Source: Armatimonadia bacterium (GTDB lineage: Bacteria; Armatimonadota; Zipacnadia; Zipacnadales; JABUFB01). From it: a DNA stretch of 43,557 nucleotides. Shown here one piece after another: positions 1 through 43,557 of this stretch (within the stretch, counting starts at the first letter, position 1; every line of letters starts with the position of its first letter). The DNA is taken from NCBI GenBank assembly GCA_039679385.1, contig JBDKVB010000096.1:1-43557 (forward strand), read 5' to 3'. The notes under the pieces were generated by a model. It saw only the letters and a list, made by a program, of their open reading frames with translations. It did not search any database and had not been told where the DNA came from. The position numbers were made by a program, and so were the translations under genes.

Positions 1-1115
1 ACACCATCGCCTTCGGCCGCACCGGGTTCATCGGCATGCAGCTCATGAAGCATCCGCACGGCGTGGTGCGTGAGTATCACCTGATGCAGGCCTTCGGTCG
101 CGCCTACACCGGACAGTTGGCGAACCGGATACGATACGAGGTCGGCGGCAAGATGGTCGATGCGGCGACGGCGGCCCGCTATGGAGAGCTGTCGCGCATC
201 AACGTCGAGTACGAGGGCGGTCAGCAGGTCTATGTGAACCTGTCCGACAAGCCCTGGCGCGTCGCCGGGGAGGAACTGCCGAGCAACGGCAGCTTCACCA
301 CCGGCCCGCGCGGGACGGCAGGCACCGTCCTGCGTGATGGTCAGGTCTGCGACCTGGCGCAGTATGACAAGGTGACCTATGCTGACGCTCGCTCGCAGCA
401 GTGGCTGCCGCCGGCAACTCAGCCGGCGATCGAGCCCTCCGTGGCCTCCTTCAAGGCCCTCGGTGGCAAGGAGTTCGAGCTGACCCTGAACTGGAAGGTC
501 GGCCGCGCCCTGGATCGCGACTACACGATCTTCTGGCACTTCATGGACGAGGGCATCGCCTTCCAGTCCGACCACGCCATCGACCGCAAGACGACCTCGT
601 GGAAGGTCGGCGAGACCATCACCGACGGTCCGCGACGGCTGGCGATCAAGGACGATGCCGCCGTCACCCGCTACGGCGTCTGGGTCGGCCTGTATGACAA
701 CCAGGGCCGGGTGCCCCTCGTGCGCGGTCTCACCAGCGTGCAGATTGGCACGCTCGTCGTCGAGCGCGACGGCGCCGTGGCCAAGTCGGTGCGCCTCGAA
801 CCCGTGGCGCCGCAGCAGATGCCCGGCAGCGATCCTGCCCCGTACCTGGTCGACGCCAACACCACCCATCGTGTGATCGACTTCGGCAAGGTCGCCACCA
901 ACGGCGCCGTGGTCTTGCAGCAGCAGACCAGGGGGATGGAGATCGTCCCCGTGCCCGCCGGTACGGTCATGACCGTGGGGCTGCAGGGCAAGGTCGCTTC
1001 GGTCAGCGCCTGGAACGCGAAGGGCGAGAAGCTCGCGGCACCGCAGCTCACCCGTTACGACAGCAAGACCTGGTTCGAGACTTCGGCCGACGCAGTGCGG
1101 TACCAAGTCCCGTAA
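1..1115 (+). CDS. C-terminal part of a large glycosidase-like protein (5' truncated)
   Basis: The frame is open from base 3, so the gene starts upstream of the window; the ATG at 36 is internal. The first visible residues (TIAFGRTGFIG, then GVVREYHLMQAFG) look like the end of a TIM-barrel catalytic domain. They are followed by a beta-rich segment with VEYEGGQQVYVNLSDKPW, a pattern common after the barrel in large glycosidase-like proteins of environmental bacteria. The remaining 250 or so residues look like beta-sandwich domains. The same order (AYGHICGFGG, GGVRDYYMLQQ, then VVYQNGTEVYVNGSP) occurs in the protein at 1820-5911, so the two appear to be distant paralogues. The catalytic residues, signal peptide and substrate cannot be seen here. 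Assignment to a numbered glycoside hydrolase family is not possible from this fragment. Confidence 0.7.
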   Translation, partial: TIAFGRTGFIGMQLMKHPHGVVREYHLMQAFGRAYTGQLANRIRYEVGGKMVDAATAARYGELSRINVEYEGGQQVYVNLSDKPWRVAGEELPSNGSFTTGPRGTAGTVLRDGQVCDLAQYDKVTYADARSQQWLPPATQPAIEPSVASFKALGGKEFELTLNWKVGRALDRDYTIFWHFMDEGIAFQSDHAIDRKTTSWKVGETITDGPRRLAIKDDAAVTRYGVWVGLYDNQGRVPLVRGLTSVQIGTLVVERDGAVAKSVRLEPVAPQQMPGSDPAPYLVDANTTHRVIDFGKVATNGAVVLQQQTRGMEIVPVPAGTVMTVGLQGKVASVSAWNAKGEKLAAPQLTRYDSKTWFETSADAVRYQVP

Positions 1116-1144
1116 GGGCGGCGTCGTTCTGAGGAGGAGCCAAG

Positions 1145-1759
1145 ATGCCTGCAATCGAGCCCGTGGCCTTCGCTGACGGCCGGGTGCGCTGTGCCTGGGT
1201 GCCTCCCGGTGATGCGCTCTATCTTGCCTACCACGATGAGGAGTGGGGAGTGCCGCTCCACGACGACCAGCGGCTCTTCGAGATGCTGGTGCTCGAGGGT
1301 GCGCAGGCCGGCCTGAGTTGGTCCACCATCCTGCGCAAGCGCGAGAACTACCGCGCCGCTTGTGATGGCTTTGATATCGAGACAGTGGCCGGCTACGGGC
1401 CGGATCGCATCGCCGAACTGCTGACCAACGCGGGGCTGATTCGCAACCGTCGCAAGATGGAGGCGATGGTGGTCAACGCCCGCGGAGTGATGGCGCTCCA
1501 GGAGGACTTCGGCAGCCTCTCGAAGGCGCTGTGGCAGTTCGTCGAGGGGCACGGGGTCGCCCCCGGAGAGCCAGTCAGGAACGCCTGGCGCAGTGTTGGC
1601 GAGATCCCGGCAACGAGTCCTGAGTCGGAGGCCATGAGCAAGTTCTTGCTCCAGCGCGGGTTCAAGTTCGTCGGCCCCACGATCTGCTATGCCTTCATGC
1701 AGGCCGTGGGGATGGTCAACGATCACACCGTAGATTGCTTCCGGTACAACCAGGTGTAG
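1145..1759 (+). CDS. tag: DNA-3-methyladenine glycosylase I
   Basis: This enzyme removes 3-methyladenine from alkylated DNA, the first step of base-excision repair in the cytoplasm. The 204-residue protein matches E. coli Tag along its whole length: RCAWVPPGD near the start, YHDEEWGVPLHDD, LFEMLVLEGAQAGLSW, then GFKFVGPTICYAFMQAVG and NDHTVDC. The catalytic-pocket glutamate corresponds to E51. The Tag zinc site (Cys, His, His, Cys) is retained as C16, H30, H194 and C198. The start is set by a strong GAGGAGG ribosome site about 7 bases before the ATG. The gene lies between two glycosidase-like genes on the same strand, 29 bases after the first and 60 before the second; this neighbourhood does not suggest a shared function. 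No sign of damage or transfer is seen. Confidence 0.97.
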   Translation: MPAIEPVAFADGRVRCAWVPPGDALYLAYHDEEWGVPLHDDQRLFEMLVLEGAQAGLSWSTILRKRENYRAACDGFDIETVAGYGPDRIAELLTNAGLIRNRRKMEAMVVNARGVMALQEDFGSLSKALWQFVEGHGVAPGEPVRNAWRSVGEIPATSPESEAMSKFLLQRGFKFVGPTICYAFMQAVGMVNDHTVDCFRYNQV

Positions 1760-1819
1760 CGGCTACCACGATAGGAGGGCCTGCTTTTCGCGGCCCATCT
1801 TCCTGCTTTGGAGGCTCCC

Positions 1820-4800
1820 ATGCACGCATCCTTCGTCGTCTCGCAGGCCCGGCAGTGTGTTCCGGTCTTGGTGCTGCTCGCCCTGGCCGTGCTCTACCCT
1901 TGCTTCTCAGGAGGCGCTCCCGCCATGGCCCAGACAGTGGTTGTCCATCCGGCTGAGAACCGCGACCCGGAGCAGAACCCGCCGGGAGTCATGCCCTACG
2001 AGATGGCAGAACGTCCCGAGGGCACACCCCTGGTGAGCTTCGACAACGTGACAGGATGGGAAGTCGTCGGCAGCAATGCCGAGGGCCGGCTCTACCAGTC
2101 GGCCGACCAGCACCTGTGGCAGCCGCACTCGGGCAAGCTCCTCTATGTGGGCAAGGGTTCGAACCCGGAGCTCTTCGTGCGGGCGCAGAAGCCGGTTCAG
2201 ATCCCCGACCCCTGGGATAGCCTCAACTGCTGGACCTACGGCAACAACTGGGGCTGGGCGCCGGACCCCAAGACGCCTGTGCTGTCCGTGGCGGCCGTTG
2301 TTCGCGACTCCGCCGGCTGGGAGTTCGAGATCCCGCTGGGCCGCATGGACTACCAGTACTGGTTTTTGATGAACGGGCGGCTACACGCGGAGGAACTGGC
2401 TCGGATCAAGCGCCCGGCCTACTTCCTCGGCCTGCGCTTCCGCAATGCCGGCAATCAGGACCCGCGCACGGTCTACCTGGGGCCCTGCTACTTCTTCAAG
2501 GAGAATCTGCAGCCGCTGAGCTTTGCGCCTGCTCCGGAGAAGCTGCCCTTCCCGACCCGGCCGGAGACCATCCTGCCCACCAACAAGGTGACGGGCTTCC
2601 GCAACGCGGTCCGGCAGGAGGGCAAGGACACGATCTTCGCCTACGCCGGACCTGACTGCAACCTCGAGTACCGCTACACGCCCACCGACGGGACCCTCGG
2701 CGACCTGGGGCTTGTGTACAAGGGCCGGACCGTCCGTCCCTGCGCCGGAGGTGGTGTGCAGTTGGTCGGTCCCGCCGGCATCCTCAAGGCCGACGACCCG
2801 GCGATCAAGCGCACTCTCCGCACGCTGACCCTGGAGAAGGACACCTTGCGGGCCGTCTGGCGGCTCGAAGCGGACAACCTCGCGACAGACGTCGAGTACC
2901 GCTTCCGCATCGCCCAGAAGTCGCTCATCGTGGAGACGACGGTTGCGGAGCCGGTTGCCGAGGCGCTGACCCTGGGACGCGTCGAAGGTGTCACCGATCA
3001 GAAGCTGGTACAGGTGCCCTACCTGACTTACGGCGGCGGCACCAATGACCCGCGTGTGCTCTACGCCCAGGGCCTGTTCTACTTCACCCAGTTTGACTGG
3101 TACGTCTCGGATGCCTCAGTGCTCTATGGTGGCGCTTCGCTGGGACCGGACTGGGCGGTGTGCAACGGTGGCGCTCGCTACAACCCGAAGACCGACGGTA
3201 CCCGCAACCCGGTGCATGAGCGCCTCTTCCTCACCGCCTCGCCGGACTTCGTCGAGGTGCTTCCGAACATCCCGAATCCGCCGTCACCGTGGAAGGAGGT
3301 TCAGGGCGAACGCGTCTGGCGAACCAAGCACGGTGGTGACATCGCTGCGGAGATCGCCGAGGCTACCCACCTGCGCAAGCTTGGCTGTGACAAGGTGACC
3401 GTTCGGTATCATGAGGATAGCTGGCGGGACGGCGGCGAGAGCTTCACCTTCCGCCTTAAGGCAGCTCCCGGTCGCGGCGGAGATGCAGCACTCAAGAACT
3501 TCGTGCAGTCCGTCCAGGCTCTCGGCTGGCGTGTGGGCCTGTACACGAACTACACGGACTATGCTCCCGTGAACTCGTACTGGAACGAGGACTGGGTCAC
3601 GCGCACCAGCAACGGGGACTGGCTCCGAGCCTGGATGCGCTGCTATGCGCCGAAGCCCCTGCGGGCTGTGGAGATGGAGGCCCTGCTGGCGCCGCAGATC
3701 CAGGCCAAGTTCGGCGAGAACCACAGCTACTGCGACGTCCACACCGCCGTCACGCCCTTCTCGCGGGTTGACTACGACGCCCGCGTGCCCGGCGCAGGGA
3801 CCTTCCGCCAGGTCTTCGAGTGCTTTGGCCGCCTGCTGTACAACGAGAAGTTGGCGCACAAGGGCCCGGCCTACTCGGAGGGCAACAACCACTGGTGGTA
3901 CGTCGGTCTCGTGGACGGCAACTACGCCCAGACGCAGGTGGCCTCCAATTCGCCCGAGCGCCTGCTGGTTGACTTCGACCTTCTCAAGATGCACCCGCTC
4001 TGCCTGGACTCCGGGCTCAACTACCGCGGCGGCCCCAGGGTCAGTCGTGACCAGCACCTCGCCTGCATCCTCGCCTACGGCCACATCTGCGGCTTCGGTG
4101 GTCCCGGTGGCTCCTCCGGCGGCGTGCGCGACTACTACATGCTCCAGCAGACCCAGAAGCGCTACGCCATGGAACCGGTCGCGAAGATCGAGTATGACAA
4201 CCAGGGCACGCTGGTGGAGATCTCGCAGGCGATCATCACCGACGCCTACAAGAGCGGTCGCGTGCATGTGGTCTACCAGAACGGCACCGAGGTCTACGTG
4301 AACGGCAGCCCGAGCCTGTGGTCCCTCAAGACCGCTGCGGGGCAACTGGAGTTGCCGGAGTGGGGCTATGTGGTCTTCCGTCCGGGGGAGAACCCCGCGA
4401 CCCGTGGCCTGGACCTGCTGACCGCCTCGACGCTGGTTCCCGTCGCCGGTCCCGAGGCAACCTACGGGCCACGCCAGCGAGTCGAGCAGTCGCTGGGCAC
4501 CGAGCAGTTCTACGCCGACAGTCGCGGTGGCTTCGTGAACCTGGGTGCGCTCGCGCTGGAGGGGACTGCCGCAGTGAAGCGCGATACGGGGGCCTGGTGG
4601 CTGATCCCCCAGGACACCTGCGCCGACGTGGCCTTCTCACCGGTCCTGCTTGGCGCGGAAAAGTCAGTCGGGGTCCGCGTGGAGGCCCTCAAGGAAGATG
4701 ACTCCGCCGGTCCGGCACCGACGCTGCGCTGGAGCCGGGGTCTGCTTCACGTGATTCCAGGTGCGGAGCAGGCCTTCCGGTACCGTCTGACCGCGACTGC

Positions 4801-5911
4801 CGAGTCACAACCGGCACAGGCCTCCTGCGATACGGTACTGGCCCCGATCGGCGCACAGGTCAGGGTTGCCGTCCCCGCCGGAGCTCGCCGCGATCAGGTC
4901 TTCTGGGAAGCGGACGGCCGCCGTCAGCCTGCCGCCGTGCAGTCGCGTGACGGTGGGCTGATCTGCGAGGTCCCGGCCAACCTGCAGCCCGGCAAGCACC
5001 TCTGGCTCGGACTGCCGACGGACAAGGACACTCTCTGGCTGGACTTCGTCGCCGCCGCTCCGCTGACCGTGACGCTGGATTCGCCCCTGCCGACAACGCT
5101 TCAGCCCGGCGGGCGTCTCGAGTGCACCGCGCATGTCTCCAGCCTGCTTGACGCCGAGGCGCAGGTCAGCACCTCGGCCTCGGTAGCCGGCGGAACCTGT
5201 GAGCCGCCGACCGGGGCAGTGCGCGTACCTGCCCGGGGGATCGTCTCCTGGCGGTTCGCGGTCGCACTCCCGGCAACTCCCGGTCGCAGCGACATCGTCT
5301 GCCAGGCTAGCAGCGGCACCTACAAGGGGAGCGGCGCTCTGGCAGTGAGCACCGAGTCCGTGTACCCGATCGTCGCCGACCTGCTGGACCCGAACCGGCC
5401 CTTCAACCGTGGTCGCTGCGTCCGTGGCGGTCAGGAGATAGAGGGCTTCGGCGTGGTCGAGGAGGGCAGCTTCGAGCCCATGGCCGGGACCTGCGGCGGC
5501 GTGACCCGCAACGGCTTTTTCTCGCATCCGCCCTATGCGAACGGGAAGGTCGGCTACAGCTTCGCCGTCTGGGATATCGCCTTGCCCGCGGGGCACACGA
5601 GTGCCTTCACCACCCAGATCGGCATGCGCGACGGCCTGCATACCACCGACGGCGTGACCTTCAAGGTGGTGGTCATCGACGCCGCCGGGAAGGCGACGGA
5701 GCTGTTCTCACGCCATCACGACGAGTTGCGCTGGGAGCCGGTGACGGTTGACCTGAAGGCCTTCGCGGGGCAGAAGATCCGCCTCAAGCTCATCGCGGAC
5801 TGCGGCCCTGCCAACAACACGACCGCCGACCACGCCTTCTGGGCGGAGCCGAAGGTGATCGTCAGGGACGAGGCTGCGCGGGAGACCATCGTCACCGCCG
5901 CCGCGAAGTAG
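1820..5911 (+). CDS. Large secreted glycosidase-like protein with C-terminal NPCBM-like domain
   Basis: The 1363-residue protein begins at the ATG at 1820, which has GGAGG (1810-1814) five bases upstream; the in-frame TTG at 1808 overlaps that site and is unlikely. A hydrophobic signal peptide ends near residue 37 (APAMAQ). After beta-sandwich-like regions, a TIM-barrel-like section runs from about residue 490 to 800. It contains VRYHEDSW, SYCDVHTA (D639) and AYSEGNNHWW (E687), an Asp/Glu pair placed like the nucleophile and acid/base of retaining glycosidases; GH101-like enzymes are the nearest type I recognise. The last 170 or so residues resemble an NPCBM carbohydrate-binding domain (GGVTRNGFFSHPP, VTVDLKAFAGQKIRLKL). 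It probably acts on an extracellular or periplasmic glycan, but the substrate is unknown. The upstream truncated gene has the same post-barrel domain pattern. Confidence 0.8.
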   Translation: MHASFVVSQARQCVPVLVLLALAVLYPCFSGGAPAMAQTVVVHPAENRDPEQNPPGVMPYEMAERPEGTPLVSFDNVTGWEVVGSNAEGRLYQSADQHLWQPHSGKLLYVGKGSNPELFVRAQKPVQIPDPWDSLNCWTYGNNWGWAPDPKTPVLSVAAVVRDSAGWEFEIPLGRMDYQYWFLMNGRLHAEELARIKRPAYFLGLRFRNAGNQDPRTVYLGPCYFFKENLQPLSFAPAPEKLPFPTRPETILPTNKVTGFRNAVRQEGKDTIFAYAGPDCNLEYRYTPTDGTLGDLGLVYKGRTVRPCAGGGVQLVGPAGILKADDPAIKRTLRTLTLEKDTLRAVWRLEADNLATDVEYRFRIAQKSLIVETTVAEPVAEALTLGRVEGVTDQKLVQVPYLTYGGGTNDPRVLYAQGLFYFTQFDWYVSDASVLYGGASLGPDWAVCNGGARYNPKTDGTRNPVHERLFLTASPDFVEVLPNIPNPPSPWKEVQGERVWRTKHGGDIAAEIAEATHLRKLGCDKVTVRYHEDSWRDGGESFTFRLKAAPGRGGDAALKNFVQSVQALGWRVGLYTNYTDYAPVNSYWNEDWVTRTSNGDWLRAWMRCYAPKPLRAVEMEALLAPQIQAKFGENHSYCDVHTAVTPFSRVDYDARVPGAGTFRQVFECFGRLLYNEKLAHKGPAYSEGNNHWWYVGLVDGNYAQTQVASNSPERLLVDFDLLKMHPLCLDSGLNYRGGPRVSRDQHLACILAYGHICGFGGPGGSSGGVRDYYMLQQTQKRYAMEPVAKIEYDNQGTLVEISQAIITDAYKSGRVHVVYQNGTEVYVNGSPSLWSLKTAAGQLELPEWGYVVFRPGENPATRGLDLLTASTLVPVAGPEATYGPRQRVEQSLGTEQFYADSRGGFVNLGALALEGTAAVKRDTGAWWLIPQDTCADVAFSPVLLGAEKSVGVRVEALKEDDSAGPAPTLRWSRGLLHVIPGAEQAFRYRLTATAESQPAQASCDTVLAPIGAQVRVAVPAGARRDQVFWEADGRRQPAAVQSRDGGLICEVPANLQPGKHLWLGLPTDKDTLWLDFVAAAPLTVTLDSPLPTTLQPGGRLECTAHVSSLLDAEAQVSTSASVAGGTCEPPTGAVRVPARGIVSWRFAVALPATPGRSDIVCQASSGTYKGSGALAVSTESVYPIVADLLDPNRPFNRGRCVRGGQEIEGFGVVEEGSFEPMAGTCGGVTRNGFFSHPPYANGKVGYSFAVWDIALPAGHTSAFTTQIGMRDGLHTTDGVTFKVVVIDAAGKATELFSRHHDELRWEPVTVDLKAFAGQKIRLKLIADCGPANNTTADHAFWAEPKVIVRDEAARETIVTAAAK

Positions 5912-5969
5912 GCCTCGGCGAAGGCGACCCGTGGTCAGGGCTCGTCATGTAGGGGCGAGCTGCCACCGC

Positions 5970-7907
5970 CTAGCCGCTGCGTCCAGCCAGTATGCTTACG
6001 GTTTTCTGGCGAAGGGATTGAGCGATCCGCGACCAAGCCTGGTCGCGCCTATTCCAGTGCCTGCTGCTGACAGGATGTCCATCAGTGGGCAAGGCTTGGA
6101 GTGCGCCAAAGGGAAGGTCCTGCCAGACGCAGTCTCGGATGATCACGGGCACAACCGTTGCCTCGCCTGCCTGGTGACGCTCCAGTGCTCTTTGTGCTTC
6201 GACCTTGTAGCAGTAGTCGGAGCCGATGAAGTCGGCGCTGACCAAGAGCAAGACTAACTCAGCCGTCTCGAGGTGCTCACTGATCTCGCTGCGCCATTCG
6301 TCACCAGGCCCCATTCTGTCATCGTACCAGAGCTCTACCAGCTTGCTGCGTCGGAGCGGGCTCAGCTGTGCCAACAACTCGTCGAGCAGCCGTCTGTCCT
6401 TGTGCGAATAGGATATGAACACTTGGACCGGCCGAGAGGGCGGCGCGCATGGCGCGGGACTCCGCATCGTTGTCAGGTAGTCGCGGTCCTCAATCACCTT
6501 GAGTATCGTCGACCTCGTCGACGGGCGAAGCCGGTCGTCAGCAACCTCACGCATTCGACGCAGCCCATCTACCACCTGTCGGCCGTGGCGCTTGGTCAAC
6601 TCCCAGAGCTTCTGTACGGTCTCCCTCTCGTCCGCCTCTGGGAGCCAATCCACAACCATCGCCAGTTCCGACACCATCCTTGTGTAGAACTCCTCCTGGC
6701 TGTAGCTCTCAAAGTCCGAGGCCTGTTGGAGGTAGTCGATCACAGCCCCCTTGACCCTGCCATCGGGAACGTCTTGCTTGACGAAGTCAACTGCGTAGAA
6801 CCCTGCGTCGTCACAGTCCTCCAACCCGGCAGCGTATTCGGAAAACCTCCGGTCGATGCATTGTGAACACCCCCCACAGTGGGTGCTCTGGCCCCCAGTC
6901 TTCCTCGTCTTGCTGCAGGAGACTGAGCTGGACAGCAGATCAGACTGCCCACGTTCGCGCAGCAACGCCATGGTGTCGGTCTTGGTCCTCCAGAGGAACG
7001 GCGTCTCGATGCTAAACGGGGCTCCACTGACCTCCGAGAACAGCTCCGCCAGCAGCGCGATGGTTCGTGGGTGCGTTGTCCTACTTGCCCGTGCGTTCAT
7101 GAGGTCTTGCCGTCTCGCGAAGTTCAGCGATGTGATTCCATTCTCGTACACGTGAATGCGGTTGGTTCCGACGGAACTGGCGCACGCGAATGCGATGGTC
7201 GCGTAGAGCAAGAAGCGGCTGCGCTGCGTCTCCTCGTGCTGGCTTGAGCCTATCAGACCGCACTTGAAGGGCACCGGCGTCACTCTGTTGGGGAACCTCT
7301 CGTCCAGCGCCCTAATCAGTCCATCCTGTGTCCTCGCGATGGAGCTCTGCGACCTGTGACTGACCAGCATGACCGGGCCACCGGTGGAGGAGAGCTGCTC
7401 GACGGCTCCCGCCAATGAGTCCACACCACCCGAGAGCAGAGTCACCTCGCTTCCTGTCCTGCAAACACACCCCGGACGGTCAAAGAGGTTCTCTGGGACG
7501 TCGTTGGTGCTTCTCTCGAACCGCAGCTCCACACGAGCTTCACCTGACAGGAACAGGAGCAAGTCGCTGAGCTGTTGCCCGGCCTCTGACGTGGACCAGA
7601 AGTCGAAGTCACGAACACGGAACCAGAACTCCAGATTCCTGCCCCACGAGTGGTACTCGACAGCGTCCCTGTGGCCTCTCGGGATCAGGCGGTCCGCGCA
7701 GTAGATGTAGGACGCTATCTCGATGAGGTCTTTGGCCCTAGCCGACAGGTGATAGACGCTGTTGATGAACCCGGGAAGGCCAATCCGCACATTAGGAACT
7801 ACTGCCTGCCCGCGTCGCCACTCGAGCCGGTGAATCGCTGCATCGCCGTGGCCCCCTGCTCCGGGGTTCGCTCCACCGCACAGGATCACGTGAGGGTGCC
7901 GGGTCAT
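5970..7907 (-). CDS. QueC-like PP-loop enzyme fused to a TIR domain; candidate immune protein
   Basis: The 645-residue protein has two recognisable halves. Residues 1-470 are a QueC-like (7-cyano-7-deazaguanine synthase superfamily) module. It has an N-terminal extension of the kind found in the Qat/CBASS-associated branch (VILCGG at 7-12, IYCADRLIPR at 68-77), the PP-loop LLSGGVDSLAG (157-167), and a zinc knuckle C331, C344, C347, C350 within STHCGGCSQCIDRRFS. Residues 494-635 are a TIR domain (VFISYSHKD, ELWYDDRMGPGDEW), with E570 in SDYCYKVEAQRA at the position of the NADase glutamate. Housekeeping QueC is about 220-240 residues and has no TIR. The ATG overlaps the stop of the upstream gene as ATGA, so translation is coupled. 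GC is visibly lower than in neighbours (7081-7140 is 33/60 G+C, against 41/60 at 3661-3720). Seen: both domains and motifs. Inferred: nucleobase or ATP-dependent modification coupled to NAD+ depletion in antiphage defence. Confidence 0.88.
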   Translation of the reverse strand: MTRHPHVILCGGANPGAGGHGDAAIHRLEWRRGQAVVPNVRIGLPGFINSVYHLSARAKDLIEIASYIYCADRLIPRGHRDAVEYHSWGRNLEFWFRVRDFDFWSTSEAGQQLSDLLLFLSGEARVELRFERSTNDVPENLFDRPGCVCRTGSEVTLLSGGVDSLAGAVEQLSSTGGPVMLVSHRSQSSIARTQDGLIRALDERFPNRVTPVPFKCGLIGSSQHEETQRSRFLLYATIAFACASSVGTNRIHVYENGITSLNFARRQDLMNARASRTTHPRTIALLAELFSEVSGAPFSIETPFLWRTKTDTMALLRERGQSDLLSSSVSCSKTRKTGGQSTHCGGCSQCIDRRFSEYAAGLEDCDDAGFYAVDFVKQDVPDGRVKGAVIDYLQQASDFESYSQEEFYTRMVSELAMVVDWLPEADERETVQKLWELTKRHGRQVVDGLRRMREVADDRLRPSTRSTILKVIEDRDYLTTMRSPAPCAPPSRPVQVFISYSHKDRRLLDELLAQLSPLRRSKLVELWYDDRMGPGDEWRSEISEHLETAELVLLLVSADFIGSDYCYKVEAQRALERHQAGEATVVPVIIRDCVWQDLPFGALQALPTDGHPVSSRHWNRRDQAWSRIAQSLRQKTVSILAGRSG

Positions 7908-8680
7908 GCCCTTGACCCCTCCCTCGTCATCTCATCTCGCAGCTTCGTCAGCGCGTAGTTGAAAACCCCCCGAATGCTGGACTTGGGCGGCATGCCCTTC
8001 TGTGCGTGCTTGTTGAACCATCCCGCAGCGAGAGACTGTGTGATCTTCGAAGTCTCGAGCGCGTGCTGAGACACGTCGGCCAGGTAACTCTGAAGGTCGG
8101 CTCGTACCTGGTCGCTGTGCGAGAGCGAGGGGCCAACGGCGGACAGCTCACGCTCCAGGAAATACCTCAGATAGCGCTCTACAATCTTGGAGAAGAACAA
8201 GCGCGAGAGTTCGCAGAAGCCTCGACCGCTCTGCAGCGCGTCCCAGGTGCTGTCCGCGCAGCCGAAGCCTTCGAACAGGCTGACGTCCTGAACGCGATGC
8301 GTCTGGTACCACAAGGCCAACGCATCGGCTCCCGCGGCCGCTGACAGCTCGCGGTACTCGGGAGACGAGTCGATCGATGCGAGGCGAGAACGCAGGACTC
8401 GCACGAGGCGCAAGGGCGTCAGTGGCCCGCCGTCGTCCAGTCCCGGCATACCGCTGAGGCCACCCGTTCTCGCCCGCACGGACAACTCAACGAGGAAACT
8501 GAAGGCTTCAAGCGGTGCAGGGTCATCCTGGAACCACCTAAGCCTACTGCGTGTCGCTCGTAGGGTCTCGCCAGCGATGGTGCCGACGTCGTACTCGCCG
8601 CCCGTCAGCGACCCTACATCGGCCACGATGCTGCGCCATCGCTTGCTCTTTGGGAGTACACCGATCCGCTCGTGACCCAT
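7904..8680 (-). CDS. Unrecognised partner protein of the QueC-TIR fusion
   Basis: This 258-residue, mostly alpha-helical protein has no signal peptide, membrane segment or catalytic motif I can name. Its N-terminus is Met-Gly (MGHERIGVLPKSKRW), so Met removal would expose Gly; QatB proteins, the partners of QueC-like QatC, also tend to begin Met-Gly as I recall them. A conserved-looking stretch lies at 151-180 (SGRGFCELSRLFFS, then ERYLRYFLERE), followed near the C-terminus by a polar region with GWFNKHAQKGMPP. The start has GAGGGGTGA about 5 bases upstream. The stop overlaps the next start as ATGA, which makes this the first gene of a two-gene operon. Both genes share lower GC than the surroundings. 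It could be the sensor, or the substrate that the QueC-like enzyme modifies. This role is inferred from position and from the analogy with Qat, not from sequence identity. Confidence 0.8.
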   Translation of the reverse strand: MGHERIGVLPKSKRWRSIVADVGSLTGGEYDVGTIAGETLRATRSRLRWFQDDPAPLEAFSFLVELSVRARTGGLSGMPGLDDGGPLTPLRLVRVLRSRLASIDSSPEYRELSAAAGADALALWYQTHRVQDVSLFEGFGCADSTWDALQSGRGFCELSRLFFSKIVERYLRYFLERELSAVGPSLSHSDQVRADLQSYLADVSQHALETSKITQSLAAGWFNKHAQKGMPPKSSIRGVFNYALTKLRDEMTREGSRA

Positions 8681-9059
8681 GGCGTCACCCCTCGAGGGAT
8701 GTCCGGCTGCTTCCTAGCGGTCGACGGCCGCACCTTCCAACAGATATTCTGTCGAAAGATACGCATTGCAGAGCAGGGGTCATGCATGCGGCGTCTTTCC
8801 CACACCCAAGGCCGAGTGCCGTGTCCATTTCGCCATAGCATGGCATTTACCTTCGACGCTTTCGTGCGCATCGCACTGCCGCCACAGCATCGTGTACACA
8901 CTAGATCGAACGGGCCGTGTCTCGCGGGACGCCTGCCTGAAGCAAGCACCCTCAGCCTTTCAGCGTACGCCCTGAAGGTGCCACCGGCTCGCGTGCGCAA
9001 TCCTGTGTGCGTCCTGGTCCGGCCCTGGCGGGAGGACTGAGCACAAGGGCGGGCGGCGC
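8681..9059. other. Intergenic stretch between divergent genes
   Basis: These 379 bases separate the QueC-TIR operon from the broken permease. Apart from the candidate promoter and palindrome at 8740-8783 and a short GCCAT/ATGGC inverted repeat at 8832-8844, I see no coding region, tRNA, direct repeat or insertion-sequence end. Because the adjacent permease is damaged, part of this stretch may be remnant sequence. Confidence 0.5.
8740..8783 (-). promoter_or_regulatory. Possible promoter and operator of the QueC-TIR operon
   Basis: On the minus strand, ATGACC (8778-8783) and TATCTT (8756-8761) are separated by 16 bases and match 4 of 6 bases each of the sigma-70 boxes. Just downstream, at 8740-8752, is ACAGATATTCTGT, two 5-base arms around TAT, placed where a repressor could overlap the transcription start. 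The start codon is at 8680. The boxes are weak, so this is only a candidate. Confidence 0.25.
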
Positions 9060-9384
9060 ATGAAGCAGCTCTTTGCCCGCGAGACGCTCAGCCAGGTGTA
9101 CGAAGGAATGAAGGGTGAGAACCGGCTCCGGCGAGTGCTGGGGCCGGTCGGTCTCACCTCCCTCGGGATCGGGTGCGTCATCGGCGCCGGGATCTTCGCC
9201 ATCACCGGTCTCGTCGCCCATGACAAGACGGGACCGGCGCTCATCGTCTCCTTCGTGGTCGCCGGTGTGGCTGGTGATCGGCATGGTGGTCTACTTCGGC
9301 TACGGCCGCCGCCACAGCCACCTGGGCCGGAGACTCGCGCAGGGCGAAGAGACCCAACTCGCCTCCGAGGAATCGGGCGAGTAG
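9060..9384 (+). pseudogene. Amino-acid permease (cationic amino-acid transporter type) with most of the middle deleted
   Basis: The N-terminal 70 or so residues are those of an APC-superfamily amino-acid permease: an amphipathic leader, then RRVLGPVGLTSLGIGCVIG, AGIFAITG and LIVSFVVAGVA, the first membrane segments. At about 9261-9275 the frame changes. The new frame reads VWLVIGMVVYFGYGRRHS to a stop at 9384, the last membrane helix and tail of the same family. Full permeases are about 480-500 residues, so roughly 380-400 are missing. Without the frame change the first frame runs on as nonsense into the next gene. At the junction, one stretch (around GCCGGTGTGGCTGG) fits both flanks, which suggests deletion between short identical sequences. 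No function is expected. An assembly collapse is the alternative explanation. Confidence 0.82.
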
Positions 9385-9429
9385 GCTCAGACAGGCACTC
9401 AGCGACGACCCACCAGTGCACCTTCACCC

Positions 9430-9464
9430 AACAGCCACCCTTCTCCCGGGTGGCTGTTTCGTCT
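9430..9464 (+). terminator. Rho-independent terminator
   Basis: AACAGCCACCC (9430-9440) pairs perfectly with GGGTGGCTGTT (9448-9458) around a 7-base loop and is followed by TCGTCT. It probably ended the permease transcript and now separates the permease remnant from the next gene. Confidence 0.75.
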
Positions 9465-9552
9465 CTGCATGCTCCTCGGCAGGAACCTGCCCTGTCGTGC
9501 CGAAGGAGAGGAGGCCGGCTTACGGTTTGGTGCCACTGGGGAGGCGAGGACT

Positions 9553-12168
9553 GTGAGAGTGTGCCCTTTCCGGCCAGGATTGCTGCTGGTGCCGCTCCTT
9601 GCCTGGGCCCAGCCTACGGACACAGAGGCAAGGCAGCAGCAGATGCGCGAGTACGTGGCGGCCGAGCGCGTTTGGGCAGAAGACGGCCTCACCGCGTCCA
9701 TCTCCGACTGCCACACCGACGTCCCCTTCCTCGATGACTACCGTCCTTCCGAGTACCTGCCCCTGGCTGAGATGCCGCGTGCCCGAGCCCGTGGCTTCCT
9801 CCTCGTATCGCCGGGTGTCTACGAGATGGACGCCGCCGGGTTCTGTCTCCACGCCGGAGCCTACCGGCCCTCTCGTGGCGATGGCTATGCACCGGGGCCC
9901 CTTGTCGGGCGAGCCTCAGGGCCGGTCCACGAGGTCCTGTGGAACTGGGCCGAGCACCCCGAGATCAAGCAGCGGGAGGTCCAGTGCCTGCTCTGGGCAC
10001 TGGTGGGACGGATGGAAGTGGATCGCCTGAAGCCGGAGATCCAGCGGACCGCCAGGGCGCTGCTGAGCGAGAAGGGACTTGCGGCGGCGAGGACCCAGCA
10101 ACGGGGTCCGCGTCCGGAGCAGCCGGAGCTGATCAGTCCCGAGTTGCAGGCTGAGCTCGAGGCTGCCGGGGCCCAGATGAACACAGACACTGCGCAGCCC
10201 AGGCAGGAGATGGAGGCGGCCTCCAAGGCCTTCGAGGAACTCACCGCACGCCTCGAAGGGGGAGAGCAGGTCGACCAGAAAGAGCTTGCAGCCGCTCTCG
10301 AGAGAGTGTTGAAGGCACAGCAAGCCGTGCTGCAGCCGACTGCACAGGCCGTGACCCGGATTCAGGCTGCTGCCGCGAAGCTGGAGGAGGCTCTGTCCGC
10401 ACTGAGCGCACCCTACAGTGAACTGGAGCGCGTCGCCGTTCCGGAGGGCAACCCGGATCCGCCCGCAGGTAGCCGCAAGATCCCCACCGGACGCTGGTCC
10501 TATCAGGCCGGCGGGGTCTTCGTGCGCTACCTGCCCGAAGACTACACCCGAGTCCGCGTCGAGGTCTCGCTGCCACCGGCCTTCACGGTCCGGCGCGATG
10601 CTCTGGGCCGAATCTGCGACCTGACGAGCGAAGCCGGTAGCGCGGTTAGCTTCGCCTGGGCAGAGCCTGCTGTGCCACTCGCGGTGCCCGGCGACGACGC
10701 GGTACGCGGCTATGCACTCACAAGCCTGCAGGTCACGAAGTCAGGCACGAAGGGAGCGCCGACGGCGGTCTCCGGCTGGGCCTTCGTCGGTGTGCCCTCG
10801 GGGAAAGGGGCGCCGCAGGACGCCGGTGCCTTCACGGGTGTCGAGGCGAAATATCGTGCGGCGCTGCAGCACCGCGCTGAGGTGCTTGACCTGGTGAAGG
10901 CTCTGTCGAAGCCCACCGCCGGGGCCGGTGAGGCACAGACACAGGTCTCGCTGGAGAGCCTTGCGGACGCCCTGGACCTGGGAAGCCTGGCAGAGGCGCT
11001 CCGACCGATGGCCAAGAGCTCGAAGGGGTCTGCCGGAGCGTTGCGAGTGGTCCAGGAGGCCTGGCAGGCTGCCCTCTGTGAGCGCGTCGCCGACCTTCCC
11101 GGGGCGCAGGCAAGCCCAACTTCCGGGCCATCCCCACAGACCTCAAACCGCCCGTGCTCACCAGGCCCTGCAGGGCCGCAAGTCACACTGGAGCCGAGAG
11201 TCCGCTTCGCCGCCTTCTCCGGGATGGGCGGCCTCGGGCTGACGCTGACTCAGAGGCAGATCGGTCCCGGCCTGCCGACCTTCGACCCCGGTGCCAGCGT
11301 GGTTACGCCGGGCAACTCGGCTCGCCAGCGGCTGGGAATCGGGCCGGTACAGAGTCCGGTGGCCGAGCCGAAGGAGATGCTCCAGAAGGCCGTCGATAGC
11401 TGCGACTTTCTGAAGGGCCTGCTGGACGTCTTCAATGGCCTGACGGACCCGCTCGGCTTCCTCATGGAGAAGCTCGGGCTGGGTGCCGGTGGGCTGCCGG
11501 GGATGATGCTGGACGGGATGCTGGGCTGGATCTTCGATGCGGCAGCGGGGATCGCACAGGCCCTCGGAGGAGATCCGCCGCGCGCCGACTTCCGCGAGTT
11601 CACGCTGCCACCTCCGCCGGTCTTGCCCCAGTACGTGGCCGGTGAAGGGCTGTCTGAGGACAGGGCACGGGCCGGCAACGATGCAGCCTCGGCCTTCCTG
11701 CGGATGTACGAGTCGCTGCGAGCCGCCCAGATCGCCGGTGATCGTCTGGGAGGTGCCCTGGAGGCCTGCGACGAGGACTGGGCTCGGCGCCAGGCGAGGG
11801 CCTTCGTCTATCACAAGCGCGTGGCCGGTCTTCGTATGGTGACCGCCGCAGACCGGTACAGCGCGCTCCTCAAGGTGATGGAGCAGGAGGGTGCCGAGGA
11901 CCGGCGACTCACTGAAGCCGAAGTGGCGTCCTGGCAGGCAAGGCTACGCACCGAGGGTTTCAACGAGGCTTCCCTCAAGGCGGCACGGCAACTGGGGCTC
12001 AGCGAGGAGGAGATCGAGGCTGCTCGCCTACGTCGCCTGGCAGTAACGTGGGAGGACCTGCCTGACGAGGGCCTCCTCTCGACGGGCAGCGCTGTGGCGA
12101 CCAGCCTTCGGGCAGTGGGCAGGCACTGGAGTCGGCTGCCGGAGCTTCCGGCGCCAGAGATGGAGTAG
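9553..12168 (+). CDS. Secreted protein of unknown function, 871 residues
   Basis: The GTG at 9553 is chosen because GAGGCGAGGA lies just upstream and a signal peptide follows directly (GLLLVPLLAWAQ, cleavage near residue 19-20). An earlier in-frame start at 9469 would put this signal in the interior. Residues 100-155 contain AGAYRPSRGDGYAP and WAEHPEIKQREVQCLLWAL; I have seen this type of segment in uncharacterised exported proteins of environmental bacteria, with no assigned function. Residues 195-290 are Glu/Gln/Ala-rich and probably a coiled coil. A beta-rich part follows, then a Pro/Ser-rich linker near residue 530, a Gly/Leu/Met-rich hydrophobic stretch near 640-690 (GLGAGGLPGMMLDGMLGWIF), and a helical C-terminus. 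The amphipathic central stretch could contact membranes. No enzyme motif is seen. Confidence 0.75.
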   Translation: MRVCPFRPGLLLVPLLAWAQPTDTEARQQQMREYVAAERVWAEDGLTASISDCHTDVPFLDDYRPSEYLPLAEMPRARARGFLLVSPGVYEMDAAGFCLHAGAYRPSRGDGYAPGPLVGRASGPVHEVLWNWAEHPEIKQREVQCLLWALVGRMEVDRLKPEIQRTARALLSEKGLAAARTQQRGPRPEQPELISPELQAELEAAGAQMNTDTAQPRQEMEAASKAFEELTARLEGGEQVDQKELAAALERVLKAQQAVLQPTAQAVTRIQAAAAKLEEALSALSAPYSELERVAVPEGNPDPPAGSRKIPTGRWSYQAGGVFVRYLPEDYTRVRVEVSLPPAFTVRRDALGRICDLTSEAGSAVSFAWAEPAVPLAVPGDDAVRGYALTSLQVTKSGTKGAPTAVSGWAFVGVPSGKGAPQDAGAFTGVEAKYRAALQHRAEVLDLVKALSKPTAGAGEAQTQVSLESLADALDLGSLAEALRPMAKSSKGSAGALRVVQEAWQAALCERVADLPGAQASPTSGPSPQTSNRPCSPGPAGPQVTLEPRVRFAAFSGMGGLGLTLTQRQIGPGLPTFDPGASVVTPGNSARQRLGIGPVQSPVAEPKEMLQKAVDSCDFLKGLLDVFNGLTDPLGFLMEKLGLGAGGLPGMMLDGMLGWIFDAAAGIAQALGGDPPRADFREFTLPPPPVLPQYVAGEGLSEDRARAGNDAASAFLRMYESLRAAQIAGDRLGGALEACDEDWARRQARAFVYHKRVAGLRMVTAADRYSALLKVMEQEGAEDRRLTEAEVASWQARLRTEGFNEASLKAARQLGLSEEEIEAARLRRLAVTWEDLPDEGLLSTGSAVATSLRAVGRHWSRLPELPAPEME

Positions 12169-12198
12169 ACAGCAGAGGTAGCGGCTATGGATAACGAT

Positions 12199-12230
12199 AA
12201 GGGGACAGGAGCCATGGCTCCTGTCCCCTT
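12199..12230. terminator. Perfect 32-base palindrome, bidirectional terminator
   Basis: A 16-base arm starting AAGGGGACAGGAGC is followed at once by its exact complement ending GCTCCTGTCCCCTT, centred on CATG. It lies between convergent genes ending at 12168 (+) and 12279 (-), the expected place for a shared terminator. The T-rich tail is weak on both sides. Confidence 0.7.
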
Positions 12231-12278
12231 CTGTTTCCGTAGCGATATAGCCCGCGGGACTTCCCGCCCTGGGTCAGC

Positions 12279-13310
12279 TTAGTCCTGATCGCAGCGGACG
12301 ATCACCCGCAGAACTCCCTCCGGGCGCTCCTGGGCGGCCTTGAAGGCTTCCACCACGTCGTCGAGCTTGAACTCCTGGAAGGGGAACAGGTCGAGATCGA
12401 CCTCGCCGGTCTCGACGAGTCGCACACACTCGCCCAGCGTGTTCCGGGAGCGTCGCGAGAAGGTCACGGTGAGCTCCTTGCGCCGGGGAATGGTGGAGTT
12501 GAAGGTAACCTCGTCGGGGTGCGGGATGCCGACGACGATCACGCGACCGGCCGGCCGGGCAAGCTTCATGGCCTGCTGCGGTGCCTCGTTGTCGCCGGAG
12601 CACTCAAAGACGACGTCGGGCTGCATGGTCGGCTCGGCCATCAGCTCTTCGAGTTCCTCCGCGGAGGCGGCAACGAACTTGGCGCCCATCTTCCGCGGCA
12701 GCTCCTGGCGGTCGACCTTCGGCTCGGCGACGCTGATGTCGGTGTGTCCGTAGGCCTTCGCGGCGGCCATCACGCACATACCGATGGTGCCGGCGCCGAG
12801 GATGGCGATCTTCTCGCCGGGCTGGAGGTTGGCCAGTCGCACCGCATGCACACCGACCCCCAGGGGCTCCATCAGCGCGGCCTTCACCGGGCTGACTTCG
12901 GGATCGACCGCATGGACCGCGAAGGGCGGGCAGTTCATGTACTCGCGCAGCGCCCCGTCTTCGTTGGGGTAGCTGGGGAAGATCACGTGGCGGCAGATGT
13001 TCTCGAGGCCGCGCAGGCAGCTATCGCACTTGCCGCAGGGCCAGGTGGGCTCGACGGCCACCCGCGTGCCCACGGCAGGTCCCTCAACACCCTCACCGAG
13101 AGCGGCGACGACACCGGAGAACTCATGGCCCTGGATCATCGGGTGATCCGGCCAGACACCGCCGGAGTGGCCGTCCTCGTACATGTTGACGTCGGAGGCG
13201 CAGATAGCTACGGCCTGAATCTTGACGAGGATCTTGCCCGGCTGCACTTCAACTGGCGGGTCGTCGACCAGGCGCACGTCACGAGCGGCGAACAAACGAG
13301 CAGCTTTCAT
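12279..13310 (-). CDS. Zinc-dependent alcohol/polyol dehydrogenase
   Basis: A 343-residue medium-chain dehydrogenase of the sorbitol/threonine dehydrogenase type, oxidising a secondary alcohol or sugar alcohol with NAD(P)+ in the cytoplasm. Catalytic-zinc residues appear as C37 (ICASD), H62/E63 (GHEFSG) and E148. The structural zinc has the classic four cysteines C92, C95, C98 and C106 (PCGKCDSCLRGLENIC). The nucleotide site is GAGTIG at 172-177. The start at 13310 (MKAARLFAA) has GAAGGAGA upstream; the open frame extends further 5' but without a better ribosome site. It is convergent with the unknown secreted protein and not in an obvious operon. The exact substrate cannot be told; the sugar-rich neighbourhood makes a polyol or uncommon sugar plausible. 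Confidence 0.9.
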   Translation of the reverse strand: MKAARLFAARDVRLVDDPPVEVQPGKILVKIQAVAICASDVNMYEDGHSGGVWPDHPMIQGHEFSGVVAALGEGVEGPAVGTRVAVEPTWPCGKCDSCLRGLENICRHVIFPSYPNEDGALREYMNCPPFAVHAVDPEVSPVKAALMEPLGVGVHAVRLANLQPGEKIAILGAGTIGMCVMAAAKAYGHTDISVAEPKVDRQELPRKMGAKFVAASAEELEELMAEPTMQPDVVFECSGDNEAPQQAMKLARPAGRVIVVGIPHPDEVTFNSTIPRRKELTVTFSRRSRNTLGECVRLVETGEVDLDLFPFQEFKLDDVVEAFKAAQERPEGVLRVIVRCDQD

Positions 13311-13432
13311 CGGTCCACAATCTCCTTCGAGGCCCGGGAGACTACCGGAAGGAGCCCGGCAGCACCGCACCACATTCCCAATACTGGGCTGATTGTACCC
13401 TCAGCCGTTGGTGGCGTCCAGTGGGCGCACCG

Positions 13433-14263
13433 TCAGTGCGCTGTGCCCTCGGCGCGGGCGAAGATATGCAGGTTGGACAGGAGACCTGAGCGGGCATTGT
13501 GCTCCCGCATCGACTCACGTGGGCAATGCACCAGGAGCTCAGGCAGCCACCGGTGCGGACGGGCCGAGGCATAGCGCCGGCGGACTCTCGGCGAGGGCAG
13601 CACGGTCCAGCCTGCCTTGGACACGATCCCCTTCAGCGTGTCGAGGGTGTAGAACTGCGCATGATGGGGCGGCCCGACATAGGGAACCTTCGGCCCAAGG
13701 CGCAGGATCTTCTGGAAGTTGGGAACCTCAATGTAGACCACGCCGCCGGGCGCCATCCGCTCGCGCAGGGCTCCCAGGTAGTCGACCGGGTCCTGGAAGT
13801 GCTCCACCACGTGCGTCGCCGTCACCGCATCGAGCGGCGGAAGCCAGTCTGGGAAGTCGGTGGGATGCACCGACCAGAAGGCGCGGAACCCCAGCTTCTC
13901 CGTCTCAGCGACGGCGTGGTGAGAGATGTCCGTACCGAAGGGCGTCCAGCCGAGGGTCTTCGCCGCGAACAGGTAGTAGCCCATCGAGCAGCCGATGTCG
14001 AGCAGATTCCCGGGTGGCTGCCGGTACTCCTCCAGGTAGTGGATCCAGCGCTTGGCGCGCCGCTGCCGAAAGCGCCACTTGCGGTCATACTCCATGCCCT
14101 TGTAGTAGTCGGCGTCATAGAGTTCCTCGGCCTCTTCGGCATACCCCTCGGGGACCTCGGCTCTTGCCATTCCGCAGGCGTCGCAGACCAAGACGTCGAT
14201 ACCATGCTGCGTGTCCCATCTCCGCAGGTTGCTAGACCCACACAGGTCACAAGGACGTGGCAT
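13433..14263 (-). CDS. SAM-dependent methyltransferase with N-terminal zinc ribbon
   Basis: A 276-residue class I methyltransferase. The N-terminus carries a Cys4 ribbon (CDLCG, then CDACG), followed by LYDADYYKG, motif I LLDIGCSMGYYLFAA and, further on, AVTATHVVEHFQDP, the Methyltransf_23-like pattern. The start at 14263 (MPRPCDLCG) has GGAG nine bases upstream; the ATG at 14278 lacks a ribosome site. It is divergent from the aromatic-pathway pair at 14452. Proteins of this build often modify small molecules or sugars in cell-surface or secondary metabolism, but nothing here fixes the substrate. Confidence 0.85.
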   Translation of the reverse strand: MPRPCDLCGSSNLRRWDTQHGIDVLVCDACGMARAEVPEGYAEEAEELYDADYYKGMEYDRKWRFRQRRAKRWIHYLEEYRQPPGNLLDIGCSMGYYLFAAKTLGWTPFGTDISHHAVAETEKLGFRAFWSVHPTDFPDWLPPLDAVTATHVVEHFQDPVDYLGALRERMAPGGVVYIEVPNFQKILRLGPKVPYVGPPHHAQFYTLDTLKGIVSKAGWTVLPSPRVRRRYASARPHRWLPELLVHCPRESMREHNARSGLLSNLHIFARAEGTAH

Positions 14264-14368
14264 TGATCGTGGCTCCATTGTTGCAGCTGATTGGGGTGGG
14301 GAGAATGGGTAAAGGGTAGACAGGTTGGTCGCAAAGGTCAAGGGTAGAGCCCGAAGTAAGGGCAGGCC

Positions 14369-14397
14369 TTGTGAAGTTGGCACCCAGGCTGTACACT
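14369..14397 (+). promoter_or_regulatory. Candidate sigma-70 promoter for the aromatic-pathway pair
   Basis: TTGTGA (14369-14374) and TACACT (14392-14397) are separated by exactly 17 bases and lie about 55 bases before the start at 14452. Each box matches the consensus in 4 of 6 positions. Confidence 0.4.
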
Positions 14398-14451
14398 CCC
14401 CCGCAAGATTGTCTGCGGGTCGCCCGCTAAAGGACCGGAGCGTGAAACCCT

Positions 14452-15267
14452 ATGCTTGGAAAGTCGATCCGTCTTGAGCGCATCTGCAACCGTCTCGACG
14501 GCCGTACCGTTATCGTCCCCATGGACCACGGTGTGACGATGGGCCCGATCCCCGGCCTCATCGATATGCCCGCCGCCGTAGACAAAGTTGCCGGCGGTGG
14601 CGCCGACGCCGTCCTGGGACATGTCGGCCTGCCCCTCATGGGTCATCGTGGCTACGGCCGCGACGTAGGCCTCATCTTGCACCTGTCCGCCAGCACCTCA
14701 CTGGCTCCCGACCCGAACCGCAAGGTCCTGGTAAGCAGCGTCGAGCGGGCCATCAGGTACGGTGCCGATGCCGTCTCGATCCATGTGAATCTGGGCGCCC
14801 AGGACGAGAGCGACATGCTGCGCGACTTCGGCAAGGTCGCCCGCAAGTGCGAGAACTGGCAGATGCCGCTGGTCGCCATGGTCTACACGCGAGGGGCCAA
14901 GATCCAGAGCGAGTATGACGTGAAGGTCGTCCGCCATGCCGCTCGGGTGGCTGCTGAGATCGGGGCCGACGTGGTCAAGGTCAACTACACCGGCAGCGCC
15001 GACACCTTCCGCGAGGTCGTCGAGGGCTGCGGTGGTCATCGTGTTGGCGGCATCAAGGTCGTCATCGCCGGTGGCGAGAAGATGGAGACCGACCGCGAGA
15101 TACTCGAGATGGTCCAGGGGGCGATCGAAGCCGGCAGCGCGGGTGTCTCCATCGGACGCAACGCCTTCCAGCACGAGCGGCCTGACCTCATCGTCGCCGC
15201 CATCGTCGCTCTCGTCCACGGCCACAAGAGCCTCGAGGAAGCCCTGGAGATCGTGCAGCGGAACTGA
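14452..15267 (+). CDS. 2-amino-3,7-dideoxy-D-threo-hept-6-ulosonate synthase (archaeal-type, MJ0400-like)
   Basis: This 271-residue class I aldolase-fold enzyme matches the family that joins an aspartate-semialdehyde-derived unit to a ketose-type sugar phosphate, the first step of the archaeal route to 3-dehydroquinate. Visible landmarks are [11 protein letters not shown] (D25, H26), MVYTRG (Y145), VVKVNY (K176, the probable Schiff-base lysine) and [11 protein letters not shown]. The Tyr-to-Lys spacing of 31 residues is the same as between the catalytic Tyr and Lys of MJ0400 as I recall them. GGAG lies about 12 bases before the ATG. The next gene encodes the matching second enzyme, which supports the pathway assignment. 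An alternative is the related GriI-like branch that makes 3-amino-4-hydroxybenzoate. Confidence 0.88.
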
Positions 15268-15312
15268 CTTGGCCTTTCTGGATCGTCGAGACGGAGGAGC
15301 GAAGACCCGGCC

Positions 15313-16305
15313 ATGAAACTCGTATGGGTACAGGCAGACCCCTGGGATAAGGACCTCGTGACGGCAGCCCTGGAATCCGGCGCCGACGGCGTCCTGATTC
15401 CGGCGGGAAAGAGCGACCAGGTGAGGTCCCTCGGGCTCATCACCACCATCGCGCCCGATGGTGACCTCAAGCTGGGCGAGCAGGTCCTGCAGGTTGACAT
15501 CACCGGCAAGGAGGGCGAACGAGCCGCCCTGGCCGCCGGGAAGGCAGGCCTGGTGATCGTCCGCGCTACCGACTGGACCGTCATCCCGCTGGAGAACCTC
15601 ATCGCCGAGGGCGCCCGAGTCATCGCACAGGTTCGGTCGGCCCAGGAGGCGCTGCTCGCCGTCACCACTCTCGAGAGCGGGACAGCCGGTGTGCTGCTCG
15701 TCACCGACGACCCGGCCGAGATCAAGCGTACCGTCGCCGCGGTCAAGAGCGAGGCGGAGCAGGTGCATCTGCAGCCCGCGACGATCACCGAGGTGCGACC
15801 GGCGGGAATGGGCGACCGCGTCTGCGTCGACACCTGCACCAACATGGGCGTCGGTGAGGGAATGCTCGTCGGCAACAGCAGTGCTGCGATGTTCCTGGTC
15901 CACTGCGAGTGCGTGGAGAACCCCTATGTCGCCTGCCGTCCCTTCCGCGTGAACGCCGGGCCGGTCCATGCCTATGTCCAGGTGCCCGGTGAGCGAACGC
16001 GCTACCTCTCGGAGTTGCAGAGCGGTGACGAGGCGCTGATCGTGAGCTTTGAGGGCAAGACGCGCGTCACAACCGTGGGCCGCTCGAAGGTCGAGCGCCG
16101 CCCCCTGCTACTGGTGCGGGCGCAGGCTGAAGGCAAGGAGCTGTCGGCGATCCTGCAGAATGCGGAGACGATTCGCCTGGTCACCCCCGAGGGCCGTCCG
16201 GTGAGTGTGGTGGAGCTGAAGCCGGGGATGCAAGTGCTGGTGCAACTGGAGAGTGCCGGCAGGCACTTCGGCGTGAAGATCGAGGAGACCATCCAGGAGC
16301 AGTAA
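15313..16305 (+). CDS. 3-dehydroquinate synthase II (archaeal-type, MJ1249-like)
   Basis: The 330-residue protein fits the 3-dehydroquinate synthase II family throughout: MKLVWVQADPWDKDLVTAAL at the start, then PAGMGDRVCVDTCTNMGVGE, GMLVGNSSAAMFLVH, NPYVACRPFRVNAGPVHAYV and YLSELQSGDEALIV. It converts the product of the preceding enzyme to 3-dehydroquinate by NAD-dependent oxidative deamination and cyclisation, bypassing DAHP synthase and classical AroB. It begins 45 bases after the previous stop, with GGAGGAG about 14 bases before the ATG, so the two are probably co-transcribed. GriH-like 3-amino-4-hydroxybenzoate synthases belong to the same family and cannot be excluded. Confidence 0.9.
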   Translation: MKLVWVQADPWDKDLVTAALESGADGVLIPAGKSDQVRSLGLITTIAPDGDLKLGEQVLQVDITGKEGERAALAAGKAGLVIVRATDWTVIPLENLIAEGARVIAQVRSAQEALLAVTTLESGTAGVLLVTDDPAEIKRTVAAVKSEAEQVHLQPATITEVRPAGMGDRVCVDTCTNMGVGEGMLVGNSSAAMFLVHCECVENPYVACRPFRVNAGPVHAYVQVPGERTRYLSELQSGDEALIVSFEGKTRVTTVGRSKVERRPLLLVRAQAEGKELSAILQNAETIRLVTPEGRPVSVVELKPGMQVLVQLESAGRHFGVKIEETIQEQ

Positions 16306-16371
16306 TCCCGGGGGCCAACCAAGAGGGCCAGGAGGCGATCGGCTTGGCAGGCCCGTGAGGCCTCCGGCAGG

Positions 16372-16701
16372 TCAGGCATCCTGGCTCTTTTCGTCAGTGC
16401 TCGGAGACGGGCAGGGCGGCTCCTGCGAGAAGGTGGCCAGTCGCGCCGCCATGGCACGGAACCGGACTACCCCGATCAGAGCCGTCACGAAAGCCACCGG
16501 GACCAGCGCCCAGCCAAGGGTCTCCCAGGCCGCCGAGCCGCCGAACTTCACAAGCGATACCCCCGTTACTGCCACTCCCAGCGCCGTGCGCAGGTAGGCA
16601 AGGAAGGTCCGCTCATTGGCGAGCTGCGTGCGGTCTGCCGCCAGGTAGTCGCGCAGGATGAGGCTGTCTGGAGGAACGTCATCGTAGGGCGTCTTCGCCA
16701 T
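16372..16701 (-). CDS. DUF202 (YidH-type) small membrane protein
   Basis: A 109-residue inner-membrane protein of the DUF202 family, function unknown. The signature DYLAADRTQLANERTFLAYL precedes two or three hydrophobic segments (TALGVAVTGVSLVKFG; LGWALVPVAFVTALIGVV). The start at 16701 (MAKTPYDDVPP) is chosen because the family begins close to this motif and GGTGGTGA lies upstream; a longer frame exists 5' but reads as low-complexity sequence overlapping uvrA. It lies 82 bases after the uvrA stop on the same strand, and is convergent with the dehydroquinate synthase gene. Confidence 0.85.
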   Translation of the reverse strand: MAKTPYDDVPPDSLILRDYLAADRTQLANERTFLAYLRTALGVAVTGVSLVKFGGSAAWETLGWALVPVAFVTALIGVVRFRAMAARLATFSQEPPCPSPSTDEKSQDA

Positions 16702-16783
16702 TGCCGTCACCACCAAGGTCTGCTTGTGTCTTGCTCTGAGTTGCGTTCTGCCGGAAGGGGAAGGACAAGGCAGAGGGATTGCC

Positions 16784-19606
<2,823 letters not shown>

Positions 19607-19734
19607 TGCCGATCCCGGAGGCCCAGTGCCACCACAGGCAGAACTTCGTCAGAAGGTGTGAATCCTACCACCGCCAGGCCACCGGGTCAACGTGCCGGGG
19701 GCAAAACGGGGCCTCACGCAGGGCCCAGAGCTCC

Positions 19735-22700
19735 TCAGCCTCCCATGGGTCGCATCGGTTGCTTGCGGCCGCCGGTCTTCTGCAGCGTCTCCATGAGTAG
19801 ACTGACCGCCTTCTCAATCTGCGGGTCCTTGCCGTCGCGGTAGTCCTCGTAGGAGAAAGGCACCTCGTAGTCCGGCTTCACGCCCAGGTTCTCCAGGTCG
19901 ATGCCGTCCATCGTGTACCAGCCGACCCAGGGCACACGGAACCGGAACCCGTTGACCAGCGTGCGATCGGAGGTGCCGATGACCATGCCTGAGGTCGTCC
20001 TTCCGACCAGCGGGCCCAGGCCCTTCTGGCGGAACCCGTTCGGGAAGATCTCGGCGTCCGAGGCGGAGTGCTCGTTGATGAGCAGCGCCTTCGGCCCGTC
20101 GAACTGCGAGAAGGGTGAGGAGCGAAGAGGCGTGTTGCGAGCCGCGTTCCAGGCGTGGACAGTCTTGGTGAGGTCCTCCAGCAGGCGGTCGTGTGTGTTG
20201 CCGCCGCCGTTGTTGCGCACGTCAAGCAGCAGTGCCTCGCAATGCTGCGCGGCACCGTTGAGCTCGCGCTCGAAGCGAGTGAAGGAGGCATCGTCCATGG
20301 AGCGGATATGCAGGTAGTAGACCTTGCCCCCGGACAGCTTGGTGGTCATCTCGCGGTTCCTGCGCAGCCAGTCCTGGTAGCGCAGCTCACCCACAGTCCC
20401 CAGGGAGATGGGCTTGGCGGAGACCTCCCGGGCACCCTCGGCTTTCGGTTCCTTGTTGACCTTGAGCTTGAGGCGCTCGCCCTCGCGGTTGCTGAGGAGC
20501 CGGCAGAAGTCCTCGTTGTTGGAGACCTCCTTGCCGTCGATACTCAGGAGGTACTCACCCGCAGCCACCCTGGCTTCGGGTAGGTCCAGCGGCCCGTTGG
20601 GAAGGACCTCGAGGACTTTGATACCCGGGCCACGGTACTTCGGGTCTGCCACGATTCCCAGACTTGCCGTGGACGGCCCGGTCGGAGCAGTGCCGCCGGA
20701 GATGCCCAGGTGCGAGCCGTCGAGCTCGCCGATCATACGTCCGATCAGGTGCTGCAGGTCGTCCCGCCCGAGGGTGCCGTCACAGAGCAGGCTGTAGCGC
20801 TTGTACTGCGCCGGCCAGTCGACACCGTGCAGGTTGGCCGAGTAGAAGCTCTCGTCGAGCATCGCCCAGGCCTGGCGGAGCGCTTCCTTCTGCACCAGCC
20901 GGTCGTCGGTGTGGATCTTCGCTTTCCAGGAGATGTCCGTCGGGTTCCCGCCGGCGATCGGGGCCTTCTTGAGCTTGCCGCCATCAAGGAAGAAGAGAGC
21001 CTTGCCGTCCTCCTGTAGCCGCAGGGCACCCAGGTCGAAGCTGCCCGTTACCAGACGCCGCTGGTTCTTGCCGTCCGGGTCCATCGCCCAGATCTCGCGC
21101 CCCTTGATGTAGAGGAGAGTCTTGCCATCGGGCGTGACGATCAGGCTGCTCTCGTTATCCGGGGTATTCGTCAGGCACTTGGCGCGCTCATAGATCTCGG
21201 TGAAGTCGATCTCGAAGGGGTCGATGGTCGTGTACTTCCAGGGCTTCTCCTCAGTCTTCTCAGCAGCCGGTTTCTCCTCCGTCTTGGACTTGTTCTCCTC
21301 GGTGGCAGCAGCGGCCGGCTTCTCGGTCTTCTTCTCCTTCTCCTTTTCCTTCTTCTCTTTCTCCTTGTCGGCCAGTTGCTGCTCGTAGTCCTCGAACTTG
21401 GCGGGCTCACGCTGGAGCTCCACCGAGTAGATCTCCGTGTTCCCCTCTCGACTGGAGGCGAAGTAGATGCGCTTGCCGTCGGGCGACCACCAGGGCGTCC
21501 AGCTTCCCTTCGGTTCGCGGGTGATGTTTACCCACTCGCCACCGGCCAGAGGCTTGACGAACAGGTCGGTGCCGGAACGCGGGTCATCGATCTGGGCCAG
21601 GACCCAGCGACCGTCCGGAGAGATGCGCACTTCCTGGATATTGGGGTCGCTGAGGAACCGGGTGACCTCGCCGGTCTGCGGATCAGCCGCGAAGATGCCG
21701 TCGCCACCGGCGTTATGACGGAACAGGAGCTTCTTGCCATCCGGCGTGTACCCGATCAGGTCGAGGTAGAACTTGTCGTCATGCACGAGCCTTCGCTTCT
21801 GCCGGGTAGCGCCGTCAACTACCCAGATCGACTCCGCCGGCTCCTGTTGGGTGGTGTAGGCGAGCTGCTTGCCGTCGGGTGACCAGAAGTAGTCGCCCTC
21901 GAAGCCCTGCCAGTCGGTGAGGCGGATCGAATCGTTCTTGAGGTCGGGCTTCACGAAGAGGATGTCGTCGCGGACGCGGACCGCCACCAGCGACCCGTCG
22001 CGGTTGACCTCCATCTCCTGGATGCCGTCGGTCAGCGTGGTATCGGTCTCGAAGGTCTGGCGGTAGTCAACCGGGGCGTGCAGGGCGATCCTCAGGGGAG
22101 TGCCGCCGGTAGTGGGCATGCGCCAGAGGTCGAAGTTCCACTCGAACGCCAGCCACTTGCCGTCGCGGGAGATCTGCAGGAAGTTGACGGCGTCGGTGTC
22201 GAAGGAGGTGAGCCGGCGCACCCGGCTATCGGCCAGGTTCATCTCGAAGACGTTCGGTCGGCAGTTGCGCTCACTGACGAAGAAGACACGCTTGCCATCC
22301 GCACTCATCACGGGCCAGTTGTCCATCCCCGGATTGTCGGTGAGCAGTTTCAGCGTGTCCTGACGCGTGTCGTACATCGCAAGCTCGGCATTGGCCGATC
22401 CCGTGTAGCCCTTGCGCCACCACGTGATACCGTCGCGAATTCCCAACACATAGCGGCCGTCGGGGCTGTAGCTGTTGGCCGACACCGAGCACACGTCGCG
22501 CAGCACCGGATGCACGTAGCCGGTCTTCAGCTCGATCTCATAGGGTGCCAAGCGGTCGTGGTCGCGGGCGGAGCTGAACAAGAGCTTCGTACCGTCGGGC
22601 GACCAGTCGGTCAGGGTGTCGCCGCCGCTGTGGTAGGTGACGCGCTGAATCTCCCCGCCACCGGCAGGCATGACGAACAGATCGCTGTTGCCGTAGCGGT

Positions 22701-22953
22701 CCGATACGAAGGCCAGTTGCTTTCCGTCCGGCGAGAAGCGCGGTCGCGAGTCATAGGCGTCGCTGAGAGTGAGCCGCCGTGCGTCGCCGGTGGCAACGTC
22801 GGCAACCCAGATGTCGCCCTGGTAAGAGAAGGCGATGCGGGAGCCGTCGGGACTGAGACCGGGGTAATGACAATCGCGGATGACAGGGGCTTGCTGGGCT
22901 GGAAGGCTGGAACCGAGCAACACGCAGACGACCACGCCAAGGCCCGCAAACAT
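19735..22953 (-). CDS. Tricorn-like S41 protease with beta-propeller and PDZ domains
   Basis: An exported serine protease of 1072 residues. A signal peptide (GLGVVVCVLLGSSLPAQQ) is followed by many TolB/WD40-like propeller blades, each with an SPDGK-type turn, to about residue 530. Then comes a Lys/Glu/Pro-rich linker (about 535-580), a second short propeller stretch, a PDZ domain (ASLGIVAD; SIDGKEVSNNEDF), and the S41 catalytic domain. The likely catalytic Ser is residue 965 in NEHSASDAEIFPNG; a conserved His is in ELDGSHLGIS and a backbone loop is LLLDVRNNGGGN. The start at 22953 follows AGGTGA by five bases; the GTG nine bases earlier overlaps that site. Such proteases trim peptides after larger proteases. 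The charged linker is the only unusual part. Confidence 0.93.
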   Translation of the reverse strand: MFAGLGVVVCVLLGSSLPAQQAPVIRDCHYPGLSPDGSRIAFSYQGDIWVADVATGDARRLTLSDAYDSRPRFSPDGKQLAFVSDRYGNSDLFVMPAGGGEIQRVTYHSGGDTLTDWSPDGTKLLFSSARDHDRLAPYEIELKTGYVHPVLRDVCSVSANSYSPDGRYVLGIRDGITWWRKGYTGSANAELAMYDTRQDTLKLLTDNPGMDNWPVMSADGKRVFFVSERNCRPNVFEMNLADSRVRRLTSFDTDAVNFLQISRDGKWLAFEWNFDLWRMPTTGGTPLRIALHAPVDYRQTFETDTTLTDGIQEMEVNRDGSLVAVRVRDDILFVKPDLKNDSIRLTDWQGFEGDYFWSPDGKQLAYTTQQEPAESIWVVDGATRQKRRLVHDDKFYLDLIGYTPDGKKLLFRHNAGGDGIFAADPQTGEVTRFLSDPNIQEVRISPDGRWVLAQIDDPRSGTDLFVKPLAGGEWVNITREPKGSWTPWWSPDGKRIYFASSREGNTEIYSVELQREPAKFEDYEQQLADKEKEKKEKEKEKKTEKPAAAATEENKSKTEEKPAAEKTEEKPWKYTTIDPFEIDFTEIYERAKCLTNTPDNESSLIVTPDGKTLLYIKGREIWAMDPDGKNQRRLVTGSFDLGALRLQEDGKALFFLDGGKLKKAPIAGGNPTDISWKAKIHTDDRLVQKEALRQAWAMLDESFYSANLHGVDWPAQYKRYSLLCDGTLGRDDLQHLIGRMIGELDGSHLGISGGTAPTGPSTASLGIVADPKYRGPGIKVLEVLPNGPLDLPEARVAAGEYLLSIDGKEVSNNEDFCRLLSNREGERLKLKVNKEPKAEGAREVSAKPISLGTVGELRYQDWLRRNREMTTKLSGGKVYYLHIRSMDDASFTRFERELNGAAQHCEALLLDVRNNGGGNTHDRLLEDLTKTVHAWNAARNTPLRSSPFSQFDGPKALLINEHSASDAEIFPNGFRQKGLGPLVGRTTSGMVIGTSDRTLVNGFRFRVPWVGWYTMDGIDLENLGVKPDYEVPFSYEDYRDGKDPQIEKAVSLLMETLQKTGGRKQPMRPMGG

Positions 22954-23166
22954 GACGCTCACCTGAGGGGGAAAGAATCGCCCTGGGCCGTCCAGGGGGG
23001 GCGTAAAGTGGCAATTCGGCGTCTACGCCCCGACACCTGCACCGCAAGGGTGTGCTGTGAGGGCCGCAGGCGATCCTGGGCTCAACCTCGAATCCCCGAA
23101 GGGCATTGCGGGAGGGCTGTCGAAGTGACCGCCCCACAGACGATACCATGAAGGGAGTTATCCCCT

Positions 23167-24171
23167 ATGCCCAAGACAGTAAAGGTTGCCTTCATCGGCA
23201 GTGGCGGTATGGCCAAGTCCCACGTTCCCGGCCTGAAGGAAATGCAGGACGTTGAACTCGTCGGCTTCTGCGACGTTGCCCTGGAGCGCGCGCAGGCCAT
23301 GGCAGACGAGCACGGTGGTCAGGCCTTCGCGGACGCGGGGAAGATGCTCGATACCGTTACCCCCGACTGCTGCTACGTGCTGCTCCCGCCCTTCGCCCAC
23401 GGTGCGGCTGAGATGGCCTGCGTCGAGCGCGATATCCCCTTCTTCGTGGAGAAGCCCATCAACCGCGACTACAACCAGGCGGCCGGGATTGCTGAGGCCG
23501 TCGAGGACAAGGGCCTGCTCACCTCAGCCGGCTACATGAACCGCTACCGCAAGGCGATCCAGGCGGCGAAGAAGAGCCTGGAGCAGGACCCGGCCATCTA
23601 CGTCTCCGGCGGCTGGATCGGCGGCAAGCCGAACCCGAGTCCCGAGCGGCCCATCAGCATGTGGTGGGTTCAGAAGGCCAAGAGCGGCGGTCAGTTCGTC
23701 GAGCAGGTCACCCACACCGTCGACGTCGTCCGCTTCCTCTGCGGCGAGGCGACTCATGTGAGCGCCTTCGCGGCCGAGGGCTTCAACCAGAACATCCCGG
23801 GCTATGACATCGACGACGCCCTGGCCGTGACCATCCACTTCGCCAACGGCGGCGTGGCTAATCTGCACTCCTGCTGCGGATGCAATGCCCACGGTGGCGT
23901 GACGCTCGACGTCTTCGCCGGCAACGTCGCCTACGAGTTCCGCGGCTGGGCTCACGACTGCAAGGTCTACAAGGAGCATAAGGTCGCGGAGGAGATCAAG
24001 GGCGAGCCCGACATCTTCGTCATCGAGGACGAGGCCTTCATGGAGGCCGTGCGGACGGGCGATCCGGCGCCGGTTCAGTGCACCTACGCAGACGCCCTTA
24101 AGACGCTGGAGATCACCCTGGCTGCAAATGCCTCCGCGGAGCAGGGCAAGATCGTCAAGTTGTCGGGGTAG
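23167..24171 (+). CDS. Gfo/Idh/MocA family oxidoreductase
   Basis: A 334-residue NAD(P)-dependent sugar or inositol-type oxidoreductase. The Rossmann motif is VAFIGSGGMAKSH (GSGGMA at 11-16), and the family's EKP (95-97) lies in PFFVEKPINRDY. GYMNRYRKAI and GGQFVEQVTHTVDVVRFLCG match the second half, including the conserved catalytic-region His. The start follows GGGAG by about 10 bases. No signal peptide is seen, so it is cytoplasmic. The nearby glycosidase-like genes suggest a sugar substrate, which cannot be specified. A strong terminator follows. Confidence 0.92.
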   Translation: MPKTVKVAFIGSGGMAKSHVPGLKEMQDVELVGFCDVALERAQAMADEHGGQAFADAGKMLDTVTPDCCYVLLPPFAHGAAEMACVERDIPFFVEKPINRDYNQAAGIAEAVEDKGLLTSAGYMNRYRKAIQAAKKSLEQDPAIYVSGGWIGGKPNPSPERPISMWWVQKAKSGGQFVEQVTHTVDVVRFLCGEATHVSAFAAEGFNQNIPGYDIDDALAVTIHFANGGVANLHSCCGCNAHGGVTLDVFAGNVAYEFRGWAHDCKVYKEHKVAEEIKGEPDIFVIEDEAFMEAVRTGDPAPVQCTYADALKTLEITLAANASAEQGKIVKLSG

Positions 24172-24189
24172 CGAGCCCCGCCTCCCTGG

Positions 24190-24222
24190 AAAGGCCCGGG
24201 CACCCGCCCGGGCCTTTCTCTT
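24190..24222. terminator. Rho-independent terminator between convergent genes
   Basis: AAAGGCCCGGGC (24190-24201) pairs with GCCCGGGCCTTT (24206-24217) around a 4-base loop and is followed by CTCTTT. It can serve the oxidoreductase gene (+), and the glycosidase-like gene ending at 24235 (-) through the AAA/TTT ends of the stem. Confidence 0.85.
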
Positions 24223-24234
24223 TGCGGACACACC

Positions 24235-25830
24235 TCAGCGGTACTGCACGTGCAGTTCGACCTTCTCCAGGGCGATATCGCGGACCACATAGGCGATACG
24301 GTCTGCGATCCAGACGTCCACGCGGTTCCATCCACGCCGACACAGGGACGCCGGCAGCAGGAAGTCCAGCCGGAGCAGTTGCTGGCGGGGATCGACGGCG
24401 TACTGCCCTCTGCCGCCAGAGGCGGGCTGAGGTGCCGGTGAGAAGATCTGCGGGTCCTTCCAGCCATGGTCGCAGACCTCCACCGGAAGCTCCATTCCGT
24501 TGAGCGAGGCAGCGATCCTGTCACCCTCTCTTGCCCCGAAGAGGACGAGGCGAAGCTTGAGGCCCGCAACCTGGTCCGCGTCACTGCGGAGGGGATCGCC
24601 CAAGTACAGAGGGACCTGTGCTGCCGTGCCGTCGTTGCGCAAAGGCAGCGGTAGCAGGGCCTCGTCATTGCGGTTGAAGAAGCCCTCCGCCCAGGGATAG
24701 CCGCCCCGTCGCTCAACGGCGAACACCTTGTCCTTGCGCGCGATCGTGTCGGGGCTACCCACCTCGCAGTAGGCCTGCCCGTGAGAAGCGGGCCCCGGCT
24801 CGTTGAACATTGCCCGCTGCCAGCCCTTCGCGATCAGCTCCTCGCACTCTTGGGCCGGAGCGTTGGTCCAGTTGAAGGTCGCTACGCTGTCGGCTCCCTG
24901 TGCCCACCAGTTGGCGAACACTCCCCGCAGGAACTCAACCGGCGGAAAGCGGTAACCATCGGTCGCATGGTGGTCGTCGAAGCAGGGCTGGAGCTTGAGG
25001 TTGTGTCCGGCAACCACTTCGGCGAAGTCCGCCAGGTCGACCGTCATGGACCGCGAGCCCAGTGTGAGGATATCCACCAGGTCCTCGTGCACCCACTGAG
25101 CGATGTCGAAGCCGTCGGCATGGCAGCCGGCGAGAGTCTGCGGGATACGGGCCGCCAGCAGATAAGGGCGTCCACGGCTCGCCGCGACCTCCTCCAGCAT
25201 CGAACGGACCATGCGGAGAAACTCGGTGACTTGGTCGCGCAATTCCCACTGTCGGCCGACAGGCAGACACGGTACGTGCCGGGCGAAGTCGAGCTGGAAG
25301 CCCTCGAGGTCGTAGGTTTCGGCAACCTCACGAAGGATGGCGACCTGGAACTCGCGGACCTGGGGCACCGCGTAGTTCCACATGCCCTGCCACCACCAGG
25401 TCTTGAGAACCCAGTCCGGATGAGCTTCCTTGAGGGGATTGCGGCGGTCGAGCATGAGCGTGCAGCCGGGGTCGAGGCTCTCGGTCGGGCTGAGATCTAC
25501 CTCGCTCACGCGGTGATTCCAGAAGGCCTCCAGGCCCCGCTGATGGGTCTGGGTCACCAACCCCGCGATCCAGTCAATCCCCTGATCCCACCACAAGCGC
25601 AGCCCGGGATGCTCGAAGCGCTCGAGCACCTGGCTGGGGTACGGCGCCCAGCTTCCGAAGCCCACGTCCCAGAAGATGCTGTCAACCTGGCTGCCGGGCT
25701 GGTCGAAGTAGCGGAAGCGGAAGTCGAGCCACTCGCCGAAATCCGCCCCGAGTTGCCCGTGAGCATCGTACTGCACGACGATGCGACGACGACGATTCAC
25801 GGCATCGTGGTGCGCCTGACTCAGCTGCAC
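24235..25830 (-). CDS. Glycosidase-like TIM-barrel protein with C-terminal beta domain
   Basis: The 531-residue protein has no signal peptide. Its first 380 or so residues look like a TIM barrel of the putative glycosyl-hydrolase type (GHL10/DUF4985-like): IFWDVGFGSWAP, QRGLEAFWNHRVSEVD, HPDWVLKTWWW, YDLEGFQLDFARHVPC (a probable active-site Asp), VEFLRGVFANWWAQGADSVATFNW. The C-terminal 130 residues are a beta domain (LRLVLFGAREGDRIAASLNG). The start is GTG at 25830 with GGGGAGA six bases upstream; no ATG start fits better. It is divergent from the aldo/keto reductase gene. The substrate is unknown and the hydrolase activity is inferred from the fold. Confidence 0.75.
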   Translation of the reverse strand: MQLSQAHHDAVNRRRRIVVQYDAHGQLGADFGEWLDFRFRYFDQPGSQVDSIFWDVGFGSWAPYPSQVLERFEHPGLRLWWDQGIDWIAGLVTQTHQRGLEAFWNHRVSEVDLSPTESLDPGCTLMLDRRNPLKEAHPDWVLKTWWWQGMWNYAVPQVREFQVAILREVAETYDLEGFQLDFARHVPCLPVGRQWELRDQVTEFLRMVRSMLEEVAASRGRPYLLAARIPQTLAGCHADGFDIAQWVHEDLVDILTLGSRSMTVDLADFAEVVAGHNLKLQPCFDDHHATDGYRFPPVEFLRGVFANWWAQGADSVATFNWTNAPAQECEELIAKGWQRAMFNEPGPASHGQAYCEVGSPDTIARKDKVFAVERRGGYPWAEGFFNRNDEALLPLPLRNDGTAAQVPLYLGDPLRSDADQVAGLKLRLVLFGAREGDRIAASLNGMELPVEVCDHGWKDPQIFSPAPQPASGGRGQYAVDPRQQLLRLDFLLPASLCRRGWNRVDVWIADRIAYVVRDIALEKVELHVQYR

Positions 25831-26040
25831 CCAAGGTCTCCCCTTTCGACGCCGACAGACAGGTGATCAGTCGACCACAGCACCGCAGTCCTTCAGCGGC
25901 GGCAGGGATCATCCCTCCCCGGTGCACTCCAGTTGCCGCCAAGGGGATCGCGACTGAGGTGGCGAAAGTTGACAGGCCCTCGTATGATGAGGACCTTGCA
26001 CCAGGGGTGCACATCGACCCCTGCGACCGGAGGACTAACC

Positions 26041-27126
26041 ATGCAGTACCGCCGTCTGGGAAAGACTGACTTGGAGGTTTCCATCGTAGGCTTCGGCGCC
26101 ATCAAGCTGCCGAAGGTCGACCAGGAGGAGGCAACCGCTGCGCTCAACCGGGCGCTGGACCTGGGCGTCAACTTCGTCGACACCGCTCGGGCCTACCGCG
26201 ACAGCGAGGAGAAGATCGGCATCGCCCTGGAGAGCCGCCGGGACGAGTACTACCTCGCGACCAAGACCGTGCAGCGTCAGGCCGGGGAAGCACGCGCCGA
26301 ACTGGAGACGAGCCTGCGCAATCTACGCACAGATCACGTGGACCTGTGGCAACTCCACAGCGTCAGCACCTGGGAGCAATGGGAGCAGATCAACGCGCCC
26401 GGCGGAGCCGTCGAGGTCGGAGCGGCTGCCCTCACAGAGGGCAAGATCCGGCACTTCGGGATCACCATCCACCGCGACTGGCGCGTCATGCAGGCCGCCA
26501 TCGAGTCCGGTCTCTTCGAGACCCTCATGGTCGCCTACTCGCCGCTGGATTCCGAGGGCGTGCACGAGGTTGTTCTGCCGCTGGCCCAGGAGCACGACCT
26601 GGGCGTCATCATCATGAAGGCGCTGTCGGGCGGCCAGCTTGCTCTGCCTGCCGAGGCGAAGGTGGCGGGACTTGGCGGAGCCGACGCCGTCGTGGCGGGG
26701 TCACTGCGCTTCGTCCTGGGAAACCCGGCCGTCAGCGTTGTCATCCCCGGTATCACCTGCGTGCGGGAGATCGAGGAGGATGCGGCTCTCGGCGAGGACT
26801 ACAACCCGCTCTCGGCCGACGAACTCCAGGAGCTGCGCCGTCTCATCGGCGGCCTGGGTCAGGAGTACCGCTACAAGCAGGCCTGCCTGCGCTGTGAGTA
26901 CTGCCTTCCCTGCCCGCAGGGCCTTGTCATTCCGGAGATCTTCCGCGCCGTCCACATGAAGACGCAGTACCCGGAGGAGCTCAGACACATGGGCGACGAG
27001 CTCTGGGAGAGTCTCGAGGTCTACCCGGACGCCTGCGTGGAGTGCGGAACCTGCATGAAGAAGTGCCCCGCCGGGCTGAACATCCCGGAGAAGCTACAGG
27101 CCGCCGCGGCTGTGTTCGAGCGGTAG
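26041..27126 (+). CDS. Aldo/keto reductase with C-terminal iron-sulfur motifs
   Basis: A 361-residue reductase. The aldo/keto reductase barrel shows MQYRRLGKTDLEVSIVGFG and the catalytic set D47, Y52 (FVDTARAY), K75 (ATKT) and H106 (LWQLHS). The C-terminal 80 residues add CLRCEYCLPCPQG (C282, C285, C288, C291) and CVECGTCMKKCPAGLNIP (C332, C335, C338, C342), enough for two [4Fe-4S] clusters. This tail is common in a branch of the family and suggests electron transfer from a ferredoxin or similar donor. The start at 26041 follows CCGGAGGAC; the frame extends upstream to 25933 but without a ribosome site. Cytoplasmic; substrate unknown. Confidence 0.92.
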   Translation: MQYRRLGKTDLEVSIVGFGAIKLPKVDQEEATAALNRALDLGVNFVDTARAYRDSEEKIGIALESRRDEYYLATKTVQRQAGEARAELETSLRNLRTDHVDLWQLHSVSTWEQWEQINAPGGAVEVGAAALTEGKIRHFGITIHRDWRVMQAAIESGLFETLMVAYSPLDSEGVHEVVLPLAQEHDLGVIIMKALSGGQLALPAEAKVAGLGGADAVVAGSLRFVLGNPAVSVVIPGITCVREIEEDAALGEDYNPLSADELQELRRLIGGLGQEYRYKQACLRCEYCLPCPQGLVIPEIFRAVHMKTQYPEELRHMGDELWESLEVYPDACVECGTCMKKCPAGLNIPEKLQAAAAVFER

Positions 27127-27172
27127 AGTTGGCGCTCTGAAGGATGCGCTGCCGGCACTTTGCTGTCCGCTT

Positions 27173-27195
27173 GCCTCCGGCTCTCAGTCGGAGGC
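27173..27195 (+). terminator. Hairpin after the aldo/keto reductase gene
   Basis: GCCTCCG (27173-27179) and CGGAGGC (27189-27195) form a 7-base stem with a 9-base loop, 46 bases after the stop. There is no T-tract, so termination is uncertain. The rest of the 258-base gap holds only a short AGCAAC/GTTGCT inverted repeat near 27249-27263. Confidence 0.3.
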
Positions 27196-27384
27196 ATACC
27201 ACAACGCCACCTCACTCCCTGCCTTCGGCATCCTCTCCACGCGTGGAAAGCAACTGTGTTGCTCGTCAAGCCGTCTCGGGCACGGGGTGGTGGCAAGGTG
27301 CTGCTTGCGCCATGATCGCGTTGAGCATGGTTAGCAGCCTGAGCACGGCTTTGTCTTTGGAGACGGCAGAAAGAAAGCGTGACT

Positions 27385-29316
27385 ATGGCCAGACCACAAC
27401 TATGGACAAGAGACTTCGTGCTCGTTTCCCTCGTCAATTTCCTGGTTGCTCTGAACTTCTACTTACTGATGATAGTTGTCTCCGGGTATGCAATGGAGCG
27501 ATTCGGCGCCTCACCAAGTGAGGCGGGCCTTTCCGCCAGCATCTTCATCATCGGCGGACTCGCGGCACGTCTTCTGTGCGGGAAGTGGATCGGGCGCGTT
27601 GGCTACAAGAGGGCGCTCTACGTAGGGGTCATCCTGAATCTGCTCATGACGGTGTCGTACTTTGGAGCCAATAGTTTCGTCCTCCTGCTCGCGGTCCGCT
27701 TGCTCCATGGCGCGGCCTTTGGGATTACCACGACGACAACGGCGACGATTGTTGGCAGTATCGTTCCGAAGGAAAGAAGCGGCGAAGGGATTGGCTATTA
27801 TGGTTTGAGCCAGATCTTGGCAACCGCCGTCGGTCCCTTCCTGGGCATATTCATCAGTCAGCGTGGCAGTTTCGGCATGATCTTCGCCGCCTGCGCAGTT
27901 GCCTCGGCAATCAGCCTTGTGGTCACGCCCTTGCTATCCATAGCTGGCACGCAGTTGACACGAGAGCAGTTGGCGGAGATGAAGGGGTTCAAGCTGAGCA
28001 ATCTTGTTGAGGCCAGAGTCATCCCGATCTCAACCGTCGCCATGCTGATTTTCCTGTGCTATTCCAGCGTCGTCTCTTTCCTGACCGTGTATGCCAAGCA
28101 AATCCGTCTGGTAGATGCAGCCAGCTTCTTCTTTCTGGTGTATGCGGTGGTGATCCTGATTTCGAGGCCGTTCGTTGGCCGCCTGTTTGACGTGAAGGGC
28201 GAGAACTCGATCATGTACTCAGCGATCGCAGCCTTTGCTGTTGGCATGGTTCTGTTCAGCCAGGCCCATCATGGGTACACACTGCTGATGGCCGGAGGTC
28301 TGATCGGTCTTGGCTTTGGGGCCATACAGTCCAGCACTCAGGCCATTTCTGTCAAAATGACGCCGCGGCATCGCATGGGGCTGGCGAACTCAACCTATTA
28401 CACGCTGTCAGACGTGGGAATGGGAGTTGGCCCCTTGATGGTCGGGTTTGTGGTCCCCTTCGCTGGTTACCGGGGCATGTATATGGTTGTGGCAGGTGTG
28501 GCGGCGGCGTGCCTGTTGCTGTACTACGTGCTGCATGGGAGGAAGGAGCCGGCATCCCTGGTGGGCATGGAAGGCGAAGCTGGCTACCCCCTCAGTGGCC
28601 GGCAACCTCCAGAGCCGTGTGTACTGACGATCAGTCGACAACTCGGGAGTGGCGGTGCTCTCATCGGACGCGAGCTTGCCCGCCGGCTCGGCATCTCTTG
28701 CTTTGACCGTGAGATACTCCACCGCGCCGCCCTGCAACTCGATGCCTCCGAGGACTTACTCGAGGACCAGGACGAGAGGATCAGGACAGTATGGGAGTCG
28801 GTGCTCCAGTCTCTCGCGGCAGGAAACCCTGAGAGCCTGTATTTTCCTCCGCCTCTGAACATCCCGACGGACGGCGCACTGCGTCAGGTCGAGGCGGCAG
28901 TCATCGCGCACATCGCCCGGACGCAAAGCGCGATCGTCGTGGGCCGAGGTGGCATCCACACTCTACAGACGCATCCCAGACATATCAGTGTCTTTCTCCA
29001 TGCGCCCACTGGCTTCCGGCAGCACCGTGTGCAGGAGTTGTACCATGTGTCTGCCCGCGAAGCCCAGGAGAGGCTTGAGTGCAGCGATCGTGACCGGGCT
29101 CGGTACCACGCCTCGCTCTCGGGCCGGGACTGGGGGGATGCCAGACAGTACGACCTGTGCCTGGATGTGGCCTCATTGGGGGTCGCGGTAGCTGTTGAGA
29201 TGCTGCTCCGATGCTGGCACAGCCGTTTCGGCACCGACTGCGAGGGGAATGAGGAGAGGGCTAGCGCGAACTCGCTGCTTCCCGCTCTTGGCGAACGCCC
29301 TCAGCGAACAGCCTAG
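27385..29316 (+). CDS. MFS transporter fused to a cytidylate-kinase-like domain
   Basis: A 643-residue two-part protein. Residues 1-386 are a 12-helix major-facilitator transporter of the drug/proton-type branch: FIIGGLAARLLCGKWIGRVG in the 2-3 loop, RLLHGAAFGITTT in helix 4, and VILISRPFVGRLFDVKGE in the second half. A linker follows, then at about 411-610 a Cytidylate_kin2-type P-loop domain (CVLTISRQLGSGGALIGREL, ISCFDREILHRAA, AIVVGRGGIHTL, ISVFLHAPTGFRQHRVQEL). Transported solute and kinase substrate are unknown. GC is below that of the neighbours (27841-27900 is 34/60). The ATG at 27385 was preferred over the in-frame GTG at 27379; no strong ribosome site supports either. The reading frame passes through the join without interruption, so this is a true fusion unless the assembly is wrong. 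Confidence 0.88.
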   Translation: MARPQLWTRDFVLVSLVNFLVALNFYLLMIVVSGYAMERFGASPSEAGLSASIFIIGGLAARLLCGKWIGRVGYKRALYVGVILNLLMTVSYFGANSFVLLLAVRLLHGAAFGITTTTTATIVGSIVPKERSGEGIGYYGLSQILATAVGPFLGIFISQRGSFGMIFAACAVASAISLVVTPLLSIAGTQLTREQLAEMKGFKLSNLVEARVIPISTVAMLIFLCYSSVVSFLTVYAKQIRLVDAASFFFLVYAVVILISRPFVGRLFDVKGENSIMYSAIAAFAVGMVLFSQAHHGYTLLMAGGLIGLGFGAIQSSTQAISVKMTPRHRMGLANSTYYTLSDVGMGVGPLMVGFVVPFAGYRGMYMVVAGVAAACLLLYYVLHGRKEPASLVGMEGEAGYPLSGRQPPEPCVLTISRQLGSGGALIGRELARRLGISCFDREILHRAALQLDASEDLLEDQDERIRTVWESVLQSLAAGNPESLYFPPPLNIPTDGALRQVEAAVIAHIARTQSAIVVGRGGIHTLQTHPRHISVFLHAPTGFRQHRVQELYHVSAREAQERLECSDRDRARYHASLSGRDWGDARQYDLCLDVASLGVAVAVEMLLRCWHSRFGTDCEGNEERASANSLLPALGERPQRTA

Positions 29317-29358
29317 CCCCGCACTCATGTGGGGCAGCGCTTCCTTTTCAGTGATCAG

Positions 29359-29712
29359 TCAAAGTCCTGATGCGCCCTCATTCCCAGCGCGCTTGGACTC
29401 TTGCGGGGGGGGGAGATTCTGCCTGCACAGCACCTCCAGCAGCGTCCCTACCGGAATCGCCAGACGCTCGACTCCATCGCGCCCCACCATCGTCTCCACC
29501 CGGAGGAGGGAGTTGAGGATGGCCTCCTCGGTGGTCTCGATGGTCGCGCGGAAGAGGCCGGAGAGACCTGTCTCGGCCACGAGGCCGCTACCCGTAGTGC
29601 GCTGCTCACCCCGCGCCGAGAGGCGGTTGCCGGTGGAGAAGGCGATGACGAAGTCCCCGCTGGCGTGGTCGGCGCTGCCACCGGCGATGGCAAGGATGAC
29701 GGGCTTTCGCAT
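29359..29712 (-). pseudogene. C-terminal remnant of a P1 (DmpA-type, family S58) peptidase
   Basis: The 117-residue frame carries only the C-terminal part of a P1-family aminopeptidase: SADHASGDFVIAFSTGNR, then SGLFRATIETTEEAILNSLL and VETMVGRDGVERLAIPVGTL. Full-length enzymes are about 330-380 residues. The self-processing Gly-Ser site with the nucleophile serine lies upstream of this part and is absent. Sequence before residue 1 does not resemble the family, and the divergent gene at 29864 is close by. GAGGTG six bases before the ATG could still allow translation of a fragment. A run of nine G at 29405-29413 lies within the last codons, so the exact C-terminus is doubtful. Confidence 0.75.
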
Positions 29713-29863
29713 GGTCCCACCTCGGCACGACAGGCCAGTCTCTCGGATGCGGGTCTCGACCACGGTGGTTCGGCCCCGGACAGGAATACCCTTCTCCCGG
29801 GTCGAATAGCGTACTCGTGCGGCGGACAGAGGTGAACACCTTCTCACACCCAAGAGGCTCCCT

Positions 29864-32254
29864 ATGCGAACTGTCGACTTGCTGGTTCTCTGTCTCGTGA
29901 TGGGCGTTGTCTCCCTCCTTTCTGCCGAGCCGGTCGTCCAACCCTTCACCCGCTACTACACCGGCAAGATTCTCCCGACGCCACAAGCGGTCACCTACAC
30001 TGAGGACCTGTGGCCGGTCGCCGACTGCAAAACGAAGACCGCGACCGCTTGCTTGCTTCTGTCGGCCAAGGCCTCGGAGGCGGAGAAGCTGGCAGCGGCG
30101 GAGATCGCCGCCCGCGTCAGCTACCTGTCCGGTGGCGTGACCGTGCCGATTGCCGTCGAGAACCAGCGCCCGAAGGCCGAGGTCTACCTTTGCCTTGGCG
30201 TCGTGGAGACCAGCCAGTTCCTCCAGCGACACCTGCGTATGTGTCGCGTCGAGCCGGTCACGCAGACGGAGGGCTACAGCATCTCTTTCTATGAGCACCA
30301 CCGGGGCCTGCGGGGTGTGTTCCTCGCCGGTCACGATCAGGCGGGCGCCTACTTCGCCGCCCAGAGTCTCGTCCAGCTTCTGGAGCGCGTCGGTGACAAG
30401 GTCGTGCTTCACGGCGCCCAGGTCCGCGACTGGCCGACCTACAAGCTGCGGTCCTTCAAGACCGGCGGAGACTGCAAGGCCGAGTCCGGCTCGCGACAGA
30501 TGGGCCTGTGGGCACCCTTCGCCAAGTTCAACTGCTACAACCTCTGCTACAGCACCCTGGGCCAGGACAAGTGGGTCGACCCGTCGCCCGAGTACCGCGA
30601 GCATGTGCGGATTCTGACCGAGCACCTGCGCTCCCGGGGCCTGGATTGCATGCCCTTCGTGAACCCCTACTATCTGTGGAAGGAACACATTGAGGTCTCC
30701 GACGAGGGCGACCTGCAGAAGCTCTTCGAGGCCTGCAAGATCGGTCTCGACGCCGGTGGCAAGCGAGTCATGCTGTGCCTGGACGACTTCGCCAGCGAGG
30801 GCGACAGCACGGGACCGAAGCTGTACCACGTGCGTAGCGAGAAGGACCGGGCACGCTGGGGCGATGATCTCGCGGCGGTCAACATCGCGATGATCAACGA
30901 CCTGTGGGGCCGCCTGCACAAGGCCTATCCCGACTGCCAACTCTACGTGGTCTTGCCCTACTACTGGGACCCCTCCGGCCACTACCGCGAAGGCGGCGAG
31001 GAGTACCTCAAGGAGGCCTCCGCGGGGATTGCGCCGGAGGTCCGCATCGTGTGGACAGGGCCCAGGGTTCGCTCGGCACAGATCACTGCCGCCGACGTGG
31101 ACCACTACCAGGGCCTCCTCAACGGACGCAAGGCGATGCTGTGGGATAACACCCTCTACATGCACCACACGCCGCCGCACTACTTCCTGGACACCTTCCA
31201 CACCAAGTACGCGGACAAGTTCTGGGAGCTCACCAGCGGCGAGGTGCACCTGAACGCGGGCAGTGGCGAAATCTACAAGTGCGGGCTGCTGGCAGCCGCC
31301 GACTACCTGTGGAACCCGGCCGCCTATGATCCCGAGACGTCGCTGCGAACCGCCATGGCCATGATTGCCGGGCCGGATCAGGTCGACCGTCTGATCGCCT
31401 TCCGCGACGCCTTCTACAAGGTCTACGACGAGCTTGCCCCGCAGCTTGGGAGCCCGTCGTCTTTCCTGGCGACAGCGAGAAAGATGACGAGCCAACCCTT
31501 CGATGCCGCGGAGGTGGAGTCGCTGGCCTCCACGCTGAACGCCGAAGTGACCCTCGCCGACGAAGTCGCTGCGTCTTGTCAGAACGCCGGAGTCGTCGCC
31601 GAGGTCCGCCAGCGGGTGGCCGGTCACCAGGCATACCGTGACGCCCTGACGGCCCTCAAGGGCCTGCCGCCGATGACCGAGGAGGATGCGGCGAACCTGA
31701 TCGTCAACCCGGGGGCGGAACAGGTGGCCGAGGGCAAGCCCGTCGGCTGGCAGACCTACACCGGCGCAGGTGGATGTGACCTGGTCTCGGCGGAGGGACG
31801 CAAGGGCGGTCGCTGCGGGAAGCTCGTGGCCAACAGGATGTACGAGTGGGGCGACGGCCGCACCTCGATCAACGTCGCGCTGATGCTCACCGGCAGCGAC
31901 GGCTTCACGGGAGCAAACGCGCCGCAGGTCCAGCCGATGCACCGTTACTACTACTCCTTCTGGCTCAAGGGCACGGCACCGCGAGTGGTCATCAGCTTTG
32001 TCACCTGGTCTGATCCCAAGAGCTCCAACAGCCGAGGCTCGGGTCTTGGCAAGACGGAGGCCTTCTCCGCCCCGGGGGAGTGGAAGTTCCTCTATGGCAG
32101 CTTCGTTGTGCCCGTCGGCGCCGTCCGGGGTGCGTTGAGGATCGGTCTCGACGGCTATGCGGAGCAGGGCGGCGGTCTGGGCGAGTTGTGCGTCGATGAC
32201 GTGTACCTGGGTCGCAGTCGGGCCCGGGCGCTGCAAGGAGCCGATAGTGAATGA
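29864..32254 (+). CDS. Secreted GH84-like glycosidase with C-terminal carbohydrate-binding-like domain
   Basis: A 796-residue exported protein. A signal peptide ([18 protein letters not shown]) is followed by a GH20b-type alpha/beta domain (about 25-185, with [19 protein letters not shown]), then a TIM barrel starting [10 protein letters not shown]. The pair D307-D308 in [12 protein letters not shown] matches the adjacent aspartates that GH84 beta-N-acetylglucosaminidases use for substrate-assisted catalysis. Later barrel landmarks are [19 protein letters not shown] and [11 protein letters not shown] helical part follows, and the last 170 residues look like a jelly-roll binding domain ([20 protein letters not shown]). 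It probably releases GlcNAc-type residues from glycans outside the cytoplasm. The stop overlaps the thiD start as ATGA. Confidence 0.88.
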
Positions 32255-33111
32255 GTACCGACCTTTCCAACTTGCCGCCCGCACAGCGGGCTGCCTCTCG
32301 TCCGGTGCCCGTGGCACTGACCATCGCCGGTTCCGACTCAGGGGGTGGCGCAGGAATCCAAGCCGACCTGAAGACCTTCACCGTGCTGGGTGTCTACGGG
32401 ATGAGCGCGATCACCGCCATCACCGTGCAGAACACCGAGGAGGTTCGCTGGTCGCAGGCGCTGAGCCCGGACCTGGTGACCGCCCAGATTGACGCGGTGA
32501 TGGACGACATCGGCTGTGACGCCGCCAAGACCGGGATGCTTGTGGATGCGCCGATCGTCTCTGCGGTGGCCGACCGAGTTCGTCTCTATGGCATCGCCAA
32601 TCTCGTAGTCGATCCGGTGATGATCGCCAAGAGCGGCGACGCCCTGCTTCAGGCGAGCGCACGCGAAGCGGTGCTGAAGGAACTGCTGCCGCTGGCCCGG
32701 GTGGTGACTCCAAACCTGCATGAGGCGGCGGCCCTCACGGGGCTGGAGGTGGAGGACCTGACAGGGATGCGGGAGGCTGCCCGGCGGATCGCACAGCACG
32801 GCCCGGAAGCGGTGATCGTCAAGGGCGGCCATCTGGACGACCGGCCGCTTGATCTTGTCTACCTGCGCGACACGGGCGAGGAAGTCCTCCTGGAGGGCCA
32901 ACGGTTCGACACCAAGAACACCCATGGCACGGGCTGCACCTTCTCCGCGGCAATCGCGGCGGGGCTTGCGAGCGGTCTTGCCCTGATCGAGGCCATCAAG
33001 CGGGCCAAGGAGTTCATCTCCCTGGCCATCGAGAATGGGCTGGAGCTGGGCCACGGCCATGGTCCCACCGGCCACATCGAGGCAGGTCGGCGTCTGGGCG
33101 GTTGCTCCTAG
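32251..33111 (+). CDS. thiD: Hydroxymethylpyrimidine/phosphomethylpyrimidine kinase
   Basis: A cytoplasmic kinase that phosphorylates HMP and then HMP-phosphate in thiamine synthesis. The 286 residues include [20 protein letters not shown] (24-43), [23 protein letters not shown] and [17 protein letters not shown], with the anion-hole GTGC of the ribokinase fold. About 15 extra residues precede the usual start of the family. The ATG overlaps the stop of the preceding gene as ATGA, so the two are coupled; this is an unexpected partner for a glycosidase. No TPP riboswitch was recognised nearby. Confidence 0.95.
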
Positions 33112-33205
33112 CCCTGGACGGCAATACCACAAGACTCCTGCGCGGGTCGCATCGGACGGCCGGACGCACCTGCCGCGCACTTTGGATTCTGAGGAGGCCC
33201 TGGCG

Positions 33206-34129
33206 ATGCTGTTGCTCAAGAAGTTCCTCCGCCGCGCGATTGTGGCGGTCATCGGCCTTGCCCTGCTCTTCGGCATCGGCTACTACGGAAACTGGCCCTT
33301 CTTCCTGGGAATCGTGCTCCTGACCATCGTCGCCTTGAGCGAGTACTACTCGGCGCTGCAGGCCAAGGATATACGCCCGAGTGTGGGACTGGGCTGGATC
33401 TGCGCCGTGCTCATGCTGTTGGTGACCGAGCGTGGCGAACTGATCGGAGCCGCCTCCGGGGCGTCCAACGTCGTCACCGGTCCGGCGGCCATGAACGCCT
33501 TGCAGTACATCCTCATCATCCTGTTCGCCTGCGTCACACTCTCGCTGATCGCCCAGTTCGGCAACCGTCCCGGTCAGTCGGCAGTGGCAAACTCGGCCGC
33601 GACCGTCTTCGGCGTGGTCTACATCGGGCTGCTGATGTCCTTCGTGCTGCGAATGCGCTACCTGGATGTTCCTACGATGGTCGGCAACGCCGAAGCAGGT
33701 GAGTTCGCCAAGCGCATGGGTGGCCTGCTGCTGGTGATGGTGCCGGTCTGGGCCTCGGACACCTTCGCCTACCTGGCCGGCGGCCTCCTCGGCAAGCACA
33801 AGCTGGCACCCCGCATCAGCCCGAACAAGACGGTGGAGGGCGGTGTGGCGGGTCTGATTGCAGCGATCCTTGGAGCCCTGGCAATGGGGGCGTGGCTTGG
33901 CCTGGGGATGGGGCACTCCCTGCTTCTGGGGCTGACGATGGGGATCCTGGGACCCCTCGGCGACCTGGGCAAGTCGGTGCTGAAGCGTGACCTGGGGATC
34001 AAGGACTTCGGCGCGGCCTTCGGCCCCCATGGCGGAGTTCTGGACCGCTTCGACGCCATCCTGTTCTGCATGCCCCTGGTCTACTGGTACCTGTGGGCGG
34101 TCTTCCTCAAGGTGCCCTCTGCGGGTTAG
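33206..34129 (+). CDS. cdsA: Phosphatidate cytidylyltransferase
   Basis: An integral membrane enzyme making CDP-diacylglycerol from CTP and phosphatidic acid, for phospholipid synthesis. The 307-residue protein has about eight hydrophobic segments, RISPNKTVEGGVAG and the family signature GDLGKSVLKRDLGIKDFG followed by GPHGGVLDRFDAIL. Most members read PGHGG where this one reads GPHGG, a small deviation. The start at 33206 is fixed by GAGGAGG at 33191-33197; the frame is open further 5' into thiD. It follows thiD by 94 bases and is followed by a terminator. Confidence 0.93.
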   Translation: MLLLKKFLRRAIVAVIGLALLFGIGYYGNWPFFLGIVLLTIVALSEYYSALQAKDIRPSVGLGWICAVLMLLVTERGELIGAASGASNVVTGPAAMNALQYILIILFACVTLSLIAQFGNRPGQSAVANSAATVFGVVYIGLLMSFVLRMRYLDVPTMVGNAEAGEFAKRMGGLLLVMVPVWASDTFAYLAGGLLGKHKLAPRISPNKTVEGGVAGLIAAILGALAMGAWLGLGMGHSLLLGLTMGILGPLGDLGKSVLKRDLGIKDFGAAFGPHGGVLDRFDAILFCMPLVYWYLWAVFLKVPSAG

Positions 34130-34150
34130 GCAGTCTCAGCCGGAAACGAG

Positions 34151-34208
34151 AAGCCGGACAGAAGGCCGCTTCGGGACATCCTCGAAGGGCTCTCCTGTCC
34201 GGCTTTTG
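34151..34208. terminator. Long-stem terminator after cdsA
   Basis: AAGCCGGACAG (34151-34161) pairs with CTGTCCGGCTT (34195-34205), followed by TTGCG. Inside the loop a second stem, CTTCG with CGAAG (34169-34186), can form. It separates cdsA from the convergent DUF6785 gene. Confidence 0.75.
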
Positions 34209-34246
34209 CGTGGCTGACTACGGTCAGGGACCTGTACTGCGGCTGT

Positions 34247-36229
34247 CTAGGGCCACGGGAAGCTGGGCGCCTGGGTGTGGAAGATGCAGCTCACCAGGGT
34301 CCAGAACACCGCCATCGTGAACTCCCCGAAGATCAACCCCAGGAACACCGGCCGGGCCTTGCGGTAGGTGCCGATGCCGCCATAGCGCATGATCACCGTC
34401 TTGACGATCCACGCTATCAGCATCGGGAACCAGAAGACCGTCGTGGTCCAGGAGCAGGAAAGGGCATAGCCCAGCGGGTTGAGTGGCCACCACACGAAGC
34501 TGCGCCGCAGCAGCGACAGCACCAGGGTGACACCGAGCCCGACGGCGCTCCACACCGGCGCAACCCAGGTGAAGCTCTCCTGGCCGGTCATGAAGGGGTA
34601 GTTCTCGCGCCAGAAGGCCACGGAGTTCGACCGGTAGGTATACGAGTACATGGTCACGGCGCCCCGCTGGTAGGGCAGGTAGATGCTCAGCAGTCCGGAC
34701 AACACCACGGAGACGACAATGGCGAGCACGAACACGCCGAGCAGCGAGCGCCGGCGCATCCCGACTTCATCGGCCATCTTCTGCCCGTCGAGGAAGCCCG
34801 TCAGGGTCAGGCCGCGCAGGTCACGAGTGAACAGGCAGTCGGTGAAGGCCAGGGAGGTCAGGCTGCGAGGCCCGATGCTCCGCTTGTGCGTGAAGAGCCC
34901 GATGACATCCAGCGGAGTGAAGGAGCCCTCCGTCATAGGCATCCCGGCCTCGGCTGTGCTCCGGGCCATGACGATGGCTTCCACAAAGATGTAGATCCCG
35001 AACTGGACGACGGAGACCCACAGTGAAGACCCGGTCGCGCCACTGAAGGCGAGGATTCCGACCAGCGCCAGACCCAGCACCGCCAGCGCCACCGGATAGG
35101 GCATCAGCTCGTCGTGGTCGCCGCGGTCGTGGCGGCGCATCGCGGAGGCAAACATCGCCTTGATCCGCGGCCAAGAGGCATAGGCCATGTACCCGACCAG
35201 CCCGAAGAAGGCGCCGACCGTCTGGTACCCCACGAACTGGGTGACTCCCACGTGAGGCATCGGCCGGACCAGCACGCCGAAGCTGGAGCCGATCAGCACC
35301 TGTACCCGCGCCAGGATGTAGAACAGCCACAGGCTCAGCAGAATCTCGGTGGGCAAGAGGTAGAAGAACCCCACGGCCGCAAAGGAGAAGAACATGGTGG
35401 TGTAGCCAAGGTCGCTCCAGGGCTTGCCCTTGAGGAATTGGTTCACCGAGAGCTGCGTCATGACTTGCGGTACCGAGGGGTAGATCTGGTGCAGGCCGTT
35501 GAGGCCGAAGATGATCATGGGGACCGCGAAACCGATCCAGACCAGCTTGTTGCGCAAAAAGTCGCGAGCATCCCCTGTGACCCCGGGGCGGTTGCTGGTG
35601 TGGCCGATCATCTCCAGCGGAAGCTGCACCAGTGGGAAGGACAAGAGCTCGTGGTCGGCCCACAGCCGCTGCAGGAAGGTGGAGAGGGCCAGGAAGGCGG
35701 CGTAGACCATGCCGACCAGACTGAGCCACGCCAGGGTCGGGACGATCCAGAGGTTCCAGGGCACCGGCGTCCCCGGCTTGAGGCCCTCATAGAACCCGAC
35801 CGATACATCCTGCAGCGCCCCACCCTTCACATCCCAGGGCACCATCCACTGCTTGATGTGCGGGAAGAACACGTCCTCCCACTTGCTCGCAGGGGTAGCG
35901 TAGTAGTTCATCGCCACCTGCATCGGGATCAGGTCTTCCATGAGACCGCGCGAGGTGATCATGGCGGCCATGAGCATCATGCAGTAGACGACCACCATCT
36001 CAGGGGGGGTCAGAGGCAAGCGCGGCGAGATGCGGGCCAGCAGCTTGTTGAGGAGGGCGAAGAGGAACAGCAGTGCCACGACGACCGGAGGCAACTGCAG
36101 AAAACCAATCATGATCGTGCCGGTGACCAGTTCGGCCCAGGCGACGATGAAGACGGTGGCGGCAATCGCGAGTAGGCCGGCGATTATCGCCCGAGGGGTG
36201 ACGGCGCGAGAGAAAGTGCTTCGCCTCAA
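34247..36229 (-). CDS. DUF6785-type polytopic membrane protein
   Basis: A 660-residue membrane protein with about a dozen hydrophobic segments and no known function. Landmarks are PLTPPEMVVVYCMMLMAA in the second or third segment, MNYYATPASKWEDVFFPHI, LWADHELLSFPLVQLPLEM and, in the C-terminal part, NPLGYALSCSWTTTVFWFPM. I recognise this pattern from DUF6785/DUF6784 proteins, frequent in Armatimonadota and Planctomycetota; a transport role is plausible but unproven. The start is TTG at 36229 with GGGAGAC five bases upstream; the nearby ATG is followed at once by a stop. It is the only gene on its transcript as far as can be seen. Confidence 0.8.
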   Translation of the reverse strand: MRRSTFSRAVTPRAIIAGLLAIAATVFIVAWAELVTGTIMIGFLQLPPVVVALLFLFALLNKLLARISPRLPLTPPEMVVVYCMMLMAAMITSRGLMEDLIPMQVAMNYYATPASKWEDVFFPHIKQWMVPWDVKGGALQDVSVGFYEGLKPGTPVPWNLWIVPTLAWLSLVGMVYAAFLALSTFLQRLWADHELLSFPLVQLPLEMIGHTSNRPGVTGDARDFLRNKLVWIGFAVPMIIFGLNGLHQIYPSVPQVMTQLSVNQFLKGKPWSDLGYTTMFFSFAAVGFFYLLPTEILLSLWLFYILARVQVLIGSSFGVLVRPMPHVGVTQFVGYQTVGAFFGLVGYMAYASWPRIKAMFASAMRRHDRGDHDELMPYPVALAVLGLALVGILAFSGATGSSLWVSVVQFGIYIFVEAIVMARSTAEAGMPMTEGSFTPLDVIGLFTHKRSIGPRSLTSLAFTDCLFTRDLRGLTLTGFLDGQKMADEVGMRRRSLLGVFVLAIVVSVVLSGLLSIYLPYQRGAVTMYSYTYRSNSVAFWRENYPFMTGQESFTWVAPVWSAVGLGVTLVLSLLRRSFVWWPLNPLGYALSCSWTTTVFWFPMLIAWIVKTVIMRYGGIGTYRKARPVFLGLIFGEFTMAVFWTLVSCIFHTQAPSFPWP

Positions 36230-36362
36230 GTCATGTCTCCCGAATCGCGTTGGTGGGGCCGCAGATCGTGCCCCACCTGTAGTCTGTTGGTTACCTCGTC
36301 TTGGGGTCTGTCGGATCCTGGGCCGAGCGGCAGGCCAAGACGCTCCAGCCGCCCCGCGGGGA

Positions 36363-38583
<2,221 letters not shown>

Positions 38584-38591
38584 CGAGATAC

Positions 38592-39224
38592 TCAGCGTTC
38601 TGAAGAGGGCGAGATCGGAGTAACGCCCGTGGAGCCATCACGTACAGCCTGGAGCAGGCACCCCATCGCACTCAGCAATCTGCGGAAAGAGCGGCAGTTC
38701 TCTTCCGCGAGTGACAGATTGAGCTCTGCAGACAGCCGCGCCTGGTCGATCGTCTCTTTGTAGGCACGCCCGGGCCCCATCATCTCGGTGAGAAGACCCT
38801 TGGGGTTGCGTACCCCCTCAACGTCCGCAGGCACCTTGACACGATCCGCACGGGGGAGCCGATCCTTCATCTCGGAAGCGCTAGCCAGCAACCACGCCTC
38901 GTACTCGCACCGAGCAACGACAACTGCGAGAGGGTACGGCAGGCTGCAGGCCAGCGCACGCCCCGCCAGTTCCCAAGCAAGGTCCTTCGGGCAGTCTTCA
39001 TCGGCATCCAAGAGAACCAGGAGGCCCCGGCATTGCCCGCCCTTCGCGCGCGCATACCCCAGGTACTTGCCGTACTCCCCAAGGAGCTTCGTTCTTCCGT
39101 GAGCGACCAAGGGCCTGCCTACCTGGATACCAAGCGCGTCCGGGTAGTACGCCTGGATGATCCGCCGCAGCAACACAGGCACTGCAGCCGCGTCACCATC
39201 GCCCTCGACCAGCGGGACGATCAA
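38592..39224 (-). CDS. DUF4276 (TOPRIM-like) protein, partner of the upstream ATPase
   Basis: A 210-residue protein of the DUF4276 type. The metal-binding residues expected of a TOPRIM-like nuclease are visible: E7 in PLVEGDGD, D73 and D75 in LLDADED, and E107/E109 in CEYEAWLLAS. The C-terminal part carries NCRSFRRLLSAMGCLL, typical of the family. The start is TTG at 39224, whose TTGA overlaps the ATPase stop, so translation is coupled. ATPase/TOPRIM-like pairs are a recurring build in antiphage defence (PARIS, OLD and Gabija are relatives in design). Inferred role: nuclease effector released or activated by the ATPase. Which known system it belongs to, if any, is not clear. Confidence 0.82.
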   Translation of the reverse strand: MIVPLVEGDGDAAAVPVLLRRIIQAYYPDALGIQVGRPLVAHGRTKLLGEYGKYLGYARAKGGQCRGLLVLLDADEDCPKDLAWELAGRALACSLPYPLAVVVARCEYEAWLLASASEMKDRLPRADRVKVPADVEGVRNPKGLLTEMMGPGRAYKETIDQARLSAELNLSLAEENCRSFRRLLSAMGCLLQAVRDGSTGVTPISPSSER

Positions 39225-40390
39225 GACTGCACCCCACCACGGTCGGTGTAGAGCCCCTCGATGCGGAGCAGATCGCCGCCCGAGAAGAGGTCCTGCTCGA
39301 TCGCTGCGCGTTGGGCGCTATCGATGAGACCAATATGTGTAGACCCGTCAATCACCTCAACAGCCCGCAACTCATCGGCGCCGAAGCGCGACAGGAGGTC
39401 GGGGCTGTGAGTGGTGAGAAGCACCTGTGTACCTCGTGCCTGAGCCGCTTCGCGGACCACGTCGCTCAACACACCGAGCGCGCCCGGATGGATGTGCAGT
39501 TCCGGCTCCTCGATTGCCAGGAAGGACGGACTCGGCACTTGGTAGAGGGCCGTCAGCAGCCCCAGCATCCGGAGGGTCCCGTCCGATTCCTGCGAGGCAT
39601 CAAAGGTGCACGTGCCGCCGCCCGCAAGCTCATGGTCGAAGGTCAGGAGGAGGTATCCTCCTCCGCCACCGATGCCGGCCTGCTGGACATCAATCCCCAG
39701 AAGGCCTTCTACGGCGACCGATAGGGCGGCACTGATCTCCTTGAGTACCTGAGGCTTGCGCTCTTTCAGGTCCCACAGCAGCGATGCGAGGTTCTCGCCG
39801 TGCTCCGCCAGCGGGTACTCCTGAGCGAGTTTCTGGGGCTCGCGCACCTCGTTCGGGAGAATCGAGCAGAAACTTAGCCTGGAGAGGTGCCTCCCGACGG
39901 TCCACGCCGACCCGACGAGTGGAGTTGTCAGCAGCAGAGCTGTCGACGAAATGAGCGCCTCGTCTAGGCGCACCGTGCCCTTGCCCTCGATGTGCACTAC
40001 CTTCCCGTCTGACACCTCGTACTCCGCATTTCGGTCACCTCCGCCCGTCCCTTTGAAGGCCTCCCTTTTGACCCGGAACCCGCCGCCACGCTGACTGCCC
40101 AACTCGATGGTGTACTCATAGGAGACAGAGGGCGCTGGGAGCCTGCCCTCGACGGCGATCATGACGTCTCGCGGCCTGCCCTTGGACCATCGGCGCAGGG
40201 CCCCGATGCCTTTGCGCTTCATGACGGCCGCCTCGAGGCCAAGGTTGACGGCATCGGAAAGGAACCTCAGAGCGTCCACGAAGTTGCTCTTGCCCGAGCC
40301 GTTGCGACCGGCAAGCACGGTCACGGGTCCCAGGTTCACGTCGACCTCGGCGAGGCTTCGGTAGTTGCGGATCTGGACCCGCTGGATCAT
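39221..40390 (-). CDS. AAA ATPase (AAA_15/AAA_21, RecF/SMC-like)
   Basis: The 389-residue ABC-type ATPase begins MIQRVQIRNYRSLAEVDV. It shows Walker A GRNGSGKSN (28-36), an ABC-like signature ASQESDGTLRML (265-276), Walker B FLAIEEPELHIHPG (290-303) and the H-loop TTHSPDLLSRFG (326-337). The region between holds the middle insertion normal for this class; no nuclease domain is fused, unlike OLD proteins. The start at 40390 has GGGGAG seven bases upstream. It is the first gene of a run with DUF4276, queA and tgt. Such ATPases act as sensors or switches for a paired toxin or nuclease; here that would be the DUF4276 protein. Defence function is inferred. Confidence 0.88.
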   Translation of the reverse strand: MIQRVQIRNYRSLAEVDVNLGPVTVLAGRNGSGKSNFVDALRFLSDAVNLGLEAAVMKRKGIGALRRWSKGRPRDVMIAVEGRLPAPSVSYEYTIELGSQRGGGFRVKREAFKGTGGGDRNAEYEVSDGKVVHIEGKGTVRLDEALISSTALLLTTPLVGSAWTVGRHLSRLSFCSILPNEVREPQKLAQEYPLAEHGENLASLLWDLKERKPQVLKEISAALSVAVEGLLGIDVQQAGIGGGGGYLLLTFDHELAGGGTCTFDASQESDGTLRMLGLLTALYQVPSPSFLAIEEPELHIHPGALGVLSDVVREAAQARGTQVLLTTHSPDLLSRFGADELRAVEVIDGSTHIGLIDSAQRAAIEQDLFSGGDLLRIEGLYTDRGGVQS

Positions 40391-40458
40391 CTTGAGGCTC
40401 CCCGGCAGCCAATCACGCAGGTGAGGCGTCCCTCGCCGTCGAACCCGGCATGGATACC

Positions 40459-40487
40459 ATTTTAGCCCATTTCCGCCCTTCTGAAAA
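40459..40487 (-). promoter_or_regulatory. Candidate promoter for the ATPase-DUF4276-queA-tgt operon
   Basis: On the minus strand, TTTTCA (40482-40487) and TAAAAT (40459-40464) are separated by 17 bases. The -10 box matches 5 of 6 and the -35 box 4 of 6. The predicted transcript start is about 60 bases before the ATPase start codon. No comparable internal promoter was noticed before queA. Confidence 0.45.
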
Positions 40488-40529
40488 GTGTGGCGGCCCC
40501 GGCCCAACCGTGGAGGAGGAAACCTCGAT

Positions 40530-41033
40530 ATGCCCGCTGAGGACAAGGCCCGAATGGAGACCATCCTGCGCCGTGAGGTCATCGGTCATCTCGCCATGAC
40601 CGACGGCGACGAGCTGTACATGGTCCCTCTGAACTACACCTACCACGAGGGCCGCATCCTGTTCCACTGCTCCCTGGAGGGCCACAAGCTCGACATGATC
40701 CGCCGTAACCCGCGGGTGTGCTTCGAGGTCTGCCACCAGTATGCCGACCCCGCTGAGCACGGGCCGGAAGGCTGCGATGCACCCTTCGATAGCGTCCTGT
40801 GCTGGGGGACCGCGCGGATCATCGACGACCTCGACGAGCGCAAGGTAGTCCTGGACGCCTTCCAGGCCCGCTACCCGAAGCCCGAGGGTGGTCCGCGTGG
40901 AGGAGTGCCGATGGAGCGGGTCAAGCGCTGCGGCGCCGTCGTGATACAGGTTGAGCGCATGACCGGCCGCTACTGGGCGGGCAAGGTTCAGGAGAACTGG
41001 GAATGGGCTTCGGAGTCGGAAGGAGCCCGTTGA
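40530..41033 (+). CDS. Pyridoxamine 5'-phosphate oxidase-like flavin-binding protein (NimA type)
   Basis: A 167-residue split-barrel protein, probably binding FMN and reducing or sequestering small molecules in the cytoplasm. It shows HLAMTDGDELYMVPLNYTY, GRILFHCSLEGHKLDMIRRN and PRVCFEVCHQY, the Pyridox_oxase_2/NimA pattern. The start at 40530 follows GGAGGAGG by about 10 bases. Its stop overlaps the next start by one base (TGATG), so the two genes are coupled. Nitroimidazole resistance is known for some relatives but cannot be inferred here. Confidence 0.88.
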   Translation: MPAEDKARMETILRREVIGHLAMTDGDELYMVPLNYTYHEGRILFHCSLEGHKLDMIRRNPRVCFEVCHQYADPAEHGPEGCDAPFDSVLCWGTARIIDDLDERKVVLDAFQARYPKPEGGPRGGVPMERVKRCGAVVIQVERMTGRYWAGKVQENWEWASESEGAR

Positions 41034-42313
41034 TGTCATCGCCTTTGCTTGCCGGTGCCGCACGTCGCGTCATCACGCCGCCCGTGGGAGTCGACCTGTG
41101 CGGGTTCGGGGCACGTCCCGGTCCGTCGATCGGTGTGCGCGACGATCTCTATGCCTCTGCCCTATACCTGTCCAGGGACGACCAGCAGGTGCTGATCCTC
41201 AGCGCCGACCTCATCGGTCTGCACCGCGACGAGGTGGCGCTGGTCCGCAACCAGATTCAGGAGGCCACCGGGCTCGCCCCCGAGGCCATCATGGTGTGCA
41301 CCACTCACACCCACTCCGGCCCGGCGACCCACGCGATCCAGCACCTGGGCAAGCAAGAGGAGACATACCTCTCCTGGCTGTACACCGAGCTGGCGACCGT
41401 GAGTTGCGAGGCCCGGGAGGCGGCCGTCCCGGCCTCCGTCGCCCGGGCACGAGTTCCCGTGCAGGTGGGGATCAACCGCCGCATCAGTGGCGGAGTCGTG
41501 GCGCCCTACGCCGACGTGCTGTCGGTGTGGGATAGCGCCGAGGTTCCTCGCGCCTGCCTGTTTTGCCACGCCGCCCATGCAGTCACGATGGGCGGCGCAA
41601 ACCAGAGGATCAGCGGCGACTGGGCCGGCGCCGCTCAGCGCCACGTACAGGCGGGGTTTGGCCCGCAGTGTGTGCCGGTATACCTTCAGGGGTGCTGCGG
41701 CAATATCAACAGCGCCGAGCGCGGCGAGGAGTACGTGGAGATGCAGGGCCGGAAGCTGGCGACGGCAGTGCTGGCCTCACAGGCCGCAGCGCCTCGTGAG
41801 ACCGAGCCACGCCTGGGCGCCTGCAGCCTTCAGACTGCCCTGCCCCTGATGGCGCCGCCCTCGGTCGAGGAAGCCGAAGGCCTGCTGGCGCAAGCACAGG
41901 AGCTTGCCGCCAGAGCCCGCGTCGACAAGAACTATGGCGCGATCATGATGTACGACGGCTGGGTACAATGGTCGCAGAATCTGGTGGGCTACGCGCGGAA
42001 GCAGGACTGGCCGAGAGAGGTGCCCTTCGAGGTCCAGGCGCTGGCACTTGGCTCGCTGGCGGTGGTTGGGCTGCCTGGTGAGATGTTCGTCGAGTACGGA
42101 CTGAACCTCCAGGATGCCTCGCCCTTCGCTGCTACGGCGGTGACTGCCTACACCAACGGCATGGTCGGCTATGTGCCCACGGCGGCCGCTTATGAGGAGG
42201 GTGGCTACGAGGTGGACAACGCGATCCGCTACTACGGGACAACCATGCTGGACCGCAGCTCCGAGCAGGTGATCCTCACGACGGCCCGCAAGGCCCTTGC
42301 CGGGCTGAGCTGA
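41033..42313 (+). CDS. Neutral/alkaline ceramidase-like hydrolase
   Basis: The 426-residue protein matches the N-terminal domain family of neutral ceramidases: ARRVITPPVGVDLCGFGAR, a probable metal-binding THTHSGP (91-97), CHAAHAVTMGG, VYLQGCCGNINSAERGEE and VGLPGEMFVEYG. Secreted ceramidases carry a signal peptide; this protein has none, so it probably acts in the cytoplasm on another amide or ester. The start at 41033 overlaps the previous stop by one base and has AGGAG upstream. Many environmental bacteria hold several such genes with unknown substrates. Confidence 0.85.
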   Translation: MSSPLLAGAARRVITPPVGVDLCGFGARPGPSIGVRDDLYASALYLSRDDQQVLILSADLIGLHRDEVALVRNQIQEATGLAPEAIMVCTTHTHSGPATHAIQHLGKQEETYLSWLYTELATVSCEAREAAVPASVARARVPVQVGINRRISGGVVAPYADVLSVWDSAEVPRACLFCHAAHAVTMGGANQRISGDWAGAAQRHVQAGFGPQCVPVYLQGCCGNINSAERGEEYVEMQGRKLATAVLASQAAAPRETEPRLGACSLQTALPLMAPPSVEEAEGLLAQAQELAARARVDKNYGAIMMYDGWVQWSQNLVGYARKQDWPREVPFEVQALALGSLAVVGLPGEMFVEYGLNLQDASPFAATAVTAYTNGMVGYVPTAAAYEEGGYEVDNAIRYYGTTMLDRSSEQVILTTARKALAGLS

Positions 42314-42379
42314 GCACGAAGGGAGCACAGAGCGGCCCAGGCAAGCAGAACCCTTGCGGGGAACATGCCTCACGTTGCC

Positions 42380-42399
42380 TGACGTTGTATAATGCGTCA
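42380..42399 (+). promoter_or_regulatory. Perfect -10 box flanked by an inverted repeat
   Basis: TATAAT at 42388-42393 lies between TGACG (42380-42384) and CGTCA (42395-42399). No good -35 box lies 16-18 bases upstream, so the promoter may need an activator, or the arms may be an operator. It is about 95 bases before the HEAT-repeat gene. Confidence 0.4.
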
Positions 42400-42487
42400 C
42401 AAGCGTCCCAAGAGCTAAGGGCGTGGGTGAGTGGTCGTGCCCGTGTCGGGCCCGGTCAGGGCAGCCTCTGCAGGAAGGCCATAGGGT

Positions 42488-43557
42488 ATGAACAGACAAA
42501 CGGGTTTGAGCGCATTCATCACGCTGCTGGCGGTCGTGGCCCTCATCGGCTACGTCGTCGGCTGCAAGCCGTCGGATCAGCAGCAACCACCGCCGGCGAG
42601 CAACGCTGCGGCTGCACATGAGCACGAACATGACCGTGAGGCCGCGGCGCAGGCGGCGAAGTTCAAGGAGATCAACAGCCCGGCCGATTTCAAGACCGTA
42701 GAGGAAGCGGCTGCCGGTCTCAAGCACCCTGACCCGAAGGCGCAGACCATGGCTATCACGCGCCTGCAGGGGTACCTGGAAGATCGCGATCCCGCCAACG
42801 CCGACAAGGCTGGGAAGGCTCTCGTTGACCTGATGCGGGACCAGACCGCGGAGGAAGGCAATCGCGGAGCTGCCACCATGGCTCTGCGGTCCGCCGCCGA
42901 CCGCTACTACGGTGTCCTCGAGGGTGCTCTTGGAGACAAGTCGGAGGTTGTGCGCTTCTCGGCCCTAACCGCTCTTGGTGGCGGGACGCCGGGGTCACCG
43001 GCCGAGAAGAAGCTCCTCGAGCTCACCAAGAGCGCCGATTCCGCCGTCAAGGCGACGGCCGTCGATGCTCTGACCTTCCTGCGCTCGAAGGCCGGCGGCG
43101 CTGAGATCGCCAAGCTCGTCGAGCAACTGGGCAATCCCGAGGGCGACGCTTCCGCTAAGGCTGCGATCGAGGTCAAGCTCAAGGGCGCCGTTGCCTTGCC
43201 CTACCTGGAGCGGGCCATCCGCAACAGCCCCAACCCTCGTCAGCGACACGCGGCAACTATGTGTGTCGCGTGCATCTGCGCGGGCAAGAACCCCTCTCAG
43301 CAGCGCTTCGCAGCCAGTGTGAAGGCCATCCGCAAGGGTGGGGCCCCGATTCCTGACTCCGATCTGCGCGGTCTGCCGATCCTGATCTACGCTCTCAAGG
43401 ACACCGACCCGATGACCCGCGAGATCGCCGCCCAGGGCCTTGGCTATCTGGGCGATGAACGAGCCGCTGGTCCACTCGCGGCGGCTCTCAGTGACTCCGA
43501 CACCCAGGTGCGACGACGCGCTGCCGCAGCCCTGGTCACCACTCCGGCGAAGACCGC
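42488..43557 (+). CDS. HEAT-repeat lipoprotein (3' truncated)
   Basis: The frame is open from the ATG at 42488 to the window end, at least 356 residues. A lipoprotein signal peptide ends in the lipobox VVGC, with C26 as the expected lipidated residue. A short His/Glu-rich stretch follows (AHEHEHDREAA), then helical repeats of HEAT/PBS-lyase type: RFSALTALGG, VKATAVDALTFLRS, TREIAAQGLGYLGDERAAGP and VRRRAAAALV. AGGAAGG lies upstream of the start. Such proteins act as binding scaffolds at the cell envelope; partner and role are unknown. The His cluster might bind metal, which is a guess. Confidence 0.85.
   Translation, partial: MNRQTGLSAFITLLAVVALIGYVVGCKPSDQQQPPPASNAAAAHEHEHDREAAAQAAKFKEINSPADFKTVEEAAAGLKHPDPKAQTMAITRLQGYLEDRDPANADKAGKALVDLMRDQTAEEGNRGAATMALRSAADRYYGVLEGALGDKSEVVRFSALTALGGGTPGSPAEKKLLELTKSADSAVKATAVDALTFLRSKAGGAEIAKLVEQLGNPEGDASAKAAIEVKLKGAVALPYLERAIRNSPNPRQRHAATMCVACICAGKNPSQQRFAASVKAIRKGGAPIPDSDLRGLPILIYALKDTDPMTREIAAQGLGYLGDERAAGPLAAALSDSDTQVRRRAAAALVTTPAKT

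What the first reader, a model, noticed from the sequence alone, without database searches (positions are those of the whole stretch)
5970..8680. Compact two-gene QueC-TIR system, a candidate undescribed antiphage module
Seen: a QueC-like domain with intact PP-loop and zinc cysteines is fused to a TIR domain and translationally coupled (ATGA) to an unrecognised 258-residue protein. Known: QueC-like enzymes occur as QatC in the Qat system and as a component of type IV CBASS, and TIR domains act as NAD+-consuming effectors in several systems. What differs is that the effector sits on the QueC-like enzyme and only one other gene is present, with no QatA ATPase, TatD-like QatD, CD-NTase or transmembrane effector. 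Lower GC than neighbours and a wrecked permease next door suit an acquired island.
Basis: partly seen in the sequence, partly recalled or inferred. Interest (0 to 1): 0.9.

Follow-up and report, generated by a model that had tools for sequence, protein, structure and literature searches.

The report
QatBC immune pair carrying TIR effector
Two overlapping bacterial genes form a stripped-down relative of the QatB-QatC antiphage complex with a self-destruct (TIR) domain fused on, and they belong to a widespread unnamed family in which that domain is swapped for a DNA-cutting or protein-cutting one, which hints at how QatB-QatC stops phages.

Summary
On the minus strand, 5970-7907 encodes a complete QatC fused to a TIR domain, and 7904-8680 encodes its 258-residue partner with an ATGA overlap. 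The "unrecognised" partner is identified here as a strongly diverged QatB: its predicted ten-helix fold matches QatB in the QatBC crystal best (Z 11.7, next unrelated fold 6.5), it sits in QatB's operon position, and it starts MG-x7-P-x4-W, like QatB's essential Gly2/Pro16/Trp18 tail.

The pair belongs to a large, apparently unnamed family. Among 76 non-redundant genome loci found through QatC alone, 75 have the QatB-like gene directly upstream, and 71 of 71 readable N-termini carry Gly2 (background 4.7%). QatA and QatD were never found. QatC catalytic residues are nearly invariant. The C-terminal domain on QatC is swapped: TIR, DpnII/MboI-type nuclease, trypsin-like protease or winged-helix/unknown domains. 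Neighbouring genes are rich in defence genes; a small control set was not.

Most likely an abortive-infection switch: QatC modifies or senses the QatB Gly2 terminus and releases TIR NADase activity. Defence and chemistry are inferred, not shown. The window's own locus is an isolated insertion among metabolic genes. Verdict: real; a new variant of the Qat/QueC kind.

The parts
7904..8680 (-). QatB-like partner gene, 258 aa, all-helical, MGHERIGVLPKSKRW N-terminus
   Evidence: ORF; AF2 pLDDT 87, ten helices; best PDB match QatB 9y01_A Z 11.7; hhalign to canonical QatB E 2.5e-5, prob 75%; present in 75/76 unbiased family loci
8636..8680 (-). N-terminal MG-x7-P-x4-W tail (Gly2, Pro10, Trp15), predicted QatC substrate end
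   Evidence: Gly2 in 71/71 readable unbiased loci, background 27/577; M1, G2, P10, W15 invariant in a 40-sequence alignment; parallels the essential MGTS, P16 and W18 of QatB (PMC13279940)
5970..7907 (-). QatC-TIR fusion gene, 645 aa
   Evidence: AF2 model
6486..7898 (-). Complete QatC part (residues 4-474) including N- and C-terminal QatC extensions
   Evidence: matches QatC 9y01_B residues 2-457 at Z 33.3, 407 residues, rmsd 3.2
7416..7433 (-). SGGVDS pyrophosphate loop (residues 159-164)
   Evidence: S159, G160, G161, D163, S164 in 137/137 family members; S156A/S161A abolishes Qat defence (PMC13279940)
7068..7082 (-). RTTHP motif (residues 276-280), counterpart of the QatC Thr278/Thr280 substrate region and QatB-binding loop
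   Evidence: R276 and H279 137/137, T277 128/137, T278 133/137; role in QatC from PMC13279940
6858..6917 (-). Zinc cysteines C331, C344, C347, C350
   Evidence: 137/137 invariant
5979..6437 (-). TIR domain (residues 491-643)
   Evidence: Pfam TIR_2 E 9e-17; PADLOC ThsB1 E 2e-49; structural match to plant RPV1/RUN1 TIR domains Z 14.6/14.2
6198..6200 (-). Glu570, putative NADase catalytic glutamate (SDYCYKVE)
   Evidence: kept in all four TIR-fused members; catalytic role inferred from TIR biochemistry
9060..9275 (+). Truncated amino-acid permease remnant beside the pair (first ~70 residues only); context, not part of the module

Best explanation
The locus is a two-gene QatBC-type immune module in which the effector, a TIR NADase, is fused to the C-terminus of QatC. 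The QatB-like and QatC parts form a complex (inferred). After methionine removal the QatB-like Gly2 terminus enters the QatC active site, where QatC uses ATP to modify or monitor it, as Cap9 does in type IV CBASS and as proposed for QatBC (inferred). A phage trigger, unknown, changes that state and releases or oligomerises the TIR domain, which consumes NAD+ and halts the infected cell (inferred). In sister systems the same QatBC switch carries a DpnII/MboI-type nuclease or a trypsin-like protease instead. Shown here: gene architecture, fold assignments, conserved residues, near-obligate pairing, domain swapping and defence-rich context of the family.
For: The QatC part aligns end to end with crystal QatC (Z 33.3), and the residues needed for Qat defence are near-invariant across 137 homologues. 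The partner resolves to QatB by fold, profile, operon position and the MG..P..W tail. Pairing: 75/76 loci found via QatC and 55/55 found via QatB. C-terminal domains differ: TIR, DpnII-MboI nuclease, Trypsin_2, Trans_reg_C winged helix and others, with nuclease D..ExK, protease H/D/S and TIR Glu motifs kept; the trypsin-bearing pair is nested among nuclease-bearing members. Neighbours: 157 PADLOC family matches at E<=1e-15 in 109 genes (PglZ, type I and IIG RM, DpdF) and 73 in 101 genes (type I/II/III RM, SoFic, SduA, AbiEii), against 3 in 68 control genes. TIR-fused pairs in two Poribacteria lie beside type IIG RM genes. QatBC alone protects against lambda, needing QatC catalysis and QatB Gly2 (PMC13279940). 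The genome has separate housekeeping QueD-QueC.
Against: No experiment: no phage assay, no NAD+ measurement, no detected modification. The QatB assignment rests partly on a helical fold match at Z 11.7 (helical bundles can reach 13 by chance), Foldseek E was only 0.36 (probability 0.95), and identity is ~10%. The tail before the first helix is ~14 residues, against 30-90 in QatB, so reach into the active site is untested. Many relatives carry winged-helix-like or unknown C-terminal domains rather than obvious toxins. The window's own neighbours are metabolic. The PADLOC control was smaller and from other genomes; PADLOC holds several models per gene, so family counts are not gene counts.
Confidence: 0.72

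Rival explanations
1. The TIR domain makes a nucleotide signal (Thoeris ThsB-like) that activates an effector encoded elsewhere, rather than killing by NAD+ depletion.
For: The best defence-library match of the TIR part is the ThsB1 model.
Against: No ThsA-like gene was seen in the window ORFs examined, and sister systems replace the TIR by a nuclease or protease, which would act directly. Not tested genome-wide.
Confidence: 0.12
2. A toxin-antitoxin or general stress module in which the QatB-like protein restrains the QatC-TIR toxin, not specifically tuned to phage.
For: Two overlapping genes with the toxin-like domain on the second, near-obligate pairing.
Against: Does not explain the conserved QatC active site or the invariant Gly2 terminus; in Qat, QatB is required for defence rather than an inhibitor (PMC13279940).
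Confidence: 0.1
3. A nucleoside-modification or regulatory module: the QueC-like enzyme makes a base and the C-terminal domain is a regulatory add-on.
For: Pfam QueC match; well over half of the relatives' C-terminal domains are winged-helix-like or unknown.
Against: Canonical QueC substrate residues are replaced as in QatC (PMC13279940, PMC13329287), the genome has its own QueD-QueC, and the neighbourhoods are defence-rich.
Confidence: 0.05

Closest known systems
qatABCD (Qat) antiphage system, especially its QatBC core
   Same: QatC fold over its full length (Z 33.3), catalytic residues, QatB-like partner upstream with overlap, Gly2-Pro-Trp N-terminal tail; QatBC alone suffices for defence against some phages (PMC13279940).
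   Different: No QatA or QatD; C-terminal effector domain fused to QatC; QatB so diverged that no sequence model recognises it; MGH instead of MGTS; short tail; QatC scores below the NCBIfam equivalog cut-off (169 against 280 bits).
Type IV CBASS Cap9 with its CD-NTase substrate (deazaguanylation)
   Same: QueC-family enzyme with a partner that exposes an N-terminal glycine.
   Different: No CD-NTase or Cap10 found; partner is all-helical; QatC-type Thr residues instead of Tyr/Asp in the substrate site.
Thoeris ThsB and other TIR NADase systems (SPARTA, TIR-STING)
   Same: TIR domain with the conserved glutamate; PADLOC ThsB1 model E 2e-49.
   Different: TIR is a C-terminal domain on QatC; no ThsA, Argonaute or STING partner seen.
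Leptospira noguchii plasmid p1_LIP1709037 pair (WP_243818872, WP_243818873; annotated hypothetical proteins)
   Same: Same QatB-like and QatC pair, 37% and 39% identity, MGHERLG start, 4-base overlap.
   Different: C-terminal domain is a DpnII/MboI-type nuclease, not TIR.

Membership tests
qatABCD system | QatC with SGGxDS, Zn cysteines and Thr motif plus N- and C-terminal extensions | tested here: met
qatABCD system | QatB partner directly upstream with N-terminal glycine motif | tested here: met
   fold Z 11.7, hhalign E 2.5e-5, MG..P..W and position; sequence models do not recognise it, so distant
qatABCD system | QatA KAP-family ATPase in the operon | tested here: not met
   no QatA homologue in the window or any family locus, controls found
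qatABCD system | QatD TatD-family nuclease in the operon | tested here: not met
qatABCD system | QatC above the NCBIfam NF041925 equivalog cut-off | tested here: not met
   169.1 bits against 280
Type IV CBASS | CD-NTase partner | tested here: not met
   partner has no Pfam or PADLOC CD-NTase match and an all-helical fold; several window ORFs checked by Pfam, none a CD-NTase
Canonical QueC (preQ0 synthase) | Tyr/Asp substrate-recognition residues and housekeeping role | tested here: not met
   RTTHP in their place (by homology to QatC in PMC13279940); true QueC beside QueD elsewhere in the genome
TIR NADase effectors | TIR fold with catalytic glutamate | tested here: met
TIR NADase effectors | NAD+ hydrolysis | not testable with these tools
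   needs an enzyme assay
Thoeris | ThsA effector gene with ThsB | tested here: inconclusive
   none seen in the window ORFs examined; no genome-wide search for a distant ThsA was made
Antiphage defence system | Protects cells from phage | not testable with these tools
   supported only indirectly by neighbourhood

The most novel reading that the evidence does not exclude
A widespread, so far unnamed class of two-gene immune systems in which a QatBC N-terminal-modification switch directly gates one of several interchangeable effectors (TIR NADase, DpnII/MboI-type nuclease, trypsin-like protease, winged-helix modules) fused to QatC. It would show that QatBC is the sensor-switch and what its output is.
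Probability: 0.6. Interest if true: 0.85.

Novelty: new variant of a known kind. Interest (0 to 1): 0.78.

Why it matters
How QatBC turns phage infection into defence is an open question stated in the 2026 QatBC structure paper (PMC13279940): QatB has no active site, QatC's reaction is unresolved, and QatA and QatD are dispensable for some phages. This family places recognisable output domains (TIR, restriction-type nuclease, trypsin-like protease) on QatC itself, always with a QatB that keeps Gly2. That makes the switch testable with a simple readout: does Gly2 or the QatC active site control NAD+ loss (TIR version), DNA cutting (nuclease version) or proteolysis (trypsin version)? It also adds a broad set of probable defence loci that current sequence models annotate as hypothetical proteins; the published neighbourhood survey already noted QatA and QatD beside only about a third of QatC-cluster genes (PMC13329287).

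Tried and rejected
Sequence search of the 258-aa protein against Pfam, PADLOC, NCBIfam, PHROGs and PDB gave nothing useful; a weak 'lonely Cys' hit (E 0.006, 15 bits against a 200-bit cut-off) was dismissed. Housekeeping QueC was rejected: active site differs and QueC-QueD sit elsewhere. Independent double gain of the TIR domain was suggested by FastTree but one origin is not rejected (p-AU 0.22), so I do not claim two gains. The 'MGH' count from the viral scan seeded with the QatB-like alignment is biased because the scan pattern itself contained MGH; only the QatC-seeded genome set is used for the Gly2 statistic. The QatB-like family was not found in the phage-isolate collection and among plasmids only in L. 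noguchii. A PF13394 search failed because that accession is not in the library. Paper searches for a named system with this composition found none; bioRxiv and most subscription papers are not held, so an unpublished or paywalled name cannot be excluded.

Full report
1. What is there. The window lies on contig C96 of a 5.6 Mb, 184-contig genome. A genome of the same order, G264, carries the nearest relative on a contig of the same length (84,972 bases) as the record titled Candidatus Zipacnadia bacterium, a class of Armatimonadota, so the host is very probably an Armatimonadota bacterium of that order. On the minus strand, 8680-7904 encodes 258 residues and 7907-5970 encodes 645 residues, overlapping by ATGA, each with a purine-rich stretch upstream of its ATG. 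The pair is lower in GC (0.614 against 0.652) and GC3 (about 0.75 against 0.83-0.85) than its surroundings. It sits between a large NPCBM-containing protein gene on the plus strand and a remnant of an amino-acid permease gene of which only ~70 residues are recognisable. Other genes of the window that were checked are metabolic or repair genes. So the pair looks like an isolated acquired insert.

2. The 645-residue protein. Residues 53-391 match QatC (PADLOC E 4e-44; NCBIfam NF041925 E 1e-49, but 169 bits against a 280-bit equivalog cut-off), and residues 495-635 match TIR models (ThsB1 E 2e-49; Pfam TIR_2 E 9e-17). Sequence search of the PDB finds QatC first (E 3e-26) and then TIR proteins. 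An AlphaFold2 model from 24 aligned fusion homologues (pLDDT 79; [quoted passage not shown] It is therefore a complete QatC followed by a TIR domain.

3. The 258-residue protein is a diverged QatB. No sequence model recognised it. Three independent observations identify it. First, it starts MGHERIGVLPKSKRW; across 40 relatives M1, G2, P10 and W15 are invariant and H3, R5 and L9 nearly so. QatB needs its N-terminal glycine (G2D abolishes defence) and a segment with conserved Pro16 and Trp18 (PMC13279940). Second, profile-profile comparison with nine canonical QatB proteins gives probability 75% and E 2.5e-5 over 156 columns. Third, its AlphaFold2 model (pLDDT 87, pTM 0.87) has exactly ten helices after a disordered N-terminus, the count the QatB paper gives, and its best structural matches are the QatB chains 9y01_A and 9y02_A (Z 11.7 and 11.2, 194 of about 215 residues), well above the next fold (Z 6.5); Foldseek gives probability 0.95 but E 0.36. 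Z values up to 13 can occur by chance for helical bundles, so the fold match alone would not settle it; together with operon position and N-terminus it does, at moderate-high confidence. A difference: the tail before the first helix is about 14 residues, not 30-90.

4. The family. The partner gene occurs in 6 of 291 genomes of the phylum. A scan of 84,980 species genomes with the QatC core found 264 relatives, 80 of which were fetched; scans of viral contigs gave 55 and 80 loci. In the QatC-seeded genome set, which is unbiased with respect to the partner, 75 of 76 non-redundant QatC genes have the QatB-like gene directly upstream, most often with a 4-base overlap; the exception is a gene broken in two in its assembly, with the QatB-like gene before its first half. 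Of the 71 loci with a readable partner N-terminus, all 71 have a start codon followed by glycine, 69 of them as M/L-G-H; among other ORFs of the same loci 27 of 577 (4.7%) do. In the reverse test all 55 QatB-like genes found by the partner query have QatC downstream. No QatA or QatD homologue was found in any family locus, while the same search finds them in canonical qatABCD controls. Active-site residues (SGGxDS, Arg229, Glu255-Asn256-Gly257, RTTHP, four zinc cysteines) are invariant or nearly so in 137 family members and shared with 13 canonical QatC proteins.

5. Swappable C-terminal domain. Clustering of 132 non-redundant C-terminal extensions gives TIR (4), a nuclease group (34; Pfam DpnII-MboI, E 2e-9 for a representative), a trypsin-like protease pair (Trypsin_2, E 9e-15), a Trans_reg_C winged-helix group (4, E 7e-10) and several larger or smaller groups that look like winged-helix or unknown domains (45, 25 and others). 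Catalytic motifs are kept: H, D and GxSGG in both proteases, SxYCYx(V/I)E in all four TIRs, and D..ExK in the nucleases (27 of 34 by a strict pattern, the other 7 by eye). In a tree of 45 cores the trypsin pair lies inside a well-supported group of nuclease-bearing members; the four TIR members fall next to nuclease-bearing members in two places, but a single origin is not rejected (p-AU 0.22). The effector half includes members from Armatimonadota, Chloroflexota, Planctomycetota, Verrucomicrobiota, Bacteroidota, Bacillota, Poribacteria and a Leptospira plasmid.

6. Context of relatives. Four nearest neighbour genes per locus were scanned against PADLOC-DB at E <= 1e-15: 109 neighbours of mostly effector-type members match 157 models (two PglZ genes, two type IIG restriction enzymes, type I restriction, DpdF, PDC-S68, HEC-05 and others), and 101 neighbours of mostly winged-helix members match 73 models (type I, II, III restriction-modification, SoFic, SduA, AbiEii); 68 control ORFs from scattered genome stretches of the phylum match 3. 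Several models describe one gene, so these are not gene counts, and the control is small, but the contrast is large. The two TIR-bearing Poribacteria loci have a type IIG restriction enzyme downstream.

7. How it most likely works. QatBC alone protects E. coli against lambda and requires QatC catalytic residues and QatB Gly2; the related enzyme Cap9 attaches 7-deazaguanine to the N-terminal glycine of its partner (PMC13279940; PMC11996544). The invariant Gly2 and the intact QatC active site here imply the same kind of N-terminal chemistry or sensing on the QatB-like protein (inferred). The C-terminal TIR with its glutamate implies NAD+ consumption as output (inferred). The simplest model is that QatBC is the switch and the fused domain is the output; phage infection flips the switch and NAD+ loss aborts infection. 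The trigger, the chemistry, and whether modification primes or unleashes the effector are unknown. In this host a QueD-QueC pair exists, so a deazaguanine route is present, but the Thr substitutions suggest a different substrate, as argued for QatC.

8. Novelty. It works like QatBC but fails the defining composition of qatABCD (no QatA, no QatD), and lacks the CD-NTase of type IV CBASS. No paper in the searched library describes QatC fused to an effector; the two QueC-family papers of 2026 do not mention TIR. I therefore rate it a new variant of a known kind: QueC-family immunity with a fused, interchangeable effector.

Noticed in passing
G000 contig C94:48278-50477 (L017 6237-8436): The same genome holds a second two-gene QatB-QatC locus of canonical type (QatB start MGTSTAQRSPRSPEW, QatC 451 aa) with no fused domain and no QatA or QatD beside it: a natural QatBC-only unit.
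   Followed up: partly
L016 7391-8182 (G080): A lone QatB-like gene without QatC; its likely start reads MARRSSSLGPFPKTHRW, with Ala rather than Gly at position 2 (an upstream alternative start is possible). A TIR domain fused to a large ATPase-like protein lies about 4.5 kb downstream.
   Followed up: no
L055 7962-10025 and L057 7962-10010: QatC fused to a trypsin-like serine protease with intact H/D/S motifs, in Oscillospiraceae and another Bacillota: a possible protease-effector version of the same module.
   Followed up: partly
L061, L056, L070, L076 and relatives (C-terminal 100-250 residues): Large groups of QatC relatives carry C-terminal domains that look like winged-helix DNA-binding or have no family match; function unexplained, since a DNA-binding end is not an obvious effector.
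   Followed up: no
L014 1198-3125 and L058 568-2433: QatC genes that run in two overlapping frames in these assemblies, either real decay or assembly error.
   Followed up: no
window 27379-29316: Low-GC gene encoding a fusion of an MFS transporter with a cytidylate-kinase-like domain.
   Followed up: no
window 9060-9737: Amino-acid permease remnant: only the first ~70 residues match, then the frame is lost.
   Followed up: partly

What the first reader, a model, noticed from the sequence alone, without database searches (positions are those of the whole stretch)
7904..8680. Met-Gly N-terminus of the partner may be the target of the QueC-like enzyme
The partner begins MGHERIG, so Met removal would expose Gly. 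As I recall, QueC-like enzymes of type IV CBASS have been reported to attach a 7-deazaguanine-type base to a protein N-terminus, and QatB, partner of QatC, also begins Met-Gly. If the same chemistry applies, the 258-residue protein is the acceptor and the attached TIR could read out loss or gain of that mark. This is inference from analogy.
Basis: inference. Interest (0 to 1): 0.75.

Follow-up and report, generated by a model that had tools for sequence, protein, structure and literature searches.

The report
Invariant Met-Gly-His tail beside QatC-TIR
A small helical protein that pairs with a QatC-like enzyme fused to a TIR domain always starts Met-Gly-His in its relatives, which makes its exposed first glycine a good candidate for the spot that the enzyme modifies during defence against phages, although the chemical mark itself remains unknown.

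Summary
The 258-aa protein (8680-7904, minus) starts MGHERIG, ATG is its only possible start, and it overlaps a QatC-TIR gene by 4 bp. I searched with profiles lacking the first 30 residues, so the result could not select for the N-terminus. In 87 of 87 loci that contain the N-terminus, Gly-His directly follows the start codon (92 loci found). Across 61 non-redundant proteins only M1, G2, H3 and W221 are invariant. The downstream enzyme's own N-terminus varies freely.

The partner is a remote QatB relative. QatB is the best PDB fold match (Z 12.1; next unrelated 6.8), and an MGTS-starting QatBC-like family, present in this same genome, bridges the two. Gly2 of QatB is essential in published work. 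The only two homologues found without a neighbouring QatC have Ala2.

Against the proposed base: the pocket has Ser/Thr (85 of 85), not the Tyr/Asp that binds 7-carboxy-7-deazaguanine, and 10 of 50 hosts show neither QueC nor QueD. "Gly2 is the acceptor" is well supported; "7-deazaguanine" is not; TIR read-out is untested. The enzyme's C-terminal domain is interchangeable (TIR, nuclease, others), so this looks like a compact, effector-fused QatBC variant.

The parts
7904..8680 (-). QatB-like partner, 258 aa, ten predicted helices; candidate N-terminal acceptor
   Evidence: ORF; AF2 model pLDDT 90.7; best PDB match QatB, Z 12.1
8639..8680 (-). Residues 1-14: tail MGHERIGVLPKSKR before helix 1 (helix starts at residue 15; residues 1-10 low confidence)
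   Evidence: P10, T/S12 and W15 shared with the MGTS bridge family
8672..8677 (-). Codons of Gly2 and His3, invariant in 61 of 61 non-redundant homologues
8688..8693 (-). GAGGGG Shine-Dalgarno-like site
   Evidence: sequence printed
5970..7907 (-). QatC-like enzyme fused to TIR, 645 aa, 4-bp overlap with the partner
   Evidence: PADLOC QatC 4.4e-44, Pfam TIR_2 9.3e-17; NCBIfam QatC 169 bits, below its 280 cut-off
6468..7898 (-). QatC fold, residues 4-480, with N- and C-terminal extensions
   Evidence: Z 35.1 over 407 residues to QatC 9y01_B
7416..7433 (-). SGGVDS pyrophosphate loop, residues 159-164
   Evidence: SGGxDS invariant in 85 of 85
7077..7085 (-). Substrate-pocket residues S275 and T277 (equivalent to QatC T278/T280)
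   Evidence: alignment to PDB QatC; S/T in 85 of 85 at both positions
6849..6878 (-). Zinc loop CGGCSQCIDR, residues 344-353; Q349 and D352 are specific to MGH-partner enzymes
5979..6434 (-). TIR domain, residues 492-643; candidate catalytic Glu570 (codon 6198-6200)

Best explanation
The two genes form a compact QatBC-type defence module. Methionine aminopeptidase removes Met1 of the QatB-like partner (inferred from Gly2). Its short tail (Gly2-His3 ... Pro10-x-Ser/Thr12-x-x-Trp15) enters the active site of the QatC-like domain, where the Gly2 amine attacks an ATP-activated carboxylate and becomes covalently modified (inferred from QatC/Cap9). The mark is probably not the CDG-derived 7-deazaguanine of type IV CBASS. 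Infection changes the state of the partner-enzyme complex and releases the fused effector, here a TIR that would consume NAD+ (inferred). Shown here: the gene pair, the invariant start, the QatB/QatC folds, the intact ATP and zinc motifs, and the interchangeable C-terminal domains. Not shown: Met removal, complex formation, any modification, defence.
For: Gly-His after the start in 87 of 87 loci, found without using the N-terminus. M1, G2, H3 among only four invariant columns. QatC-like ORF adjacent in 91 of 92 (the miss is L073). QatB is the top PDB fold match, Z 12.1 against 6.8 for the next entry. Bridge family: A7 versus A9, both without N-termini, E 5.4e-17; bridge versus QatB, prob 78%, E 1.7e-5. 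Bridge proteins start MGTS and share P10, T/S12 and W15. Published: QatB G2D and deletion of residues 16-22 (Pro16, Trp18) abolish defence (PMC13279940). The two homologues without adjacent QatC have Ala2. SGGxDS and the zinc cysteines are kept. Of the near-invariant enzyme positions examined, only Q349 and D352, in the zinc loop, separate MGH- from MGTS-partner enzymes. Neighbours include integrases, recombinases and defence genes.
Against: No modification has been shown for QatB either; Gao et al. could not reconstitute QatC activity. The tail is about 13 residues against 65 in P. aeruginosa QatB, and whether it reaches the active site was not modelled. Direct profile comparison with eight plasmid QatB proteins failed (prob 1.3%), so kinship rests on fold and the bridge. 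The QatB match is not significant by Foldseek E-value (0.23), and Z 12 is below the tool's caution level of about 13 for helical bundles. The orphans keep LGPFPKT..W, so part of the motif may serve the fold. The MGH/MGTS difference in the zinc loop may be one ancient split, not repeated co-change.
Confidence: 0.52

Rival explanations
1. One reading: the QatC-like domain attaches CDG to Gly2 exactly as Cap9 does (7-amido-7-deazaguanine).
For: Cap9 chemistry on a protein N-terminus (PMC11996544, abstract). The Cap9-CdnD structure matches the QatC domain, Z 13.0. The host genome has adjacent QueC and QueD genes.
Against: Ser/Thr in place of the Tyr/Asp pair in 85 of 85; changing QatC T278/T280 to Tyr/Asp abolished defence (PMC13279940). 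10 of 50 hosts have neither QueC over cut-off nor a QueD match, four of them isolates by record title; 9 of those 10 keep Tgt, as a base salvager would.
Confidence: 0.15
2. The tail enters the active site but is not modified: Gly2-His3 acts as a plug or pseudosubstrate that keeps the enzyme-effector fusion off until infection displaces it.
For: Tail conservation and the zinc-loop co-difference need only contact. Published work: the QatB tail sits in the QatC site, but no product has been found (PMC13279940).
Against: ATP-loop and zinc residues are conserved across 85 enzymes, which suggests kept catalysis; QatC S156A/S161A abolishes defence (PMC13279940).
Confidence: 0.22
3. The start is conserved for folding or metal binding (free Gly-His can bind Cu or Ni; recalled, no call), not for the enzyme.
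For: Orphan homologues keep LGPFPKT..W without QatC; W15 begins helix 1 in the model.
Against: Those orphans lack exactly Gly2-His3; Gly2 is shared with MGTS families although residue 3 differs; residues 1-10 have mean pLDDT 60.
Confidence: 0.08

Closest known systems
qatABCD (QatB-QatC)
   Same: QatB fold (Z 12.1), QatC fold (Z 35.1 over 407 residues), adjacent genes, Met-Gly start with downstream Pro and Trp, SGGxDS, Ser/Thr pocket, zinc cysteines.
   Different: MGH, not MGTS; tail about 13 residues, not 30-90; QatC fused to an effector domain; zinc loop SQCxD, not xPCxx; no QatA or QatD seen beside the window pair.
Type IV CBASS Cap9-CdnD
   Same: QueC-family enzyme beside a partner whose N-terminal Gly is the proposed acceptor; Cap9 fold match Z 13.0.
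   Different: No CD-NTase or Cap10 seen; Tyr/Asp CDG pair absent; enzyme has QatC extensions.
Stand-alone QatBC-like bridge family (MGTS..RSP.T.EW) in the host's phylum, including this genome (L132)
   Same: Homologous partner (E 5.4e-17 without N-termini), P10/T12/W15, adjacent QatC-like gene.
   Different: MGTS start, no C-terminal effector (109-117 aa from CGxCxxC to the end in four read), housekeeping neighbours in the two read.
TIR effectors (Cat1, AbTIR; PADLOC ThsB profile)
   Same: TIR fold and a Glu near the catalytic position.
   Different: Joined to a QatC enzyme; NADase activity untested.

Membership tests
QatC | QatC fold with N- and C-terminal extensions | tested here: met
   Z 35.1, 407 residues aligned, model 4-480
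QatC | SGGxDS, zinc cysteines, Thr/Ser pocket | tested here: met
QatC | NCBIfam NF041925 equivalog cut-off (280 bits) | tested here: not met
   169.1 bits: a relative, not an equivalog
QatB | QatB helical fold | tested here: met
   top of 350,542 chains, prob 0.97; Z 12.1; Foldseek E 0.23, so moderate
QatB | sequence-profile similarity to QatB | tested here: inconclusive
   direct prob 1.3%; indirect through the bridge family; eight QatB proteins only
QatB | MGTS motif | tested here: not met
   MGH in 61 of 61 non-redundant
QatB | disordered N-terminal tail of 30-90 residues | tested here: not met
   helix 1 starts at residue 15; residues 1-10 mean pLDDT 60
qatABCD | four genes including QatA ATPase and QatD TatD nuclease | tested here: not met
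   none seen among window ORFs read: ORFs 5000-11500 and ten larger ORFs by Pfam; not every ORF was scanned
Cap9 / type IV CBASS | Tyr/Asp CDG-recognition pair | tested here: not met
   S275/T277
Cap9 / type IV CBASS | N-terminal NDG adduct on the partner | not testable with these tools
   needs mass spectrometry
TIR NADase | TIR fold with catalytic Glu | tested here: met
   TIR_2 9.3e-17, TIR matches Z up to 12.5; Glu570 near the aligned Glu, one residue offset
TIR NADase | NAD+ hydrolysis | not testable with these tools
   needs an assay

The most novel reading that the evidence does not exclude
A widespread two-protein class of Qat-like immunity in which the modifying enzyme is itself fused to an interchangeable effector (TIR, DpnII/MboI-type nuclease, others) and writes a non-deazaguanine mark on an invariant Gly-His N-terminus, with the enzyme's zinc loop (SQCxD) matched to that tail. 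Gain or loss of the mark would switch the effector within one complex.
Probability: 0.33. Interest if true: 0.82.

Novelty: new variant of a known kind. Interest (0 to 1): 0.62.

Why it matters
What QatC does to QatB, and how that stops phage, is stated as open by the authors of the structure. A two-gene version with a built-in effector gives a direct read-out: NAD+ loss or DNA cleavage could report whether the N-terminal tail is modified, and the tail is short enough for simple peptide mass spectrometry. Hosts with no QueC or QueD match suggest a different substrate and make that testable by deleting queD or queE in a laboratory strain.

Tried and rejected
Searching for relatives with the full-length window protein in viral contigs found none; the N-terminally truncated profile worked. 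PADLOC and Pfam gave no family for the partner even at E up to 1; NCBIfam gave one irrelevant weak match (15 bits against a cut-off of 200); PHROGs none at 0.1. Sequence search of the partner profile against PDB gave only weak unrelated chains. Direct hhalign to QatB failed. Fold search in viral structures found nothing.

QueE: profile TIGR03365 was tried in 21 genomes. It missed genomes that have QueC and QueD, so it is not used as evidence of absence.

Rejected: wrong start codon (in-frame stop upstream and no alternative start); ascertainment bias (N-terminus not in the query; the single genome-scan pattern lies near residues 212-221); chance Gly2 (downstream gene as control). The label 'wHTH-like' for many C-terminal domains is by eye only; Pfam found no family there except PF18742 in L009 (over cut-off) and L059 (below cut-off) and TIR in L017 among ten scanned, one of which (L104) is a classical QatC fused to TatD. 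The split 3 TIR / 23 nuclease-like / 56 other / 4 none or truncated, of 86 enzymes with a zinc motif, is by sequence motif. L043 and L057 seem frameshifted, L031 has a run of N and L061 ends at its contig end.

Dropped before counts: 5 of 92 loci without an N-terminus; homologues at 80% identity or more (89 sequences to 61). L002-L005 are the same genes as L010, L012, L060 and L058 (matching contig lengths) and were not counted twice in the 89. The enzyme alignment of 85 holds the window and 84 of the 92 loci, those with an ORF over 380 aa with SGGxD. Of the 28 places, 15 loci were read and one more was fetched (L132).
Full report
WHAT IS THERE. On the minus strand, 8680..7904 encodes a 258-residue protein beginning MGHERIGVLPKSKRW, and 7907..5970 encodes a 645-residue protein; they overlap by 4 bp. 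An in-frame TAG lies 12 codons before the ATG with no alternative start between, and GAGGGG sits just upstream. The large protein is QatC-like at its N-terminal side (PADLOC QatC E 4.4e-44; PDB QatC 9vlk and 9zee, E 1.7e-26 and 9.4e-25) and TIR at its C-terminal side (Pfam TIR_2 9.3e-17). It falls below NCBIfam's QatC cut-off (169 against 280 bits). Its AlphaFold model (mean pLDDT 79.3, weaker in the TIR half) aligns to QatC with Z 35.1 over 407 residues and to TIR domains with Z up to 12.5.

TEST OF THE N-TERMINUS. To avoid selecting for the motif, I searched with alignments from which the first 30 residues had been cut (A2). The genome scan gave 66 loci and the viral-contig scan 26. In 87 of 92 the N-terminus is present, and in all 87 a start codon is followed at once by Gly-His. 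In the 59 non-redundant loci from these two scans the start codon is ATG in 55, GTG in 2 and TTG in 2, so conservation begins at residue 2 whatever the start codon. The five without an N-terminus are short or cut ORFs; one of them, L028, has the motif upstream in another frame. Among 61 non-redundant proteins (these 59, the window and L007; mean identity 34%), only M1, G2, H3 and W221 are invariant; R5, G7, L9, P10 and W15 are at 90% or more. Residues 2-15 score 0.648 against 0.428 for the rest. The adjacent enzymes' own residues 2-15 score 0.361 against 0.460. A QatC-like ORF is beside the partner in 91 of 92 loci.

HOMOLOGUES WITHOUT QatC. Two genomes of the host's phylum hold a homologue with no QatC beside it. 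G080 (L006, 14-kb region L100) reads MARRSSSLGPFPKTHRW; G132, split over two contigs (L130, L131), reads MASKSLGPFPKTVRW from an inferred TTG start. Both have Ala2, yet keep LGPFPKT..W. The Gly-His start thus goes with the enzyme, while the later part of the motif may serve the fold. This rests on two related proteins only.

WHAT THE PARTNER IS. Its model (pLDDT 90.7; residues 1-10 mean 60; first helix at 15; ten helices) was compared with 350,542 PDB chains. The first hit was QatB (9y02_A, prob 0.97, TM 0.45/0.53; the Foldseek E-value of 0.23 is not significant), with a second QatB chain at rank 4. VIA-align gives Z 12.1 over 190 residues, model 14-255 to QatB 72-287; the next entry has 6.8. 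The tool warns that helical bundles can reach about 13 by arrangement alone, so the sequence bridge matters. A truncated profile (A7) searched in 291 genomes of the phylum matched 27. Of 15 loci read, 12 start MGTS with ..RSP.T.(E/A/G/Q)W and lie by a QatC-like gene where the locus reaches that far; two are the orphans and one is a fragment. This window's own genome has such a pair (MGTSTAQRSPRSPEW plus a QatC-like ORF of 459 codons, L132). Truncated profiles of the two families match at E 5.4e-17, and the bridge family matches QatB with prob 78%, E 1.7e-5, whereas the direct comparison with QatB fails. All three groups share Met-Gly; the MGH and bridge families share P10, T/S12 and W15, and published QatB has conserved Pro16 and Trp18.

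WHAT IS PUBLISHED. Gao et al. 2026 (PMC13279940; parts 1, 2, 3 and 5 of 6 read) show that QatB G2D and deletion of residues 16-22 abolish defence, that the tail is modelled in the QatC site, that QatC has two Thr in place of the CDG-binding Tyr/Asp, and that its reaction is unresolved. Libby et al. 2026 (PMC13329287; parts 1 and 2 of 5 read) describe the same divergence and find a tyrosine in the zinc region of E. coli QueC essential. The Cap9 paper was seen as abstract only (PMC11996544); its journal version and a second QatBC paper are not held. I found no mention of a QatC-TIR or other effector-fused QatC in searches; one search listed three papers on deazaguanylation, and a word search for TIR in the two QatC/QueC papers gave none. 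The library lacks most subscription papers and bioRxiv.

CHEMISTRY. In 85 enzymes of this class SGGxDS is invariant and the zinc cysteines are invariant apart from one gap. The residues equivalent to QatC T278/T280 are Ser/Thr and Thr/Ser in 85 of 85; none has Tyr/Asp. Of 50 genomes that carry the pair, 27 have QueC over cut-off and 39 have any QueD match (21 over cut-off); 10 have neither QueC over cut-off nor any QueD match. Four of the ten are isolates by their record titles (L041, L042, L049, L066) and one is a single-contig chromosome (L013). Nine of these ten still have Tgt, as expected of hosts that salvage a later base. The host of this window does have QueC and QueD. The 7-deazaguanine proposal is therefore unlikely for the class, though not excluded for this host. 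Draft genomes and divergent QueD proteins could inflate the ten.

A POSSIBLE RECOGNITION PAIR. Aligning 85 MGH-partner, 12 bridge and 8 plasmid QatC enzymes, I asked which positions conserved at 95% in the first group differ in both others. Only two do: Q349 (84 of 85; Pro in 11 of 12 and 7 of 8) and D352 (83 of 84; hydrophobic or Tyr elsewhere), both in the zinc loop CGxCSQCxDR. Five more plasmid QatC enzymes read later also have the Pro. This fits contact with His3 in place of Thr3, but could be a single ancient split.

OUTPUT DOMAIN AND SETTING. The domain after the QatC part varies: TIR in 3 of 86 (window, L010, L017), a PD-(D/E)XK-type domain in 23 (Pfam DpnII-MboI over cut-off in L009), other in 56, none or truncated in 4 (by motif). 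Among 126 of 129 selected neighbouring proteins from 48 selected loci, Pfam found 10 phage integrases, 8 resolvases and 5 D5_N primase-type proteins, and PADLOC found Thoeris-, Pycsar-, Dpd- and restriction-type proteins (no background set was run). This fits mobile defence islands and a role as interchangeable effector, but defence was not tested.

VERDICT. Gly2 as acceptor is the best reading. The base is probably not 7-deazaguanine, and TIR read-out is a hypothesis. It is a new, compact, effector-fused variant of QatBC.

Noticed in passing
L132 (G000:C94:45000-53000), 3024-5433 +: The host genome carries a second, effector-less QatB/QatC-like pair (MGTSTAQRSPRSPEW) next to lepA; similar pairs occur in other genomes of the order beside housekeeping genes (MFS and AIR synthase in L134), which might mean a chromosomal, non-mobile role.
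   Followed up: partly
window 36402-37472, minus: Canonical tRNA-guanine transglycosylase Tgt (TIGR00430 E 3.5e-149), about 28 kb from the pair; probably unrelated.
   Followed up: no
window 9060-9737, plus: N-terminal piece that looks like an amino-acid permease, then losing the frame, just upstream of the pair; perhaps a broken gene at an insertion site (by eye, no family search).
   Followed up: no
L105 (Mesorhizobium sp. AR10 plasmid), 513-6125: CHAT-domain protein, then a QatB-like protein with a Gly-rich tail (MGSSGSGAGGG), a QatC-like enzyme and an ASCH protein, without QatA or QatD seen: another possible Qat variant.
   Followed up: no
L137 (Agrobacterium) and L140 (Bosea) plasmids: Protein of about 190 aa, a gene annotated 7-cyano-7-deazaguanine synthase, and an XRE-family regulator in a row; the enzyme did not match my SGGxD pattern.
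   Followed up: no
L104 (Bradyrhizobium ottawaense plasmid), 4381-6510: Classical QatC fused to the TatD nuclease QatD in one protein, a separate example of a QatC-effector fusion.
   Followed up: partly
Neighbours of MGH loci (A10): One neighbour is DpdF of the 7-deazaguanine DNA-modification system (E 3.4e-204) and others match Pycsar PycC and PycTIR.
   Followed up: no
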